Assembly: GCA_023954195.1 (NCBI GenBank)
Contig: JAMLIK010000001.1
Coordinates: 1,600,628 to 1,664,627 of the forward strand
Length of the DNA stretch: 64,000 nt
From: Xanthobacteraceae bacterium
GTDB taxonomy: Bacteria; Pseudomonadota; Alphaproteobacteria; Rhizobiales; Xanthobacteraceae
Direction: 5' to 3'
Positions 1 to 64,000 of this stretch are shown piece by piece. Numbering within the stretch: the first letter of the stretch is position 1; each line of letters begins with the position of its first letter. A program made the translations under genes and the position numbers. The notes beneath the pieces were generated by a model. It made no database searches and was not told the DNA's origin. It was given only the letters and a program-made list of their open reading frames with translations.

Positions 1-990
1 AACTTCATCTCCTATGACGACGCCTACAGCCCGCCAAAGGCCGTGGAGCATGCCCGCAAGCTGGTCGAGAGCGACGAGGTGCTGCTGATCTTCAGCCCGC
101 TGGGAACGCCGTCCAATACGGCGATCCAGAAGTACATGAACGCCAAGAAGGTGCCGCAACTGTTCGTCGCCACCGGCGCGGCCAAGTGGAACGATCCGAA
201 GCACTTCCCCTGGACCATGGGCTGGCAGCCCAACTATCAGGACGAAGCCCGCATCTACGCCAAATATGTTCTGGCGAACAAACCCGGCGCCAAGATCGCG
301 GTGCTGTACCAGAACGACGACTTCGGCAAGGACTACGTCAAGGGCTTCAAGGAGGGACTCGGCGACAAGGCGAAGTCGATGATCATCGTCGAGGAGAGCT
401 ACGAGCTGTCCGAGCCGACCATCGACTCCCATATCGTCAAGCTGAAGGCCAGCGGCGCCGACACCCTGCTGAACTTCACCACGCCGAAGTTCGCGGCGCA
501 GACCATCAAGAAGATGGGCGAGCTGGAATGGAAGCCGCTGCACATCATCACCAACGTCAGCGTCTCGGTCGGCGCGGTGATGAAGCCGGCCGGCTTCGAA
601 TACGGTCAGGGCATCCTGTCGGCGGCCTACCTGAAGGACGGCGCCGACCCGCAGTGGAACGACGATCCGGACATGAAGAAGTGGATCGCCTTCATCGACA
701 AGTACATGCCGGGCGCCAACAAGGCCGACAGCGGCCTGGTGTTCGGCTACGGCTCGGCGCAGACCCTGCACAAGGTGCTGGAGATGGCCGGCGACAACCT
801 GACCCGCGCCAACGTCATGAAGCAGGCCGCCAGCCTGAAGGACTTCAAGACCGACGTCGCCCTGCCCGGCATCCTCATCAACACCAGCGCGACCGACTTC
901 GCGCCGATCCAGCAGGTGAAGATGATGCGCTTCAAGGGCGAGAAGTGGGAACTGTTCGGCGACGTGATTAGCAGCGACGCCAAACACTGA
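1..990 (+). CDS. ABC transporter substrate-binding protein (5' end missing)
   Basis: This is the C-terminal part of a periplasmic binding protein of the Leu/Ile/Val (Peripla_BP_6) family. The reading frame is open from base 1, so the start and signal peptide lie outside the window; 329 codons plus a stop are present. Family hallmarks are the run FGKDYVKGFKEGL, the stretch ADTLLNFTTPKFAAQTIKK, and a C-terminal motif ending in a lysine-rich strand. It would deliver a small organic acid or amino acid to a Liv-type ABC permease. A strong terminator follows it, so it is separate from the downstream kinase. It is a different protein from the binding protein at 6943-8097. The ligand cannot be read from sequence. 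Confidence 0.9.
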   Translation, partial: NFISYDDAYSPPKAVEHARKLVESDEVLLIFSPLGTPSNTAIQKYMNAKKVPQLFVATGAAKWNDPKHFPWTMGWQPNYQDEARIYAKYVLANKPGAKIAVLYQNDDFGKDYVKGFKEGLGDKAKSMIIVEESYELSEPTIDSHIVKLKASGADTLLNFTTPKFAAQTIKKMGELEWKPLHIITNVSVSVGAVMKPAGFEYGQGILSAAYLKDGADPQWNDDPDMKKWIAFIDKYMPGANKADSGLVFGYGSAQTLHKVLEMAGDNLTRANVMKQAASLKDFKTDVALPGILINTSATDFAPIQQVKMMRFKGEKWELFGDVISSDAKH

Positions 991-1021
991 CCGGCTGACC
1001 GATCGCATCCGCGACACGGCG

Positions 1022-1056
1022 ACGGCCCCGTCCATGGCGGGGCCGTTCGCTTTTGC
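1022..1056 (+). terminator. Rho-independent terminator after the binding-protein gene
   Basis: A nine-base stem ACGGCCCCG / CGGGGCCGT with a seven-base loop is followed by TCGCTTTT. It begins 32 bases after the stop codon of the first gene, so it should end that transcript. Confidence 0.75.
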
Positions 1057-1154
1057 GCCCGACCTCCTGCCGCCCCGCCGGAAACGGCTCCAGGGTTTTC
1101 TTTTGCCGCGATCGGATGGATAACCGGTGATCCGTTCCGCGAGCCCGCAGCGCC

Positions 1155-2435
1155 ATGACCGACCGACGCGCCCTTCTTCGCTCCATTTTCGATGCCGCCG
1201 TCGCCGCCGCGCATCCGGACCAGATCCTGCCGCGACATCTGCCGCCGCCGCCGGCGGGGCGCGTGATCGTGCTGGCCGCCGGCAAGGGCGCCGCCGCGAT
1301 GGCCGCCGCCGCTGAGCGGCACTATCTCGACGCGCTCGGCCTCGCGCCGGAACGCCTCGAAGGCATCGCCACGACGCGCCATGGCCACGGCGTTCCGACC
1401 CGACGCGTCAGGGTGATCCAGGCCGGCCATCCGGTGCCGGACGAGGCCGGCCTTCGGGCCGCCAGCGACACGCTGCGGCTCGCCGCCACCGCCGCCGACG
1501 ACGACCTGCTGCTGGTGCTGATCTCCGGCGGCGGCTCCGCCAACTGGATCGCGCCGGTGGAGGGCGTCAGCTTCACGCAGAAGCAGCAGGTCAACCGCGC
1601 CTTGCTGCGCTCCGGCGCGCCGATCGGCGACGTCAACACCGTCCGCAAGCATCTGTCGCGGATCAAGGGCGGGCGGCTCGCCGCCGCCGGCAAGGCCGCG
1701 CGGATCGTGACGCTGGCGATCTCCGACGTGCCGCGTGACGACCCCGCCGCCATTGCCTCCGGCCCCACCGTGCCGGATCCGACCACGCTGGCCGACGCCC
1801 GCGCCATCGTCGCCCGCTACGGTCTCGAACTCGACGACGCGGTGCGCCGCGCGCTCGACGATCCCCGCAACGAAAGCCTCAAGCCGGGCGACGACGCTTT
1901 CGCCCGCGCGCGGTTCGAACTGATCGGCCGGCCGCGGGATTCGCTCGACGCCGCGATCGAGGTGGCGCACGATGCCGGTTACGAAGTGGTCGATCTCGGC
2001 GCCGACCTCGAAGGTGAGGCCCGCGAGGTCGCCGCCTCGCACGCGGCGCTGGCGAAAAAGGCGCACGACGAAGGCAAGCGGCTCGCCATCGTTTCGGGCG
2101 GCGAACTCACCGTCACCGTGCGCGGCAAGGGACGCGGCGGCCCCAATCAGGAATACGCGCTGGCGCTGGCGCAGCACCTCTCCGATCTGCCCGGCGTGTC
2201 GGCGCTCGCCGCCGATACCGACGGCGCCGACGGCGGCGCGGGCCACGCCACCGACCCGGCCGGCGCGATCATCGACGCCCGCACCTTCGCGGCGATGAAA
2301 ACGCGCGGGCTCGATCCCGCCGCCGCGCTTGCCGACAACGACGCGACGGCGTTTTTCGAAGCGACCGGCGATCTGCTCATCACCGGCCCGACACTGACCA
2401 ACGTCAACGACGTGCGGGTAATCCTGGTGGATTGA
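1155..2435 (+). CDS. Glycerate 2-kinase / hydroxypyruvate reductase-type (MOFRL family)
   Basis: This 426-residue protein matches the GckA/TtuD family, which phosphorylates D-glycerate to 2-phosphoglycerate in the cytoplasm (older annotations call it hydroxypyruvate reductase). The N-terminal half carries the glycine-rich segments AAGKGAAAMA and VLISGGGSANW and the conserved run VNTVRKHLSRIKGGRLA. The C-terminal MOFRL domain has SGGELTVTVRGKGRGGPNQE followed by DTDGADGG. The length is usual for the family. It stands alone between a terminator and a repeat, convergent with the MarR gene. It could feed glycerate from glyoxylate or tartrate metabolism, but nothing nearby confirms which. Confidence 0.9.
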   Translation: MTDRRALLRSIFDAAVAAAHPDQILPRHLPPPPAGRVIVLAAGKGAAAMAAAAERHYLDALGLAPERLEGIATTRHGHGVPTRRVRVIQAGHPVPDEAGLRAASDTLRLAATAADDDLLLVLISGGGSANWIAPVEGVSFTQKQQVNRALLRSGAPIGDVNTVRKHLSRIKGGRLAAAGKAARIVTLAISDVPRDDPAAIASGPTVPDPTTLADARAIVARYGLELDDAVRRALDDPRNESLKPGDDAFARARFELIGRPRDSLDAAIEVAHDAGYEVVDLGADLEGEAREVAASHAALAKKAHDEGKRLAIVSGGELTVTVRGKGRGGPNQEYALALAQHLSDLPGVSALAADTDGADGGAGHATDPAGAIIDARTFAAMKTRGLDPAAALADNDATAFFEATGDLLITGPTLTNVNDVRVILVD

Positions 2436-2467
2436 ACGCGCGCAAACGAATTTGCACCGCAAGAAGC

Positions 2468-2584
2468 ATCGTCCCCGCGCAGGCGGGGACCCATACGCCG
2501 CAGCGGTGCGGATCCGTCACCGGGGCGATTTTCTTTACAATAACGAGCGCCAGGAGTCATGGGTCCTCGCCTGCGCGAGGACGA
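2468..2584. repeat. Dispersed hairpin repeat, family A, copy 1
   Basis: This element begins CGTCCCCGCGCAGGCGGGGA, itself a hairpin, and ends with the inverted form CTCGCCTGCGCGAGGACGAC, giving a roughly 117-base fold. It lies between the convergent glycerate kinase and MarR genes. The same layout recurs at seven other places in the window. Confidence 0.8.
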
Positions 2585-2609
2585 CGCCGCAATCGCAATG
2601 ACGAACGCC

Positions 2610-3131
2610 CTAAAAATCTCGCGCCAGCGTCGCCAGCATCTCCAGAAGCGCGGCGCGGTTGGCGGGGCCGAGCACCTCGTTGAGGCGCGCCTCGTGCCTG
2701 GTCGCCACCAGCTTCTTGGCGCGGGCCAGAATCGTGCGGCCCTTGTCGGTCAGCATCAGGATGTGCGAGCGGCGGTCGTTGGCGGAGCGGACGCGGACGC
2801 ACAATTCGCGCCCCTCCAGACCGTCGAGCATGGCGACGAAATTCGGCCGCAGGATGCCGAGCGTGCTGGCGATCTCGGTCTGGTTGCGGCCGGGGTTGCG
2901 GTCGATCAGGAGCAGCACCGAGAATTGCGCCGGCGTCAGGTTCAGCGAGGTCATGCAGCGGATGAAGTCATCGAAAACCCGAAGCTGCGCGCGCTTGAGC
3001 GAATAGCCGAGCAGCTCCGACAGTTCGCCCATCCTGATCCCGCCGGCCTCGGCCTCCGGCGCATCGGCCGGCTCGCGCGCCGCCCTGGCCGGCTTCGAGA
3101 CGTTCGGGTCGGCCGTTCTCGACACGGTCAT
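2610..3131 (-). CDS. couR: MarR-family transcriptional repressor, CouR-like
   Basis: This is a winged-helix MarR regulator. The core runs from LSELLGYSLKRAQLRVFDDF through an HTH (NQTEIASTLGILRPNFVAML) to the beta-wing with VRSANDRRSHILMLT, and is of usual MarR length. I chose the ATG at 3131 because GGAG sits six bases upstream; longer starts at 3176 (ATG) and 3185 (GTG) are possible. The gene diverges from a Liv-type ABC operon, and a 17-base palindrome lies in the gap. The neighbourhood matches R. palustris couR, whose product represses p-coumarate genes and is released by p-coumaroyl-CoA. The family is certain; the CouR assignment rests on gene order. Confidence 0.8.
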   Translation of the reverse strand: MTVSRTADPNVSKPARAAREPADAPEAEAGGIRMGELSELLGYSLKRAQLRVFDDFIRCMTSLNLTPAQFSVLLLIDRNPGRNQTEIASTLGILRPNFVAMLDGLEGRELCVRVRSANDRRSHILMLTDKGRTILARAKKLVATRHEARLNEVLGPANRAALLEMLATLARDF

Positions 3132-3189
3132 CGCATGCTCCGCTCCGGCGCCGCCGCGGGATCGTTCGACCGGCATCCAGCGCACTTGA

Positions 3190-3206
3190 GATTATATTCG
3201 ATAATC
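3190..3206. promoter_or_regulatory. Palindromic operator candidate in the MarR/ABC divergent promoter
   Basis: GATTATATTCGATAATC is a palindrome of two six-base arms around five bases. It sits about 60 bases before the MarR start and 100 before the permease start. Sixteen of 17 bases recur at 15757-15773, and its TTAT-N5-ATAA core recurs at 11744-11758. A binding site for the adjacent MarR protein is the simplest reading. Confidence 0.65.
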
Positions 3207-3305
3207 GTTATTGGTCATATCAAATAGTCACGGCAGATTTCAACTGCCGCCGCGGTTGCCGACGGACGCCAGTCACGGCCACGCGACGCTGGAGGGGGGC
3301 CGGCC

Positions 3306-4346
3306 TTGAACACCACGATCCTGCTGTTCCTGATTCAGGACGGCATCACCAACGGCGCGGTCTACGCGCTGCTCGGGCTGGCGATGGTGCTGGTCTTCGC
3401 GGTCACGCGCGTCATCCTGATCCCGCAAGGCGAATTCGTGGCGTATGGCGCCCTGACCTACGCCACGCTGGCCGCCGGCCAAACCCCCGGCACGGCGATG
3501 CTCGCGATGATTATGGGGCTGGTCGCCTTCTGCTTCGATCTGTTCGCGGCGCGCAAGGCGTTCCGTCCCAAGGCGATCCTGCGCGCCGCCGCCGTCGATA
3601 TCGCGTTTCCGGCGATCGTGCTGGCGCTGACCTGGGGACTCGCCGGGCGCGCCAACGCCATCCCCGTCAACATCGCGCTGTCGCTGTTGATCGTCGCCGC
3701 CATCGGCCTGTTCCTCTACCGCATCGCGTTCCAGCCGATCGCCCATACCTCGGTGCTGGTGCTGCTGATCGCTTCCGTCGGCGCCCATCTCGCGCTGGAA
3801 GGTTTCGGCCTGATCTTCTTCGGCGCCGAGGGCCTGCGCGGCCCGGCGATCTCTGACGCCATGATCTCCATCGGTCAGTTGCAGATCACCGGTCAGAGCC
3901 TCGCGGTCTACGGCATCACCCTGGCGTTGATCGTGGCGCTGTGGCTGTTTTTCGACTTCACGCTGTACGGCAAGGCGCTGCGGGCGACCGCGGTGAACCG
4001 GTTGGGCGCGCGGCTGGTCGGCATCCGCACCTCGTTGTCGGGGCAGATGGCGTTCCTGCTGGCCTCGGTGATCGGCGCGATCTCCGGCATCCTGATCGTG
4101 CCGATCACCACGCTCTATTACGACACCGGCTTCATCGTCGGCCTGAAAGGTTTTGTCGCGGCGATCATCGGGGGGCTCATCAGCTATCCGATCACCGCCG
4201 CCGCCGCCATCGTGGTCGGCCTGGTCGAGGCGTTCTCGTCGTTCTACGCCAGCAATTACAAGGAGGTCATCGTCTTCACGCTGATCATTCCGGTCCTCGT
4301 GCTGCGCTCGCTCGCCGCTCCCGAGGTCGAGGAAGAAAAGGAGTGA
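3306..4346 (+). CDS. Liv-type ABC transporter permease (LivH-like, cou locus)
   Basis: This is a 346-residue inner-membrane permease of the branched-chain amino acid/aromatic acid ABC class, with about eight hydrophobic segments. The start is like LivH (QDGITNGAVYALLGLAMVL), and the EAA-like loop KALRATAVNRLGARLVGI lies near residues 220-240. It begins with TTG behind a GGAGGGG stretch. It belongs to an operon with the permease-ATPase fusion (six-base gap) and a LivF ATPase; the binding protein is encoded convergently at 6943-8097. By synteny this is one of the R. palustris couSTU-type genes for p-coumarate and related lignin acids. Substrate is inferred from the locus, not from the protein. 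Confidence 0.88.
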   Translation: MNTTILLFLIQDGITNGAVYALLGLAMVLVFAVTRVILIPQGEFVAYGALTYATLAAGQTPGTAMLAMIMGLVAFCFDLFAARKAFRPKAILRAAAVDIAFPAIVLALTWGLAGRANAIPVNIALSLLIVAAIGLFLYRIAFQPIAHTSVLVLLIASVGAHLALEGFGLIFFGAEGLRGPAISDAMISIGQLQITGQSLAVYGITLALIVALWLFFDFTLYGKALRATAVNRLGARLVGIRTSLSGQMAFLLASVIGAISGILIVPITTLYYDTGFIVGLKGFVAAIIGGLISYPITAAAAIVVGLVEAFSSFYASNYKEVIVFTLIIPVLVLRSLAAPEVEEEKE

Positions 4347-4351
4347 CGCCG

Positions 4352-6118
4352 ATGACGCAACGTTGGCCGATCGTTGTTTTCGCGCTGGCGATGGCGGCGC
4401 TGCCGCTGATCCCCGACCTTCCGCCGTTCTGGATCGTGCTGCTCAACAATATCGGCCTCGCCGCGCTGGTGGCGATGGGGCTGGTGCTACTGACCGGCGT
4501 CGGCGGCCTCACCTCGTTCGGGCAGGCGGCGTTCTGCGGCTTCGGCGCCTACACCACGGCGGTGCTCACCACCGCCTACGGCGTGTCGCCGTGGCTGACG
4601 CTGCCGCTGGCGCTGATCGTCAGCGGGCTTGCCGCCGTAGCCCTCGGCCTCATCACCGTGCGCCTGTCCGGCCACTACCTGCCGCTCGGCACGCTGGCCT
4701 GGAGTCTGGGGCTCTACTACCTGTTCGGCAAGATGGAGCTGGTCGGCCGCAACGACGGCATCTCGGCGATCCCGCCGTTGTCGATCGGCTCGTGGCGGAT
4801 GCTCGACGCCGGCGCGATCTACTACGTGATCTGGATCGCCGTGATCCTGTCGGCGGTGCTCACCACCAACCTGCTGGACTCGCGCACCGGGCGCGGCATC
4901 CGCGCGCTGCGGCGCGGCCACATCGCCGCCGAGGCCTTCGGCGTCAACACCGCGCGCGCCAAGATGCTGGTGTTCATTTACGCCGCGGTGCTCGCCGGGC
5001 TGTCCGGCTGGCTCTATGCGCACTTCCTGCGCGCGGTGACGCCGACGCCGTTCGGCGTCCATGCCTCGATCGAATACCTGTTCATCGCCGTGGTCGGCGG
5101 CGCCGGCTACATCTGGGGCGGCGTGCTCGGCGCATTGATCGTCATCGTGCTCAAGGAGATCCTGCAAAGCTACCTGCCGCTGATCTTCGGCGGACAGGGC
5201 CAGCTTGAACTGATCGTGTTCGGCCTGGTGCTGGTGGCGCTGGTGCATCTCGCGCCCAACGGCGCGTGGCCGTGGCTGACCGGCCTCTTGCCGTTCAAGC
5301 GCCGCCCGCCCCGCATTGACACGACGCTGCCGCTCGCCGGCCGCCCGGCGGCCGAACCGCCGCCGGTGCTGCTGCAACTCGACGGCGCGCGCAAGCAGTT
5401 CGGCGGCGTGCTCGCCGTCAACGACGTCTCCTTCGCCGTCGGGCCGAAGGAGATCGTGGCGCTGATCGGGCCGAACGGCGCCGGCAAGAGCACCACCTTC
5501 AACCTCATCACCCGCGTGCTCGACGCCAGCGCCGGCCGCATCACCGTGTGCGGCGCCGATATCGCCAGCGCGACGCCGCAGGAGATCGCCCGGCGCGGCG
5601 TCGCCCGCACCTTCCAGCACGTCAAGCTGATCCCCGACATGAGCGTGCTGGAGAACGTCGCGCTCGGCGCCCATCTGCGCGGCCGCGCCGGCACCGTCGC
5701 CAGCATGTTGCGGCTCGACCGCGCCGACGAAGCCCGGCTGCTGGCGGAAGCCGCGCGGCAGATCGCCCGCGTCGGCCTCACCGATCAGATCGATCAGCCG
5801 GCCGGCAGCCTGTCGCTCGGCCAGCAGCGCATCGTCGAGATCGCCCGCGCGCTGTGCGTCGATCCGGTGCTGCTGCTGTTGGACGAGCCGGCGGCGGGCC
5901 TACGCCACATGGAGAAGCAACAGCTCGCCGCGCTGCTGCGGCAATTGCGCGACGGCGGCATGTCGATCCTCCTGGTGGAACACGATATGGGATTCGTCAT
6001 GGACCTCGCCGACCGCATCGTGGTGCTCGACTTCGGCACCAAGATCGCCGAAGGCACCCCCGAGGCGATCAGAACCAATCCGGACGTGATCCGCGCCTAC
6101 CTCGGAGCCGCCGCATGA
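4352..6118 (+). CDS. Fused ABC permease-ATPase (LivM-LivG fusion)
   Basis: A single 588-residue chain joins a LivM-type permease (about residues 1-310, many hydrophobic helices, with VRLSGHYLPLGTLAWSLGLYY) to a LivG-type ATPase (about 345-588). The ATPase has Walker A GPNGAGKS at residues 373-380, the signature LSLGQQ and Walker B LLLLDEPAAG. AAGGAG lies eight bases before the ATG. The gene ends in an ATGA overlap with the next ATPase gene, implying coupled translation. Such fusions occur in this bacterial group and fix a 1:1 ratio of one permease to one ATPase. It works with the neighbouring permease, LivF and binding protein in uptake of an aromatic or branched acid. Confidence 0.92.
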   Translation: MTQRWPIVVFALAMAALPLIPDLPPFWIVLLNNIGLAALVAMGLVLLTGVGGLTSFGQAAFCGFGAYTTAVLTTAYGVSPWLTLPLALIVSGLAAVALGLITVRLSGHYLPLGTLAWSLGLYYLFGKMELVGRNDGISAIPPLSIGSWRMLDAGAIYYVIWIAVILSAVLTTNLLDSRTGRGIRALRRGHIAAEAFGVNTARAKMLVFIYAAVLAGLSGWLYAHFLRAVTPTPFGVHASIEYLFIAVVGGAGYIWGGVLGALIVIVLKEILQSYLPLIFGGQGQLELIVFGLVLVALVHLAPNGAWPWLTGLLPFKRRPPRIDTTLPLAGRPAAEPPPVLLQLDGARKQFGGVLAVNDVSFAVGPKEIVALIGPNGAGKSTTFNLITRVLDASAGRITVCGADIASATPQEIARRGVARTFQHVKLIPDMSVLENVALGAHLRGRAGTVASMLRLDRADEARLLAEAARQIARVGLTDQIDQPAGSLSLGQQRIVEIARALCVDPVLLLLDEPAAGLRHMEKQQLAALLRQLRDGGMSILLVEHDMGFVMDLADRIVVLDFGTKIAEGTPEAIRTNPDVIRAYLGAAA

Positions 6119-6846
6119 CCGCCCCCCTGCTCTCGGTATCCGGCGCCTCGATCGCCTACGGCAAGGTGGAGGCGGTGCGCGCGGTGTCGCTCGATGTCGG
6201 CCACAACGAGATCGTCACCATCGTCGGCGCCAACGGCGCCGGCAAGACCACCCTGCTCAACGCCATCATGGGGATCCTGCCGCAGAGCGGCCGCATCCGC
6301 CTCAACGGCGTCGACATCACCGGCATCGAGATCGAGGACCGCGTCGCGGCCGGCCTGTCGCTGGTGCCGGAGCATCGCGAATTGTTCGGCACCATGAGCG
6401 TCGAGGACAATCTGCAACTCGGCGCGTTCCGCAACGCCAGGGCCGCCGCGCAATCGTTCGAACGGGTCTATGCGCTGTTTCCGCGCCTCAAGGAACGGCG
6501 GCAGCAGCTTGCCGGCACGCTGTCCGGCGGCGAGCAGCAGATGCTGGCGATGGGTCGCGCGCTGATGGGCGAGCCGCGCCTGTTGATGCTGGACGAGCCG
6601 AGCCTCGGCCTCGCGCCCCTGATCGTCGCCGACATCTTCAAGACCGTGGGCGAGTTGCGCGCCGCCGGCGTCTCGGTGCTGCTGGTCGAGCAGAACGCCA
6701 AGGCGGCATTGCAGATCGCCGACCGCGCTTATGTGATGGAGCTGGGCCACTTCATCCTCGACGGCGCGGCCGATACGGTGGCCGCCGATCCGCGCGTGGT
6801 CGCCAGCTATCTCGGCTTCCAGAACGACGCGGCGGCGCGCGTCTGA
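6115..6846 (+). CDS. ABC transporter ATP-binding protein (LivF-like)
   Basis: This 243-residue cytoplasmic ATPase is the second nucleotide-binding subunit of the ABC system. It has Walker A GANGAGKTT near residue 38, the LivF-typical VPEHRELFGTMSVEDNL, the signature LSGGEQQMLAMGRAL, and Walker B LLMLDEPSLGLAP. The length is normal for LivF. The start ATG overlaps the stop codon of the fusion gene (ATGA), so the start choice is firm. The gene closes the ABC operon. A hairpin at 6887-6915 separates it from the convergent binding-protein gene. Confidence 0.92.
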   Translation: MTAPLLSVSGASIAYGKVEAVRAVSLDVGHNEIVTIVGANGAGKTTLLNAIMGILPQSGRIRLNGVDITGIEIEDRVAAGLSLVPEHRELFGTMSVEDNLQLGAFRNARAAAQSFERVYALFPRLKERRQQLAGTLSGGEQQMLAMGRALMGEPRLLMLDEPSLGLAPLIVADIFKTVGELRAAGVSVLLVEQNAKAALQIADRAYVMELGHFILDGAADTVAADPRVVASYLGFQNDAAARV

Positions 6847-6886
6847 CGCCACCGTCGCCAGCGGGATTTCTGCCCGAAGCCAAAGC

Positions 6887-6915
6887 GTCATCGCCGGGCT
6901 TGACCCGGCGATGAC
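6887..6915. terminator. Bidirectional hairpin between convergent ABC genes
   Basis: A perfect 12-base stem GTCATCGCCGGG / CCCGGCGATGAC with a five-base loop sits between the stop codons of the LivF gene and the binding-protein gene. It lacks a good T-tract, so it may be a repeat element acting as a transcript-end stabiliser as much as a terminator. Confidence 0.5.
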
Positions 6916-6942
6916 CGGCTTTGTTTGGCTTCACAGCCGCGA

Positions 6943-8097
6943 TTACTTCACCTGAACGTATTTGCCGTCCTTCACCGTCAGCAGGATGCGCGAGCGGTCG
7001 TCGAGGCCGAAGCGGTCCTTCTCGGTGAAGTTGTAGACGCCCTGGCTCGCGGCGATATCGCGCTCGGTCAACAGCGCCTTGCGGATCGCGTCGCGAAATT
7101 CCGGCGTGCCGGGCTTGGCCGACTTCAGCGCCACCGGCACCACCCGCTCCAGCACCTTGAAGGCGTCGAACGAATGCGCGGCGAACTGGCTGCGGCTGTG
7201 GGGACCGTGCTTGGCCTCATAGGCGGTATTGAGTTCGAGGCCCGGCTTCTTGGTCAGCGCGCTGTCGGCCTGCCCTTCCGGGTCCATCACCGGGCCGGAC
7301 GCCATCAGCACGCCCTCGGCGGCCTTGCCGGCGATGCGGATGAAATCCATGCTGGCGGCGCCGTGGGTCTGATAGATCAGCCCCTTGTAGCCGCGGTCGC
7401 GCAGCGTCGATTGCGGCAACGCCGCCGCGGTGCCCGAGGCGCCGATCAGGATGGCGTCGGGATTGGCGGCGACCAGTTTCAGCACCTGTCCGGTGACCGA
7501 GGTGTCGGGCCGCGCGAAGCGTTCCTCGTCGACGATCTTGATGCCCATCGGCACCGCCTGATTCTTGAGGTCGTTGAACCAGAGGTCGCCGTAGGAATCC
7601 GAATAGCCGATATAGCCGACGGTCTTCACGTTGTGCTTCTTCATGTGATCGTAGAGCACCTTGCCCATGATCGGAATCGGCTGCGGCATCGACACCGACC
7701 ACTTGGCGCGTTCCGGCGTGATCGGGAACGGCGCCAGGCCGAAATGCGGCACGGCGGCCTCGTTGGCGACCGTCGACATCGCGATGGTGGGCGGCGTGGT
7801 CGAGGAGCCCATGATGACGTCGGCCTTGGATTCCGTCACGAAGCGGCGGGCGTTGTTGGTCGCGGCGGTCGGGTCGCCGCCGTCGTCGAGCACGATCACC
7901 TTGAGCGGCACGCCGCCGATCGCCTTCGGCACGAACTCCAGCGCGTTGCGCTCGGGAATGCCGAGCGCCGCCGCCGGCCCCGTGGTGGTGACCGAGATGC
8001 CGATAACGATTTCGTTGCTTTGCGCCTGCGCCGGAGCGATCAGGCCCGGCAGCGCCATCGCCGCGGCGGCGGCCGCGGTCAGCGTGAATTTCCTCAT
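6943..8097 (-). CDS. couP: ABC transporter substrate-binding protein, CouP-like
   Basis: This 384-residue periplasmic protein of the Leu/Ile/Val-binding family begins with a clear Sec signal (MRKFTLTAAAAAAMALPGLI, probable cleavage after AQA near residue 25). The mature start NEIVIGISVTTTGPAAALGI is typical of aromatic-acid binding members. It is the last gene of a leftward run after the hydratase, ligase and SDR genes, and is convergent with its presumed permease and ATPase genes. By gene order it corresponds to CouP, the lignin-monomer binding protein of R. palustris. A 123-base gap separates it from the SDR gene and may hold its own promoter. Confidence 0.85.
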   Translation of the reverse strand: MRKFTLTAAAAAAMALPGLIAPAQAQSNEIVIGISVTTTGPAAALGIPERNALEFVPKAIGGVPLKVIVLDDGGDPTAATNNARRFVTESKADVIMGSSTTPPTIAMSTVANEAAVPHFGLAPFPITPERAKWSVSMPQPIPIMGKVLYDHMKKHNVKTVGYIGYSDSYGDLWFNDLKNQAVPMGIKIVDEERFARPDTSVTGQVLKLVAANPDAILIGASGTAAALPQSTLRDRGYKGLIYQTHGAASMDFIRIAGKAAEGVLMASGPVMDPEGQADSALTKKPGLELNTAYEAKHGPHSRSQFAAHSFDAFKVLERVVPVALKSAKPGTPEFRDAIRKALLTERDIAASQGVYNFTEKDRFGLDDRSRILLTVKDGKYVQVK

Positions 8098-8220
8098 TGG
8101 TTCCTCCCTGAAGATGATTTTCGTTGCAGTCTAGTCCAGCGATTGGCCGGTTCAGCCCCTTCTTTAGACGGGGCTGTCGCCGAAGTCAGCCCCGCGCGCG
8201 CCACGCGGAGACGATGCCGC

Positions 8221-8982
8221 CTATTTCGGCGCCATGCGCAGCGAGGCGTCGAGCCGCACCACCTCGCCGTTGAGGTAGGGATTGTCGATCATGTGCAACG
8301 CCAGCGCGGCGTATTCGTCCGGCGCGCCGAGCCGGTGCGGGAACGGGATCGCGGCGGCGAGGCTGTCCTGCGCCTCCTGCGGCAGCGCGCCGAGCAGCGG
8401 CGTCAGGAACAGGCCGGGCGCGATGGTCAGCACGCGGATGCCGAACTGCGCCAGCTCCCGCGCGATCGGCAGCGTCATGCCGACGATGCCGCCCTTCGAG
8501 GCCGAATAGGCTGCCTGCCCGATCTGGCCGTCATAGGCCGCGACGGAAGCGGTGTTGACGATGACGCCGCGCTCGCCGCCGTCCAGCGGCGCGAGCTTCG
8601 CCATCTCCGCGGCCGCCAGCCGCAGCATGTTGAACGAGCCGATCAGGTTGATACGGATCACGCGGTCGAAATCCGAAAGGCCGTGCGGCCCCTCGCGGCC
8701 GACGACGCGCTTGGCGACGCCGATGCCGGCGCAGTTGACCAGCACGCGGGCCGGGCCGTGCGCCTTGGCGGCGGCGACGACGGCGGCCTCGCCCGAGGCG
8801 GCGTCGGACACGTCGCAATGCACCGCGACGCCGCCGATTTCCCTGGCCAGTTCTTCCGCGAGCTTGGTGTTGAGATCGGCGACCGCGACCTTGGCGCCCT
8901 GCGCCGCCAGTTTGCGCGCGGTGGCCGCGCCCAACCCCGATGCGCCGCCGGTGACGATGGCGGCCTGACCTTGCAACTTCAT
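8221..8982 (-). CDS. SDR-family 3-hydroxyacyl-CoA dehydrogenase-like protein
   Basis: A 253-residue short-chain dehydrogenase with NAD-binding TGGASGLGAATARKL near residue 10, NCAG near 90, and the catalytic Tyr-Lys pair in AYSASKGG. The pattern matches type II 3-hydroxyacyl-CoA dehydrogenases. The start was set at the ATG preceded by AGGAGG five bases upstream; the open frame extends further upstream without support. It lies just downstream of the CoA ligase gene in the same direction. Its role could be oxidation of the 3-hydroxy intermediate made by the hydratase. A close paralogue is encoded at 25844-26605. Confidence 0.88.
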   Translation of the reverse strand: MKLQGQAAIVTGGASGLGAATARKLAAQGAKVAVADLNTKLAEELAREIGGVAVHCDVSDAASGEAAVVAAAKAHGPARVLVNCAGIGVAKRVVGREGPHGLSDFDRVIRINLIGSFNMLRLAAAEMAKLAPLDGGERGVIVNTASVAAYDGQIGQAAYSASKGGIVGMTLPIARELAQFGIRVLTIAPGLFLTPLLGALPQEAQDSLAAAIPFPHRLGAPDEYAALALHMIDNPYLNGEVVRLDASLRMAPK

Positions 8983-9020
8983 GACGTCCTCCTGTGAACC
9001 GTGATGTAAGCGCCGCGCAT

Positions 9021-10892
9021 TTACGCGACGACAATGACGTGAGCGGGCGGCGGCGATGCGTAAAGATCCTCGATCCATGCAACGCGATGCTCGATCACCG
9101 CGCGCTGGTTGATCGAGCCCTTGTCGGTGACCTCGCCGCGATCGATCGACAGCGGCGAGTCGATCAGCATGGCGCGCGTGACGCGGTTGGACGAGCCGGT
9201 GGCGGCGGCCGCGAACGTCGCGAGCCGCTCGCGGAACGCTTGCCGCACCTGCGGATCATGGGCCGCGGCGGCGAGATCGTCGGCCGGCAGCGCCGGATTG
9301 ACGACGCGGCAGCCGTCGAGATCGAGGATCACCAGCGCCGACAGTTCGTCGCGGTTGATGCCGGCGATCACCACGTCGCGCACCAGCGGCGCGCAGGCGG
9401 CGATCAGGCGCGCGCGCAGCGGGCCGACGCTGACCCAGGTGCCGCTGGCGAGCTTGAAATCCTCCGAGATGCGGCCGTCGAAATCGAAGCCGGCATCGAC
9501 ATCGGCGGGATCGGCGAAGCGCAGCGCGTCGCCTAGGATATAGAAGCCTTCGTCGTCGAACGCCTTCGCCGTCAATTCCGGCTGCCGCCAGTAGCCCGGC
9601 GTGACGTTCGGCCCCTTCGCGCGCACCTCGATCTTGCCGTTGTTGGGAAGGAGCTTGGCGTCGTTGCCCGGCACCGGCAGGCCGACATGGCCGGAGCGGC
9701 TCGTCTCCGGCGTCACCGACATGAAGAACGGCGCGGTCTCGGTGGCCCCGAGCCCGGTCAGCATCGGCACCCGCTTGCCGGTCACCTGCACCGCGATCTC
9801 GTCGAGGCTGTTCCAGACATAAGGCGACAGCGCCGCGCCCGAGAAGAACATCGCGTGCAGCCGGCCGAAGAATTTTTCACGTAAAGCGCCGTCCTCGCGC
9901 AGATAGGGCAGCAGCGATTCATAGCCCTTCGGCACGTTGAAATAGACGGTGGGCGAAATCTCGCGCAGGTTGCGCACCGTCTCGGCGATGCCGGCGGGCG
10001 TCGGCTTGCCCTCGTCGAGATACATCGAACCGCCGTTGAACAGCGTCAACCCGATATTGTGATTGCCGCCAAAAGTGTGATTCCACGGCAGCCAGTCGAC
10101 GATCACCGGCGGCTCGTCCTTGAGGAAGGCGAGGGTGTCGCGCAGCATCACCTGATTGGCGCAGATCATCCGCTGGGTATTGATGACCGCCTTCGGATTG
10201 CCGGTCGAACCCGAGGTCAGCAGGAATTTCGCGATGGTATCGGAGCCGATGGCGTCATGCACGGCGTCGAGGCGCGGATGCTCCGGCGTCGCCAGCAACT
10301 CAGCGAATGGCGTGACGACGCGGCCGGGGAGTGCGCCGCGCGCCGCGACGATTTCCGCGTCCGCCGGCGCGGTGGCGGCAAGCGCGGCGGCGAACGGCGT
10401 GGCGTCGGCGGCGAACACCAGCCCCGGCGTCAGCAGCTTCATCACGAAGGACAGCTTGCCGAAATCCTGCGACAGCAGCGAATAGGCCGGCGACACCGGA
10501 CAGAACGGCACGCCGGCAACGAGCGCGCCGAACGCCAGCAGCGCGTGATCGATCGCATTGCCGGACAGGATCACCACCGGCCGCTCCGCCGACAGCCCGC
10601 GCCCGATCAGGGCGGAGGCGACACGCCGGCTCAGGTCGAGCAACTGCGCATAGGTAACGGTGCGCCAGCCGCCGTCGGCCGCGCGCTCCGCCATGAAGAC
10701 GCGATCGGGCGCATGCTTCACCCAGTGATGCAGACGATCGGTCAGGCGGCGCGGATAATCGCCCAGCGCGGCGGTGGGGCGGACGTAGATGGTGCTGTCG
10801 CCGCGACGTTCGATGCGCACTTTGGGCCGGCCGAACGAAATCGGCCGCAGCGGCGCGTCTGTCGGGATATTGGAAGCTGCCATCGTCGGCAT
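9021..10892 (-). CDS. couB: Feruloyl/p-coumaroyl-CoA synthetase, CouB-like
   Basis: This 623-residue AMP-forming acyl-CoA ligase belongs to the feruloyl-CoA synthase group: long N-terminal extension, the block ILSGNAIDHALLAFGAL, the P-loop TSGSTGNPKAVINTQ near residue 225, and the adenylate motif region GFYILGDALRF near residue 445. It activates hydroxycinnamic acids with ATP and CoA in the cytosol. A GGAG ribosome site lies nine bases before the first ATG (10892); an ATG at 10883 is an alternative. It follows the hydratase gene by 19 bases, so they share a transcript. The substrate is inferred from the locus. A paralogue lies at 22921-24819. Confidence 0.85.
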   Translation of the reverse strand: MPTMAASNIPTDAPLRPISFGRPKVRIERRGDSTIYVRPTAALGDYPRRLTDRLHHWVKHAPDRVFMAERAADGGWRTVTYAQLLDLSRRVASALIGRGLSAERPVVILSGNAIDHALLAFGALVAGVPFCPVSPAYSLLSQDFGKLSFVMKLLTPGLVFAADATPFAAALAATAPADAEIVAARGALPGRVVTPFAELLATPEHPRLDAVHDAIGSDTIAKFLLTSGSTGNPKAVINTQRMICANQVMLRDTLAFLKDEPPVIVDWLPWNHTFGGNHNIGLTLFNGGSMYLDEGKPTPAGIAETVRNLREISPTVYFNVPKGYESLLPYLREDGALREKFFGRLHAMFFSGAALSPYVWNSLDEIAVQVTGKRVPMLTGLGATETAPFFMSVTPETSRSGHVGLPVPGNDAKLLPNNGKIEVRAKGPNVTPGYWRQPELTAKAFDDEGFYILGDALRFADPADVDAGFDFDGRISEDFKLASGTWVSVGPLRARLIAACAPLVRDVVIAGINRDELSALVILDLDGCRVVNPALPADDLAAAAHDPQVRQAFRERLATFAAAATGSSNRVTRAMLIDSPLSIDRGEVTDKGSINQRAVIEHRVAWIEDLYASPPPAHVIVVA

Positions 10893-10911
10893 CCGGCCGC
10901 GCTCCTCTGCC

Positions 10912-11718
10912 TCAGGTCGGGCGAACCTTCGCGGTCTTGCGGTCGAGGAACGCCCGGATCCGGTTCTTGGCTTCCTGATCGCTCTGCGCCACCGTCGCCA
11001 TCAGCGATTCCATCAGCAGGCCGGTCTGCGGATTGGCCTCGGCGATCATCGGCAGCGCCTGCAACACCGCGAAATTTGTCAGCGGCGCGTTTTCCGCCAC
11101 CCGCTTGCCCAGCTCCATCGCCCTGGCGTAAGCGCCGCCAGCCTCGGTGAGATACTGCGAAAACCCGCAGGCGACGCCCTCGGTGGCGGAATAGACCCGG
11201 CCGGTCAGCATCATGTCGGCCATCCGCGCCACGCCGATCAGGCGCGGCAGCCGCACCGAGCCGCCGCCGCCGACGAAGATGCCGCGGCTGCCTTCCGGCA
11301 AGGCGTAATAGGTGCTGGCGTCGGCGACGCGGATGTGCGCCGCGCAGGCCAGTTCAAGGCCGCCGCCGATCACCGCGCCGCGCAGCGCGGCGATCACCGG
11401 CACGCGGCAATACTGGATCTTGTCAAACACCCGGTGCCACATCTGGGAATGAACGAGACCGCCGGTGGCGTCGCGCTCGGTCAGTTCCGAAAGGTCGAGG
11501 CCGGCGGAAAAATGCTCGCCGACGCCGTGCAGCACCACCGCCCCGACGCCATCCGGCAGATGCGAGAAACAGCGCTGGATCTCCGCCATGATGTCGTCGT
11601 TCAGCGCATTGCGCTTGGCCGGACGATTGAGCCCGACGCTCAGCACCGCCCCGACCTGCTCGACGGCCAGCAACGACCACGGGGCGGTCGCGGAAGCGGA
11701 GGTGGAGGCGTTTCCCAT
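10912..11718 (-). CDS. couA: Enoyl-CoA hydratase/lyase (crotonase fold), CouA-like
   Basis: A 268-residue crotonase. Both catalytic glutamates of hydratases are present, 20 residues apart: Glu122 in GGGLELA and Glu142 in ALPEGS, and the oxyanion-hole region HFSAGLDLSEL is intact. In the R. palustris p-coumarate route CouA hydrates p-coumaroyl-CoA and cleaves it to 4-hydroxybenzaldehyde and acetyl-CoA. It is the first gene of a leftward run (hydratase, ligase, SDR, binding protein). A palindrome lies 26 bases upstream of its start. Family and active site are seen; substrate is by synteny. Confidence 0.85.
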   Translation of the reverse strand: MGNASTSASATAPWSLLAVEQVGAVLSVGLNRPAKRNALNDDIMAEIQRCFSHLPDGVGAVVLHGVGEHFSAGLDLSELTERDATGGLVHSQMWHRVFDKIQYCRVPVIAALRGAVIGGGLELACAAHIRVADASTYYALPEGSRGIFVGGGGSVRLPRLIGVARMADMMLTGRVYSATEGVACGFSQYLTEAGGAYARAMELGKRVAENAPLTNFAVLQALPMIAEANPQTGLLMESLMATVAQSDQEAKNRIRAFLDRKTAKVRPT

Positions 11719-11743
11719 GGGTTATTATGTCCTTGATGGAATA

Positions 11744-11758
11744 GTTATGTTTTATAAC
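11744..11758. promoter_or_regulatory. Palindromic operator candidate upstream of the hydratase gene
   Basis: GTTATGTTTTATAAC is a perfect five-plus-five palindrome just before the hydratase start. Its 13-base core fits TTATRTTYNATAA, also found at 3192-3204 and 15759-15771. That suggests the same MarR repressor controls this operon. Confidence 0.55.
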
Positions 11759-11848
11759 AGATCGGGCAGGAGTCAACCTGATCCGGTGTCACGCCGCCCA
11801 TCTTCAATAACGCTTTCAAAAACAGCCCGATTCAGCTGTCATCTCGAC

Positions 11849-11981
11849 CGTGTCCCGGACGCGATGCAGCGTGGAACGCTGCTTCGCAGAACCGGGAGCG
11901 TCGCAAAACACCGTGGCTGGAACGGCCCCGGTTCTGCGCAGCGTCACTTCGTGCCGCAGCGCGCACGGGGCACGAGGCCAT
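11849..11981. repeat. Dispersed repeat, family D, copy 1
   Basis: A GC-rich imperfect palindrome with the arms CTTCGCAGAACCGGG and CCCGGTTCTGCGCAG around a variable centre. A diverged copy lies at 16281-16401. It fills most of the gap between the hydratase and DUF3237 genes, and separates two leftward transcription units. Confidence 0.6.
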
Positions 11982-12006
11982 TTCCAACAATATGCCGGAG
12001 GTGAGC

Positions 12007-12468
12007 CTATAATACCTGATGCACGTCGATGACGACGCGGTCGGCGTGGCGCGCGGCGGAGCCGACGAACAGGTGCCGCATCAGCCAGCGGTATTTCTCG
12101 CTGCCGGTCTCGAACCGCGGCGTGGTGCGGAAATAGATCAGCGCGGGGTCGACCGGCTCGTTGCGCTTCAGCTTCTCCAGCAATTCCCTCGGCCCGAACC
12201 GGATGCCGGTGTTGACGACATAGACCACCGCGCCGTCGTCGGTCTCGAAGGCATACTTGGCTTCGAGATCGATCAATTCGTCCGGCCGGATGATCTGGAA
12301 GTCGGCGCCGAACGGCAGCACCCGGCCGTTGACGTCCTCGCCGCGCACCTCGCCGCCGACGATCGGAATGATGCGCCGGACGCCGTGCCCGATATCGCCG
12401 GCCGAGGTGACGGCGGCGATCTGCGCGGTGATGGTGAAGACGTATTTCGTCGCGAGAACAGGAGCCAT
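12007..12468 (-). CDS. DUF3237 domain protein
   Basis: This 153-residue protein spans one DUF3237 (UPF0311) domain, a small beta-barrel of unknown function. Typical features are the block GVRRIIPIVGGEVRGEDVNG near residue 30, GADFQIIRPD, and the C-terminal RYRWLMRHLFVGSAAR-type run ending FVGSAARHADRVVIDVHQV. No signal peptide is visible. It starts four bases after the TRAP large permease gene ends, so it is cotranscribed with the transporter. DUF3237 genes often sit in aromatic catabolism clusters, but no activity can be assigned here. Confidence 0.85.
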   Translation of the reverse strand: MAPVLATKYVFTITAQIAAVTSAGDIGHGVRRIIPIVGGEVRGEDVNGRVLPFGADFQIIRPDELIDLEAKYAFETDDGAVVYVVNTGIRFGPRELLEKLKRNEPVDPALIYFRTTPRFETGSEKYRWLMRHLFVGSAARHADRVVIDVHQVL

Positions 12469-12472
12469 CGGT

Positions 12473-13777
12473 CTATCCTATCATGTGCATCGGCAGCCAG
12501 GTTGCGATCACCGGGAAGGCGATCAGCAGCACCAGCCGCACCAGGTCGGTGGCCACGAACGGCAGCACGCCGGCGAAGATCGTCGACATGCTGACGTCCT
12601 TGATGACGCTCTTGATGACGAACACGTTCATGCCGACCGGCGGGTGGATCAACCCGAGTTCGACCGTCATCACGATGATGATGCCGAACCAGATCGGATC
12701 GAAGCCCAGTTCGGTGATGACCGGGAACACGATCGGCACCGTCAGGATAATCATCGCCATCGCGTCCATCAGGCAGCCCAGCACCAGATACATCATCAGG
12801 ATCAGCGCCAGCACGCCGTAGCGGCCGATGCCGAGGCCGGTGAGAAACTCGGTGACGTGCTGCGGCGTCTGGGTGATGGTCAGGAAATAGCCGAAGCACA
12901 ACGCGCCGATCAGCACGGTGAACACCGCCGCCGTGGTGCGCGTCGCCTGCAACAGCGCTTCGAGAATGCCGGCGCGCGACAGCTTGCGGCGCAGGACGCC
13001 GATGACGAAGGCGCCGACCGCGCCGACCGCGCCGGCCTCGGTCGGAATGAAGAAGCCGCCGTAAAGCCCCCCGATGACGAAGAAGAACAGCGCCAACGGC
13101 GACCACACGTCGCGCAGCGCCAGCATGCGGTCGTGCCAGCTTGAGCGCGGGCCGGCGGGCAGGAAGCCCGGCCGCGCCGCGCCGATGATGGCGATGGTAA
13201 TCATGTGCATGGTGATCGCCATCAGCCCCGGCACGATGCCGGCGACAAACAGCTTGCCGATATCCTGTTGCGTGATGATGCCGTAGACCACCAGCACGGT
13301 GGACGGCGGCAGCATCGCGCCCAGCGTGCCGCCGACGGCGATGACGCCGGTGGAGAACGACTGCGGATAGCCGAAGCGGCGCATTTCCGGATAGGCCACC
13401 GCGGAGAACGTCGCGGCGGTCGCGACCGACGAACCCGAGATCGCCGCGAAGCCGCCGCAGGCGCCGATGGTGGCGATGCCGAGGCCGCCTTTCCAGTGCC
13501 CGACGAAGGTGTTGGCGGCGCGGAACAGTTCGCGGCTGATGCCGGACACCGAGACGAAGGCGCCCATCAGCAGGAACATCGGGATCACGCCGAACGAATA
13601 ATCGGTGACGGTGCGCATCACCGTCTGCGCCACCAGCTTCAGCGCCGGCTCCATGCCGGTGAGGTAGCCGAAGCCGGTGACGCCGACGAGGCCCATGGCC
13701 ATGCCGACCGGGACCCGCAACAGCATCATCACGAACAGGCTGACGAAGCCGATGACGGCGACGGTCTCGTTGCTCAT
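12473..13777 (-). CDS. tarM: TRAP transporter large permease (DctM/TarM-like)
   Basis: This is a 434-residue inner-membrane protein with about 12 hydrophobic segments, the DctM subunit that forms the ion-coupled translocation path of a TRAP transporter. Family marks include GATGACGGFAAISGSSVATAA-type glycine-rich helix (here ATIGACGGFAAISGSSVATA) and GGTLGAMLPPSTVLVVYGI. It lies six bases after the small permease gene and four bases before DUF3237. By synteny it is TarM of the R. palustris system that takes up p-coumarate and related acids together with TarP and TarQ. Confidence 0.9.
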   Translation of the reverse strand: MSNETVAVIGFVSLFVMMLLRVPVGMAMGLVGVTGFGYLTGMEPALKLVAQTVMRTVTDYSFGVIPMFLLMGAFVSVSGISRELFRAANTFVGHWKGGLGIATIGACGGFAAISGSSVATAATFSAVAYPEMRRFGYPQSFSTGVIAVGGTLGAMLPPSTVLVVYGIITQQDIGKLFVAGIVPGLMAITMHMITIAIIGAARPGFLPAGPRSSWHDRMLALRDVWSPLALFFFVIGGLYGGFFIPTEAGAVGAVGAFVIGVLRRKLSRAGILEALLQATRTTAAVFTVLIGALCFGYFLTITQTPQHVTEFLTGLGIGRYGVLALILMMYLVLGCLMDAMAMIILTVPIVFPVITELGFDPIWFGIIIVMTVELGLIHPPVGMNVFVIKSVIKDVSMSTIFAGVLPFVATDLVRLVLLIAFPVIATWLPMHMIG

Positions 13778-13783
13778 CGCCGC

Positions 13784-14347
13784 TTACTCCGCCGTCTTGA
13801 TTTTGGGTTCGTGCAACTGTTCCGGATGGAAAACCAGACGCCAGGTGCGGATCGCGATCAACAGCACGGCGGAGACGTCGCCGACCCACGCCACCGCGTA
13901 GAACGGCCAGATCGGCAGTTGCAGATCCATCGTCAGCACATGATCCTCGCGGGTGGTGATGACCTTGTCGAGCAGGGTGTAGGTCTGCACCGTCACCACG
14001 AACAGCAGCACCAGCGTCGCGAATACGTCGATCCAGCGCTGATATTTCGGCGAGGCGTTGGCCCAGACCAGATCGACGGTGATGTGGGTGCCGCGATAGC
14101 TGGTGGCGGCGATGCCCCAGAAGATCAGGATGCCGAGCAGGAACTGGCCGATATTGTAGTAATCGGGAATCGTCACCGAAAAGAACTTCCGCATGAACAC
14201 CGCGACGAAGGTGTTCAGCGCGACGATGCCGACGAAGAACGCCGCCACCCATTCGATCGAGTCGATGAACTTGTCCATATAGTTCTTGGGCGGCGCCATC
14301 GATGGCCGCAACGCGCCGTCAGGGGCGACTTCGGGATCAGCGGGCAT
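13784..14347 (-). CDS. tarQ: TRAP transporter small permease (DctQ/TarQ-like)
   Basis: A 187-residue DctQ-type membrane subunit with four hydrophobic helices. The segment WVAAFFVGIVALNTFVAVFM is helix 1, and GILIFWGIAATSYRGTHITV carries the conserved W-x-x-A-x-x-x-R region. It partners the large permease encoded immediately downstream and the periplasmic protein encoded upstream. A family A repeat lies between this gene and the binding-protein gene, which could help keep the binding protein more abundant than the permeases. Confidence 0.88.
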   Translation of the reverse strand: MPADPEVAPDGALRPSMAPPKNYMDKFIDSIEWVAAFFVGIVALNTFVAVFMRKFFSVTIPDYYNIGQFLLGILIFWGIAATSYRGTHITVDLVWANASPKYQRWIDVFATLVLLFVVTVQTYTLLDKVITTREDHVLTMDLQLPIWPFYAVAWVGDVSAVLLIAIRTWRLVFHPEQLHEPKIKTAE

Positions 14348-14390
14348 GGATACGTCTCACGTCATCGCGGGGGGTCTCAACAACATCGGC

Positions 14391-14508
14391 GTCGTCCCCG
14401 CGCAGGCGGGGACCCATAACCCCTGACTTCGATTGTCATAGATGGCGTCGCCTCAGGTGAGGAGCCGAACCGCTGCGGCGTATGGGTCCCCGCCTGCGCG
14501 GGGACGAC
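14391..14508. repeat. Dispersed hairpin repeat, family A, copy 2
   Basis: Arms CGTCCCCGCGCAGGCGGGGA and its exact reverse complement bound this 118-base element between the TRAP binding-protein gene and the small permease gene. Placed inside the transcription unit, it could act as a 3' stability or attenuation element. Confidence 0.8.
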
Positions 14509-14575
14509 GATTTTCGTATTGAAAATCTGACCACGAAACGAATTTCCGGTCAGCCATGCAAACGAGGCCGGCTTG

Positions 14576-15610
14576 TCACAGCCCCGCGTTGAATTTCTTG
14601 ATCGCGGCCTGGAGATCGGCGTCGATCGTGGCCGGATCGCCGCCGGCCTTCTTGACGTCGGCCGCCCAGCTGTCATGCAGCGGCTTCACGGCGGCCTTCC
14701 ACTTCGCGAGCTGATCCGGGGTCAACTGATAGACCTCGTGATCGGGCAAAGCCTTCATCCGGGCGCGGCCGTTGAACTCGAACTCGCTCCACGGATCGGT
14801 GACCTTGGAGGCCCACTCCGGCGTGCAGTGATCGTCGATGACCTTCTTCTGCGCCGGCGACAGCGCGTTGTAGCTCTTGAGATTCATGTTGTAGGTGAAC
14901 ACCGTGGTGTAGAGCGGCGCGTCCATCGCGTATTTGACCGCCTTCTCGATGCCGAACAGGAACATCGAGCCCCACGGGAAGGTGATGGCGTCGGCGACGC
15001 CGCGCTCGATGGCGTCGCGCGCCTCGGGCGCCGAAGCCTGGACGTTGGTGCCGCCGTACATCTTGACCAGTTCGCCGATGGTCGATTGCGCCGGGCGCAC
15101 CTTCATGCCCTTGAGATCCTCCGGCACCACAACCTTCTTCTTGCCGAACAGCGCGCCGGGATCGTGAATGAAGGCGAAGCACAGCTTGGTGTCCTTCATC
15201 TCGGTCGGCGCGTATTTGTGATACCATTCGTTCAGCGCCAGCGTGCCCTTCTTGCCGTCGCCGAACACGAACGGAATCTGCCCCGCCGCCGCGATCGGGA
15301 AGCGCCCCGGCTGGTAACCCGGATTGACGTAAGTGATGTCGGCGATGCCGTCGCGCGCCATGTCGTAGTGGTCGAACGCCTTGCCGAGCTGCTGCGAGGG
15401 GAACACGGTCAGCCTGATGGTGCCGCCCGACGCCTTCTCGATGTCCTTCGCCCAGGCGATGGTCGCCGGCACCAGGGGATGAGCGGGAGGCACCCACAGC
15501 GAGACCTTCAGGTTCACGGTCTTGTCCTGCGCCATCGCCGGCGTCGTTACAGGCGTCATGGCGGCGGTCGCGCAGCCGGCCATCAGCAGCGCCAGAAGTG
15601 CTTTCCTCAT
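14576..15610 (-). CDS. tarP: TRAP transporter substrate-binding protein (DctP/TarP-like)
   Basis: A 344-residue periplasmic DctP-family protein with an N-terminal signal (MRKALLALLMAGCATAAMTP, cleavage probably after AMA/Q near residue 27). The mature domain has the family segments LKVSLWVPPAHPLVPATIAW and the helix-hinge block MKVRPAQSTIGELVKMYGGT, whose Arg normally binds the ligand carboxylate. It is the first gene of the leftward TRAP unit. It resembles TarP of R. palustris by position, a high-affinity protein for p-coumarate-like acids. A 17-base palindrome shared with the MarR promoter lies 147 bases upstream. Confidence 0.87.
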   Translation of the reverse strand: MRKALLALLMAGCATAAMTPVTTPAMAQDKTVNLKVSLWVPPAHPLVPATIAWAKDIEKASGGTIRLTVFPSQQLGKAFDHYDMARDGIADITYVNPGYQPGRFPIAAAGQIPFVFGDGKKGTLALNEWYHKYAPTEMKDTKLCFAFIHDPGALFGKKKVVVPEDLKGMKVRPAQSTIGELVKMYGGTNVQASAPEARDAIERGVADAITFPWGSMFLFGIEKAVKYAMDAPLYTTVFTYNMNLKSYNALSPAQKKVIDDHCTPEWASKVTDPWSEFEFNGRARMKALPDHEVYQLTPDQLAKWKAAVKPLHDSWAADVKKAGGDPATIDADLQAAIKKFNAGL

Positions 15611-15961
15611 CGTCGTCTCTCCCTCGCCTGGAGGCCGGTTTTCCCGCCGCCAACTTTATTTAACATGTTATCCGACATCGCCCGCGATGCAAGCCGCGAT
15701 ACAGGCGAAGTGTGTCCTGTCCAGGCCCGCGCCGCAACGGCCGCGGTCGGTGAATTGATTATATTCAATAATCATCTGCGTGGAAGGGTTGGCCGCGCCG
15801 GTTCACATGAAATTCCGGCGGCCAGACCGGGCACATGATCTCCCCTTGAACGGGATCGCCGCAAACAGGCGTTGCTTCGCGCCTGTTGACCCGGCCATTC
15901 CTCCCTTTCTAAAAGATGGCGGCGCGGATTTTGCCGGTCGCGAGCAGAGAGATTCAGGACA
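15611..15961. other. 351-base intergenic region with the TRAP promoter
   Basis: This region between the divergent TRAP binding-protein and YkgJ-like genes has no convincing gene. It holds the perfect 10-base palindrome TAACATGTTA at 15661-15670, in the only AT-rich stretch near the TRAP gene, and the MarR-type palindrome at 15757-15773. Both fit a regulated leftward promoter. Nothing clear was seen on the YkgJ side. Confidence 0.5.
15757..15773. promoter_or_regulatory. Palindromic operator candidate upstream of the TRAP operon
   Basis: GATTATATTCAATAATC differs at one base from the palindrome at 3190-3206, and here the symmetry extends one base pair further on each side (T...A). A 17-base near-identity between two promoters 12.5 kb apart, both of transporters for the same class of acid, supports a shared regulator. 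Confidence 0.65.
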
Positions 15962-16258
15962 GTGAGCCCCTGCCAGAGTTGCGGCGCGTGCTGCGCCTAT
16001 TCGCGCGACTGGCCGCGCTTCACCATCGAGGACGACGCCGCGCTCGATCTCATTCCGGCGCGGTTCGTCAACGCGCGGCAGTCGGCGATGCGCTGCGAGG
16101 GCGAGCGCTGCGCGGCGCTGGTCGGCCGCGTCGGCGAGGCGACCTCATGCGCGGTCTATGCGGTGCGTCCGGAGGTGTGCCGCGTCTGCATGCCCGGAGA
16201 CGCCGAATGCGCCATGGCGCGGCGGCGCCACGGCCTGCCGCCGCTTCCCGAGAATTGA
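15962..16258 (+). CDS. YkgJ-like cysteine cluster protein
   Basis: This 98-residue protein carries the YkgJ/CxxCxxCC pattern: SPCQSCGACCAYS at the N-terminus, then paired cysteines in CEGERCAAL, SCAVYAVRPEVCRVC and DAEC. Such clusters bind zinc or an Fe-S cluster; function is not established for the family. It begins with GTG. The protein is short but complete for the family. It is not obviously cotranscribed with any neighbour; a family D repeat follows. Confidence 0.8.
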   Translation: MSPCQSCGACCAYSRDWPRFTIEDDAALDLIPARFVNARQSAMRCEGERCAALVGRVGEATSCAVYAVRPEVCRVCMPGDAECAMARRRHGLPPLPEN

Positions 16259-16280
16259 CAGGCTGCTGAAAATCGCTCCG

Positions 16281-16401
16281 TGCCTCGGACGCGGAGCGGC
16301 ATTTCATGCCGCGTCGCAGAACCGGGGCCGTTTCAAGCACGGTGTTTGGGACGATCCCGGTTCGGCGACGCAGCGTTGCATGCGGCATCGCGCCCGGGAC
16401 A
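16281..16401. repeat. Dispersed repeat, family D, copy 2
   Basis: It shares CGTCGCAGAACCGGG and the downstream CCCGGTTC...GCAGCGTTGCA arrangement with 11849-11981, but has drifted. It lies between the convergent YkgJ-like gene and the leftward hypothetical gene. Confidence 0.55.
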
Positions 16402-16421
16402 AGGCAAAAGGTAGTGGCCCG

Positions 16422-16823
16422 TCAGGCCAGCGCCGCCTGCTGCGGCTCGTCGTCCTCGATGTCCTCGAACGGCGCCAGCGTGGTCAGCGGCGCGGTCGAC
16501 AGCGTCACCGGCTTGCGGCCGCCGCCGGACGGCTGCGCCGCGCGCGCCGGCGGCGCGTCGCGCGAGAGGTCGTACAATGCCGCGCCGGGCCGTCCGCCGA
16601 GCCGGATCAGATCGCGTTCGGTGCAACTCGATGCGATCGCGATCGCCAGCGCGTGCAGATGGCTGCGCCGATAGCAGAACAGCGCCAGCATCGCCCGCAC
16701 GTCGGGCGACACGCTTTCCACCAGAAGCGACAGACCGTTCGGGTTGGCGCGATACATCTGTCCCAGCAGATCGTCCTGCACCGGGCAAAAATCGTTCTCA
16801 AATGCTTCGCGGCTGGACCACAT
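16422..16823 (-). CDS. Conserved-looking hypothetical protein, 133 residues
   Basis: I do not recognise this protein. It has an ordered N-terminal part (about residues 1-75) with FENDFCPVQDDLLGQMYRAN and VESVSPDVRAMLALFCYRRS, and a probably disordered tail rich in Ala, Pro and acidic residues (FEDIEDDEPQQAALA). There is no signal peptide and no membrane segment. AGGAG six bases before the ATG supports the start, and codon use resembles the neighbours, so it is probably a real gene. A site resembling a CtrA box lies about 55 bases upstream (16877-16892), which would suggest cell-cycle control. Confidence 0.65.
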   Translation of the reverse strand: MWSSREAFENDFCPVQDDLLGQMYRANPNGLSLLVESVSPDVRAMLALFCYRRSHLHALAIAIASSCTERDLIRLGGRPGAALYDLSRDAPPARAAQPSGGGRKPVTLSTAPLTTLAPFEDIEDDEPQQAALA

Positions 16824-16876
16824 GGCATACTCCTGGTCGGAGACATCCCCCGATCATGAAAATGCGCCGCAAATTC

Positions 16877-16892
16877 CTAACGACAGGTTAAC
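16877..16892. promoter_or_regulatory. Near-match to a CtrA box
   Basis: CTAA-N7-TTAAC differs by one base from the alphaproteobacterial CtrA consensus TTAA-N7-TTAAC. It is upstream of the leftward hypothetical gene starting at 16823. With one mismatch this could be chance. Confidence 0.3.
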
Positions 16893-17039
16893 CACGCGCG
16901 CGGGCGGCGGCCGGGCGTTGTTGCGCCGTTAACGCGAATCATCGTCGCCGCCATCGGGACGACCCCGTTGCCAAAACCACGGCTCTCGTGATGGATGGCG
17001 TCATCCCGGACCCCCGAGGTCCATCATGGAAAGACGACG

Positions 17040-17828
17040 ATGCGGGATGCGACCGACGATTACGCCAGCGAACCGATCCTCGAACGGGACGGCGCGCGCG
17101 CCACCATTCGCCTCAACCGGCCGCGGCTGTTGAACCGCCTGCAACCCTCCGACCTCGCGGCGCTGATGGCGCTGTTCGACCGCGTCGAGGCGGACGGCGG
17201 CATCCGCGTGCTGGTATTGACCGGAACCGGCCGCGCCTTCTGCGCCGGCTTCGATCTCGGCACCATCGCCGAGCGCACCGCAAGCCCGGCCGAGGAGCAA
17301 AGCGCCGGCTCGGCGTTCGAGGCCGTCGCCGACCGCCTCGAAGACCTCGCGGTTCCGACCATCTGCCGGCTCAACGGCGGCGTCTACGGCGGCGCCACCG
17401 ACCTGGCGCTGGCCTGCGATTTCCGCATCGGCGTCGATACCTGCGAGATGTTCATGCCGGCGGCGCGGCTCGGGCTGCATTACTATAAGAGCGGCGTGTC
17501 GCGCTACGTCTCGCGCCTCGGCGTCAACGCCGCCAAGGAGCTGTTTCTGACGGCGCAAAAAATCGACGCCGCCGAGATGCTGCGGATCGGCTACCTCACG
17601 GCGATGACCAGCGCCGCCGGGCTGGACCGCGAGGTCGAGGCGCTGGCCGCGACGCTGGCCGGCAACGCGCCGGTGGCGATGCGGGGCATGAAGCGCACCA
17701 TCAACGAGATCGCCCGCGGCAAGCTCGACGAGGGCGCCGCCGACCGTCGCCAGCGCGAAAGCATGCGCGGCGACGAGATCCGGGAGGGCGTCGCGGCCTA
17801 CAAGGAGAAGCGGCAGCCACGGTTTTGA
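17040..17828 (+). CDS. Enoyl-CoA hydratase/isomerase family protein (atypical active site)
   Basis: A 262-residue crotonase-fold protein with the oxyanion-hole run AFCAGFDLGTIAE near residue 60. At the two positions that are glutamate in true hydratases it has Asp (GGATDLALA) and Ala (FMPAARLGL), so simple hydration of enoyl-CoA is unlikely; an isomerase, thioesterase or other crotonase activity is possible. The ATG at 17040 follows GGAAAG; an open frame continues upstream to 16995 without a ribosome site. It is monocistronic, with a repeat downstream. Confidence 0.8.
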   Translation: MRDATDDYASEPILERDGARATIRLNRPRLLNRLQPSDLAALMALFDRVEADGGIRVLVLTGTGRAFCAGFDLGTIAERTASPAEEQSAGSAFEAVADRLEDLAVPTICRLNGGVYGGATDLALACDFRIGVDTCEMFMPAARLGLHYYKSGVSRYVSRLGVNAAKELFLTAQKIDAAEMLRIGYLTAMTSAAGLDREVEALAATLAGNAPVAMRGMKRTINEIARGKLDEGAADRRQRESMRGDEIREGVAAYKEKRQPRF

Positions 17829-17888
17829 TATCTGCGGGTGAGGACAATAGCCTGCGCAACCCGACAGTCAATTGCGCCAAGGCAGAGC

Positions 17889-17992
17889 GTCATCGTCCGC
17901 GAAGGCGGATGATCGAGTACTCACGGCGAGCGCGGAGAAGCCGATCCCGCACGGAATACTGGATGCTCCGCCGTCGCGGAGCATGACGGCTT
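17889..17992. repeat. Intergenic hairpin repeat between convergent genes
   Basis: The arms CGTCATCGTCCGCGAAGGCGG and GGATGCTCCGCCGTCGCGGA-type sequences resemble the family A layout (outer GTCATxxTCC, inner GGATGATCGAGTACTC) but with a different core. It separates the crotonase gene from the leftward nitroreductase gene and may serve as a transcript end. Confidence 0.5.
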
Positions 17993-18011
17993 TCGTACCT
18001 CACATTTGATA

Positions 18012-18782
18012 TCAAACAACCAAGCCGGCGTGGCGCGCGCAAACGTACGGCCCCTCACTCCCCACGAACGTCACCGTCTCCGGGATGCTGGCGCGCGAGG
18101 TGCGGTAGCTGTTGACCTTGTGATCGGTGTCGCCGTAGCCGAACGAGATGCCGCACACCACGCGGCGGTCGTCACCGAGCCCGAAATGCCGGCGCACCAC
18201 GTCGGAATGAAACGCCAGCGCCGCCTGCGGAACGGTTGAGAGGCCGAGCGCCTGCGCCGCCAGCATGAAGTTGCTGACATAGCCGCCGCAATCGATCGCG
18301 CCGTAGACGCCGAGCGCCTCGTCGGTATGGATGATCGCGACATGCGGCGCGCCGAAGAAGTGGAAATTCTGCAACGCCTGCCGCGCGTAGCCGGCCTTGT
18401 CGCCGCGGGCGATGCCGAGCGTGTTATAGAGCTGGAAGCCGCTCTCGCGCCGCCGCTCCAGATAGACGCCGCGATATTCGCGCGGAAACGGAAAGTCGCC
18501 ATGCTGCTGGCCGCCGGCCTTGATGGCGGTCTCGACCATCAGCTCGCGAAATTTTTCCTTCTCCTCGCCGCTTGCGATCACAACCTGCCACGGCTGGCTG
18601 TTGCACCACGAGGCGGTGCGCTGCGCGGCGTTGAGCACGCGCTCGATGACGGCGCGGTCGACCGGCTTCGGCAGGAAGGCGCGGCAGGAGAAGCGCTCGT
18701 GCAGAAGCTCCTCCAGCACGCCGATGCGCTGCTCGGTGGAGTATTTCGCGGGCCTGGGTGTTGCGGCGTCCGACATCGTCAT
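18012..18782 (-). CDS. Nitroreductase-family flavoprotein
   Basis: This is a 256-residue FMN-dependent nitroreductase-like protein. The N-terminus has RFSCRAFLPKPVDRAVIERV, the FMN-contact segment is RTASWCNSQPWQVVIASG near residue 55, and the C-terminal half has VCGISFGYGDTDHKVNSYRT. The family reduces nitro groups, quinones or activated C=C bonds with NAD(P)H, and some members catalyse dehydrogenations. Its start codon overlaps the upstream acyl-CoA dehydrogenase stop by four bases (ATGA), so it is translationally coupled and probably shares that pathway. The substrate is unknown. Confidence 0.87.
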   Translation of the reverse strand: MTMSDAATPRPAKYSTEQRIGVLEELLHERFSCRAFLPKPVDRAVIERVLNAAQRTASWCNSQPWQVVIASGEEKEKFRELMVETAIKAGGQQHGDFPFPREYRGVYLERRRESGFQLYNTLGIARGDKAGYARQALQNFHFFGAPHVAIIHTDEALGVYGAIDCGGYVSNFMLAAQALGLSTVPQAALAFHSDVVRRHFGLGDDRRVVCGISFGYGDTDHKVNSYRTSRASIPETVTFVGSEGPYVCARHAGLVV

Positions 18783-20020
18783 CGCCCCTTGGTCGGAATT
18801 CTGTTGAACGGCACGTCCTTATCGACGCGGATGTCGCCCGGCAAGCCCAGCACGCGCTCGGCGATGATGTTGCGCAGGATTTCGTCGGTGCCGCCGGCGA
18901 TGCGCATGCCGGGGGCGCCGAGTTCCATCGCCTGAAAGCGCCCGGCCGCCTCGGCGTCGGTGCCCGCCAGCACGCCGGACGCGCCTTGCAGATCCATCGC
19001 GAAAGCGCCGATGTCCTGCACCATGGCGCCCGCCACCAGCTTGCCGATGGAATTTTCCGGCCCCGGCCGCTCGCCGCGCGACACCGCCGACATCGCGCGA
19101 TAGGCGGTGTATTTCAGCCCGCTCGCCTTCACCGCCCATTCGGCGAGCTTCGCCCGCACCGCGCGATCCTCGATCGCCGGGCCGTGCTCGGTGACGAAAT
19201 CGCTGCAAAACGCGAAGATTTCCGGGAAGCCGGTGGCGAGCCGCGCGCCGATCGACATGCGCTCGTTCATCAGCGTGGTCAGCGACACGTTCCAGCCGTC
19301 GCCGACCGCGCCGAGACGCTGGCGGTCGGGGATGCGGACGTCGGTGAAGTAGACCTCGTTGAACTCTTGCATGCCGTTCGCCTGCTTGATCGGCCGCACC
19401 TCGACGCCGGGGCTTTTCATGTCGAGGAAGAACATGGTGAGCCCCTTGTGCTTGGGCACGTCGGGATCGGTGCGGGCGAACAACAGCCCGTAATCGGAAT
19501 AATGCGCGCCGGAGGTCCAGATCTTCTGGCCGTTGACGATCCAGCCGTCGCCGTCGGGTTCGGCGCGGGTGCGCAGGCCGGCGACGTCGGAGCCCGCCGA
19601 CGGCTCGGAAAACAACTGGCACCAGATTTCCTCGCCGGAGGCGATCCTCGGCAGATAGCGCTGCTTGTCGGCCTCGTGGCCGAAGGCCATCAGCGTCGGT
19701 CCGCACATGCCCTCGCCGATCGTGAACGGATGCGTCAGCTTGACGTAGACGCCTTCTTCCTGCTGCCAGATCACCCGCATGATCGGCGACGCGCCGTGGC
19801 CGCCATATTCCTTGGGCCAGTGCAGGCAAGACCAGCCGGCGTCGAACTTCTTCTGCTGCCACGCCCGGCCGATCTCGACGATATTCGCCGATTTCAGCGC
19901 GATGCGCCCGAGCGGGGCCTGCGACAGCTCGGCCTCGTAGTCCTTCGGCGCGTTCGCGGCGATCCACTCGCGCGCTTTGGCGCGGAACGCCGCCTCCTGC
20001 GGGGTATCGTCGAAGTTCAT
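18779..20020 (-). CDS. Acyl-CoA dehydrogenase (tandem copy 2)
   Basis: This 413-residue FAD enzyme has the three-domain acyl-CoA dehydrogenase layout: CQLFSEPSAGSDVAGLRTRA for FAD/substrate contact near residue 130, the beta-domain WIVNGQKIWTSGAHYSDYG, and the C-terminal AGGTDEILRNIIAERVLGLP. In the last motif the usual catalytic Glu before Gly-Thr is Gly, so the base must lie elsewhere or in a partner chain. It is about three quarters identical by eye to the protein of 20176-21423, which marks a tandem duplication. A family A repeat separates the two genes; downstream it overlaps the nitroreductase gene. Confidence 0.9.
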   Translation of the reverse strand: MNFDDTPQEAAFRAKAREWIAANAPKDYEAELSQAPLGRIALKSANIVEIGRAWQQKKFDAGWSCLHWPKEYGGHGASPIMRVIWQQEEGVYVKLTHPFTIGEGMCGPTLMAFGHEADKQRYLPRIASGEEIWCQLFSEPSAGSDVAGLRTRAEPDGDGWIVNGQKIWTSGAHYSDYGLLFARTDPDVPKHKGLTMFFLDMKSPGVEVRPIKQANGMQEFNEVYFTDVRIPDRQRLGAVGDGWNVSLTTLMNERMSIGARLATGFPEIFAFCSDFVTEHGPAIEDRAVRAKLAEWAVKASGLKYTAYRAMSAVSRGERPGPENSIGKLVAGAMVQDIGAFAMDLQGASGVLAGTDAEAAGRFQAMELGAPGMRIAGGTDEILRNIIAERVLGLPGDIRVDKDVPFNRIPTKGR

Positions 20021-20043
20021 GGCAAAATCCTCCGTATCTCGAT

Positions 20044-20168
20044 GTCGTCCCCGCGAAGGCGGGGACCCATATCCCCTGGCCTCGATTGTCCTCCCGAACG
20101 CGAGCCGCGAGCGATTCTTTCAATCACTGCCGCTGCGGAGTCTGGGTCCCCGCCTTCGCGGGGACGAC
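20044..20168. repeat. Dispersed hairpin repeat, family A, copy 3
   Basis: Arms CGTCCCCGCGAAGGCGGGGA and its exact inverse bound this element, lying between the two tandem acyl-CoA dehydrogenase genes, inside what should be one transcript. Confidence 0.8.
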
Positions 20169-20175
20169 CGATCTC

Positions 20176-21423
20176 CTACCCCCGCCCTCGCGTCGGGATC
20201 TTGTTGAACGGCACGTCCTTGTCGACGCGGATGTCGCCCGGCAGCCCGAGCACGCGCTCGGCGATGATGTTGCGCAGAATTTCGTCGGTGCCGCCCTCGA
20301 CCCGCGTCGCCGGCGAGCGCAGCAGCATCGCCTGGAACTTGCCTTCGACCTCGGCGTGCGCGGGGTCGCTGACGACGCCGGCCGCCCCTTGCAGGTCGAG
20401 CGCGTAGGTCGCGACCTCCTGGATCATCGAACCCGCCACCAGCTTGCCGATGGAATTCTCCGGCCCCGGCCGCTCGCCGCGCGACAGCGCCGAGATCGAA
20501 CGGAACGCGGTGTATTTGAGGCCGGACGCCTTCACCGCCCAGTTGGCGAGTTTGGCGCGCACGGCGCGATCCTCGATCGCCGGCGCGCCGTCGATCACGA
20601 GGTCGTTGCAATAGTCGAACAGTTCCGGGAAGCCGGTGGCGACCGAGGCGCCGATCGACATGCGCTCGTTCATCAGCGTGGTCAGCGACACGTTCCAGCC
20701 GTCATTGACCGCGCCCAGCCGCTGGCTGTCGGGAATCCGCACGTCGGTGAAATACACCTCGTTGAATTCGGACTGGCCGTTGGCCTGCTTGATCGGCTTG
20801 ATCTCGACGCCGGGGCTTTTCATGTCGAGGAAGAACATGGTCAGCCCCTTGTGCTTGGGCACGGTGGGGTCGGTGCGGGTAATCAGGATGCCATAGTCGG
20901 AATAATGCGCGCCGGAAGTCCAGATCTTCTGGCCGTTGACGATCCAGTCGTCGCCATCGCGCTCGGCGCGGGTGCGAAGCCCGGCCACGTCGGAGCCGCC
21001 GGCGGGCTCCGAGAACAACTGGCACCAGACCTTCTCGCCCGAGGCCAGCGGCGGCAGGTATCGGCGCTTATGTTCCTCGCTGGCATAGGCCATCATGGTC
21101 GGGCCGCACATGCCATGGCCGATGATGAACATTCGGCCGAGCTTGCCGAACACGCCCTCCTCCTGCTGCCAGATCACGCGCTCGATCGGCGAGGATCCGC
21201 GCCCGCCGTATTCCTTGGGCCAGTGCAGACAGGCCCAGCCGGCGTCGGCTTTCTTCTTCTGCCAGGCTTTGGCGACGTCGAGCACATTGGCGCCCGCCAG
21301 CGTGAAGCGGCCGAGCGACGCCTTCGCCAGTTCGTCCTGGTATTGTTTCGGCGCGTTGGCCTCGATCCAGGCGCGCGCCTCGGCGCGGAACGCGGCTTCC
21401 TGCGGGGTGTCGTCGAAATTCAT
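20176..21423 (-). CDS. Acyl-CoA dehydrogenase (tandem copy 1)
   Basis: This 415-residue acyl-CoA dehydrogenase begins MNFDDTPQEAAFRAEARAWI and shares nearly all landmark blocks with the next gene: CLHWPKEYGG, CQLFSEPAGGSDVAGLRTRA, NGQKIWTSGAHYSDYG, LTTLMNERMSIGA and GGTDEILRNIIAERVLGLPG. As in its twin, the residue aligned with the classic Glu of the E-G-T motif is Gly. It would oxidise an acyl-CoA at the alpha-beta bond using FAD, passing electrons to ETF. Divergence is spread over the chain, so the duplication is old and both copies look intact. Confidence 0.9.
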   Translation of the reverse strand: MNFDDTPQEAAFRAEARAWIEANAPKQYQDELAKASLGRFTLAGANVLDVAKAWQKKKADAGWACLHWPKEYGGRGSSPIERVIWQQEEGVFGKLGRMFIIGHGMCGPTMMAYASEEHKRRYLPPLASGEKVWCQLFSEPAGGSDVAGLRTRAERDGDDWIVNGQKIWTSGAHYSDYGILITRTDPTVPKHKGLTMFFLDMKSPGVEIKPIKQANGQSEFNEVYFTDVRIPDSQRLGAVNDGWNVSLTTLMNERMSIGASVATGFPELFDYCNDLVIDGAPAIEDRAVRAKLANWAVKASGLKYTAFRSISALSRGERPGPENSIGKLVAGSMIQEVATYALDLQGAAGVVSDPAHAEVEGKFQAMLLRSPATRVEGGTDEILRNIIAERVLGLPGDIRVDKDVPFNKIPTRGRG

Positions 21424-21450
21424 GGGAAAACTCTTTCACTACACACGACC

Positions 21451-21569
21451 GTCGTCCCCGCGAAGGCGGGGATCCATGCGCCGTGTCGTTTCAATGGAAG
21501 GATCGGGCTGGCCATCGCGACAAACCGCAAGCTCAGGGGTTATGGGTCCCCGCCTTCGCGGGGACGACG
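21451..21569. repeat. Dispersed hairpin repeat, family A, copy 4
   Basis: Same arm pair as copy 3 (CGTCCCCGCGAAGGCGGGGA and inverse). It lies between two acyl-CoA dehydrogenase genes of the leftward cluster. Confidence 0.8.
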
Positions 21570-21574
21570 ACAAC

Positions 21575-22702
21575 TTACGCCGCGTTCTTCTTGCGCATCC
21601 GCTCGATCAACTGGTCCTCCCAATAGGACAGGCTGCCGAGCGCCAGCGCCAGCGCATTCGAGCGCCGGTAATAGAGATGGCAGTCGAACTCCCAGGTGAA
21701 GCCCATGCCGCCATGGACCTGGATGTTCTGCTTCGAACAATGCTGGAACGCCTGGGTCGCGCTAATCCGCGCGGTGGCGGCGGCCTCGGGCAGTTCGCCG
21801 GCGTCGGTGGAGAGCGCCCACGCGCCGTAATAGCAGTTCGAACGCGCCAAGGTCGCGGCGACATACATGTCGGCGAGAATGTGCTTGACCGCCTGGAACG
21901 AGCCGATCGGACGGCCGAAGGCGACGCGGTCGAGCGCGTAGTCGCGGCCCATCTCCAGCGCGCGGTCGGCGCCGCCGACCTGCTCGAACGCCATCAGCAC
22001 GGCGGCGCGGTCGAGCACGCGGGTCAGGATGCTCCAGCCTTCATTGGCCGCGCCGAGCGGCTCCGCCTTGCAGTCGGTGAACGTCAGTTCCGCCTGGTTG
22101 CGCGACGGATCGACGCTGGCGAGGGTTTGGGCCGCGACGCCGCCGGCCTTGAGATCGACCAGATGCAGCGCGATGTCGGTTTCGCGGCCGCTCGACCCCA
22201 CGCGCGCGGCGACGATGGCGAAATCGGCGATGGCGCCATCCGCCACCGGCGTCTTGACGCCGTTGAGCACGCCGTTCGCCGCCCCGAGCCTGATCGCCCG
22301 CGGCGACGGGTTACCCGGCCCCTCGAACAGCGCCAGCGTGCCGATCGCCGCGCCCGAGGCGATCTTCGGCAGCCACGCCTGTTTCTGCGCGTCGCTGCCC
22401 GCCAGCAGCAGCGCCTCGGCGGCGAGATAGACCGTCGAGGAGAACGGCACCGGCGCCAGCGCGCGGCCCATCTCCTCGGCGATCACGCACAGCTCAAGAT
22501 GGCCCGCGCCGGCGCCGCCGAACGCCTCGGGAATGGCGACCCCGAGAAAACCCATGTCGGCGAGGCCCTGCCACAGCGCCTTGTCGTAGCCCGCCGCGCC
22601 CTCCAGCACCGCCCGCACCGCTTTTGGCGGGCACTGCTCGGCAAGGAAGCGGCGAGCCTGATCGCGAAGCTGCTTCTGGTCGTCGGAGAATTCGAAGTTC
22701 AT
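21575..22702 (-). CDS. Acyl-CoA dehydrogenase, short divergent subunit
   Basis: This 375-residue protein starts MNFEFSDDQKQLRDQARRFL and ends with the block IQVHGGMGFTWEFDCHLYYR. That C-terminal form, and the weak FAD-contact region (GTLALFEGPGNPSPRAI in place of the usual TEPxxGSD), are typical of the second chain of alpha2-beta2 acyl-CoA dehydrogenases known from steroid side-chain pathways. It is encoded next to the two larger paralogues, so a mixed complex is plausible. It may also work alone. The family call is firm, the complex is inferred. Confidence 0.88.
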   Translation of the reverse strand: MNFEFSDDQKQLRDQARRFLAEQCPPKAVRAVLEGAAGYDKALWQGLADMGFLGVAIPEAFGGAGAGHLELCVIAEEMGRALAPVPFSSTVYLAAEALLLAGSDAQKQAWLPKIASGAAIGTLALFEGPGNPSPRAIRLGAANGVLNGVKTPVADGAIADFAIVAARVGSSGRETDIALHLVDLKAGGVAAQTLASVDPSRNQAELTFTDCKAEPLGAANEGWSILTRVLDRAAVLMAFEQVGGADRALEMGRDYALDRVAFGRPIGSFQAVKHILADMYVAATLARSNCYYGAWALSTDAGELPEAAATARISATQAFQHCSKQNIQVHGGMGFTWEFDCHLYYRRSNALALALGSLSYWEDQLIERMRKKNAA

Positions 22703-22786
22703 GACGAGTTACTCGTGTTGTTGAATGAGAAGCTAAAGCGACGTTTGAAAGACAGGGTGGCAATGATGCCACAAGATCGGCCGCGC

Positions 22787-22895
22787 TCCCTCTCCCATGG
22801 GGAGAGGGCTGGGGTGAGGGGTTACAAAGCCGCCCCGGTGGTACGCCCTCACCCGGATTGCTTCGCAATCCGACCTCTCCCCACGGGAGAGGTGA
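22787..22895. repeat. Intergenic inverted repeat (CCTCTCCC type)
   Basis: The arms CCCTCTCCCATGGGGAGAGG and ACCTCTCCCCACGGGAGAGG, each a small hairpin, flank GGGTGAGGGG ... CCCTCACCC, so the whole element can fold back. It is a dispersed-repeat type different from family A and lies between the ligase and dehydrogenase genes. Confidence 0.65.
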
Positions 22896-22920
22896 AACAG
22901 CGCCCATTGTTGATTCGTCC

Positions 22921-24819
22921 TCATTTCAGCACGATCACGTCGTCCGCCGGCGGATCGGCGTAGAGCCGCTCCACCAGCGCGGCGCGGCGGTCGAGTCCGG
23001 CGCGCTGGTTGATGTAGCCCTTGTCGGTCAGTTCGTTGCCGTCGATCGAGGGCGGCTCCACCATGAGCAGGGCGCGGCCGACGCGCAGGCTGGACGCGCC
23101 GTTCGCGGCGGCATTGTGCGCCTCCAATCCCTTGCGGACGCAATCGATCACGGCGGGATGCCTCACCACGTCCTCGAACGTCGCGTCCGCCTTGCCGATC
23201 AACTGCCGGCAGGCGTGCAGATTGGGCCACGCCAAGAGGCCGACGTAAGCGCGATCCTGGCCCGCCACCAGGGCGTCGTGGATGACCGGCGAGGCCGCCG
23301 CGATGGCGTCGGTGCGCAGCGGGCCGACCTGCACGAAGGTGCCGGTGAACAGCTTGAAATCCTCCACCACCCGGCCGGCGAAAATCAAGCCCTGCGCGGG
23401 ATCGTCGGAATCGACGAACACCCCGGCGTCGCCGATGCGATAGAAGCCTTCCTCGTCGAACGCCTGCGCGGTGAGGTCCGGCTGATCGTAATAGCCGGGG
23501 GTGACGTTGATGCCGCGCAGCCGCAGTTCGTATTTCGCGCCGGCCGGCACCAGCTTCAGTTCGACACCGGGGAACGGCAGCCCGATCAGGCCGACGCGCT
23601 CGGTGTTCCAATAGGTGCTGGTCGAGGTCGGCGCCGTCTCGGTCGAGCCCCAGCCCGTGGAGAAGACGATGCGTTCGCCGGTGGCCCGCACCGCCAGCGC
23701 CTGCATCCGGTCGTAGAGGTCGTCCGGCAGCCGCGCGCCGCCATAGGCGATGATGCTCAGGTTCTTGAAGAAGGACCGGCACAGCGCCTCGTCCTTCTCC
23801 ATCGCGCTCGCCAGCACCGCGTAGCCGACCGGCGCGTTGGCGTAATAGGTCGGCGAAATCTCGCGCAGGTTGCGCAGCGTTTCCTCGAACTGTCCGGGGA
23901 GAGGACGGCCGTCGTCGATGTAGAGCGTGCCGCCGTCGATCAGCACCGGGTTGAACACCGCGTTGCCGCCCATGGTGTGGTTCCACGGCATCCAGTCGAG
24001 CAATACCGGCAGCGGGGTGTCCGGCTCGCGCGGCCGCGCCTGCATCATCATCTTGGCGTTGGCGCACATCATGCGCTGGGTGTTGATGACCGCCTTCGGC
24101 ATGCCGGTGGAGCCGGAGGTGAACAGCAGCTTGCCGATGGTGTCCGGCGTGATCCCGTCGATCGACCGTTGAACCGCGTCGGTCACAGGCGTCGCCGCGA
24201 GGTCGGCGTAGGCCCGGCTGGCGATGCCCTGCGCCGGGCGCTCGACATGGACCACGGTGACGCCGCTCAGACCGAGCGCGTTCAGCGCCTTGGCGAAGGT
24301 CGGCCCGTCCTGCACCATCACCAGCTTCGGCTTGACCAGGCCGAACAGGTATTTCAGCTTGGCGTGATCCTGGCTCATCAGCGAATAGGCCGGCGACACC
24401 GGCGCCGCCGGGTGCCGCGCCTGCATCGCCGCCATCGTCATCAGCGCGTGCTCGATGGAATTGCCGGAGAGGATCGCGACCGGCGCGCCCTCGGGCAGGT
24501 TCATGTCGAGGATCGCTTGCGTCAGCGCGTCGACGGTGCGCTTGGCCTCGGCGTAGCTGACGTGACGCCATGCGCGGTCCGGCCCGCGCCGCTGCGCCAG
24601 CCAGGTGTGCTCCGGGCGCTCTTGCGCCCAGCGCGCCAGCGCGGTGGGAATGTGCGGCAGGTAATCGCCGAGCGGAATGCGCGATTTCAGCACGATGACG
24701 CCGTCCGGCCGGCGCTCCACCGCGATATCGCGCGGCAGCCAGTTCACCTTGCGGAACGGCGGTTTCTCGACAACCTTGTCGTGAGTCTTGTCGGGACTCT
24801 TGGCCGCGTTGCCTTCCAT
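22921..24819 (-). CDS. Feruloyl-CoA synthase-like acyl-CoA ligase
   Basis: This 632-residue AMP-forming ligase is a paralogue of the CouB-like protein at 9021-10892. It shares ILSGNSIEHALMTMAAMQ, PVSPAYSLMSQDHAKLKYLF and the P-loop TSGSTGMPKAVINTQRM near residue 235, with the adenylate motif in EEGFYRIGDAGVFVDS. GGGAG seven bases before the ATG supports the start. It stands first in order of action in a cluster with dehydrogenases, a crotonase and an SDR, so it probably activates the carboxylic acid that the cluster degrades. Similarity to CouB suggests an aromatic or cyclic acid with a side chain. Confidence 0.88.
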   Translation of the reverse strand: MEGNAAKSPDKTHDKVVEKPPFRKVNWLPRDIAVERRPDGVIVLKSRIPLGDYLPHIPTALARWAQERPEHTWLAQRRGPDRAWRHVSYAEAKRTVDALTQAILDMNLPEGAPVAILSGNSIEHALMTMAAMQARHPAAPVSPAYSLMSQDHAKLKYLFGLVKPKLVMVQDGPTFAKALNALGLSGVTVVHVERPAQGIASRAYADLAATPVTDAVQRSIDGITPDTIGKLLFTSGSTGMPKAVINTQRMMCANAKMMMQARPREPDTPLPVLLDWMPWNHTMGGNAVFNPVLIDGGTLYIDDGRPLPGQFEETLRNLREISPTYYANAPVGYAVLASAMEKDEALCRSFFKNLSIIAYGGARLPDDLYDRMQALAVRATGERIVFSTGWGSTETAPTSTSTYWNTERVGLIGLPFPGVELKLVPAGAKYELRLRGINVTPGYYDQPDLTAQAFDEEGFYRIGDAGVFVDSDDPAQGLIFAGRVVEDFKLFTGTFVQVGPLRTDAIAAASPVIHDALVAGQDRAYVGLLAWPNLHACRQLIGKADATFEDVVRHPAVIDCVRKGLEAHNAAANGASSLRVGRALLMVEPPSIDGNELTDKGYINQRAGLDRRAALVERLYADPPADDVIVLK

Positions 24820-24858
24820 GGTCGATCTCCCGTCGTCCTCCGTTGGCCGGAGGTCGAT

Positions 24859-25665
24859 TTAGCGTCGAACGTAAACCGGCTTGCGCTTTTCGAGAAAGGC
24901 GCGGATGCCTTCATTGAAATCTTCCGAGCGGCTGCACAACACCTGGTTGCGATCCTCCATCGCGATCGCCGCCTCGATCGAACCGGCATCGACGCTCATG
25001 TTGAGGCACTCTTTCGACAGCCGCAATCCTACCGGCGAGGCGGTCAGCATTGCGTCGATATAGGGCTCCGCCGCCGCCTCCAGTTGCAATTCCTCAACGA
25101 CGTCCGATACCAGCCCGACCGCGAGCGCCCGCTCAGCATCGATGAAACGGCCGGTGAGGATCAGTTCGGAGGCAACCGAAACGCCGACCAGGCGCGGCAG
25201 GAAGTAGCTGGTGCCGATGTCGCAGCCGCCGAGGCCGAGCTTGATGAAGGCGCAGTTCATCCGCGCGCCTTTGGCGGCGATGCGGATGTCGGAGGCCAGC
25301 GCCAGCGCGAAGCCGCCGCCCGCCGCCGCGCCGTGAACCAGCGCGATGATCGGCTGCGGACAGCGCCGCATCAGCATCACGATGTCGGCGATGCGGCGCT
25401 GCGAATCCAGCGATTCGGTCACGCCCGGCGGCTCCTGCTGCCCGGCGCGGCGGCCGATCGCCGCTTTCAGGTCGAGCCCGGCGCAGAACGCCCGGCCCGC
25501 GCCCTTGAGCAGCACCACGCGGGTCGCGCGGTCGCGCTGGAGCCGGCCGAAATAATCGTTGAGCGCCTCGATCAGGCCCGGATCGAGCGCGTTGAGGCTG
25601 TCGGGACGATTCAGCGTGACGCGGTCGAGGCCGTCGTCATGCTCGATCAGAAGCGGCTGCGCCAT
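24859..25665 (-). CDS. Crotonase-family protein (both hydratase glutamates absent)
   Basis: A 268-residue crotonase with the oxyanion-hole run AFCAGLDLKAAIG near residue 60. The positions of the hydratase glutamates are Ala (GGGFALALA) and Ile/Lys-side residues (NCAFIKLGL), but an Asp is present in GGCDIGTSYFLPRLVG, as in dienoyl-CoA isomerase-like crotonases. It could isomerise or hydrate by a variant mechanism. It is encoded in the leftward cluster 39 bases upstream of the ligase gene. The C-terminus FNEGIRAFLEKRKPVY is standard for the family. Confidence 0.87.
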   Translation of the reverse strand: MAQPLLIEHDDGLDRVTLNRPDSLNALDPGLIEALNDYFGRLQRDRATRVVLLKGAGRAFCAGLDLKAAIGRRAGQQEPPGVTESLDSQRRIADIVMLMRRCPQPIIALVHGAAAGGGFALALASDIRIAAKGARMNCAFIKLGLGGCDIGTSYFLPRLVGVSVASELILTGRFIDAERALAVGLVSDVVEELQLEAAAEPYIDAMLTASPVGLRLSKECLNMSVDAGSIEAAIAMEDRNQVLCSRSEDFNEGIRAFLEKRKPVYVRR

Positions 25666-25702
25666 GCGTACACTCCCAGTCCTTGCAGTCCTTGAAGAAA
25701 AT

Positions 25703-25818
25703 GTCGTCCCTGCGAAGGCAGGGACCCATACGCCCCGGAGTCTCGTTTCAGCATGAAGGCGAGAGCTTGCGCGACACGGACGCCGGTGGTTATGGGTCCC
25801 CGCTCGCGCGCGGACGAC
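25703..25818. repeat. Dispersed hairpin repeat, family A, copy 5
   Basis: A drifted copy (CGTCCCTGCGAAGGCAGGGA with compensating change T/A in the stem) located between the SDR and crotonase genes. The compensating change keeps the first hairpin paired, which argues for selection on RNA structure or for hairpin-driven spread. Confidence 0.7.
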
Positions 25819-25843
25819 ATCGATTGAAAGTCCTGACGATCGA

Positions 25844-26605
25844 TTATCGCGGCGCCATGCGGATGGCGCCGTCGAGGCGGATGGTTTCGCCGTTGAGCAT
25901 CGGGTTCTCGACGATATGCACCGCCAGCGCGCCGTATTCGTCGGCCGCGCCGAGCCGCGCCGGATGCGGCACCTGCGCGCCGAGGCTCTTGCGGGCTTCC
26001 TCGGACAGGCCCATCAGCAGCGGCGTCAGGAACAGGCCGGGCGCGATGGTGTTGACGCGAATCCGGTGCTGGGCGAGGTCGCGCGCCGCCGGCAGCGTCA
26101 GGCCGACCACGCCGCCCTTCGAGGCGGAATAGGCGATCTGGCCGATCTGGCCCTCGTAGGCGGCGACCGAGGCGGTGTTGATGATGACGCCGCGTTCCTC
26201 GCCGTCCGGCGGGGTCGGCACCAGGCGGCCGGCGAACAGCCGCAGCACGTTGAAGGTGCCGATCAGGTTGACGTTGATGATCCGCGCGAACCGCTCCAGC
26301 GGATAGATCGAGCCGTCCTTGCTGACGATCCGCAGCGAGCCGCCGATGCCGGCGCAGTTCACCAGCACGCGGGCGACGCCGTGCGCGGCTTCCGCCTTGT
26401 CGATGCCCGCCTGGATCTGCTCCTCGCTGGTGACGTCGGCATGGATCGCGACGCCCTTGACCTCGGACGCGACCTTCTCGGCGTTGTCCTTGTTCTGGTC
26501 GATCACCGCGACCCTGGCGCCCTTGGCCGCCATGGCGCGCGCGGTCGCGGCGCCCAGGCCCGAGCCGCCGCCGGTGATGAGAACGGCCACATCCTTCAAC
26601 TGCAT
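25844..26605 (-). CDS. SDR-family 3-hydroxyacyl-CoA dehydrogenase-like protein
   Basis: This 253-residue SDR is a close paralogue of the protein at 8221-8982: LITGGGSGLGAATARAMAAK for NAD binding, NCAGIGGSLR near residue 90, and the catalytic AYSASKGGVVGLTLPAARDL. In the cluster it would oxidise the 3-hydroxyacyl-CoA made by the crotonase, ahead of thiolysis by the divergently encoded thiolase. It directly follows the TetR gene by 45 bases, in the same direction, so regulator and pathway genes may share a transcript. Confidence 0.88.
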   Translation of the reverse strand: MQLKDVAVLITGGGSGLGAATARAMAAKGARVAVIDQNKDNAEKVASEVKGVAIHADVTSEEQIQAGIDKAEAAHGVARVLVNCAGIGGSLRIVSKDGSIYPLERFARIINVNLIGTFNVLRLFAGRLVPTPPDGEERGVIINTASVAAYEGQIGQIAYSASKGGVVGLTLPAARDLAQHRIRVNTIAPGLFLTPLLMGLSEEARKSLGAQVPHPARLGAADEYGALAVHIVENPMLNGETIRLDGAIRMAPR

Positions 26606-26650
26606 CTTTCAAGAACCTTTCTGTTGGAAACCGTTCGGGGCATGACCGAT

Positions 26651-27301
26651 TTATGGCGCGGAACGAAGAATGCCGCCGAGCAGCATCGTCTCGATATGGG
26701 CGATATACTCGCGGCAAACTTCGTCGGTCACCGGCCCGACGTCGACCACGCGCGACAGCGCGTGGCGGCCGAAGAACAGGTGATCGCAGGCCCCGATCAG
26801 GCTGGTGTAGAACAGCACCGGATCGACCTCGCGGAACTCGCCGGCCGCCACCCCCTCCGCCAGCAGGCGACGATGGAAATCCAGGAGCGGCGCGACGAAA
26901 AACTTCGAGACCTCGTCGGCGGCCTCCGCGTTGCTCTCATGCAGCAACAAATGGATCAGCCGGTTCATATAGGGAAAGCGGTGATACGCCTTGATGATGC
27001 CGGCGATGTGCAGCTTGAGCTTGGCCGTGGGCCGGATCGGCTGCGCCAGCAGGTATTCGAGGTTGGCGGTCTCGGTGGCGGCGTCGCGCGCCAAGAGCGC
27101 CAGCAGCAGCCCGTCCTTGTTGCCGAAATGATACTTGACCAGCGCCGCGTTGACGCCCGACTGCTGCGCGATGTCGCTCAGCGAAACGTCGATGGCGTGG
27201 CGCGCGATCATCAGCTCGCTGGCGGCGACCAGGAGCTTTTCGGCGGTGGCGTTGCGTGCCGGCGAGCGGTGATGCGCGGTGGCGTTCAGATGCGGTCTCA
27301 T
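26651..27301 (-). CDS. TetR-family transcriptional regulator
   Basis: This 216-residue regulator has the N-terminal TetR HTH: LSDIAQQSGVNAALVKYHFG near residues 43-62 followed by NKDGLLLALLARDAATETA. The C-terminal part has a ligand-binding helix bundle resembling acyl-CoA-responsive members (TetR_C type, with PYMNRLIHLLLHESNAEAAD). It is divergent from the thiolase gene and heads the leftward beta-oxidation run, so it is the likely repressor of both. The 117-base gap holds an AT-rich repeated motif at 27340-27363. Confidence 0.88.
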   Translation of the reverse strand: MRPHLNATAHHRSPARNATAEKLLVAASELMIARHAIDVSLSDIAQQSGVNAALVKYHFGNKDGLLLALLARDAATETANLEYLLAQPIRPTAKLKLHIAGIIKAYHRFPYMNRLIHLLLHESNAEAADEVSKFFVAPLLDFHRRLLAEGVAAGEFREVDPVLFYTSLIGACDHLFFGRHALSRVVDVGPVTDEVCREYIAHIETMLLGGILRSAP

Positions 27302-27339
27302 GCCGCAAGACTAAGCCGATGCGGCGGCCCGGCTCAAGA

Positions 27340-27363
27340 GTTAATTGATTGATTGACTAAATC
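27340..27363. promoter_or_regulatory. Operator candidate in the TetR/thiolase divergent promoter
   Basis: The only AT-rich stretch of the gap contains three TTGA steps in tandem (TTGATTGATTGA) and the imperfect palindrome GATTGACTAAATC. This is a reasonable TetR target, but the symmetry is weak. Confidence 0.35.
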
Positions 27364-27418
27364 CGGCGCCGCCCGTTAAATCCCGCCTCATCCTTTAATC
27401 GTCATTCGGGAGACTGCC

Positions 27419-28594
27419 ATGGCCGAAGCCTACATCGTCGCCGCCGCGCGCACCGCCGGCGGCCGCAAGGGAGGCCGCCTCGCCGGCTGGCATCCCGCCG
27501 ACCTCGCCGCCCAGGTGCTGAATTCGCTGGTCGAGCGCACCGGGGTCGATCCGGCGAGGGTCGAGGACGTCATCATGGGCTGCGTCGGCCAGGCCGGCGA
27601 GCAGGCCGTCAACATCGGCCGTAACGCGGTTTTGGCCTCGAAGCTGCCGGAAAGCGTGCCGGCGACCTCGATCGACCGCCAGTGCGGCTCCTCGCAGCAG
27701 GCGCTGCACTTCGCTGCGCAGGCGGTGATGGCCGGCAGCATGGACATCGTGATCGCCGCCGGCGTCGAGAGCATGACGCGGGTGCCGATGGGCACGCCGA
27801 GCATCCTCGCCGCCAAGGCCGGACTCGGCCACTACAAGAGCCCGAACATGGAGGCGCGCTATCCGAACATCCAGTTCAGCCAGTTCACCGGCGCCGAGAT
27901 GCTGGCGCGGAAGTACGATCTCTCGAAGGACGAACTCGACGCCTTTTCCTACAACAGCCATCAGAAGGCGATCGCGGCGACCCAGGCCGGCAGGTTCAAG
28001 GACGAGATCGTCCCGCTGACCATCACCCGCGCCGACGGCTCCACCGACATCCACCACATCGACGAAGGCATCCGCTTCGACGCCACGCTGGACGGCATCA
28101 AGGGCGTCAAGCTCATCAACGAGAACGGCGGCCGCCTCACCGCCGCCAGCGCCAGCCAGATCTGCGACGGCGCCTCCGGCGTCATGGTGGTGAATGAAAA
28201 CGGCCTTAAGGCGCTCGGCATCGCGCCGATCGCCCGCGTCCATCACATGACCATGATGGCCACCGATCCGGTCATCATGCTGGAAACGCCGCTGCCGGCG
28301 ACCGAGCGCGCGCTTCAGAAATCCGGCATGAAGATCGACGACATCGACCTGTTCGAGGTCAACGAAGCCTTTGCCTCGGTGCCGGCGGCGTGGCTGAAGA
28401 CCACCGGCGCGGATCCTTCGCGGCTCAACGTCAACGGCGGCGCCATCGCGCTCGGTCATCCGCTGGGCGGCTCCGGCACCAAGCTGATGACCACGCTGCT
28501 GTACGCGCTGAAGCAGAACAACAAGCGCTACGGCTTGCAGACCATGTGCGAAGGCGGCGGCATGGCCAACGTCACCATCGTCGAGCGGCTGTGA
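27419..28594 (+). CDS. Acetyl-CoA C-acyltransferase (thiolase)
   Basis: A 391-residue thiolase. The catalytic residues are Cys89 in DRQCGSSQQA, His347 in ALGHPLGGSGT and Cys377 in MCEGGGMANV. It cleaves 3-ketoacyl-CoA with CoA to give acetyl-CoA and the shortened acyl-CoA. GGGAG lies six bases before the ATG. It diverges from the TetR gene and is followed by an acyl-CoA ligase gene, with an inverted tandem repeat in between. It completes the beta-oxidation set of the leftward cluster. Confidence 0.93.
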   Translation: MAEAYIVAAARTAGGRKGGRLAGWHPADLAAQVLNSLVERTGVDPARVEDVIMGCVGQAGEQAVNIGRNAVLASKLPESVPATSIDRQCGSSQQALHFAAQAVMAGSMDIVIAAGVESMTRVPMGTPSILAAKAGLGHYKSPNMEARYPNIQFSQFTGAEMLARKYDLSKDELDAFSYNSHQKAIAATQAGRFKDEIVPLTITRADGSTDIHHIDEGIRFDATLDGIKGVKLINENGGRLTAASASQICDGASGVMVVNENGLKALGIAPIARVHHMTMMATDPVIMLETPLPATERALQKSGMKIDDIDLFEVNEAFASVPAAWLKTTGADPSRLNVNGGAIALGHPLGGSGTKLMTTLLYALKQNNKRYGLQTMCEGGGMANVTIVERL

Positions 28595-28597
28595 GGG

Positions 28598-28686
28598 CGA
28601 GCGAATAGCGAGTAGCAAGTAGCGAATAGAGGGAGCGCCTTTCTATTCGCTACTCACTACTTACTATTCGCTACTCACTACTCGCT
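28598..28686. repeat. Inverted tandem repeat of an AGTAGCGAAT unit
   Basis: The left arm has iterated units (GCGAATAGCGAGTAGCAAGTAGCGAATAG) and the right arm the complementary iterations (CTATTCGCTACTCACTACTT then ACTATTCGCTACTCACTACTCGCTC). The pair could form a long hairpin of about 30 base pairs around GGGAGCGCC. It lies between the thiolase and ligase genes, a few bases after the thiolase stop. Confidence 0.8.
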
Positions 28687-28705
28687 CCTATCACCGGAAA
28701 TCCCC

Positions 28706-30241
28706 ATGACCCACCCCTCGCATTACGCCAAAACCCAGCCCGACAAGATCGCCTATCAGATGGCCGGCAGCGGCAAGGCCATTACCTATCGCGAGCTTGA
28801 CGCACTCTCCAACCAGGGCGCGCATCTGTTCCGCTCGCTGGGGCTCAAGGCCGGCGACCATATCGCGTTCCTGATGGAGAACCGGCTGGCGTTCATGGAG
28901 ATCTGTTGGGCCGCGCAGCGCGCCGGGCTCTACTACACCGCCATCAGCCGCTACCTGAAGCAGGACGAGATCGATTACATCGTCAAGGACTGCGGCGCCA
29001 GGGTCGTCATCACCACGCCGACCTGCGCCGGCCAGATCAAGGGGCTGGTCGGCGACGCGCCGGGCGCGCCGTTGTTCTACATGACGGACGAGCCGCAGCC
29101 GGGCTTCCGTTCCTGGGACAAGGAAACGAGCGACCAGCCGACCACGCCGGTCGCCGACGAGGTGGCGGGCTACGACATGCTGTATTCGTCCGGCACCACC
29201 GGGCGGCCGAAGGGCATCAAGCGCACCCACGAATACGGCCCGATCGACGTGCCGAACCCGTTCCTACGGCTGTTGTGCGAGAAAATGTGCGGCATGGGGC
29301 AGGACAGCATCTACCTGTCGCCGGCGCCGCTCTATCACGCCGCGCCCTTGCGCTTCAACATGATGGCGATCTCGCTCGGCGGCACCTCGATCATCATGGA
29401 GCATTTCGACGCCGAGGAATTTCTGCGGCTGGTCGAAAAGCACAAGGTGACGCAGTCGCAACTGGTGCCGACCATGTTCGTACGGATGCTGAAGCTGCCG
29501 GACGACGTGCGCAAGAAATACGACGTGTCCTCGCTGAAGGGCGCGATCCACGCCGCCGCCCCCTGCCCGGTCGAGGTCAAGGCCAGGATGATCGAGTGGT
29601 GGGGGCCGATCCTGATCGAATACTACGCCGGCTCCGAGGGCAACGGCGTCACGGTGTCGGATTCGAAACAGTGGCTCGCCCATCCCGGCACCGTCGGCAA
29701 GGCGGTGGTCGGCTCGCTGAAGATCCTCGACGAGGACGGCAACGAAATGCCGGTCGGGCAGATCGGCACGGTGTATTTCGCCGACGCGCCGGTGTTCAGC
29801 TATCACAACGACCCGGAGAAGACGCAGCGCGCCTTCAACGACAAGGGCTGGTCGACGCTGGGCGACGTCGGTTACGTAGACGCCGAGGGCTTCCTCTATC
29901 TCACCGACCGCAAGTCCTACATGATTATTTCCGGCGGCGTAAACATCTATCCGCAGGAGACCGAGGACGTGCTGATTACCCATCCCGCGGTCGCCGACGT
30001 CGCGGTGTTCGGCGTGCCTAACGAGGAGATGGGCGAGGAAGTCAAGGCCGTGGTGCAGCCGCACGACATGGCGCAAGCCGGCCCGGCGCTGGAAGCCGAA
30101 CTGATCGACTATTGCCGCGAAAAACTATCGGCCATCAAATGCCCGCGCAGCATCGACTTCGCGGCGGAACTGCCGCGCACGCCGACCGGCAAGCTGGTGA
30201 AGCGCCACCTGCGCGACGCCTATTGGCCGAGGAAGGGATGA
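28706..30241 (+). CDS. AMP-forming acyl-CoA synthetase
   Basis: A 511-residue acyl-CoA ligase of the ANL family. The P-loop is YSSGTTGRPKGIKRT near residue 157, the A5 motif is YYAGSEGNGVTV near 310, the A7/A8 region is WSTLGDVGYVDAEGFLYLTD, and the catalytic lysine lies in RTPTGKLVKRHLRD near the C-terminus. All are intact. It is shorter than and distinct from the feruloyl-CoA-synthase-like protein at 22921-24819. Lying downstream of the thiolase gene, it may activate the product acid or a related substrate. A family A repeat and a terminator follow. Confidence 0.9.
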   Translation: MTHPSHYAKTQPDKIAYQMAGSGKAITYRELDALSNQGAHLFRSLGLKAGDHIAFLMENRLAFMEICWAAQRAGLYYTAISRYLKQDEIDYIVKDCGARVVITTPTCAGQIKGLVGDAPGAPLFYMTDEPQPGFRSWDKETSDQPTTPVADEVAGYDMLYSSGTTGRPKGIKRTHEYGPIDVPNPFLRLLCEKMCGMGQDSIYLSPAPLYHAAPLRFNMMAISLGGTSIIMEHFDAEEFLRLVEKHKVTQSQLVPTMFVRMLKLPDDVRKKYDVSSLKGAIHAAAPCPVEVKARMIEWWGPILIEYYAGSEGNGVTVSDSKQWLAHPGTVGKAVVGSLKILDEDGNEMPVGQIGTVYFADAPVFSYHNDPEKTQRAFNDKGWSTLGDVGYVDAEGFLYLTDRKSYMIISGGVNIYPQETEDVLITHPAVADVAVFGVPNEEMGEEVKAVVQPHDMAQAGPALEAELIDYCREKLSAIKCPRSIDFAAELPRTPTGKLVKRHLRDAYWPRKG

Positions 30242-30313
30242 ACTGTTTGAGCGGAAGCATCCTGCTGATCTGACCGGCAGTCGTTTGACCCACACATTCG
30301 CAACACGGCAATC

Positions 30314-30431
30314 GTCGTCCCCGCGCAGGCGGGGACCCATACGCCGCAGCGGTTCGGCTCCATCATCAGGGCGAGTTTATTCATACCAACCAGCGCCAGG
30401 GGTTATGGGTCCTCGCCTGCGCGAGGACGAC
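30314..30431. repeat. Dispersed hairpin repeat, family A, copy 6
   Basis: The CGTCCCCGCGCAGGCGGGGA arm is on the left and the CTCGCCTGCGCGAGGACGAC arm on the right, almost identical to copy 1 in both arms and in the inner CATACGCCGCAGCGGT. It lies between convergent genes. Confidence 0.8.
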
Positions 30432-30440
30432 GCCGCTAAC

Positions 30441-30474
30441 GAAAAAGCCCGCCATGCTCTTGGCGGGCTTTCCC
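30441..30474 (-). terminator. Rho-independent terminator (best on the minus strand)
   Basis: The stem AAAGCCCGCC / GGCGGGCTTT with an eight-base loop has an A-run on its left, which becomes a TTTTT tract for leftward transcripts. It should end the PRC-barrel gene, and can also act on the rightward ligase transcript. Confidence 0.75.
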
Positions 30475-30493
30475 TTACGCAATCCTTCACCAC

Positions 30494-30856
30494 TCACAGC
30501 ATCGGCACGCCGTAGTACTCGTTCACCTGCCGCGAGCGGCCGGTGTCGCTCCAGTTCCATTCGTTGTCGCTGGCGTATTTCGGCGCGCCCTTGAGTTGAT
30601 CCTCGGTGATCGCGGTCTGATAGCCGCCGAGTTCGGTATTGTATTTGAGCGATTGCCACGGCAGCGGATAGTGATCGTTGCCGAGGCCGAGGAAACCGCC
30701 GAAGCCGAGCACGGCGTAGGACACCTTGCCGCTGGGCTTGTCGATCATCACGCGCTCGATGGAACCGATCTTCTCACCGTCCGCGCCGTAGACATTGGTG
30801 CCTTCGACCTTGTCGCTGCCGATCAGGTTGCCTTGTTCCTTCGCCTCAATACCCAT
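30494..30856 (-). CDS. PRC-barrel domain protein
   Basis: This 120-residue protein carries a PRC-barrel: NLIGSDKVEGTNVYGADGEK, IGSIERVMIDKPSGKVSYAV and LGLGNDHYPLPWQSLKYNTE. PRC-barrels occur in photosynthetic reaction centre H subunits, RimM and stress proteins. This stand-alone cytoplasmic form is common in Bradyrhizobium relatives, with no defined function. GGAGGAG four bases before the ATG fixes the start. It is divergent from the hydrolase gene and ends at a terminator. Confidence 0.85.
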   Translation of the reverse strand: MGIEAKEQGNLIGSDKVEGTNVYGADGEKIGSIERVMIDKPSGKVSYAVLGFGGFLGLGNDHYPLPWQSLKYNTELGGYQTAITEDQLKGAPKYASDNEWNWSDTGRSRQVNEYYGVPML

Positions 30857-30956
30857 TTGACTCCTCCATGGAATGTGCGGGATCAACGAGGCCGCGCCGC
30901 GAATGTTCCTGCATCGCGACCGCGTAGCGATGCCGCACCACGCGAAGGATTCGACC

Positions 30957-32144
30957 ATGCCGCCAACGACGTCCCTGCCCGAATTGCCGCTGCCGCCCGG
31001 CATCCGCTCGCGCATCGTCGCCGGCGTCAACGGCCTCGCCGTCCACGTGCTGGAGGCCGGATATGAAACCGGCGGGCGACGCTGCGTGCTGCTGCTGCAC
31101 GGCTTTCCGGAACTGGCCTTTAGCTGGCGCAAGGTGATGCCGGCGCTGGCGGCCGCCGGCTATCACGTCATCGCGCCGGACCAGCGCGGCTATGGCCGCA
31201 CCACCGGCTGGGATCCGGACTATGACGGCAGCCTGCATCCGTACCGCGTGATGAATCTGGTGCGCGACGCGCTCGGTGTGGTGTTCGCCTTCGGCCATCG
31301 CGACGTCGCGGCCGTCGTCGGCCACGACTTCGGCGCCATGGTCGCGCCGTGGTGCGCGCTGGCGCGGCCGGATGTGTTCCGCGCGGCGGTGATGATGAGC
31401 GCGCCGTTCGCCGGCCCGCCCGCGATTCCGTTTGATACCGTGAACCATCCGGCACCCGTCGCGGATGATCCGGTGCATCGTGAGCTTGCCGCGCTGCCGC
31501 GCCCGCGCAAGCACTATCAATGGTACTATGCGACCCGCGAGGCCGATGCCGACATGCGCCACGCGCCGCAGGGCCTGCATGCGTTCCTGCGCGCCTATTA
31601 CCACCACAAGAGCGCCGACTGGACCGCCAACGCGCCGCATCCGCTGCAAGGTTGGACCGCGGCCGAACTGGCGAAGCTGCCGACCTACTACGTGATGGAC
31701 CGCGACCAGACCATGGCGCAGACCGTGGCCGGCGAAATGCCCGCGCCCGACGCCATCGCCGCCAATCGCTGGCTGCCGGACGATGAATTGAAGGTCTACA
31801 GCGACGAATTTGCCCGCACCGGATTCCAGGGCGGCCTGCAATGGTATCGTTGCGGCACCGAAGGCGTGAACGCGGCGGATTTCGAAATCTACTCCGGCCG
31901 CCGCATCACGGTGCCCGCGTGCTTCATCGCCGGCAGGCAGGACTGGGGCGTCCACCAGCGGCCCGGCGCCTTCGAGGCGATGCAAGGCAACGCCTGCGCC
32001 GACATGCGCGGCTGCCATCTGGTCGAGGGCGCCGGGCACTGGGTGCAGCAGGAACAACCCGACGAGGTCAACCGGCTGTTGCTGCGCTTTCTCGAAGATT
32101 GCGCGCGGCCGGCATCGGCGGCCGCCGGCGTCAGCGCATCGTGA
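30957..32144 (+). CDS. Alpha/beta-hydrolase, epoxide hydrolase type
   Basis: This 395-residue alpha/beta-hydrolase has the oxyanion motif LLLHGFPELAFSWR near residue 45, the nucleophile Asp124 in VVGHDFGAMVA, and the base His361 in EGAGHWVQQEQP. An Asp nucleophile with HGFPE marks epoxide hydrolases or haloalkane/fluoroacetate dehalogenases, and the tyrosine-rich cap region (HYQWYYATREADADM) favours epoxide hydrolase. AAGGA seven bases upstream supports the ATG at 30957; the frame is open further upstream. Substrate unknown. It may form an operon with the TonB-like gene 45 bases downstream, but that gene has a different role. Confidence 0.85.
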   Translation: MPPTTSLPELPLPPGIRSRIVAGVNGLAVHVLEAGYETGGRRCVLLLHGFPELAFSWRKVMPALAAAGYHVIAPDQRGYGRTTGWDPDYDGSLHPYRVMNLVRDALGVVFAFGHRDVAAVVGHDFGAMVAPWCALARPDVFRAAVMMSAPFAGPPAIPFDTVNHPAPVADDPVHRELAALPRPRKHYQWYYATREADADMRHAPQGLHAFLRAYYHHKSADWTANAPHPLQGWTAAELAKLPTYYVMDRDQTMAQTVAGEMPAPDAIAANRWLPDDELKVYSDEFARTGFQGGLQWYRCGTEGVNAADFEIYSGRRITVPACFIAGRQDWGVHQRPGAFEAMQGNACADMRGCHLVEGAGHWVQQEQPDEVNRLLLRFLEDCARPASAAAGVSAS

Positions 32145-32189
32145 TCGCGCCGCCGCCCCCGCGCTTGACGACGCCGCGACGCGCGGCCC

Positions 32190-33032
32190 ATGCTGTCCCG
32201 CAATCCCGCGCCATTCGGACCACCGCGTGACCTGTTGATCGCCCGTCCCTTGAACTCGATGCCTGAATCCGGGCTGCTGCCGAAATTGGCCGCCGCCGCG
32301 TCGCTGCTGGTCCACGTCGCCTTGCTCGGCGCGATCGTGTTGTTCGCGGGCGTGCGCCCGTTCCAGAGCGAAGGCACCAAGGCGATCAGCGTCGATCTGG
32401 TCACGCCGGACCAGGTCGCGCCGCCGCAACCGGACGCCAAGCCGCCCGAAGCCAAGCCGCCCGAGCCGGACCTGACGTTGCCGGACCTGAAACCGTCGAT
32501 GGAGACGCAAGCCCGGCCCGAACCTCAAGTCGCGCCGCCGCAACAGCCGCCCGCGCCGCCGCAACAGGCCGCGCCGCAAAAATCCGCGCCGCCGCCCGCC
32601 GCACCCGCGACGCCGGCCTTCACGCCGCCGGAGCCGGACCTCACGGTGAAATACGGCGTGACGCTCGGGCTGCCGGAGGCGTCCGGGAAAAGCGATTTCG
32701 ACGCCGTCGCCACCGACGCCGCCAAAATAGCCTCGACCGATATCGCCGCGTTTCGTCGCCACCTCAGGACCTGCCTGTCGATGCCCGACGGTGTCACGAC
32801 GTCGGACGACGTCTGGATCAAGCTGCGCGCCGCCTTCACGCTCGACGGCCGCCTCGCCGCGCCGCCGGCGCTGATCGAGGGCAAGGCGTCGCCGAAAGCC
32901 GTCGCGCTGGCGCATGCCGCCATCGCCGCGCTGCAAGCCTGCCAGCCCTACGCCATGCTGCCCGCCGCCAAATACAACGAGTGGAAAGTGCTCGACCTCG
33001 AATTCACGCCGAAGGATTTTCCGCAACAGTAG
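32190..33032 (+). CDS. TonB/TolA-like periplasmic protein
   Basis: This 280-residue protein has one N-terminal membrane anchor (LAAAASLLVHVALLGAIVLF, about residues 32-51), then a Pro/Ala/Glu/Lys-rich stretch (about 75-150, e.g. PQQPPAPPQQAAPQKSAPPP) expected to span the periplasm, and a C-terminal domain resembling TonB/TolA C-domains, with paired cysteines (HLRTCLSMP and ALQACQPYA). No ExbB/ExbD or Tol genes are near. The start is uncertain: ATG at 32190 or 32259. It might connect the inner membrane to an outer-membrane partner. Confidence 0.7.
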   Translation: MLSRNPAPFGPPRDLLIARPLNSMPESGLLPKLAAAASLLVHVALLGAIVLFAGVRPFQSEGTKAISVDLVTPDQVAPPQPDAKPPEAKPPEPDLTLPDLKPSMETQARPEPQVAPPQQPPAPPQQAAPQKSAPPPAAPATPAFTPPEPDLTVKYGVTLGLPEASGKSDFDAVATDAAKIASTDIAAFRRHLRTCLSMPDGVTTSDDVWIKLRAAFTLDGRLAAPPALIEGKASPKAVALAHAAIAALQACQPYAMLPAAKYNEWKVLDLEFTPKDFPQQ

Positions 33033-33108
33033 CGGATGCCCTCGTCCTTGCGCATCGCGCGGGAACTGCGCATCATCGCGCCGCCATCAACAAGCTCGGG
33101 AGACCATC

Positions 33109-34581
33109 TTGGCCGCATCGCAATGGAGCTTCACGTCCGCCGCCGGCATGTCCGCCGCCCTCGCCGCGAAGAAGGTCTCCGCCGTCGAACTGGCGCAAGC
33201 CGCGATCGCGCGCATCGAAAAGCACGACGGCAAGATCAACGCGATCTGCGTCCGCGACTTCGAACGCGGCCTTGAGGCCGCGAAAGCCGCCGACGCGGCG
33301 CTGGCGCGCGGCGACAAGAAGCCGCTGCTCGGCGTGCCGATGACGGTGAAGGAATCCTTCAACGTCGCCGGCCTGCCGACCACCTGGGGCTACGTCCAAC
33401 AGAAGGATTTCAAGGCGGCGGAGGACTCGCTGCCGGTGACGCGGGTGAAGACCGCCGGCGGCGTCATCCTCGGCAAGACCAACGTGCCGGTCTCGCTCGG
33501 CGACTGGCAGAGCTACAACGACGTCTACGGCGTCACCAACAACCCCTACGATCTCGGCCGCACGCCGGGCGGCTCCTCCGGCGGCTCGTCGGCGGCGCTG
33601 GCCGCCGGCTTCGGCGCGCTGTCGCTCGGCTCCGACATCGGCGGCTCGCTGCGGGTGCCGGCGTTTCACTGCGGCGTCTACGCCCACAAGCCCACGTTCG
33701 ACCTGTGCGCGCTGCGCGGCCACACGCCGCCGCCGCTGCCGCCGCTGCCGTTCAACCGCGACCTGTCGGTGATCGGGCCGATGGCGCGCAGCGCCGCCGA
33801 CCTCGGCGTGCTGCTCGACGTCATGGCCGGGCCGGATCCGCTCGAAGCCGGCACCGCCTACCGGCTGTCGCTGCCGGCCTCGCGCCATCCCGAGTTCAAG
33901 GGTTTTCGCGTGCTGGTGCTCGACACCCACCCGCTGCTGCCGACCAGCGCCGCGATCAAGGAGGCGATCGCCAAGCTGGCCGCCAATCTGGAATCGCGCG
34001 GCGTCAGCATCGCCCGCGAAACGCCGCTGTTGCCGGACCTCGCCGCCTCGTCGCGGCTTTACATGCGGATGCTGCTGTCGTTCCTCGCCGCCTCGTTCAC
34101 GCCGGAAGTCTATGCCGGCGCGCAGGCCGCCGCCGCGCAGCTTCCGCCGAGCGACATGAGCCTCGCCGCCGAGCGGCTGCGCGGCATCACGCTCAGCCAC
34201 CGCGACTGGGTGCTGGCCGACGGCGGCCGCACCCGGCTGCGCGCGCAATGGCGCGACCTGTTCAAGAAGTTCGACGCGGTGATCTGTCCGATCATGCCGA
34301 CGCCGGCGTTTCCGCACGACCATCTGCCGGATCAGGAGCAGCGCCGCATCATGATCGACGGCAAGCCCGCGCCTTACGTCGATCAACTGGTGTGGCCCGG
34401 CATCGCCACGCTGCCCGGCCTGCCGGCAACCGCGATCCCGCTCGGCCTCGACAAGGACGGCCTGCCGCTCGGCGCGCAGATCGTCGGCCCGTGGCTGGAG
34501 GATCACACCCCGATCCGCCTCGCATCGCTGATCGAGCGCGAATTCGGCGGCTTCACCCCGCCGCCGATGTTCAAGGACTGA
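33109..34581 (+). CDS. Amidase signature family hydrolase
   Basis: This 490-residue amidase has the complete Ser-cisSer-Lys triad: Lys81 (TVKESF), Ser156 (GGSSGGSS) and Ser180 (SDIGGSLRVPA), with the same spacing as in fatty-acid amide hydrolase. It hydrolyses an amide to acid and ammonia in the cytoplasm; the substrate cannot be told. It starts with TTG, with GGGAG six bases upstream. It follows the TonB-like gene by 76 bases and converges with the leftward dehydrogenase gene, only six bases apart. Confidence 0.9.
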   Translation: MAASQWSFTSAAGMSAALAAKKVSAVELAQAAIARIEKHDGKINAICVRDFERGLEAAKAADAALARGDKKPLLGVPMTVKESFNVAGLPTTWGYVQQKDFKAAEDSLPVTRVKTAGGVILGKTNVPVSLGDWQSYNDVYGVTNNPYDLGRTPGGSSGGSSAALAAGFGALSLGSDIGGSLRVPAFHCGVYAHKPTFDLCALRGHTPPPLPPLPFNRDLSVIGPMARSAADLGVLLDVMAGPDPLEAGTAYRLSLPASRHPEFKGFRVLVLDTHPLLPTSAAIKEAIAKLAANLESRGVSIARETPLLPDLAASSRLYMRMLLSFLAASFTPEVYAGAQAAAAQLPPSDMSLAAERLRGITLSHRDWVLADGGRTRLRAQWRDLFKKFDAVICPIMPTPAFPHDHLPDQEQRRIMIDGKPAPYVDQLVWPGIATLPGLPATAIPLGLDKDGLPLGAQIVGPWLEDHTPIRLASLIEREFGGFTPPPMFKD

Positions 34582-34587
34582 GGCGGC

Positions 34588-36348
34588 TCAGGCGGCGGTC
34601 AGCAACTCGCCCGCCGCCGCCATGCCGAGCGCGTCGTCGCCGAGCAGATGCGTGACGATCTCGCGTTCCGCGCCGGTGGTCATCGGCTTGAACGGATCGT
34701 TCGGCGTCAGCCGGTGGTCGATCACCGCGCGCGCCAGCAGCACGCGCCGCGCGTCGCCCCGCGCCTCATGGATCCGCGCGCCCTCCCAGGTCATCGCCAC
34801 CGCGCTCGCCACCTGATACAGCGTCGAGGTGGCGCGGCGCGCGTCCGCCTCGTTCTCGGCGAAGCGCGCGACTTCGCGGGCGAATTCGATCGCCCTGTCG
34901 GTCAGGCCGTGCAGCTTGTCGCGCCATGCCTGCGGCACGGCGGCGCTGTCATCGAGCCGGGCGTGCAAATCGGCGCCGAGCGCGGATTCCGCGCCATGGC
35001 GGGCGACCGCGCGGGTCAGCGCGTCGAGGGCGACGATGTTGCCGGTGCCCTCCCAGATCGAGCCGAGATGGGCGTCGCGCAACAGCCGCGGCGTGACGAA
35101 TTCCTCGATGTAGCCGACCCCGCCGCGCATCTCCATGGCGTCGCCGCAGACCTTGCGGGCGTCGCGGGTGGCGCGGAATTTCAAGGTCGGCGTCAGGATG
35201 CGCAACAGCGCGGCGGCATCCTGGCTGCCGCCCTCGGCGCGGTCGAGCGCGTCGGCGGTGATGAAGCTCAGCGACAGCCCCTGCTCCACCGCCAGCAGAA
35301 TTTTCATCAACTGCCGCCGCGCCAGCGGCAGGTCGGAAATCCGCTGCCCGAACACGACACGGCCCCGCGCGACCGCCATGGCGTCGTGCCAGGCGCGACG
35401 CATCAGCGCGGTGGACTTGACGCCGTTGGACAGCCGCGAGGAGTTCACCATCTCCGCCATCTGCACGAAGCCGCGATCGAGCCGCCCCACGGAGTAAGCG
35501 ATCGCGCCTTCCAGCTTGATCTCGCCGGACGCCATCGAGCGGGTGCCGAGCTTGTCCTTGAGCCGCACGATCCGGTAGTGGTTCTGCGCGCCGTTGTCGA
35601 GAAAGCGCGGCATCAGGAACAGCCCGACGCCGCGCGTGCCCGGCCCCGCGCCCTCCGGCCGCGCCAGCAGCATCACCACGCGGGCGTCGGCGTTGGAGCA
35701 GAACCACTTGTCGCCGTAGAGCCCCCAGTGATCGCCCTCCTTGACCGCACGCGAGGTCAGGCTGCCGACGTCGGAGCCGCCCTCCTTCTCGGTCATGAAC
35801 TGGCCGCCCTGGGTCAGCTTGCTCATGTCGGTCTGGGTCAGGCCGTCGAGATATTTCGCCTTCAGCGCCTCGTCGCCGAAGCGCGACAGCAGTTTGGCCG
35901 CGCCGTCGGTGACGTTGATCGGGCAGCCCATGCCGAATTCGCACTGGTTGAACAGGAACGTGAAGGCGTGCTTCGCCGTCACCGGATAGGTGTCGGGCCA
36001 GCCGAGAATGCCCTTGCGGTGCGACATCGCGTGAATGCCGAACGCGCCGAAGGCGGCGTTCTCCAGCTCGCGATAGGCCGGATGGTACTCGATGGTCTGC
36101 ACGTCGCGGCCGTATTTGTCGCGCGGATGCAGCACCGGGCCGTGGCGGTCGGCCATGCGGCCGCATTCGTCGAGCCGGCCGCCAACCAGTTCGCCGAGCC
36201 GGTCGAGATGCGGGTCGATGTGATTGAACAGCTTTTCGGAGAGATGGATGCGCAGCAGGTCGGCCAGCGAGGGATCGGTGCGATAGAAGTTGGTGCCGGT
36301 GGTGTCGGGCGCGATCAGGTCGGATGCGATCGGGCTTTGAATATTCAT
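34588..36348 (-). CDS. AidB-like acyl-CoA dehydrogenase
   Basis: A 586-residue acyl-CoA dehydrogenase of the long AidB-like class. Landmarks are GGQFMTEKEGGSDVGSLTSR near residue 185, the FAD region GDKWFCSNADARVVMLLARP, RGGVGYIEEFVTPRLLRDAH, and IWEGTGNIVALDAL near residue 435, where the classic Glu base is present. The extra C-terminal helical domain (about 450-586) is the AidB-type extension. AidB itself is linked to alkylation stress, but most relatives are of unknown substrate. It is divergent from a crotonase gene. Confidence 0.88.
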   Translation of the reverse strand: MNIQSPIASDLIAPDTTGTNFYRTDPSLADLLRIHLSEKLFNHIDPHLDRLGELVGGRLDECGRMADRHGPVLHPRDKYGRDVQTIEYHPAYRELENAAFGAFGIHAMSHRKGILGWPDTYPVTAKHAFTFLFNQCEFGMGCPINVTDGAAKLLSRFGDEALKAKYLDGLTQTDMSKLTQGGQFMTEKEGGSDVGSLTSRAVKEGDHWGLYGDKWFCSNADARVVMLLARPEGAGPGTRGVGLFLMPRFLDNGAQNHYRIVRLKDKLGTRSMASGEIKLEGAIAYSVGRLDRGFVQMAEMVNSSRLSNGVKSTALMRRAWHDAMAVARGRVVFGQRISDLPLARRQLMKILLAVEQGLSLSFITADALDRAEGGSQDAAALLRILTPTLKFRATRDARKVCGDAMEMRGGVGYIEEFVTPRLLRDAHLGSIWEGTGNIVALDALTRAVARHGAESALGADLHARLDDSAAVPQAWRDKLHGLTDRAIEFAREVARFAENEADARRATSTLYQVASAVAMTWEGARIHEARGDARRVLLARAVIDHRLTPNDPFKPMTTGAEREIVTHLLGDDALGMAAAGELLTAA

Positions 36349-36436
36349 GGCGGCCTCCGGCGACGAACACGTTTGCCGGCGATCATGCGCCTGTTAGACT
36401 GGCGAATAAAGCCCACGGACAGCACGGCCGCCAACC

Positions 36437-37270
36437 ATGACGACGACCATCCGATCCATCGACACCGGCACGCATGAACTCATCTGCGAAATCCGCGGCC
36501 GCGTCGCGGTCATCACGCTGAACCGGCCCGAGGCGCGCAACGCGCTGTCCGACCGCCTCACGCCGGCGCTGCGCGCCATGATCCGCGTCTGCGGCGAGGA
36601 GGCGTCGGTCGGCGCGCTGCTGATGACCGGCGCCGGCGCCGCGTTCTGCTCCGGCGGCGACGTCAAGGGCATGGGCGCGAACAGCAATCCGGCGAAAGCG
36701 GCGATGTCGTTCGACGAGCGGGTGGCGGATTTGCAGGAGCGGCAGCGGCTCCTCACCGGCGCGCTGGTGGCGGTGCGCAAGCCGACCATCGCGGCGCTGC
36801 CCGGCCCCGCCGCCGGCGCCGGCCTTGCCATCGCCATGGCCTGCGACATCCGCATCGCCGCCGAATCCGCGTTTCTCACCACCGGCTATGCGCGGGTGGC
36901 GCTGAGCGGCGATTACGGCATCGCCTGGCTACTGACGCGACTGGTGGGGACGGCGCGGGCGCGCGAACTGATGTTCACCGGCGAGAAAGTCGGGGCGCGG
37001 CGCGCCGAGGCCATCGGACTGGTCAACCGCGTGGTGCCGGACGCCGACCTGCGCGACGCCGCCCTGGCGCTCGCGACCTCGCTCGCGGACGGCCCGGCGA
37101 CCGCGCTGCGCTACATGAAGGACAATCTTGACGAGGCGCTCGCCTTCGATTTCGCCACCGCCCGCGACCACGAGGCGCTGCGGCTAGTCAAGTCCGCGAC
37201 GACCGCCGATCATCGCGAGGCGGTCGCGGCCTTTATCGAGAAGCGCAAGCCGGTGTTCGGCAAGGGTTGA
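36437..37270 (+). CDS. Enoyl-CoA hydratase/isomerase family protein
   Basis: This 277-residue crotonase has the oxyanion-hole run AFCSGGDVKGMGA near residue 75, and GAGLAIAMACDIRIAAESAF then ALSGDYGIAWLLTRLVG. The two hydratase glutamate positions are not acidic (Ala in GLAIAMA; Tyr/Ala in TGYARVAL), while Asp in SGDYG is kept, as in the protein at 24859-25665. This pattern occurs in isomerase-type crotonases. Divergent from the AidB-like gene with an 88-base gap, so the two may be co-regulated. Confidence 0.87.
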   Translation: MTTTIRSIDTGTHELICEIRGRVAVITLNRPEARNALSDRLTPALRAMIRVCGEEASVGALLMTGAGAAFCSGGDVKGMGANSNPAKAAMSFDERVADLQERQRLLTGALVAVRKPTIAALPGPAAGAGLAIAMACDIRIAAESAFLTTGYARVALSGDYGIAWLLTRLVGTARARELMFTGEKVGARRAEAIGLVNRVVPDADLRDAALALATSLADGPATALRYMKDNLDEALAFDFATARDHEALRLVKSATTADHREAVAAFIEKRKPVFGKG

Positions 37271-37310
37271 GACAACATCATCCTGATTTGCACAAAACCG
37301 TCAGCACCGT

Positions 37311-37426
37311 CATTGCGAGCACTCGGATCAATGCTTCGCGTTGTCCGAGCACAGGCTCCGCGAAGCAATCCAGCCTTCCTTGGCGGCTCCTGGATTGCTT
37401 CGGACCTCACGCTCCCCGCAATGACG
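37311..37426. repeat. Dispersed repeat, family B, copy 1
   Basis: The element starts CATTGCGAGCACTCGGATCA and ends CCCGCAATGACG, with the inner pairs GCGAAGCAATCCAG / CTGGATTGCTTCG. It can fold into a nested hairpin. Relatives lie at 49200, 59774 and 60943. Confidence 0.75.
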
Positions 37427-37488
37427 GGGTGATAGCTGCAATTTCATTCCGCCCGGAGCGAGCCGGCATCCCTTTTCGGGATCATGCC

Positions 37489-37704
37489 TTACGCGCGCCA
37501 GAACGGCTTCTCGGCCTCCGCCAGCATCTCGCTCCATGAAATGCCGACGTCGTGGAGATCGCGCTCGGTCCAGTGCGTCAGTTCACGGCGCTGGACCTGC
37601 CGGGTGCGCCAGGTGTGCAATGTCGTGTGCAGCGTCTCATTGAGGTGGGCGAGGAAACCTTCCTCATGATGATTTGTCATTGCCTGACGATGATGAGTGG
37701 ACAT
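37489..37704 (-). CDS. DUF1127 small protein
   Basis: This 71-residue basic protein ends in a DUF1127 domain (YjiS-like): WRTRQVQRRELTHWTERDLH then DVGISWSEMLAEAEKPFW. The domain has an arginine-rich helix and a conserved D(L)xDxG(I) element and is found in small alphaproteobacterial proteins linked to RNA turnover and phosphate or stress responses. The N-terminus is histidine-rich (MSTHHRQAMTNHHEE). GGAG seven bases before the ATG supports the start. It diverges from the LysR gene. Confidence 0.85.
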   Translation of the reverse strand: MSTHHRQAMTNHHEEGFLAHLNETLHTTLHTWRTRQVQRRELTHWTERDLHDVGISWSEMLAEAEKPFWRA

Positions 37705-37800
37705 TTTCGGTCTCCAAATCTAGCTTTCTGGCTGAAAATATCCACCCGATCCGACATTCTGACAAACGACATCTTGTCCGGTCATACATGACATGAATTC

Positions 37801-38733
37801 ATGAATAAAAGTCCTGCGACATTGTCTCGGCTGCCGTCCCTGAACGGCTTGCGGGCGTTCGAGGCCGCCGCCCGCCACCTCAGCTTCACCGCGGCGGCGG
37901 CCGAGCTGAACGTCACCCAGACCGCGGTGAGCCATCAGATCCGGCGGCTGGAGCAGGAACTGGGGATCAAGCTGTTCGTCCGGCAGAACCGGACCATCGC
38001 GCTCACCGCCGCGGCGCAGGAATACCTTCCCCGCATCCGCGCCGCCTTCAACGACCTGCGGGCGGCCACCGCGCGGCTGCGGTCGAGGAACGGCGACCGG
38101 GTGCTGACGGTGAGCACGCTGGCCTCGCTCGCCGCCAAATGGCTGCTGCCGCGCCTCGTCGCGTTCCAGGAAGCCCATCCCACCATCGACGTTCGCATCA
38201 CCACCTCCGTCGATCTGGTGGATTTCGCCGGCGGCGACGTCGATGCCGCGATCCGCTACGGCCGCGGCAACTGGCCGGGCCTGCGCGCCGACTGGCTGAT
38301 GGCGGACCGGATGTTTCCGGTGTGCAGCCCGGCGCTGTTGCAGGGCGAGCGGCCGTTGCGAAGGCCGGAGGACCTGCGCGATCATATCCTGCTGCACACC
38401 AGCGGCGCCTCGCGCGACGACTGGCGGCTGTGGCTGACCGCCGCCGGCCTGCCCGCCGACCTGTCCGGCCACAGCGGGCTGACCTTCGACCTGAATTTCG
38501 TCACGGTGCAGGCCGCGATCGACGGCCACGGCGTCGCCATCGGCCGCACCGCCTATGTGCGCGACGACATCGCCAAGGGTCGCCTCGTGGTGCCGTTCGA
38601 CATCACGCTGCCGGTGGAGGCCGGCTTCTATCTGGTCTCGCCGGCGGATCGCGCCGACACGCCCAAGCTCGCGACGTTCCGGCACTGGCTGCTGGAAGCG
38701 ATCCGCGCCACCGGCGGCGACGGCCCGATCTGA
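37801..38733 (+). CDS. LysR-family regulator, GcvA-like
   Basis: A 310-residue LysR protein with the N-terminal HTH: LPSLNGLRAFEAAARHLSFT, AAAAELNVTQTAVSHQIRRL, then EQELGIKLFVRQNRTIALT. The C-terminal effector domain (about 95-305) matches the GcvA/AmpR subgroup. The start codon is inside a perfect 12-base palindrome CATGAATTCATG (37792-37803), with no clear ribosome site, so expression may be autoregulated. Its targets are unknown; the only divergent neighbour is the DUF1127 gene. Confidence 0.9.
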   Translation: MNKSPATLSRLPSLNGLRAFEAAARHLSFTAAAAELNVTQTAVSHQIRRLEQELGIKLFVRQNRTIALTAAAQEYLPRIRAAFNDLRAATARLRSRNGDRVLTVSTLASLAAKWLLPRLVAFQEAHPTIDVRITTSVDLVDFAGGDVDAAIRYGRGNWPGLRADWLMADRMFPVCSPALLQGERPLRRPEDLRDHILLHTSGASRDDWRLWLTAAGLPADLSGHSGLTFDLNFVTVQAAIDGHGVAIGRTAYVRDDIAKGRLVVPFDITLPVEAGFYLVSPADRADTPKLATFRHWLLEAIRATGGDGPI

Positions 38734-38772
38734 AGATTCTTCCTTGGAACCGTAAGAGGCGGTCGCTGACTG

Positions 38773-38874
38773 GAGCATGATCCCGAAAAGTGGACACCGG
38801 TTTTCGGAAAAGATCATGCTCAAACAAAAAGATGAGCGACGAGCATGATTCAACGCAGTTGAAACATGCTCTAG
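38773..38874. repeat. Dispersed repeat, family C, copy 1
   Basis: GAGCATGATCCCGAAAAGTG and the inverted AAAAGATCATGCTC form the first hairpin; a second part has ACGAGCATGATTCAACGCAG and TTGAAACATGCTCTAG. The same element occurs in tandem at 57106-57254. Such elements are familiar in Bradyrhizobium-group genomes. Confidence 0.75.
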
Positions 38875-39227
38875 CGCCGCGTCAGCCGCGCCAGCAGCCA
38901 ACCCGCGCCGAGCCCGATCAGGCCGCCGATGATCTTCACGGCGGAGTCGAACAGCCGGCCGTGGCGCGACGGCTCGAACACCTGAAACGCCTCAAGCAGC
39001 AGCGCGGAGCCGATCACCACCAGCCCCGCCAGCACGATGTGACGCGGATAGGCCGCGGCGAACAGCCCGCCCATCACCATGAACGCCACCAGCCGTTCCA
39101 GGCGCGGGGAGTAGCCGGTCTCCGGTCTGAAGTCGATCGGCCCCACGGTGACGAAGGCGATGTAGGCGAGGCACAGCCACGCCAGCACGCGGGTCACGCG
39201 ACGAACGGCATTGCTCTGCAAATCCAT
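38871..39227 (-). CDS. VanZ-like membrane protein
   Basis: This 118-residue protein has three to four hydrophobic helices (LAWLCLAYIAFVTVGPIDF, LERLVAFMVMGGLFAAAYP, IVLAGLVVIGSALLLEAFQV and the C-terminal IIGGLIGLGAGWLLARL). The order PxxR...H/E-rich pattern, with E-A-F-Q-x-F near residue 85, fits the VanZ-like family of unknown function. I chose the ATG at 39227; the frame is open upstream but there coding features are lost. It lies between the family C repeat and the divergent deacetylase gene. Confidence 0.75.
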   Translation of the reverse strand: MDLQSNAVRRVTRVLAWLCLAYIAFVTVGPIDFRPETGYSPRLERLVAFMVMGGLFAAAYPRHIVLAGLVVIGSALLLEAFQVFEPSRHGRLFDSAVKIIGGLIGLGAGWLLARLTRR

Positions 39228-39418
39228 GAATGACCCGACCGATCCGAATCGAACGACGCGACGGCACCGCCGCCACTTGTTATGCCGCGCCGCGCCCGCC
39301 TGGCAACCGCGGCCGCCTCGCTCCCACGCCATCCGACCATGCGGCCAATTCCGGTCGCGCGCGCCACGCAATCACGCTACGATTAACAAAATCCATACGC
39401 GGGGAGCCGCTGTTCGCC

Positions 39419-40543
39419 ATGCCGATCGATCCCATTGCCCTGTCGCGCGAGCTGATCGCCTTCAACACCGTCAATCCGCCCGGCCGTGAACTGGCCTGCA
39501 TCGCCCATCTCGAACGCCTTCTCGCCGATGCGGGACTGAAGACCGCGATCCAGAACTTCGCGCCTGAGCGCGCCAATCTGGTGGCGCGGCTCGGCGGCGA
39601 CGACGGCAAGCCGCCGCTGTGCTTCACCGGCCATGTCGACACCGTGCCGCTCGGCAACGCGCCGTGGCGCGTTGATCCGTTCGCCGGCGAGATCATTGAC
39701 GGCAAGCTCTACGGGCGCGGCAGCACCGACATGAAATGCGGCGTCGCGGCCTTCGTCGCCGCCGTCTGCAACAACGCCGCGCAATTGCGCGGCAACGGCG
39801 GCGTGATGCTGGCGATCACCGCCGGCGAGGAGATCGGCTGCGAGGGCGCGTTCGAAATGGCCAGGGCCGGCATCCTCGGCCGCGCCGGCGCGCTGGTGGT
39901 GGCGGAGCCGACCTCCAACGTCGCGGTGGTCGGCCACAAGGGCGCGCTATGGCTGAAGCTGATCGCCAGGGGCGTCACCGCGCACGGCTCGATGCCGCAT
40001 CTCGGCGTCAACGCCGCCTACAAGGCGGCGCACGCCATCACCTTGCTGGAGTCATTCGAATTCAACGTCGCGTCGCATCCCCATCTCGGCGCGCCCACGC
40101 TCAACGTCGGCACCGTGCATGCCGGGCTCAACACCAATTCGGTGCCGGACCGCGCCGAGATCGGCCTCGACATCCGCAGCATTCCGGCGCTGCCGCACGA
40201 TCGCATCAGGGAGCGGTTCGCCGCCGAACTGGGCGACGACATCGAGATCGAGACCCTCGTCGACGTCGGCGCGGTGTGGACCGATCCGGCGACGCCGTGG
40301 ATCCGGCATGTGGTGAGGACCGCCGAGGAGGCGCTGGGCGAAAATTTTGGCGAAGCGCCGCGCACCGCGCCGTACTTCACCGACGCCTCGGTGCTGACGC
40401 CGGCGCTGGGCAACCCGCCGACCATCATTCTCGGGCCGGGCGAGGCCGGCAAGGCCCACCAGACCGACGAGTATTGCGAGGTCGCGCGCATCCATCAGGC
40501 CACCGCCATCTACGCCCGGCTGGCGGCCGACTGGACGGCCTGA
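39419..40543 (+). CDS. M20 family deacetylase (ArgE/DapE-like)
   Basis: A 374-residue zinc peptidase/deacetylase. Metal and catalytic motifs are present: CFTGHVDTVPLGN (first His/Asp) near residue 65, YGRGSTDMKCGVAAF (bridging Asp), GEEIGCEGAF (catalytic Glu and metal Glu) and VVAEPTS, with the dimerisation lid HGSMPHLGVNA and the last His in GEAGKAHQTDEYCEV. The length and pattern fit acetylornithine deacetylase or a related N-acyl amino acid amidohydrolase. GGGGAG lies 12 bases upstream of the ATG, a rather long spacing. No arginine genes are near, so the substrate is open. Confidence 0.88.
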   Translation: MPIDPIALSRELIAFNTVNPPGRELACIAHLERLLADAGLKTAIQNFAPERANLVARLGGDDGKPPLCFTGHVDTVPLGNAPWRVDPFAGEIIDGKLYGRGSTDMKCGVAAFVAAVCNNAAQLRGNGGVMLAITAGEEIGCEGAFEMARAGILGRAGALVVAEPTSNVAVVGHKGALWLKLIARGVTAHGSMPHLGVNAAYKAAHAITLLESFEFNVASHPHLGAPTLNVGTVHAGLNTNSVPDRAEIGLDIRSIPALPHDRIRERFAAELGDDIEIETLVDVGAVWTDPATPWIRHVVRTAEEALGENFGEAPRTAPYFTDASVLTPALGNPPTIILGPGEAGKAHQTDEYCEVARIHQATAIYARLAADWTA

Positions 40544-40571
40544 AGCGTTTCCTATTTTGATGGAAACATCA

Positions 40572-40694
40572 CGAGACGTCATTTCCGGGCTTGACCCGCC
40601 TGCGGGGCCGAAGCCCCTTCGGCGCGGCGAACGCCCGGCAATCCATCATTTTCCGACAAGAAGATGGATGCGCGGATCAAGTCCGCGCATGACG
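40572..40694. repeat. Intergenic inverted repeat (CGTCATTTCCGGGC type)
   Basis: The outer pair CGTCATTTCCGGGCTTGACC and GATCAAGTCCGCGCATGACG is a dispersed element also reflected in the short hairpin at 6887-6915. The inner part pairs GGGGCCGAAGCCCC. It lies between convergent genes. Confidence 0.6.
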
Positions 40695-40724
40695 CTGGAT
40701 GATTCCGTCAAGCATGAAAAACCT

Positions 40725-41690
40725 CTAATACCCCCGTGCGCGATCCACGACGTTTCGCAGCGGCCCGCCGGCCTCGAACCGCGCGATCTGCTCGGCCACA
40801 TAGGCCGAGATCGCATCCGGATCGGTATCGGCGGCGTTGTGCGGCGTGATCGTCACGCGCGGGTGCGACCATAGCGGGCTGTCCGCCGGCAGCGGCTCGG
40901 TCGCGAACACGTCGAGCGTCGCCGCCAGAAGCGTGCCGTCGTCGAGGCACGACAGGATATCGGCCTCGACCTGCAAGCCGCCGCGCCCGGCGTTAATCAG
41001 CACCGGTCCGCCGAGCGGGGAATTGCGCGCGAGCCGTTCGAACAGCCGCCGGTCGAGGATGTGCCGCGTGTCCGGCGTCAGCGGCAGCAGGCACACCAGA
41101 ATGTGGGTCTTGGCCAGAAACGGCGCGAGGCCGTCGCCGCCGCTGAAACATTCGACGCCGTCGATCGCCCTGGCGCTGTAGCTCCAGCCGACCACGGCAA
41201 AGCCGATGCGGCGCAGCACGGCTGCCGCGTCGCGGCCGAGCTGACCGAGCCCCATCACTCCGACGGTGACCGCCGAGGCCGCCCATTGCGCCGGCGGCCG
41301 CCAGAGCCTGCGCGCCTGATCGTCGCGCAGGCGGCGCTGCTGGCGGTGATGCATCAGGGTATGCAGCACGACATATTCGGTCATGCGGCCGGTCAGATCG
41401 TCCACCGCGACCCGCACGATCGGGACGTCGGGCAGGGTCGGATCGGCCAGCAAGGCATCGACCCCGGCGCCGAGGTTGAAAATAACGCGCAGGTTGCGGA
41501 ACGCGGCCAGCACGCCTTGGGGCGGCTTCCACACCGCCGCGTAATGCACCGCGTCCGGATCTGCGGCCGGATCCGGCAGCAGCACCACCTTGCGGTCGCC
41601 GGCGACGGCATTGAAGCGCTCGACCCAGCGCTGCGGCGACCAGTTGTCGGCGCCGCCCTGAATCGCCAGAACCAGTGTGCCCTCGGTCAT
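40725..41690 (-). CDS. D-2-hydroxyacid dehydrogenase (glyoxylate/hydroxypyruvate reductase-like)
   Basis: A 321-residue NAD(P)-dependent dehydrogenase of the GhrA group. The Rossmann motif is VGVMGLGQLGRDAAAVLRRI near residue 140; the catalytic Arg, Glu and His lie in LINAGRGGLQVEAD, LDVFATEPLPADS and ITPHNAADTDP. It reduces a 2-keto acid such as glyoxylate or hydroxypyruvate. The first methionine with good family alignment is at 41690. It diverges from the tail-anchored hypothetical gene. It could be linked with the glycerate kinase far upstream only by function. Confidence 0.88.
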   Translation of the reverse strand: MTEGTLVLAIQGGADNWSPQRWVERFNAVAGDRKVVLLPDPAADPDAVHYAAVWKPPQGVLAAFRNLRVIFNLGAGVDALLADPTLPDVPIVRVAVDDLTGRMTEYVVLHTLMHHRQQRRLRDDQARRLWRPPAQWAASAVTVGVMGLGQLGRDAAAVLRRIGFAVVGWSYSARAIDGVECFSGGDGLAPFLAKTHILVCLLPLTPDTRHILDRRLFERLARNSPLGGPVLINAGRGGLQVEADILSCLDDGTLLAATLDVFATEPLPADSPLWSHPRVTITPHNAADTDPDAISAYVAEQIARFEAGGPLRNVVDRARGY

Positions 41691-41896
41691 GCTCGCCCCG
41701 ACTGTCCGCGATCCCGCGCCGCCGCGCGTGGAACCGTCGAGAGGTTCCGCCGCGACCCGCGCCGGGATGTAAATTAGGTCTTGCAAATGGGCTACCGCAA
41801 GCCGACGCTGTTGTGGCACGATGGGCTTGCGCGCGGACCATCGGCCACCGCGCCGCCGTCGCGCCTCCCGCGACGGAGACCGAGGATACGCAAATC

Positions 41897-42397
41897 GTGA
41901 TCAAGGCTTCCGACATTCTGATCGCCCGCCGCGCCGACACCAAGGCGCGCGCCGATTTTCCGACCTGGCGGATGATGGCCAAGCTCAACGCCGCCAGTTC
42001 GCTGTCGAGCGACGCCCAGGCGTATCTGGCGGACTACGAAAAGCGGCTCGGCGACATGAGCGAGGCCGAGGCGACCGAAGCCACCATTCAGGCGATCTAT
42101 CGCAGTTACTACGCCGAAATGGGCGGCGCCGGCACCGCGCCCGACGCCAGCCTGGCGCATTCCAAGGCGCATTCCAAGGCGGCCCATCTCAAGAACGCCC
42201 CGCCCGCTTCGCCGGCCAGTGCCGATCCGCGCGCGGCGCGCGAAACGCCGCCGGACAACGTCATCGCCTTGCAGCAAGCGCGCCGCGCGCCGTCCCGGCC
42301 GGCCGCCGCTCAGCCCGCGCAAAAGCCGCGCCTGCCGGTGGCGCTGATCTTCATCTGCCTGATCGTCATCACGGTCGGGCTGCGCTACCTGCTCTGA
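41897..42397 (+). CDS. Hypothetical protein with a C-terminal membrane anchor
   Basis: I do not recognise this 166-residue protein by name. It begins at GTG (MIKASDILIARRADTKARAD) behind GAGGA. A helical N-terminal part (about residues 1-75) is followed by a flexible Ala/Pro-rich linker with a short repeat (SLAHSKAHSKAAHLK) and a single hydrophobic helix at the very end (LPVALIFICLIVITVGLRYLL). This layout suggests a tail-anchored inner-membrane protein with its bulk in the cytoplasm. Codon use matches the neighbours. A family A repeat follows. Confidence 0.7.
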   Translation: MIKASDILIARRADTKARADFPTWRMMAKLNAASSLSSDAQAYLADYEKRLGDMSEAEATEATIQAIYRSYYAEMGGAGTAPDASLAHSKAHSKAAHLKNAPPASPASADPRAARETPPDNVIALQQARRAPSRPAAAQPAQKPRLPVALIFICLIVITVGLRYLL

Positions 42398-42450
42398 ACC
42401 GGTTGTTGAATATTGGCTCCGTGCTCCGGGCGCGCCGCGGCGCCATGATG

Positions 42451-42566
42451 GTCGTCCCCGCGAAGGCGGGGACCCATACGCCGCAGCGTCTCGACTCAAT
42501 CAGGATGACGCCATTCAAAATTGCGAACGCCAGGGGTTATGGGTCCTCGCCTGCGCGAGGACGACG
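42451..42566. repeat. Dispersed hairpin repeat, family A, copy 7
   Basis: Left arm CGTCCCCGCGAAGGCGGGGA, right arm CTCGCCTGCGCGAGGACGAC: the two arms no longer match each other exactly but each folds on its own. It lies 61 bases before an acyl-CoA synthetase gene. Confidence 0.8.
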
Positions 42567-42626
42567 CTGGATTGGTTTGATCCGGCGTGCTCGATTTCAA
42601 GTCAGACTTCTAAGGACGAAACCACG

Positions 42627-44231
42627 ATGGACTGGTCGAATATGTCTCTCCCCGCGATGCGGATCGAAGCTCACTTCGGCGATCGGCTGATTCCGGTGTT
42701 CGAGGCGCGGCCGCGGAGCCTCTGGGAGATGGTCGAAGCGGCCGGGCGGCGCAACCCGGACGGCGAAGCCATCGTCTGCGGCGAGGAACGGCTGAGCTGG
42801 CGCGAGACGGTGCGGCGCGCCGCGGCTATCGCCGCCGGCCTTGAGAGCCTCGGACTGCGGCCGGGCGACCGGCTCGCCGTGCTGATCGGCAACCGCACCG
42901 AATTCGTGCTGACGCTTTACGCCGCCGCCCAGCTCGGGCTGATCGCGGTGCTGCTCTCGACCCGGCTGCAACGGCCGGAGGTCGCCTACATGCTGACCGA
43001 CTGCGGCGCGGCGGCGATCGTCTACGAGACCGCGCTCGCCGACCGGCTGCCGGACCTCGCCGAGGTGCCCGACCTGCGCCACCGTATCGTCGTGGAAGAC
43101 CGTGCCGGTACGCCGTCGCTGCCGCAACTCGCCGCGCATCCGCCGCGCGCCGCCGCGGCAGCGGTGGCCGAGGACGACACCGCGCTAATCATGTACACCT
43201 CCGGCACCACCGGGCGGCCGAAGGGCGCGATGCTATCGCACGGCAACATCATCCACTCGTCGATGATCTACGAAGCCTGCATGGAATTGACGGCCGCCGA
43301 CCGCTCGATCGCGGCGGTGCCGCTCGGCCATGTCACCGGCACCGTCGCCAACGTCACGGCGATGGCGCGCTGCGCCGGCACGCTGATTATCGTCGCCGAG
43401 TTCAAGGCCGCCGACTATCTGCGGATCGCCGCGCGCGAGCGCGCGACGCAGACCATCATGGTGCCGGCGATGTACAATCTCTGCCTGCTGCAAGCCGACT
43501 TCGACAACTTCGATCTGTCGTCGTGGCGGATCGGCGGCTTCGGCGGCGCGCCGATGCCGGTCGCCACCATCGAGAAGCTGGCGCAAAAAATCCCCGGCCT
43601 GAAACTGATTAACGCCTACGGCGCGACCGAGACCACCTCGCCCTCGACCATCATGCCGCCGGCGCTCATGGCCGCGCACATCGACAGCGTCGGCCTGCCC
43701 TGCCCCGGCGCGACCATCGTGGCGATGGACGACGAAGGGCGCGAGGTGCCGCGCGGCGAGGTCGGCGAGTTGTGGATCCACGGCGGCTCGGTCATCAAGG
43801 GCTACTGGAACAAGCCGGAAGCCACCGCCGAGAGCTTTACCGGCGGGTTCTGGCATTCCGGCGATCTCGGCTCGATCGACGCCGACGGTTTCGTCCGGGT
43901 GTTCGACCGCAAGAAGGACATGATCAACCGCGGCGGCCACAAGATCTATTCGGCCGAGGTCGAATCGGTGCTCGCCGGCCACGACGACGTCATGGAAAGC
44001 GCCATCATCGCCAAGCCCTGCCCGGTGCTGGGCGAGCGGGTTCACGCCGTCATCGTCAGCCGCAACCCGGCGCTCGACGTCGCCGCGCTGCGCGCCTGGT
44101 GCGCGGCGCGGCTGTCCGACTACAAGGTGCCGGAGACCGTCACCGTCAGCCGCGACCCGCTGCCGCGCAACGCCAACGGCAAGGTGCTGAAGAAGCAGTT
44201 GCGCGAGGCGCTGCTGCGGGAGTTGGCGTAA
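42627..44231 (+). CDS. AMP-forming acyl-CoA synthetase
   Basis: This 534-residue acyl-CoA ligase has the P-loop MYTSGTTGRPKGAMLSHGN near residue 190, the A5 region NAYGATETTSPSTIMPP near 332, the A7 motif WHSGDLGSIDADGFVRVFDRK, and the catalytic lysine in PRNANGKVLKKQLREAL. All signature residues are intact. It activates a medium-chain or aromatic acid; the exact substrate is unclear. It is followed by the convergent histidine kinase gene and has no pathway partners next to it. Confidence 0.9.
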   Translation: MDWSNMSLPAMRIEAHFGDRLIPVFEARPRSLWEMVEAAGRRNPDGEAIVCGEERLSWRETVRRAAAIAAGLESLGLRPGDRLAVLIGNRTEFVLTLYAAAQLGLIAVLLSTRLQRPEVAYMLTDCGAAAIVYETALADRLPDLAEVPDLRHRIVVEDRAGTPSLPQLAAHPPRAAAAAVAEDDTALIMYTSGTTGRPKGAMLSHGNIIHSSMIYEACMELTAADRSIAAVPLGHVTGTVANVTAMARCAGTLIIVAEFKAADYLRIAARERATQTIMVPAMYNLCLLQADFDNFDLSSWRIGGFGGAPMPVATIEKLAQKIPGLKLINAYGATETTSPSTIMPPALMAAHIDSVGLPCPGATIVAMDDEGREVPRGEVGELWIHGGSVIKGYWNKPEATAESFTGGFWHSGDLGSIDADGFVRVFDRKKDMINRGGHKIYSAEVESVLAGHDDVMESAIIAKPCPVLGERVHAVIVSRNPALDVAALRAWCAARLSDYKVPETVTVSRDPLPRNANGKVLKKQLREALLRELA

Positions 44232-44313
44232 GAGATCGCGCGATCGGGCGGCGCTCCGCGCCGACCCGTTGGCGAGGACGACGCCGAGGTTGGATGCGAC
44301 ACTCGGTCATGTC

Positions 44314-45987
44314 TCACCGCACCCGCTTCACCGGGGCCGACAACCTGTCGGTGCGGTCGCGCTCGGTGAGGTCGACCACGGTGGCCATCGGCGCCATCAG
44401 TTCGTAGACATAGCTGACGTCGGTGAAGTAGCGCTTGGCGACGCCGCCGAGCGCTTCCGGCGCGACGCGGTCGAGCAGGATCACGCCGAAATCGCTGTCG
44501 GCGCTGCGGGTCGCGGCGCTGGTGTTGAACTCCTCCCAGCGGAAATGGAAGATGGCGTCGCGCGGGTCGCCTTCCACCGTCCATTGCGCGACGATATGCG
44601 GGTGCTTGCCTACCAGCGACAGCCCCTCGTCGGTGTGCGACGCCAGTTCGAAGAACAACAGCGACAGGCTTTGCGCGGCGCGGGCGCTGACCGAGATATC
44701 CGGCCCGTTGACGGTGATCCGCTCGGCGTTGGGAATGGCGCGCGCCTCGAACAATCCCTTGAGCGGCACGCCCTGCCAGCGGCTTTCGCTGAGCAGCGAC
44801 ACCACGTTGGACATGGCGTGGATGCGCCCGATCAGCAGTTCGCGCGCGACGTCGATGTCGGAGCCGTGGCGCATGGTGCGGGTGACGATCGACTGGATCA
44901 CCGCCAGGATGTTCTTGACCCGGTGATTGAGTTCGTCGATCACCGCCGTCAGCCGGTGCTCGAAGCCGATCCGCATGCGGATTTCGCGGCTCATCCGCAC
45001 GTTGTTGTAGGCGATATAGCCGAACAGCGCGCAGATGATCGCGGTGAGCGCGAAGCCGATCGCCGCCACCGCCAGCGCCAGTTCGAGCGCGCGTTGCTCG
45101 GCATTGGTCTTGGCGTAATAGGCCAGTTGCCAGTCGCGGCCGCCGAAGGTCACGGTGCGGATCACCGACGCCGCCTTGCCGCCGCGCCCGGCACCTTGCG
45201 CCTGCGGACGCGCGACCACGCGGTCGTTGGCGTCGAGAACCAGTTCGCTGCCGTTGCTCGCCGGACTTCGCAACGCCACGGAGAACAGCGACATCTCGTC
45301 GTTGGTCAGCATCAACGGCGCGAGTTCGTAGGAGAAGGTGACGAAGCCCGCGGGCTCCCCGGCGCTTTCCGGAAGCACCGGCGTCGCCAGCACCACGCCG
45401 ACCGGACCGTCCGGCCGCAACAGCGGCAACGGCTCCGACGCCGCCGGCTGTCGGGTCTCCAGCGCCCGCCGCAACATCGCTTCGAGCACCGGCTGAGGCT
45501 CCATCGCGCGGCCTGGAAAACCCTCGGTCCCGGCGTTGCGGGGCTCGACATCCATCAGCACGTTGAGCGGTTCGCTCCCGCGCGCGGCGAAGTCCAGCGG
45601 CTTGTCGTTGAAATTGCGGATCCGCGGGTTCGGGAAGCCGGCGCTCTGCAGCTCGGCCTGGGCTTGCGCCAGTTCGTTCGGTTCCAGCCGCGCGATCCAG
45701 CCCGCCACGACGAAATCGGTCTTGAAGGCGTAGATCGAGGTGCGCAGCGGCTTGAGCATGTTGGCCTTGGTCACCGACGGCGAAACGAACAGGCCGGAGG
45801 CGACCCGCGCCAGCAGTTCGCGCTCGGTCAGGCGGTCCTGCACCAGGCTGGCGCTGACATCGATGGCGCGCGACAGCGCGATGCGGTTGACCGTCAGTTC
45901 CTGGTCATGGGCGCGATACGCGGCGAGGCCCGACAGCAACAGCCCCAGCAGCGCGATGAACCCGATGATGAACCCCAGCCTGACCAC
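44314..45987 (-). CDS. CHASE-domain HWE-type histidine kinase with degenerate ATP site
   Basis: This 557-residue protein has a membrane helix at residues 2-22, a periplasmic CHASE-like sensor (about 30-280), a second helix near 300-325 (LALAVAAIGFALTAIICALF), and a cytoplasmic kinase module. The phospho-acceptor box ELNHRVKNILAVIQS (His355) is the HWE/HisKA_2 form. The ATP-binding N-box is altered: the family HELATNAAKYGAL is here FELASHTDEGLSL, with His451 where Asn binds Mg-ATP, and the glycine-rich GGPP region is not visible. No response regulator is nearby. It may be a sensor pseudokinase or use a partner. Confidence 0.85.
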   Translation of the reverse strand: MVRLGFIIGFIALLGLLLSGLAAYRAHDQELTVNRIALSRAIDVSASLVQDRLTERELLARVASGLFVSPSVTKANMLKPLRTSIYAFKTDFVVAGWIARLEPNELAQAQAELQSAGFPNPRIRNFNDKPLDFAARGSEPLNVLMDVEPRNAGTEGFPGRAMEPQPVLEAMLRRALETRQPAASEPLPLLRPDGPVGVVLATPVLPESAGEPAGFVTFSYELAPLMLTNDEMSLFSVALRSPASNGSELVLDANDRVVARPQAQGAGRGGKAASVIRTVTFGGRDWQLAYYAKTNAEQRALELALAVAAIGFALTAIICALFGYIAYNNVRMSREIRMRIGFEHRLTAVIDELNHRVKNILAVIQSIVTRTMRHGSDIDVARELLIGRIHAMSNVVSLLSESRWQGVPLKGLFEARAIPNAERITVNGPDISVSARAAQSLSLLFFELASHTDEGLSLVGKHPHIVAQWTVEGDPRDAIFHFRWEEFNTSAATRSADSDFGVILLDRVAPEALGGVAKRYFTDVSYVYELMAPMATVVDLTERDRTDRLSAPVKRVR

Positions 45988-46207
45988 GCGCGCTCTCGAA
46001 AATCACTTCGCCCGACAATTTCGCCCGAAGACATGCCCGAGCCGCCACGGCCCGCGTCGATGTGCCTTCGCGGGTCGCCGGTCAGCAGACAACCCGCCGC
46101 GCATGACGATCCACCATCGCGGCAAGCCCGGTTGGAGTAGGAAAACCGCGTCCCGTTCGGTTTGTTCCGACGGGGGCCGCCGGCGCGGGATCGACCCCGG
46201 CGCAGGG

Positions 46208-46507
46208 TTAACGCGCGTCCACCTTGGCCGGCGTGATGATCTCGATCCGGGCCGGCGCGCTGAGGCACTTGGCGGCGATCCGTCCGAACGCTTTCATGTG
46301 CTCGGCCTTGCGGTGCGGCTCCAGCGCCTCGGCGTTGTCCCATTGCTCGACGAAAACCATCTTGGTGGGATCGGTGACGCTCTCGTGCATGTCGTAAGCA
46401 ATGTTGCCGGGTTCCTGACGGGTGGCCTTGATGCAGGCTTTGGCGCCCTCGATCAGTTCGGCGCGCATTTCGGGCTTCACGGTCAGGGTGGCGACGATAT
46501 AGATCAC
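46208..46507 (-). CDS. Antibiotic biosynthesis monooxygenase (ABM) domain protein
   Basis: A 99-residue single ABM-domain protein (YgiN-like), a small dimeric ferredoxin-like fold: IYIVATLTVKPEMRAELIEG, then GNIAYDMHESVTDPTKMVFV and EQWDNAEALEPHRKAEHMKA. Such proteins act on quinols or flavin-like ligands or remove reactive compounds; no activity is assigned. GGAG six bases before the GTG at 46507 gives the best start. It is leftward and probably monocistronic. Confidence 0.82.
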   Translation of the reverse strand: MIYIVATLTVKPEMRAELIEGAKACIKATRQEPGNIAYDMHESVTDPTKMVFVEQWDNAEALEPHRKAEHMKAFGRIAAKCLSAPARIEIITPAKVDAR

Positions 46508-46849
46508 GGCGGTCTCCGGGACGGTTGGTTTGGATGGCGGCGACATTAGAGCATGTCGGAGAGGGGTGGGAACCGTTTTCGACGGCTCCCGCGCCTGCCG
46601 CCGTCAGTTTGACCTTGAATCCGCCGCGATGCTGCGCCATATCAGCGGCACGATCCTGGGAATCGCTTGCGACAATCCTCAGGTCCCTGCGAGCCGCGTG
46701 TTCTGAGCCGGTCAAAAACGGCTTCTGGCTTGCCCCTTCATCCGACCGAAGCCGACGCCCCAAACACGCGGGTGTCCCAAGCCTCCCCCGAGGCATCCGC
46801 GCCGACGTTGAACGTCGGGCGCTGGTATTTTGATGGAAAGACCTCTCTT
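46508..46849. other. 342-base intergenic region with the helicase leader
   Basis: No convincing gene is seen. Near 46548 there is a decayed family C-like stretch (GAGCATGTCGGAGAGGGGTG). At 46802-46818 the hairpin CCGACGT-TGA-ACGTCGG lies about 30 bases before the helicase start and may be part of its 5' leader. Confidence 0.4.
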
Positions 46850-48271
<1,422 letters not shown>

Positions 48272-48295
48272 CAGCCTTTCGACCTGGAGACCCCC

Positions 48296-48577
48296 ATGGC
48301 TAAAGAAGAGCTGATCCAGTTCGAAGGACTGGTGACCGAAATCCTCCCCGATGCCCGCTACCGCGTCCAGCTCGACGCGGGGCACGAGATCGTCGCCTAC
48401 ACCGCCGGCAAGATGAAGAAAAATCGCATCAAGACGCTGGCGGGCGACCGGGTGACCATCGAGATGTCGCCTTACGACCTCGAAAAGGGCCGCCTGATCT
48501 TCCGCCACAAGGACGAGCGCCCCGCCGGCGGTCCGCCGCGCAGCGGCCCGCCCCGCGGCCAGTTCCGCCGCCGCTGA
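48296..48577 (+). CDS. infA: Translation initiation factor IF-1 with extended tail
   Basis: A 93-residue IF-1: the OB-fold core is [20 protein letters not shown], then [20 protein letters not shown] and [20 protein letters not shown]. The usual length is about 72; here about 20 extra residues, [20 protein letters not shown], form a basic Gly/Pro/Arg tail like that of the helicase encoded just upstream. The protein binds the 30S A site during initiation. This may be a second, stress-related infA copy. Confidence 0.9.
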
Positions 48578-48592
48578 TTTTTGCGCGCCGAG

Positions 48593-48619
48593 CAGGCGGG
48601 GCATCGCGTGCCCCGCCTG
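48593..48619 (+). terminator. Hairpin after infA
   Basis: The 11-base stem CAGGCGGGGCA / TGCCCCGCCTG with a five-base loop sits 15 bases after the infA stop. There is no T-tract, so it is a weak terminator or a 3'-end stabiliser. Confidence 0.45.
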
Positions 48620-48857
48620 GCCGCCGCGACCGGCCGCCGCGACCGGCCTTGGGGCCGGCGCGTCGCAAAAAACGTGCGCGTCAGGATTGTCTCGGCACCG
48701 CCTTTCGCATAAGATACCCTGATCGATTTTCGGCCGGACGACACTTGCTAACTACCGGTACAGCCGGTTTAGATGCTGACGACCCTTCCAAAAATTCGAT
48801 GCCACCAGCCCATGCGAATGGGTTTCGACTATATATTTTTTGAGAAGGGACTATCCC

Positions 48858-49070
48858 ATGAGCATGGGAACCGTGAAGTGGTTTAACGCAACCAAGGGCT
48901 ACGGCTTCATCCAGCCCGACGACGGCGGCAACGACGTGTTCGTGCATATCAGCGCCGTCGAGCGCGCCGGCCTCGGCACGCTGCGCGAGGGCCAGAAGAT
49001 CAGCTACGAGATCGTCGCGGATCGCCGCTCGGGCAAATCCTCCGCCGACAATCTGCGCGCCGCCGGCTAA
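48858..49070 (+). CDS. Cold-shock protein (CspA family)
   Basis: A 70-residue cold-shock domain protein with both RNA-binding motifs: [12 protein letters not shown] (RNP1) and DVFVHISAV (RNP2). The start at 48858 follows AAGGGA at seven bases. It is an RNA chaperone that melts structures in mRNA. It has a 280-base leader after infA, a size typical of thermoregulated csp leaders, and ends at a strong terminator. Confidence 0.94.
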
Positions 49071-49138
49071 GGCTAAGGCGTCGCCGACCGCGAGCCGGGA
49101 CGGCTCCACGTCGCGCGATATTGCAGTTTACAAGGCAG

Positions 49139-49166
49139 AAAGGCCGCGCTTGGGCGCGGCCTTTTC
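49139..49166 (+). terminator. Rho-independent terminator of the cold-shock gene
   Basis: The stem GGCCGCGC / GCGCGGCC with loop TTGG is followed by TTTTC, a textbook intrinsic terminator, 70 bases after the stop codon. Confidence 0.85.
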
Positions 49167-49199
49167 GTTTGCGCCGCTGTTTCCCCCGCGCCGCCGCCC

Positions 49200-49307
49200 G
49201 CGGCTCGGATCAACGCTTCGCGTTGTCCGAGCACAGGATCCGCGAAGCAATGCAGTCTTCCTTCGCGGCCGCTGGATTGCTTCGTCGCTTTGCGCCTCGC
49301 AATGACG
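49200..49307. repeat. Dispersed repeat, family B, copy 2
   Basis: It shares CTCGGATCAACGCTTCGCGT, GCGAAGCAATGCAG and GCTGGATTGCTTCG with copy 1 and ends in CGCAATGACG. It separates the cold-shock gene from the Tad genes. Confidence 0.7.
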
Positions 49308-49330
49308 ATCCAGTCGGATCGGATTCCGCT

Positions 49331-49969
49331 TTAGCTGGTCGGACAGGGCGTCGCCTTGTCCATCCGCACGCAATAGTAATTCGCGGTGACGCGCGGCCGG
49401 GTATAGGTCGATTCCTTGAGCGGCACGGCGGCGACGCCTGGCAGGATCGCGGGGGCGTAGCGATAGCTGACCTCGCCCAGGATGAAATACTGATTGGGCA
49501 GCACCTTGTTGGAAGCGTCCTTACCGATCAGATTCGCCGGCATCGACGACACCACGTCGCCGACGGAGCGCGCATCGTCGCCCCTGCTCCATTGCACGCG
49601 CGCCTGGCCGTTGGCGGGATTGATGTAAAGCTGCGTGATGGTCATCCGCAGCGGCCCGCCGCTGAAGGGATTGGAGGTCGCCTTGTAGGGGGTCAGCATC
49701 GCCCGGCCGATGGCGAAGAAGTTCGGAATATCGGTGGCGTCGAGAACGTAGTCGTTCTGCGAGGTCAGGTCCGACAGGGTGCGCGCCACCAGCGTGATCT
49801 TGCGATTGAGCGCGATCACCGACGTGACGCTGATGATACCGAACAGCGCCACCAGCATGATCGGCAGGATCATGGCGAATTCGACCGCCGCCAGCCCCCG
49901 CGCGTCCGGGCCGAACGCGGCGAACCGGCGCGCCGTCGTGGTGAGATAACGCCTGACGGGATTGCTCAT
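49331..49969 (-). CDS. TadE/TadG-family pseudopilin
   Basis: A 212-residue pilus assembly protein with one N-terminal membrane helix preceded by the TadE-type motif: DARGLAAVEFAMILPIMLVA, near residues 23-42, with the conserved Glu five residues after the likely processing site. The rest (periplasmic) is of low complexity with a short Cys pair at the C-terminus (YYCVRMDKATPCPTS). It is encoded seven bases after the second TadE-like gene and both should be processed by the prepilin peptidase encoded at 52031. Confidence 0.85.
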   Translation of the reverse strand: MSNPVRRYLTTTARRFAAFGPDARGLAAVEFAMILPIMLVALFGIISVTSVIALNRKITLVARTLSDLTSQNDYVLDATDIPNFFAIGRAMLTPYKATSNPFSGGPLRMTITQLYINPANGQARVQWSRGDDARSVGDVVSSMPANLIGKDASNKVLPNQYFILGEVSYRYAPAILPGVAAVPLKESTYTRPRVTANYYCVRMDKATPCPTS

Positions 49970-49976
49970 GGTCCGA

Positions 49977-50528
49977 TCACCTCGCCCCCGGCTCGACGCG
50001 GAAAGCCGCCATCGCCGACAGCAGATACTTTCCGTTCGGCGTATTGGAATCGACGTTGGCCATGTTAAAGCCCAGTTGCGTCACCACGAGCGGCCACAGA
50101 TAGTAGGCGCTGACCACCACCGTCTGCTGGGCTTGCGGATTCTGATAATTGAAACTGTCGACGAACGTGCCGCCATCGATCGGATTCAGAATGGTGATCG
50201 CGTTACCGGGAGCGGTAATGCTGACATTGACGCGCAGCTTGCTGCAATCCATCAGCACCTTGACCCGGTCGCACAGATCGCTGACGAACTGATCGCGGGT
50301 CATGTTGGTGTCCGCGGCCTCATGCGTGAACATCTTTCGCGCGGTTTGATCCAGGCCGTTTTCCAGCACCTGGCCGGCGAAAAAAGTCAGGGCGATCTCA
50401 AGGATCGCGAACAGCAGGGCGAAGAAGATCGGCGCGACCAGCGCGAATTCGATCAGCGCGGAACCGCGCTGATCGCGTCGCCATGCGGCGCGGCGCGGCT
50501 CGGCAGGTGATTTTTCGGACGACGACAT
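49977..50528 (-). CDS. tadE: TadE-family pseudopilin
   Basis: A 183-residue TadE-like protein with the motif RGSALIEFALVAPIFFALLF at about residues 21-40, followed by LEIALTFFAGQVLENGLDQT, the region typical of TadE. It is a minor pilin-like subunit required for Flp pilus assembly at the inner membrane. GAGGAG eight bases before the ATG supports the start. A perfect TTAA-N7-TTAAC sequence lies 102 bases upstream. It forms a two-gene operon with the TadG-like gene. Confidence 0.87.
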   Translation of the reverse strand: MSSSEKSPAEPRRAAWRRDQRGSALIEFALVAPIFFALLFAILEIALTFFAGQVLENGLDQTARKMFTHEAADTNMTRDQFVSDLCDRVKVLMDCSKLRVNVSITAPGNAITILNPIDGGTFVDSFNYQNPQAQQTVVVSAYYLWPLVVTQLGFNMANVDSNTPNGKYLLSAMAAFRVEPGAR

Positions 50529-50629
50529 CGGTGCGTCTCCTCGATCGGCAGGAGTGATCGGCCGTCAGGATCTACCCGAAAGTCATTGTCGAAGTGTTTC
50601 GGCAGTTTCGGACAACGCGCCGTATTGCG

Positions 50630-50645
50630 TTAACCGGTTGTTAAC
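50630..50645. promoter_or_regulatory. CtrA box upstream of the TadE operon
   Basis: TTAACCGGTTGTTAAC matches the alphaproteobacterial CtrA consensus TTAA-N7-TTAAC exactly, and is nearly symmetrical. It lies in the gap before the leftward tadE gene. CtrA controls pilus genes in Caulobacter. Confidence 0.6.
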
Positions 50646-50721
50646 GCCGAATGGCGCCGTCGCCTCGGGGCGTACGGGCATCATGCCGCGCGCCGGACTG
50701 GAGATGCCGCCCGCGCGCCGG

Positions 50722-51234
50722 TCAGTTGGCCTTGCCGACGGTGCCGCCGCCCGCGGCCTCCCTGCTCAACGTTCCGGCCTGATCCATGGTGGATTTGAAG
50801 AACTTCTCGCTGTCGCCGAGCGTGACACGCCGCTCGCAGTTCGGCTCGCAGCTATAGGATTCGCGCTCGGCTCCGCGATAGATCGTGACCACCTTGTCGG
50901 TGGGGCCGCTGACCACAATCGTGCGGTCGATCAGGACTTCACCGGCGCGATCCAGGGCGATGACGTTGGTGGCGCCGTAACCCTTTCCGGTCACCACGAC
51001 CAGGCCGCCGGATTGCAGGGTGACATCGGCGATCAACGGATTGCCGACCACCAGGGTCGCCACCCGCGCCGGCAGCTTCACCAGCTTGGCCTGATCGACG
51101 CTGACCGCGATGGTGTCCTGGTTCGACATTTCGTTGGCAACGGCCCGCCCGAGGCCGGATAGCAGCGCCAGCGCCGCGGCGACGCATGCGAGCGCCGCCA
51201 GCCGGGTCAAGGAATTTCGAGATCGGACAATCAT
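50722..51234 (-). CDS. Stand-alone secretin N-domain (CpaC-like) protein
   Basis: A 170-residue exported protein with a signal peptide (LTRLAALACVAAALALLSGL) and a pilus-assembly N-terminal domain like the start of CpaC: QAKLVKLPARVATLVVGNPL, IADVTLQSGGLVVVTGKGYG and ATNVIALDRAGEVLIDRTIV. No secretin barrel follows. The tail has a Cys pair (SYSCEPNCERRV). GGAG seven bases before the ATG at 51234 supports the start. It probably helps the secretin or the outer-membrane channel of the Tad system. Confidence 0.82.
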   Translation of the reverse strand: MIVRSRNSLTRLAALACVAAALALLSGLGRAVANEMSNQDTIAVSVDQAKLVKLPARVATLVVGNPLIADVTLQSGGLVVVTGKGYGATNVIALDRAGEVLIDRTIVVSGPTDKVVTIYRGAERESYSCEPNCERRVTLGDSEKFFKSTMDQAGTLSREAAGGGTVGKAN

Positions 51235-51373
51235 GCGCCCACTCCGATACAATCACGGCCCGACCCCGCCTCAAGCGAGGTCCCGGCTGCGGATATGGCA
51301 AATATGCCGTTAATTGATGAATGAACTGCAAACGCCGGCGACGGTCGGCGTCCCGGCACGGCGAATGTCATCG

Positions 51374-51437
51374 CGCGGGCGGGACTCATAGGTGCCGTTC
51401 CCGCTGCGGCGTATGAGTCCCTGCGCGCGCCGGGACG
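51374..51437. repeat. Decayed family A repeat, copy 8
   Basis: Only the right half is kept: CCGCTGCGGCGTATGAGTCC followed by CTGCGCGCGCCGGGACGACG, with several changes from the intact copies. Confidence 0.5.
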
Positions 51438-51548
51438 ACGCCGGAATTGTCGAGACGAGATCGCCCGCACCGATGATATTGCCGCCGCGCGATCGTTTGC
51501 GATAGCCGAACCGGACCGGGCCGATTTGCCGGATATTCCGCGACGCTT

Positions 51549-51564
51549 TTAAGTCGAAGTTTAC
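51549..51564. promoter_or_regulatory. Near-match to a CtrA box upstream of flp
   Basis: TTAA-GTCGAAG-TTTAC has one mismatch from TTAA-N7-TTAAC and lies about 157 bases before the pilin start codon. Confidence 0.4.
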
Positions 51565-51720
51565 CGTCCGCGAGAAACGCCTGATACACGCGGGTTTCCG
51601 CAATCGAATTAACCGGCCCGAAATTTTCTCCCCCTAGGGTGCAGCCATGGTCACGGTGCTGAGAACGCCGTTTCCACTAGACGTCGAGTTCAACAGCCAC
51701 GTGCACACATGGAGTTTCCT

Positions 51721-51897
51721 ATGAAGAATCTTGTCAAGCGTTTCGCCAAGGATGAATCCGGCGCCACCGCGATCGAATACGGTCTGATCGCCGCCGGTAT
51801 CGCGGTCGCCATCATCGCCATCGTGCAGTCGCTCGGCACCACCCTGAACACCCAGTTCGACAAGGTGCAGAAGGGCATCGCGAACACCGGCGGCTAA
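51721..51897 (+). CDS. flp: Flp/Fap-type major pilin
   Basis: A 58-residue type IVb prepilin. The short positive leader MKNLVKRFAKDESG ends at Gly14, followed by ATAIEYGLIAAGIAVAIIAI: cleavage between Gly14 and Ala15 puts Glu at +5 and Tyr at +6, the Flp signature. It is the main pilus subunit. The start at 51721 has GGAG six bases upstream; an in-frame ATG at 51709 lacks one. A very strong terminator follows, so this gene is expressed far more than the downstream assembly genes. Confidence 0.95.
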   Translation: MKNLVKRFAKDESGATAIEYGLIAAGIAVAIIAIVQSLGTTLNTQFDKVQKGIANTGG

Positions 51898-51923
51898 TAG
51901 GCGGATCGCCGATCCTATTCTGG

Positions 51924-51953
51924 AAGGGCCCCGGCATGCCGGGGCCCTTTTAT
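51924..51953 (+). terminator. Rho-independent terminator after flp
   Basis: The perfect ten-base stem GGGCCCCGGC / GCCGGGGCCC with a two-base loop plus flanking A/T pairs is followed by TTTTAT. It would isolate the pilin transcript from the assembly operon. Confidence 0.9.
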
Positions 51954-52030
51954 CTTCAGCTCGCGTTTTTCGATTGTTCATTGTTCGTGGGGTAACTTGC
52001 CCCAACCCCGCGCGCGATACGGACGGCACC

Positions 52031-52555
52031 ATGATCCTCGATCTCACCCGGCTGATGCTGTTTCCCATGCTGATGGCCTTCGCCGCCTCCAGCGACCTGC
52101 TGACCATGACGATTTCCAACCGGGTGTCGCTGGCGCTGGTCGCAGGGTTTTTCGTGCTGGCGCTGGCGTCCGGCATGGGAATGGCCGCGATCGGCCTGCA
52201 CATGGCCGCGGGCGCCGCCGTGCTGGCGGTGTCGTTCACCTGTTTCGCCCTGGGCTGGATCGGCGGCGGCGACGCCAAGGTGGCGGCGGCCGCCGCGCTG
52301 TGGTTCGGCTTCGAGCATCTGCTGGTCTATCTGGTCTATGCCTCGCTGTTCGGCGGCGCCCTAACGCTGGCGCTGCTGGAGTTTCGGCGCTGGCCGATTC
52401 CTTACGCGCTGACCGGCCAGCAGTGGCTGCTGCGGCTGCACCATGAGGAGAGCGGCATTCCCTACGGTATCGCGCTGGCGGCGGGGGCGCTGATGGTCTA
52501 TCCGGAGACCATCTGGATCCGAGCCGTCGATCTCAGCCGCTTCGTCGCCGGGTAA
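52031..52555 (+). CDS. cpaA: Prepilin peptidase (CpaA/TadV)
   Basis: A 174-residue inner-membrane aspartic protease of the type IV prepilin class. The two catalytic aspartates are Asp22 (AASSDLLTMTISNR) and Asp81 (GGGDAK). It lacks the N-terminal methyltransferase domain of PilD, as Tad peptidases do. It processes Flp and the TadE/TadG pseudopilins. ATG at 52031 has only a weak ribosome site. Confidence 0.9.
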   Translation: MILDLTRLMLFPMLMAFAASSDLLTMTISNRVSLALVAGFFVLALASGMGMAAIGLHMAAGAAVLAVSFTCFALGWIGGGDAKVAAAAALWFGFEHLLVYLVYASLFGGALTLALLEFRRWPIPYALTGQQWLLRLHHEESGIPYGIALAAGALMVYPETIWIRAVDLSRFVAG

Positions 52556-52598
52556 TTTTCAAGAAAAGAACTCGTTAAGCCTGTTCCGATACGCGTCA

Positions 52599-52613
52599 TT
52601 AACCATGCCTTGA
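52599..52613. promoter_or_regulatory. Weak CtrA-like site upstream of cpaB
   Basis: TTAA-CCATGCC-TTGA deviates by one base from TTAA-N7-TTAA and lies about 70 bases before cpaB. This might mark a second promoter for the assembly operon. Confidence 0.3.
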
Positions 52614-52683
52614 CGAATAACTGCTCAACTCCCGCTACGGCGACCATGGCGTCGCACGTCTCATGTTGGTGGGAAGTTGAGGC

Positions 52684-53472
52684 ATGAATACCGCGCGGAT
52701 CGTTGTCCTGAGCATTGCCATCGGCGCCGGCGGCCTCGCCGCCTGGCTCGCCAGCGGTTCCGACCGCAAGACGCAGCCCGCGCCGGTCGCCAAGATGGAA
52801 ACGGTCGACGTGCTGGTCGCCAAGGCCGACATCCCGCTCGGCAAGACGGTGACGGCGAGCGACCTGCAATGGCAGACATGGCCGGCCTCCGCCGCCAGCG
52901 CCAGCTTCGTGCGGCGCGACACAAGGCCCGACGCGCCGACCAAATTCACCGGCGCGATCGCGCGCTCGCCGTTCGTGACCGGAGAGCCTATTCGCGACAC
53001 CAAGCTGGTGATGGCCGGCGGCTCCGGCTTCATGGCCGCGGTGCTGCCCGCCGGGATGCGCGCGATTTCCACCGAGATTTCCGCCGAAACCGGCGCCGGC
53101 GGCTTCATCCTGCCGAACGACCGCGTCGACGTCATCCTGTCGCGGCGCGACAAAAGTTCGGATCAGGGCAACAGCGAGCCCGCGCTGTCCGAAACCATCC
53201 TGACCAACGTGCGCGTGCTGGCGATCGACCAGCAGCCACGCGAGAAGGACGGCCAGAACGCCGTTGTCGGCCGCACCGCGACGCTCGAACTCAAACCCGA
53301 GCAGGCCGAGATGCTGGCGCGGGCGCGGCAGAGCGGCGGCACGCTCACCCTCGCCCTGCGCAGCCTCGCCGACGCCAACGCGCCGGTGGTCAGCGACGCG
53401 GGAATCGACCGGCGCCAATCCATCGACGTGGTGCGCTACGGCGTATCGACCAAGGCGACAACCCGGCAGTAA
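52684..53472 (+). CDS. cpaB: Flp pilus assembly protein CpaB (RcpC)
   Basis: A 262-residue periplasmic protein with an N-terminal membrane anchor (ARIVVLSIAIGAGGLAAWLA) and a SAF-type beta-clip domain (VDVLVAKADIPLGKTVTASD; RSPFVTGEPIRDTKLVMAGG), then DRVDVILSRRD. It acts with the CpaC secretin in the periplasm. It begins the run of close-packed assembly genes; a 16-base gap separates it from cpaC. Confidence 0.92.
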   Translation: MNTARIVVLSIAIGAGGLAAWLASGSDRKTQPAPVAKMETVDVLVAKADIPLGKTVTASDLQWQTWPASAASASFVRRDTRPDAPTKFTGAIARSPFVTGEPIRDTKLVMAGGSGFMAAVLPAGMRAISTEISAETGAGGFILPNDRVDVILSRRDKSSDQGNSEPALSETILTNVRVLAIDQQPREKDGQNAVVGRTATLELKPEQAEMLARARQSGGTLTLALRSLADANAPVVSDAGIDRRQSIDVVRYGVSTKATTRQ

Positions 53473-53488
53473 TCGGAAGGATCATCAC

Positions 53489-55072
53489 ATGACGGGTCGG
53501 GACAATCGCGAAACGCATCGGGCCGGACGTTTGAAGACGGCGATGAGGCAGGCATTGTGCTTCGCCGCCACCGGCGCGCTGCTGCTTGAGCCGGCGCTGA
53601 CGCCGGCGGCGCTGGCGGCGGAACGGCCGGTGTTCGCCACGGCGCGCGTCAGCGCACCCCAGACGACGCGCAACCTGACGATCGGCGCGGGCAAATCGAT
53701 CGTGATCGACCTGCCGCGCGACGCCAAGGACGTACTGGTCGCCAATCCGAAGATCGCCACCGCGGTGATGCGCTCGTCGCGCCGCGCCTATGTCATCGCG
53801 GTCGCTAACGGAACGACCAATATCCTGTTCTTCGACGCGGACGGCCAGCAGATCGTCGGCTACGAGGTGAGCGTCGCGCAGGATGTCGGCGTGATCCGCG
53901 CCGCCATCAATCAGGCCATCCCCGGCTCGAACGTCAACGTCCAGGCCATCGGCAACGGCATCATGCTGACCGGCTCGGTCGCAAGCCAGGCCGAATCGCA
54001 GCAAGCCTACGAAATCGCCTCGCGCTTCATCGAAAGCAGCGCCAGCTTCAGCAGCACCTACAACAGCACCGCCGACGGGGCGAATGCGGCCGTCAACGGT
54101 CAGGGTCAAATCAACGTCAATACCGACGGCAAGGGCGGCGCGGCGGCGAACCGAATCGTCAACGCCATCACCGTGCGCGGCCGCGACCAGGTGATGCTCA
54201 AGGTGGTGGTGGCCGAGGTTCAGCGCAACGTGCTCAAGCAGCTCGGCGTCGATCTCAGCGCCTCGATGAGCTACGGCTCGACGGTGCTGAACTTCAACAA
54301 CCAGAACCCGTTCTCCATCACCGGCAAGGCGCTGGTCCCCGACAACCAGCTCTCGGGGACCTTCGGCGGCACCGGAGCCAATGTGCAGGCGACGCTGCGC
54401 GCAATGGAGAGCGCCGGCGTGATGCGCACGCTGGCCGAGCCGAACCTGACCGCGATCTCCGGCGAAAGCGCCAACTTCCTCGCCGGCGGCGAGTTTCCGA
54501 TCTCGACCGGCGGCAGCATCTCCAACGGCGTCTACACCCCGACCGTCACCTTCAAGCAGTTCGGCGTCTCGCTGAACTTCACCCCGGTCGTGCTGAGCGG
54601 GGGCCGCATCAGCCTGCATGTCCGGACTGAAGTCTCGGAGCTTTCGCAGGACGGCGCACTGACCACCACCACCGGCACGGTGACGACGACCATCCCGAGC
54701 CTGAAAACCCGCCGCGCCGACACCACGCTGGAAATTCCCTCCGGCGGCTCGATGGCGATGGCCGGTCTGATCCAGCAGCAGACCAAGCAGGCGATCAACG
54801 GCCTGCCCGGCCTGACGCGCCTGCCGGTGCTGGGGGCGCTGTTCCGCAGCCGCGACTTCGCCAACAACAACACCGAGCTGATGGTGCTGGTGACGCCTTA
54901 CATCGTCCGCGCGGTGGCGCAGAAGGATCTGTCGCGGCCCGACGACGGCTTCGTCGCCTCGTCCGATCCGCAGGCCGTCCTGCTCGGCAGCATCAATCGT
55001 ATCTACGGCGTGCCCGGCCGCAATCCGGCGGACCGGAAGTATCGCGGCGCCTACGGCTTCATCACCGACTGA
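53489..55072 (+). CDS. cpaC: Flp pilus secretin CpaC (RcpA)
   Basis: A 527-residue outer-membrane secretin. After the signal peptide (around residues 15-45) comes an N-domain (VIDLPRDAKDVLVANPKIAT), a BON-like domain (GNGIMLTGSVASQAESQQAY) and the secretin core with GESANFLAGGEFPI and VEIPSGGSMAMAGLIQQQTK-type strands, and a C-terminal LMVLVTPYIVRAV. It forms the channel through which the pilus passes. GGAAGG eight bases before the ATG supports the start. Confidence 0.93.
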   Translation: MTGRDNRETHRAGRLKTAMRQALCFAATGALLLEPALTPAALAAERPVFATARVSAPQTTRNLTIGAGKSIVIDLPRDAKDVLVANPKIATAVMRSSRRAYVIAVANGTTNILFFDADGQQIVGYEVSVAQDVGVIRAAINQAIPGSNVNVQAIGNGIMLTGSVASQAESQQAYEIASRFIESSASFSSTYNSTADGANAAVNGQGQINVNTDGKGGAAANRIVNAITVRGRDQVMLKVVVAEVQRNVLKQLGVDLSASMSYGSTVLNFNNQNPFSITGKALVPDNQLSGTFGGTGANVQATLRAMESAGVMRTLAEPNLTAISGESANFLAGGEFPISTGGSISNGVYTPTVTFKQFGVSLNFTPVVLSGGRISLHVRTEVSELSQDGALTTTTGTVTTTIPSLKTRRADTTLEIPSGGSMAMAGLIQQQTKQAINGLPGLTRLPVLGALFRSRDFANNNTELMVLVTPYIVRAVAQKDLSRPDDGFVASSDPQAVLLGSINRIYGVPGRNPADRKYRGAYGFITD

Positions 55073-55093
55073 GACGGGACAAGGACAACCGCA

Positions 55094-55837
55094 ATGACCA
55101 CGCAACGACCCGTCGCGACGCTTCATCGCCTTCGCGCCGCCGTGCTGCTCGCAGGCGTCGCGCTGGCGCTCGGCGCGTGCAACCATACCCGCCCGGCGCC
55201 GGACATCACCGGCAGCATTCCCGACGATTACCGGCAGCGGCACCCGATCGCCATCCAGGAAGCCGACCAGAGCATCGCGATCTTCGTCGGCAACGGCCGC
55301 GGCGGCCTCAACGCCGGGCAGCGCGCGGAGATCGTCGCGCTCGGCCGCACCTGGATGCAGGAAGGCACCGGGGCCATCGTCATCGACATGCCGACGCAGA
55401 CGCCAAACGCGCGCGCCGCCGGCGATTCGCTGCGCGAGATCAAGTCGCTGCTGTCGGCGACCGGGATCCCGCCGCGCGGCATCGTGGTGCGCAGCTATCA
55501 TCCGACCGACGCGCAGGTGTTCGCGGCGATCCGCGTCAGCTATCCGCGGATCACCGCCTCCGCCGGCCCGTGCGGGTTGTGGCCGGAAGATCTCGGTCCC
55601 TCGGTGAAAAACAAATCCTATCTTGAAAACACCGACTACTGGAATTTCGGCTGCGCCAGCCAGCGCAACCTGGCGGCGATGGTCGACAATCCGTCCGACC
55701 TGGTGCAGCCGCGGCCGGAAACCCCGGCCTACAATCCACGGCGGACGCAGGTGCTCGACAAATATCGCCAGGGCGCGTCCACCGCGACCATCTATCCCGA
55801 CGCCAACAAGGGCAAAATCAGCGGTGTGGGCCAATGA
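55094..55837 (+). CDS. cpaD: Flp pilus assembly lipoprotein CpaD
   Basis: A 247-residue lipoprotein: the signal LLAGVALALGAC has its lipobox Cys at residue 29. The CpaD domain follows, with GLNAGQRAEIVALGRTWMQE near residue 77, GIPPRGIVVRSYHP, and FGCASQRNLAAMVDNPSDLV with the conserved C-x-x-Q/N-N segment. It supports the secretin in the outer membrane. Its end overlaps cpaE by four bases (ATGA). Confidence 0.92.
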   Translation: MTTQRPVATLHRLRAAVLLAGVALALGACNHTRPAPDITGSIPDDYRQRHPIAIQEADQSIAIFVGNGRGGLNAGQRAEIVALGRTWMQEGTGAIVIDMPTQTPNARAAGDSLREIKSLLSATGIPPRGIVVRSYHPTDAQVFAAIRVSYPRITASAGPCGLWPEDLGPSVKNKSYLENTDYWNFGCASQRNLAAMVDNPSDLVQPRPETPAYNPRRTQVLDKYRQGASTATIYPDANKGKISGVGQ

Positions 55838-57105
55838 TAAGCTACGAACGCCAGACAAAGGACGAGCCGCCGGCGACGCCCGCGTCGTCTGATAGCGACA
55901 TCCACATCGCGCCGGCGCCCCGCGTCTCGGTGCAGGCCTTCTGCGAGACGGTGGAAACCGCCGCGGTGGTGCAATCGGCCGGCGAGGACCGCAGGCTCGA
56001 CAAGGCCCATATCAAGATCCAGATGGGCGGCATCACCGCGGCGATCGAAGCCTATCGCACCGCGCCGACGCCGAACGTCATCGTGCTGGAAACCGAGGGG
56101 CGCAGCGACATCCTCACCGGTCTCGACCAGCTCGCCTCCGTGTGCGACGCCGGCACCCGCGTCATCGTCATCGGCCGCGTCAACGACGTCACCCTGTATC
56201 GTGAGTTGGTGCGCCGCGGCGTCAGCGACTACGTGATGGGGCCGATCGCCCCGCTCGACGTGGTGCGCGCGATCTGCAACCTGTTCTCCGCGCCGGAAGC
56301 CAAGGCGGTCGGCCGCGTTGTCGCCGTGGTCGGCGCCAAGGGCGGCGTCGGCGCCTCGACCATCGCCCACAACGTCGCCTGGGCGATCGCCCGCGATCTG
56401 GCGCTGGACACCGTGGTCGCCGACCTCGATCTGGCGTTCGGCACCGCCGGGCTCGACTACAACCAGGATCCCGCGCAAGGCATCGCCGAGGCGGTATTCT
56501 CGCCGGATCGCGTCGATACCGCGTTCATCGACCGCCTGCTGTCGAAATGCACCGACCATCTCAGCCTGCTGGCGGCGCCGGCGACGCTGGAGCGGGTCTA
56601 CGATTTCGGCGCGGAAGCCTTCGACGCCATCTTCGACACGCTGCGCACCACGATGCCGTGCATCGTGCTCGACGTGCCGCATCAATGGTCCGGATGGGCG
56701 CGCCGCGCGCTGATCGGCGCCGACGACATTCTGATCGTGGCGGCGCCCGACCTCGCCAACCTGCGCAACACCAAGAACCTCTATGACCTCTTGAAAGCCG
56801 CGCGGCCGAACGATCGCGCGCCGATCTATTGCCTCAACCAGGTCGGCGTGCCGAAACGGCCGGAAATCTCGGCCTCCGAGTTCGCCAAGGCGATCGAAAG
56901 CCAGCCGGCTGCGATCATTCCGTTCGAGCCGCAACTGTTCGGCTCCGCCGCCAACAACGGCCAGATGATCGCGGAAATTTCGGCCAATCACCGCACCACC
57001 GAGATGTTCCTGCAAATCGCCCAGCGCCTGACCGGGCGCGGCGAAACCAAGAAGCCGCGCGGTTCGTTCCTGACGCCATTCCTTGAGAAACTGCGGGCCA
57101 GATAA
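55834..57105 (+). CDS. cpaE: Flp pilus localisation ATPase CpaE (TadZ)
   Basis: A 423-residue protein with an N-terminal receiver-like domain (about 40-155: NVIVLETEGRSDILTGLDQL) and a ParA/MinD-like domain. The deviant Walker A, VVGAKGGVGASTIAHNVAWA at residues 165-184, has the first signature Lys but Ala at the second, as usual for CpaE. It localises the pilus machine at a cell pole. The C-terminal part has a short basic tail. It is followed by two tandem family C repeats before cpaF. Confidence 0.92.
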   Translation: MISYERQTKDEPPATPASSDSDIHIAPAPRVSVQAFCETVETAAVVQSAGEDRRLDKAHIKIQMGGITAAIEAYRTAPTPNVIVLETEGRSDILTGLDQLASVCDAGTRVIVIGRVNDVTLYRELVRRGVSDYVMGPIAPLDVVRAICNLFSAPEAKAVGRVVAVVGAKGGVGASTIAHNVAWAIARDLALDTVVADLDLAFGTAGLDYNQDPAQGIAEAVFSPDRVDTAFIDRLLSKCTDHLSLLAAPATLERVYDFGAEAFDAIFDTLRTTMPCIVLDVPHQWSGWARRALIGADDILIVAAPDLANLRNTKNLYDLLKAARPNDRAPIYCLNQVGVPKRPEISASEFAKAIESQPAAIIPFEPQLFGSAANNGQMIAEISANHRTTEMFLQIAQRLTGRGETKKPRGSFLTPFLEKLRAR

Positions 57106-57254
57106 AGCATGATGCCGAAAAGTGGAAACCGGTTTTCGGACGAGATCATGCCCAGGTCGGGCATGCTCCCGAAACGTGGAAATCGGTCTTCGGAAAAGAT
57201 CATGCTCAAGCAAAGATACCCGACGAGTCTGATTCAACGCGGTTGGATCAGACT
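57106..57254. repeat. Two tandem family C repeats between cpaE and cpaF
   Basis: AGCATGATGCCGAAAAGTGG is followed by a second copy GGCATGCTCCCGAAACGTGG; each has its AAACCGGTTTTCGGA-type centre and inverted ATCATGC. The element starts at the cpaE stop and its end carries the coding-like frame toward cpaF, so it separates two operon genes. Confidence 0.8.
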
Positions 57255-57281
57255 CCAACGGTAACCGAGTGGAGTAAAACT

Positions 57282-58760
57282 GTGTTCGGCAAGCGTAGCG
57301 GATCGGAAAACGATAACAAAGCCGCAAGGGCCCCCGAGGTCGTGCGCGAGACGGCGGCGGCCCCGTTGTCGTCGCCGGCCGGCGCCGCGCCGGCGCAGGT
57401 CGCCTCGCCGCCGCTTTCGCCCGCGCGCATGCCGACCCCCGCCGCGCCGCCGCCATCGCAGGAGATGCGGCGCTCCGATAATTACTATCAGGTCAAGGCG
57501 ACGATCTTCGGCGCGCTGATCGAGGCGATCGACCTGGCGCAGCTCGCCAAGCTCGACAGCGAATCGGCGCGCGAGGAAATCCGCGATATCGTCAACGAAA
57601 TCATCGCGATCAAGAATATCGTGATGTCGATCGCCGAGCAGGAGGAACTGCTCGACGACATCTGCAACGACGTGCTGGGCTACGGCCCGCTGGAGCCGCT
57701 GTTGTCGCGCGACGACATCGCCGACATCATGGTTAACGGCGCCGGCACGGTGTTCATCGAAGTCGGCGGCAAGATCGAGAAGACCGGCATCCGCTTCCGC
57801 GACAATCAGCAGCTTCTCAATATCTGCCAGCGCATCGTCAGCCAGGTCGGCCGGCGCGTCGATGAATCCTCGCCGATCTGCGACGCCCGCCTCGCCGACG
57901 GCTCCCGCGTCAACGCCATCGTGCCGCCGCTGGCGATCGACGGCCCCGCCCTCACCATCCGCAAATTCCGCAAGGACAAGCTGACGCTCGATCAGCTGGT
58001 CAAGTACGGCTCGATCACCCCGCAGGGCGCCGAGATCCTGCGGATCATCGGCCGCGTCCGCTGCAACGTGCTGATTTCCGGCGGCACCGGCTCCGGCAAG
58101 ACCACGCTGCTCAATTGTCTCACGCAGTACATCGATCACGACGAGCGCATCATCACCTGCGAGGACGCCGCCGAGCTGCAACTGCAACAGCCCCACGTCG
58201 TCCGGCTGGAAACCCGCCCGCCCAACATCGAGGGCGAAGGCCAGATCACCATGCGCGACCTGGTCAAGAACTGCCTGCGCATGCGGCCGGAGCGCATCAT
58301 CGTCGGCGAAGTCCGCGGCCCCGAGGCGTTCGACCTGTTGCAGGCGATGAACACCGGCCATGACGGCTCGATGGGAACGCTGCACGCCAACAATCCGCGC
58401 GAGGCGCTGTCGCGCGCCGAATCCATGATTACCATGGGCGGCTATTCGCTGCCGTCCCGCACCATCCGCGAGATGATCTGCGGTTCGATCGACGTGATCG
58501 TGCAGGCCGCGCGCCTGCGCGACGGCTCGCGTCGGATCACCCACATCACCGAGGTGGTCGGGATGGAAGGCGACACCATCATCACCCAGGACATTTTCAT
58601 CTACGACATGATCGGCGAGGACGCCAACGGCAAGATCATCGGCCGCCACCGCTCGACCGGCATCGGACGGCCGGCGTTCTGGGAGCGGGCGCGCTACTAC
58701 AACGAGGAACAGCGGCTCGCGGCGGCGCTGGATGCTTCCGAGGCGGACATCAACGTCTGA
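57282..58760 (+). CDS. cpaF: Pilus secretion ATPase CpaF (TadA)
   Basis: A 492-residue hexameric ATPase of the VirB11/PulE class that powers Flp pilus assembly. The disordered N-terminus (about 1-70, rich in Ala and Pro) precedes the N-domain and the catalytic domain: Walker [14 protein letters not shown] near residue 268, Asp box [20 protein letters not shown], Walker [16 protein letters not shown] and His box [15 protein letters not shown] seven bases before GTG 57282 gives the best start; an upstream TTG at 57243 would begin inside the repeat. Confidence 0.94.
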
Positions 58761-58768
58761 GGTGATCC

Positions 58769-59749
58769 ATGAGACTCGAAACCCTGGCGCTGGCGTTTCT
58801 CGCGGCGACCGCCATCGGCGGGGTCGCGTGGGTTTTCATCTATCCGTTGTTGTCCGGCGAACGGCAAGCCGAGAAGCGCCGCGCGGCGCTGACGCGACCC
58901 GAGCCCATCCGCCCCGGCGCCAACCTCGATCGCAGCCAGCGCTCGCGCCGCCAGCAGGTCGAAAGCTCGCTCAAGGAACTCGAACATCGCAACAAGAAAG
59001 AGAAGAAGATCCCGCTCGACAGCCGGATCGCGCGGGCCGGCCTGTCGCTATCGAAGGAGAAATTCCTGGCGCTGTCGATCGCGTTCGGGGTGATCGTCGT
59101 CGCGCTCACCTTCATGTCCGGCGGCGGATGGATGGCGGCGGCCGGCCTCGGCTTCGCCGCGGGCTTCGGCGCGCCGCGCTGGCTGCTCGGCTTCCTGCGC
59201 AAACGGCGCGAGAAGAAGTTCCTCGCCGCCCTTCCCGACGCGGTTGACGTCATCGTGCGCGGCATCAAGGCCGGACTGCCGTTGTTCGAGTCCATCAAGG
59301 TGGTCGCCGCCGACGCCCCGCAGCCGCTGAGGGGCGAGTTTCTCGCCATCATCGAGACCCAGGCCGTCGGCATGCCGCTCGGCGAAGCCTGCTCGCGGCT
59401 CTACGAGCGGATGCCGCTGCCGGAAGCCAACTTCTTCGGCATCGTCGTCGCGATCCAGCAGAAATCCGGCGGCAATCTGTCGGAGGCGCTCGGCAACCTC
59501 TCCAAGGTGCTGCGCGATCGCAAGAAGATGAACGAGAAAATTCAGGCGATGTCGATGGAGGCCAAGGCTTCGGCCGCGATCATCGGCGCGCTGCCGCCGG
59601 CGGTGATGCTGCTGGTCTACATCACCACGCCGCAATATATCGCGCTGCTGTGGAGCGAGCCGGTCGGGCGCATCATGCTGGCTGGCAGCGCGCTGTGGAT
59701 GGCCACCGGCGTCATGGTGATGAAGAAGATGATTAATTTCGACTTCTAG
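58769..59749 (+). CDS. tadB: Pilus inner-membrane protein TadB
   Basis: A 326-residue T2SSF-domain protein with membrane helices at the N-terminus (LALAFLAATAIGGVAWVFIY), in the middle (FGVIVVALTFMSGGGWMAAA) and at the end (GSALWMATGVMVMKKMINF). The F domain runs from about residue 155 to 290 (FLAALPDAVDVIVRGIKAGL; GNLSEALGNLSKVLRDRKKM). With TadC it forms the membrane platform for CpaF. It is nine bases after cpaF. Confidence 0.92.
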   Translation: MRLETLALAFLAATAIGGVAWVFIYPLLSGERQAEKRRAALTRPEPIRPGANLDRSQRSRRQQVESSLKELEHRNKKEKKIPLDSRIARAGLSLSKEKFLALSIAFGVIVVALTFMSGGGWMAAAGLGFAAGFGAPRWLLGFLRKRREKKFLAALPDAVDVIVRGIKAGLPLFESIKVVAADAPQPLRGEFLAIIETQAVGMPLGEACSRLYERMPLPEANFFGIVVAIQQKSGGNLSEALGNLSKVLRDRKKMNEKIQAMSMEAKASAAIIGALPPAVMLLVYITTPQYIALLWSEPVGRIMLAGSALWMATGVMVMKKMINFDF

Positions 59750-59773
59750 AGGGCCATGAATTTGGATCGAGCC

Positions 59774-59851
59774 GTCATTGCGAGCACCGCGAAGCAATCC
59801 AGCCGTTTCATGGTCCCTGGATTGCTTCGGAGCTTACGCTTCTCGCAACCA
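59774..59851. repeat. Dispersed repeat, family B, copy 3
   Basis: This shortened copy has CATTGCGAGCACCGCGAAGC, GGATTGCTTCGGAGCTTACG and CTCGCAACC. It is inside the tad operon between tadB and tadC. Confidence 0.7.
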
Positions 59852-59934
59852 CAAGCGGAGTGAGTGATCGGGCTGGAATTCACCCCGCTCTCGTCATTCA
59901 GTTCCGGCAGTTTCAAGATATCGCAGGTGCGGTC

Positions 59935-60909
59935 ATGATCGAATTTCTCATCAGCAAGATGCACGACGCGACGTTCATGACCATGCTGCTCGCCGCCATC
60001 GCCGCCAGCGCCACCGCCTACACGCTGGTGATGCCGCTGTTCGCCGGGCAGAATCTGGCCAAGCGCATGAAGGCCGTCGCCAACGAGCGCGAACGCATCC
60101 GCCAGCGCGAGCGCAGCCATCTGGCGCGCAAAGAGAAGGTGTCGCTGCGCCAGTCTCCCAAGCAAATGGTCTCCCGCGTCGTCGATAATCTCAACCTGCG
60201 CAAATGGCTGGCGCAGGAATCCGCGCGCGACAAGCTGGTGATGGCCGGCTATCGCGGGCAGGCGCCCTACATCACCTTCCTGTTCTTCCGGATGGTGACG
60301 CCGGTGGTGCTGATGGTGGTGGGAGCGATCTATGTATTCCTGATCGCGAAGACCAATCATCCGCTTCCGATCAAGCTCGGCATCTGCCTGGGCATGGCCT
60401 TTCTCGGCCTGCAAGCGCCGATGCTGTTTCTCAGGAACGCGATCACCAAGCGGCAACTGTCGATCAAGCGCGCGTTTCCGGACGCGCTCGACCTGCTGCT
60501 GATCTGCGTCGAATCCGGCATCTCGATCGAGATGGCGTTCCGCAAGGTCTCGACCGAGATCGGAACGCAATCGATCCCGCTGGCCGAGGAATTCACGCTG
60601 ACCACGGCGGAACTGTCCTATCTCCAGGATCGCAAGGTCGCCTACGAGAATCTCGCCAAGCGCACCGGCCTCGAAGGCGTCAAGTCGGTCTGTCTGGCGC
60701 TGCAACAGTCGGAGCGCTACGGCACGCCGCTCGGCCAGGCGCTGCGGGTGATGGCGCAGGAAAACCGCGATATGCGGATGAGCGCCGCCGAAAAGAAGGC
60801 CGCGGCGCTGCCGCCGAAGCTGACGGTGCCGATGATCCTGTTCTTCCTGCCGGTGCTGTTCATCGTCATTCTCGGCCCGACCTACATCAAGCTGACGACG
60901 ATGCATTGA
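59935..60909 (+). CDS. tadC: Pilus inner-membrane protein TadC
   Basis: A 324-residue T2SSF protein, the second platform subunit. It begins MIEFLISKMHDATFMTMLLA; helices are at about 15-40, 115-160 and near the C-terminus (VPMILFFLPVLFIVILGPTY). The F domain has RAFPDALDLLLICVESGISI and LGQALRVMAQENRDMRMSAA. A 185-base gap with a family B repeat separates it from tadB. The start follows AGGTG; an open frame from 59860 lacks a ribosome site. Confidence 0.9.
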   Translation: MIEFLISKMHDATFMTMLLAAIAASATAYTLVMPLFAGQNLAKRMKAVANERERIRQRERSHLARKEKVSLRQSPKQMVSRVVDNLNLRKWLAQESARDKLVMAGYRGQAPYITFLFFRMVTPVVLMVVGAIYVFLIAKTNHPLPIKLGICLGMAFLGLQAPMLFLRNAITKRQLSIKRAFPDALDLLLICVESGISIEMAFRKVSTEIGTQSIPLAEEFTLTTAELSYLQDRKVAYENLAKRTGLEGVKSVCLALQQSERYGTPLGQALRVMAQENRDMRMSAAEKKAAALPPKLTVPMILFFLPVLFIVILGPTYIKLTTMH

Positions 60910-60942
60910 GCGGCGCGGGCTGGTGTCCCGGCCCGCCGACCG

Positions 60943-60996
60943 CCATTGCGAGCGCTCGGATCAAGGCTGCGCGTTGTCCGAGCGCTCGCAATGACG
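60943..60996. repeat. Dispersed repeat, family B, copy 4 (short)
   Basis: CCATTGCGAGCGCTCGGATC pairs with GTCCGAGCGCTCGCAATGAC, leaving the middle of family B deleted. It lies between the convergent tadC and tadD genes and may act as a bidirectional transcript end. Confidence 0.7.
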
Positions 60997-61046
60997 ACCG
61001 GGGACTCGATCCTGTCCCGATGGATGTCAAACGCCGCCGCGGCGCC

Positions 61047-61850
61047 TCACGACTGCCGCCGCGATTCCGTCGCCGCCTCGCCGACGCGCGGCGGCTGGCC
61101 GCGGTCCAGCATCTGCTTGAGGTAGGCGGCGTTGGCGGCCGCCTCGTCCGGCGGCAGATCGGCCTTGACGATGCTCTCGGCCTCGGCGAAGCGACCTTGC
61201 AAGCCGACCACCAGCGCCAGGTTCTGCCGCACCTGCGAACCGGCGCCGGGCCGGGTATAGGCGCGCCGCAGCACCTGCTCGGCCTGCGTCAGTTCCTTGG
61301 TGAGGACATAGGACATGCCGAGATTGGACAGCACCGAGGGCTCCTCCGGCACGATCTTCAGCGCGCTCGCGTAATAGCGGCGCGCCTCGTCGTGGCGGCC
61401 GAGCTGATCGAGGGCCGCGCCCTGCACCGACAGGATGCGCCAGTCCGGATCGGCCGGCGAGTGGGCGCGGCCGAGGATGTCGAAGGCTTTCTGGTAGTCG
61501 CCGTTATCGACCAGCGCCTTGCCGTAGAGCCCGAGCAGCCTGCGGTCGGCCGGATGAACCAGCGCCGCCTGCTCCAGCACCGCCACCGCCTGCGCGCGCT
61601 GGCCGGTCTTGCGCAATGCCTGGCCGTAACGCATCGCGGCCTCGGCGCTCTTGGGATTGGCGCGATAGCGCTCGCCGGCGATCTCGGCGGCGCGGGCCGG
61701 GTCGGCTGCGGCGCGCGTCTCGGCGCCGCCGCCCAGCGCGCCGGTGATATCGGAAAGACCCGCGGTCTGGCAGCCGGCGAGCGTGAGCGACAGCAAGGCC
61801 GCGGCCGTCACCGGCCCGATCCAGCGGAACATCGAAGGCGGTTGACGCAT
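61047..61850 (-). CDS. tadD: TadD-like TPR lipoprotein
   Basis: A 267-residue protein with a lipoprotein signal (TAAALLSLTLAGC, lipobox Cys27) and several tetratricopeptide repeats from about residue 70 to 230, e.g. RYRANPKSAEAAMRYGQALR, RAQAVAVLEQAALVHPADRR, GRHDEARRYYASALKIVPEE and PSVLSNLGMSYVLTKELTQA. TadD is the pilotin-like partner of the Tad secretin. It is transcribed toward tadC. ATG 61850 is preferred over TTG 61868. Confidence 0.87.
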   Translation of the reverse strand: MRQPPSMFRWIGPVTAAALLSLTLAGCQTAGLSDITGALGGGAETRAAADPARAAEIAGERYRANPKSAEAAMRYGQALRKTGQRAQAVAVLEQAALVHPADRRLLGLYGKALVDNGDYQKAFDILGRAHSPADPDWRILSVQGAALDQLGRHDEARRYYASALKIVPEEPSVLSNLGMSYVLTKELTQAEQVLRRAYTRPGAGSQVRQNLALVVGLQGRFAEAESIVKADLPPDEAAANAAYLKQMLDRGQPPRVGEAATESRRQS

Positions 61851-61956
61851 GGCCGATAAACCCGTCAATGCAGGGGACAGATGTCCCGGTTAACGTCCCT
61901 CAATAGTCCGTTAACCCTAATGAGCGGTTAATTCGGCCGCCGCCTGCGAGACCACC

Positions 61957-63339
61957 ATGCACGCCGCCTTCGCGCCAGCCCCCGCCACGCCCGCGATCCC
62001 GATCCATTTCGTCACCGCCGCGAGCTGGGACACCATCGCGGCCACGCTGCCCGAGCCCTCGCGCCGCTTCGCGCAGGCGCAGAACTTCACCGGCAAGGCG
62101 GGCAAGTGCCTGGTGCTGCCGGCGGCGGGCGGCGACATCGACGCCGTGCTGTTCGGACTGGACGAGGCGACCAGCGCCCGGCACGACCCGTTCCAGCCGG
62201 GACTGTTGCCCGGCCTGCTGCCGCCCGGCGTCTACCGCTTCGCCAACGCCGCCCACGACGTCCGTCTCGCGACGCTGGCCTTCGCGCTGGGCCACTACCG
62301 GTTCGCGCGCTATCGCAAGAACGACGCGCCGCAGGCGCGGCTGGTGCCGCCGGAGGGCGTCGATATCGACGACATCTCGCGCATCGCCGAGGCTGCCCGG
62401 CTGGCGCGCGACCTCATCAACACGCCGGCCAACGACATGGGTCCGGCGGAGCTGGAGGCGGCCGCGCGCGACCTCGCCGCCGGCTACGACACCAGCTTCG
62501 ACTGCGTCATCGGCGACGACTTGCTGCGCCAGAACTTCCCGCTGATCCACGCCGTGGGCATGGCATCGCCGCGCGCGCCGCGGCTGATCGATTTTTCGTG
62601 GGGCGATCCCGCGCATCCGAAAGTCACGCTGGTCGGCAAGGGGGTCTGCTTCGACACCGGCGGCGTCGACCTCAAATCCGCCTCCGGCATGCTGCTGATG
62701 AAGAAGGACATGGGCGGCGCCGCCAATGTGCTGGCGCTGGCTCAAATGGTGATGGACGCCGGGCTGAAGCTGCGCTTGCGCGTGCTGATCCCCGCCGTTG
62801 AGAATTCCGTCGCCGGCGATGCCTTCCGCCCGCTCGATGTATTCCCCTCGCGCAAGGGTCTTTCCGTCGAGATCGGCAACACCGACGCCGAGGGCCGGCT
62901 GGTGCTGGCCGACGCGCTGGCGCTGGCCGACGAGGACAAGCCGGACCTCCTGATCGACCTCGGCACGCTCACCGGCGCGGCGCGGGTGGCGCTCGGCCCC
63001 GACCTGCCGCCGTTCTACACCGGCGACGAGACGCTCGCCGCCGATCTGGCGCAATGCGCGCGCGAGGAACGCGACCCGTTGTGGCGGATGCCGCTGTGGC
63101 CGGCTTACGACGCCTGGCTCGACTCGAAAGTGGCCGACCTCAACAACGCGCCGTCGAACGGTTTTGCCGGCTCGGTCACCTGCGCGCTGTTCCTGCAACG
63201 CTTCGTCGCCGCCGCCACGAGCTGGCTCCACGTCGATATCTACGGCTGGACGCCGGTCGCCAAGCCGGCGCGCCCCGAAGGCGGCGAATGCCAGGCCGCG
63301 CGCGCCATCTTCCGCCTGTTGAGCCGGCGCTATGGATGA
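61957..63339 (+). CDS. Leucyl aminopeptidase family protein (M17)
   Basis: A 460-residue metallo-aminopeptidase. The metal and active-site region runs from VGKGVCFDTGGVDLKSASGM near residue 227 through MKKDMGGAANV to the signature NTDAEGRLVLADAL at about 308-321. It releases N-terminal residues from peptides in the cytoplasm. Downstream the start of the NlpC/P60 gene overlaps its end by eight bases, so the two enzymes of peptide or wall turnover are coupled. Confidence 0.93.
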   Translation: MHAAFAPAPATPAIPIHFVTAASWDTIAATLPEPSRRFAQAQNFTGKAGKCLVLPAAGGDIDAVLFGLDEATSARHDPFQPGLLPGLLPPGVYRFANAAHDVRLATLAFALGHYRFARYRKNDAPQARLVPPEGVDIDDISRIAEAARLARDLINTPANDMGPAELEAAARDLAAGYDTSFDCVIGDDLLRQNFPLIHAVGMASPRAPRLIDFSWGDPAHPKVTLVGKGVCFDTGGVDLKSASGMLLMKKDMGGAANVLALAQMVMDAGLKLRLRVLIPAVENSVAGDAFRPLDVFPSRKGLSVEIGNTDAEGRLVLADALALADEDKPDLLIDLGTLTGAARVALGPDLPPFYTGDETLAADLAQCAREERDPLWRMPLWPAYDAWLDSKVADLNNAPSNGFAGSVTCALFLQRFVAAATSWLHVDIYGWTPVAKPARPEGGECQAARAIFRLLSRRYG

Positions 63340-64000
63340 TCCGCGCCTCACCCCGGCGCGGCCCGATCTCGCCGCGCGCTATCTCGAAGGCAAGGTGCGC
63401 GCCGCGCGCTTCGCCGACGGCGAAATTTTCGAAGTGATCGCGCCGCTGGCCCCGGTGCGCGACGCGCCGCGCGACAACGCGATGCTGCAAACCGAGGCGC
63501 TGCACGGCGAGCGCGTCACCATTTACGACCGCCCCGATGAAGGCTGGGCGTGGGGCCAGTTGGAGTCCGACGGCTATGTCGGCTGGCTGCCGGACGCGGC
63601 GCTGGCGCCGGCCGGCTCCGCGCCGACCCACAAGGTGACGGCGCTGCGCACCTTCGTGTTTCCCGGCCCCTCGATCAAGCTGCCGCCGCGCGCGGCGCTG
63701 GCGCTCGGCAGCCTGGTCGCGGTCGCGCGGACCGAAAGCGATTTCGCGATCACGCTCGACGGCGGCCATCTGCCGGCGCGCCACCTCGCGCCGCGCGACC
63801 ATCGCGAGCCGGATTTCGTCACGGTGGCCGAGCGCTTCATCGGCACGCCGTATCTATGGGGCGGCAAGTCGAGCCTCGGCATCGACTGTTCGGGCCTGGT
63901 TCAGGTGTCGCTGACCGCGGGCGGCGTCGGCGCGCCGCGCGACAGCGACATGCAGGAGGCGAGCCTCGGGGCCGACGTGCCGCTGGCGCAGATCGGCCGG
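63332..64000 (+). CDS. NlpC/P60 family peptidase (3' end missing)
   Basis: The gene runs off the window after 223 codons. An N-terminal SH3-like part (about 35-150: GERVTIYDRPDEGWAWGQLE) is followed by an NlpC/P60 domain beginning near residue 165: FIGTPYLWGGKSSLGIDCSG with the catalytic Cys186 in DCSGLV. The catalytic His should lie beyond the end. Such proteins cut gamma-D-glutamyl-diaminopimelate bonds in peptidoglycan fragments. ATG 63332 overlaps the aminopeptidase stop. Confidence 0.88.
   Translation, partial: MDDPRLTPARPDLAARYLEGKVRAARFADGEIFEVIAPLAPVRDAPRDNAMLQTEALHGERVTIYDRPDEGWAWGQLESDGYVGWLPDAALAPAGSAPTHKVTALRTFVFPGPSIKLPPRAALALGSLVAVARTESDFAITLDGGHLPARHLAPRDHREPDFVTVAERFIGTPYLWGGKSSLGIDCSGLVQVSLTAGGVGAPRDSDMQEASLGADVPLAQIGR

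Follow-up and report, generated by a model that had tools for sequence, protein, structure and literature searches.

The 64,000-nucleotide stretch of Xanthobacteraceae DNA analysed here (the window) contains a MarR-family regulator gene close to two uptake systems and a hydratase-ligase operon, and similar palindromes lie before each of these units. This raises the question of whether one regulator governs them all, as a sequence-only reading had suggested, and whether its regulon ends at these three promoters. The window was compared with the rest of its own genome (4,179,586 bases in 7 contigs) and with the genomes of relatives.

CouR and three palindromes in one cluster

The genes of the cluster and the candidate operators are listed in Table 1. 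The MarR protein matches PDB entry 6c28, a structure named CouR which we take to be the R. palustris protein, with an E-value of 2.6e-73 and 127 of 171 aligned residues identical (74%). It is 66-76% identical to the CouR proteins of eight named Rhodopseudomonas loci, and of the 44 positions in the DNA-binding stretch, 34 do not vary among 53 relatives (L047 was left out of this alignment because its anchor was not found). Judged by its sequence, the protein is a CouR orthologue. Its setting is also of the R. palustris type: couR is divergent from the ABC operon, couAB and tarPQM are present, and inverted repeats are found at the couAB, couR/ABC and tarP promoters.

Table 1. Genes of the cluster and candidate CouR operators (positions in the window)
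Feature	Position	Strand	Evidence
couR, MarR-family repressor, 173 aa from ATG 3131	2610..3131	-	Pfam MarR 9.3e-14 (on the longer reading to 3185); PDB 6c28 match
Candidate CouR-type operator 1, between couR and livH	3190-3206		GATTATATTCGATAATC, direct read
LivH-type ABC permease of the Cou ABC system	3306..4346	+	Pfam BPD_transp_2 1e-20
LivM-LivG fusion, permease and ATPase, 588 aa	4352..6118	+	Open frame; residues 340-586 match LivG model at 2.6e-75, below cut-off; LivM half named by position and by an annotated permease/ATPase fusion in Terrarubrum
LivF-type ABC ATPase	6115..6846	+	NCBIfam LivF model 5.4e-74, below cut-off
couP, periplasmic binding protein of the ABC system	6943..8097	-	Pfam Peripla_BP_6; PDB 3tx6, 4jb0, 3ukj and 3uk0, E <1e-200
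SDR dehydrogenase, probable 3-hydroxyacyl-CoA dehydrogenase of the side-chain pathway	8221..8982	-	FabG-like SDR models best in NCBIfam, the 25 best models listed all below cut-off; gene 38 bp after couB
couB, p-coumarate/ferulate CoA ligase	9021..10892	-	Pfam AMP-binding; NF009232 acyl-CoA synthetase, 751 bits against a cut-off of 777
couA, enoyl-CoA hydratase	10912..11718	-	Pfam ECH_1; PDB 3hin E 1.7e-137
Candidate CouR-type operator 2, couA start codon 25 bp further	11744-11758		GTTATGTTTTATAAC, direct read
Small conserved protein adjoining tarM	12007..12468	-	NCBIfam NF002045 hypothetical protein, 292 bits against a cut-off of 246
tarM, TRAP large permease	12473..13777	-	Pfam DctM 5.3e-119
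tarQ, TRAP small permease	13784..14347	-	Position; NCBIfam YiaM model 3.2e-6, far below cut-off
tarP, TRAP substrate-binding protein	14576..15610	-	Pfam DctP; PDB 7nqg E 8.9e-187
Candidate CouR-type operator 3, tarP start codon 146 bp further	15757-15773		GATTATATTCAATAATC, direct read

The two 17-mers and the shorter site were read exactly where the sequence-only reading had placed them, and they do lie before the MarR gene and ABC operon (the divergent couR/livH pair), the hydratase-ligase operon (couA) and the TRAP binding-protein gene (tarP). Each palindrome is an inverted repeat whose halves stand 5 bp apart; two of them have the form GATTAT-N5-ATAATC, and the one at couA has the form GTTAT-N5-ATAAC. 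At couR the site shares bases with the -10-like TATAAT of a promoter-like match directed towards that gene (ATGACC-16-TATAAT, minus strand 3218-3191), an overlap that self-repression would predict. The couA and tarP regions gave no sigma-70-like promoter match, nor did that of the amidohydrolase gene described below. The site proposed for the ABC operon faces the permease genes; the binding-protein gene couP is not read with them. It lies downstream of couA-couB-SDR, and from this gene order couP is probably read from the couA promoter and governed by the site there.

With no more than one mismatch, the 13-mer TTATRTTYNATAA occurs in three places only in the window and in none of 100 shuffled versions of it. 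Its exact form has three copies in the whole genome, all of them at the three promoters of this cluster. When one mismatch is allowed the genome contains 8 matches, and a reversed control pattern gives 8 as well (6+2 versus 1+7); the bare core TTAT-N5-ATAA is found at 8 places versus 12 for its reversed control. Rarity by itself is therefore weak evidence for the core. The case for operators rests on position and conservation, rarity alone not being decisive. At four other places where this genome has the core, no connection with the pathway is evident. The other matches in this genome, and a pair with one mismatch close to an ABC ATPase gene (L006, L007), were discarded as candidates, their context offering nothing that could be linked to the pathway.

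Conservation of the core in relatives

Conservation was examined in the 80 best couA loci of 269 relatives. The upstream counts leave out one stray locus (L089) as well as loci in which the gene match was missing or started after residue 45, or which had less than 100 bp of upstream DNA. The core is kept in all 54 couR-livH intergenic regions. It is present upstream of couA in 78 of 80 relatives: 77, plus L087, in which the match places the start too early and so within the site. The two exceptions, L051 and L056, are each a second couA copy whose genome carries a full cluster as well (L048 and L054). Upstream of tarP the core is found in 43 of 59 relatives; 15 of the 16 others carry a variant with one mismatch, the exception being R. 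pseudopalustris L023. None of 518 regions before eight other cluster genes contains the core, these control regions being mostly coding and GC-rich. The 80 loci (1.40 Mb) contain 175 core matches in total, every one of them at one of the three promoters; these counts, like the co-occurrence counts given below, are inflated by shared descent, close relatives not being independent.

The palindromes might be chance matches, or no more than the AT-rich sequence usual in promoters, and share no regulator, as the control counts for the near matches and the bare core would allow. Against this, all three exact 13-mers stand at three promoters of one pathway, and in the relatives the core recurs at those promoters and nowhere else in the sampled DNA. 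We regard this explanation as extremely improbable. The proposal of one MarR regulon over both uptake systems is supported, as far as sequence comparison can show, by the CouR orthology and by the core, which dozens of relatives keep at these three promoters.

Two further genes were considered as targets. Of 21 pcaH orthologues, 8 have the core upstream (8 of 24 loci when 3 paralogues are included), and no core was found at pcaH in the genome studied here. A TRAP binding-protein gene with a Tat signal was rejected: the core is found in only 5 of 29 loci (3 of them paralogues, with L325 dropped as too short), and the conserved element there, ATATTATGGAATAT, is a different one.

A fourth site before an unlinked amidohydrolase gene

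Outside the window, a further exact core is present at C2:92910-92922, reading TTGATTAT-GAGAT-ATAACCAA on the strand of the gene that follows. An amidohydrolase gene starts 42 bp after the end of the whole 17-bp site (G000:C2:92908-92924). Of 30 loci with orthologues of this gene, 20 have the core, with 26 to 58 bp between its end and the gene start given by the match. The ten loci without it belong to three genera (g6, g27 and g67), in the last of which one genome (G123) does have the palindrome. Close copies in G133, G094 and G167 had no locus in this count of 30; G167, which matches R. pseudopalustris DSM 123, carries the fourth site.

The amidohydrolase co-occurs with CouR. Among 149 sampled genomes, 33 encode the protein at no less than 84% identity and all 33 have CouR (E 1e-40 or better), out of 35 genomes with CouR in total; the 33 genomes are related and do not represent 33 independent events. 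Ten more distant homologues (59-79% identity) occur in genomes with no CouR match at E 1e-40. In one Rhodopseudomonas genome (G136) the pattern DTTATN5ATAAH has only three matches genome-wide, before couA, tarP and the amidohydrolase gene; its couR-livH site differs only in an outer base, which this pattern excludes. Given the fourth site, a regulon of three promoters looks incomplete, and on sequence evidence the amidohydrolase gene would be a fourth target. In the accessible parts of the open-licence literature (including PMC13289028, PMC7997838 and PMC10458429) we found no paper linking such an amidohydrolase to R. palustris CouR.

The sites could be real operators that serve another regulator, either a second MarR protein or, at the amidohydrolase gene, the product of a regulator gene that lies upstream in some relatives. 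In L220, L225 and L226 a regulator-like gene in the same direction ends about 100 bp before the amidohydrolase gene, and two of these three loci have no palindrome; in G005 a MarR-like gene, identified by eye only, adjoins it. However, every relative covered has a palindrome beside couR, as is usual for a regulator that controls its own gene; among the 149 sampled genomes, those with the close amidohydrolase all have CouR; and the only three matches in G136 stand before couA, tarP and the amidohydrolase gene. Control by a regulator other than CouR is therefore unlikely.

The amidohydrolase belongs to the Amidohydro_2 family (Pfam, 5.3e-58), and no NCBIfam family names it. In Rhizobium sp. Q54 a 73% identical protein is annotated as 4-hydroxyphenyl-beta-ketoacyl-CoA hydrolase, and its gene has feruloyl-CoA synthase, hydratase, dehydrogenase, MarR and TRAP genes as neighbours. 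A homologue in Paracoccus aestuarii lies inside a hydroxycinnamate cluster. The Terrarubrum flagellatum homologue is part of a cou cluster that also contains couP, liv genes and a MarR gene, and the distance from the beginning of a core palindrome to its start, as the match places it, is 43 bp. Among 15 distant loci (58-81% identity), 8 have a couA or couB homologue within 6 kb; no such homologue was found within 6 kb in the other 7, some of which are on short contigs. By annotation, a plasmid copy in Rhizobium leguminosarum has no hydroxycinnamate neighbour, and a plasmid copy in Rhodococcus opacus adjoins another AMP-binding gene and an SDR gene. A hydrolase of the CouO type should belong to the amidohydrolase superfamily, as this protein does, and show either the palindrome, as in the 20 loci, or linkage to hydroxycinnamate genes, as in the 8 distant ones.

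Most likely the amidohydrolase hydrolyses the beta-ketoacyl-CoA formed by CouA and the SDR enzyme to 4-hydroxybenzoate and acetyl-CoA. The palindrome, the co-occurrence with CouR and the homologues in hydroxycinnamate clusters together suggest that the CouR regulon probably includes the last step of the beta-oxidative side-chain route. The simplest reading is that the CouB ligase, the CouA hydratase, the SDR dehydrogenase and the amidohydrolase are all under CouR.

Probable CouR control and the side-chain route

We consider it very probable that the three palindromes are CouR operators for couR/ABC, couA-couB-SDR-couP and tarPQM, and that the fourth adds the amidohydrolase as a beta-ketoacyl-CoA hydrolase. 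From the observed sites, their conservation and the protein families we infer binding, repression, the ligand, the extent of the operons and the hydrolase reaction as follows. When substrate is absent, a CouR dimer would sit on TTAT-N5-ATAA and block the divergent couR and ABC-permease promoters as well as the operons couA-couB-SDR-couP and tarPQM. Once a hydroxycinnamate enters the cell, CouB would convert it to its CoA thioester, which would release CouR so that the units are induced together. The fourth operator would place the unlinked amidohydrolase under the same control, and this enzyme would cleave the beta-ketoacyl-CoA made by CouA and the SDR enzyme.

Several described systems resemble this one, and the comparisons below draw on the accessible parts of the published accounts. 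In R. palustris CouR controls couAB, and ABC and TRAP genes are in the same regulon (RPA1782-1794); these are the couR, couAB, ABC (CouPSTU) and TRAP (TarPQM) genes found here, with the same reported regulation (PMC3610893). The three-promoter regulon is thus known biology in R. palustris, and what is new here is this genome and the explicit conservation of the motif. Two differences are that the SDR gene follows couB here but in none of the eight named Rhodopseudomonas loci with the region covered (that of L030 is not covered), and that the accessible part of the account of the R. palustris regulon mentions no operator at an amidohydrolase gene like the operator-like site found here (PMC3610893).

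The cou regulon of Rhodococcus jostii RHA1 likewise has a MarR repressor, inverted-repeat operators with a 5-bp spacer and a p-hydroxycinnamoyl-CoA ligand, which for the present system is only proposed, and its last step is carried out by CouO, an enzyme of the amidohydrolase superfamily, beside which our candidate is set by superfamily (PMC4737184). The RHA1 regulator differs, with an identity to the R. palustris protein given as about 25% (PMC4737184) or 36% (PMC9594313), and a different ligand mechanism has been suggested for it (PMC4737184). Its half-site is cATTGA as against GATTAT here, and its genes form one linked cluster, whereas the amidohydrolase gene is unlinked here (PMC4737184). 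In Agrobacterium fabrum one MarR repressor (HcaR, in the SpG8-1b region) similarly governs a ligase, a hydratase, a dehydrogenase and a last enzyme that cleaves the beta-keto compound, but all the genes lie in one region, in contrast to the unlinked fourth gene here (PMC7797058). That last enzyme, Atu1421, is called a beta-keto-thiolase and is set apart from our candidate by this description only (PMC7797058). CouR itself is a studied case of a repressor that senses CoA thioesters in the use of lignin monomers, and a biosensor has been constructed with it (PMC9594313).

The published description of R. palustris gives it a non-beta-oxidation route (PMC3610893). CouR could accordingly control the three units of the cluster while the side chain is removed by this route, through an aldehyde, the amidohydrolase doing something else, and the missing SDR gene in the covered Rhodopseudomonas cou clusters agrees with this. 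However, an SDR gene directly follows couB in the genome studied here, and one adjoins couB in 64 of 75 relatives with the region covered. The amidohydrolase gene has an operator-like palindrome and is linked in other lineages to ligase, hydratase and sometimes SDR genes, and no hydroxycinnamoyl-CoA hydratase-lyase is named among the best 60 of 201 solved relatives of CouA. The aldehyde route with an unrelated amidohydrolase is thus possible but doubtful, at roughly one chance in four.

In five genomes of genus g29, three of which match named Rhodopseudomonas loci at 100%, the best SDR matches lie elsewhere and reach 61-62%, and all five carry the palindrome before the amidohydrolase gene. In Rhodopseudomonas, either both routes may run or another SDR enzyme may serve the dehydrogenase step. 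We lean slightly towards the view that the CouR regulon of the Bradyrhizobium-Rhodopseudomonas group has an unlinked CouO-like hydrolase and, in some lineages, protocatechuate dioxygenase genes, and that side chains are shortened there wholly or partly by beta-oxidative deacetylation and not by the aldehyde route only.

The useful addition to the known regulon is a fourth candidate operator, with its implications for the pathway. The conserved set of four operators gives a likely DNA code for CouR, TTAT-N5-ATAA, across many species. With the strongly conserved amidohydrolase as the likely last step of side-chain removal, the choice of route in R. palustris and Bradyrhizobium becomes directly testable.

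Palindromes upstream of further genes

A CouR-type palindrome lies 42 bp upstream of an unlinked amidohydrolase gene in the window's own genome, outside the window, and the core upstream of this gene is kept in 20 of 30 loci. Some relatives (L220, L225 and L226) carry a regulator-like gene approximately 870 to 100 bp upstream of the amidohydrolase, which was judged by eye to be IclR-like; the palindrome is missing in two of these three. The core is also found upstream of the protocatechuate dioxygenase genes (pcaH) in eight of 21 orthologous loci, and is absent upstream of pcaH in the window's own genome.

Upstream of a TRAP binding-protein gene (Tat-signal DctP), several relatives have a conserved palindromic element, ATATTATGGAATAT, which is distinct from the core.

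Second SDR and LivM-LivG fusion

A second SDR gene in the window shares 61% identity with the SDR that follows couB. The LivM permease and LivG ATPase are encoded in a single fused frame; a permease/ATPase fusion is likewise annotated in the Terrarubrum cluster.

Location of the features
Feature	Location	Strand	Remark
Amidohydrolase with CouR-type palindrome	G000:C2:91996-92924 (= L139 3497-4425)		own genome, outside window
LivM-LivG	window 4352-6118		588 residues
Second SDR	window 25847-26605	-	converted from genome position
pcaH with upstream core	L293, L294, L295, L297, L300, L302, L304, L305		
ATATTATGGAATAT upstream of Tat-signal DctP gene	L317, L318, L319, L321, L322, L323, L327, L328, L330, L332, L335
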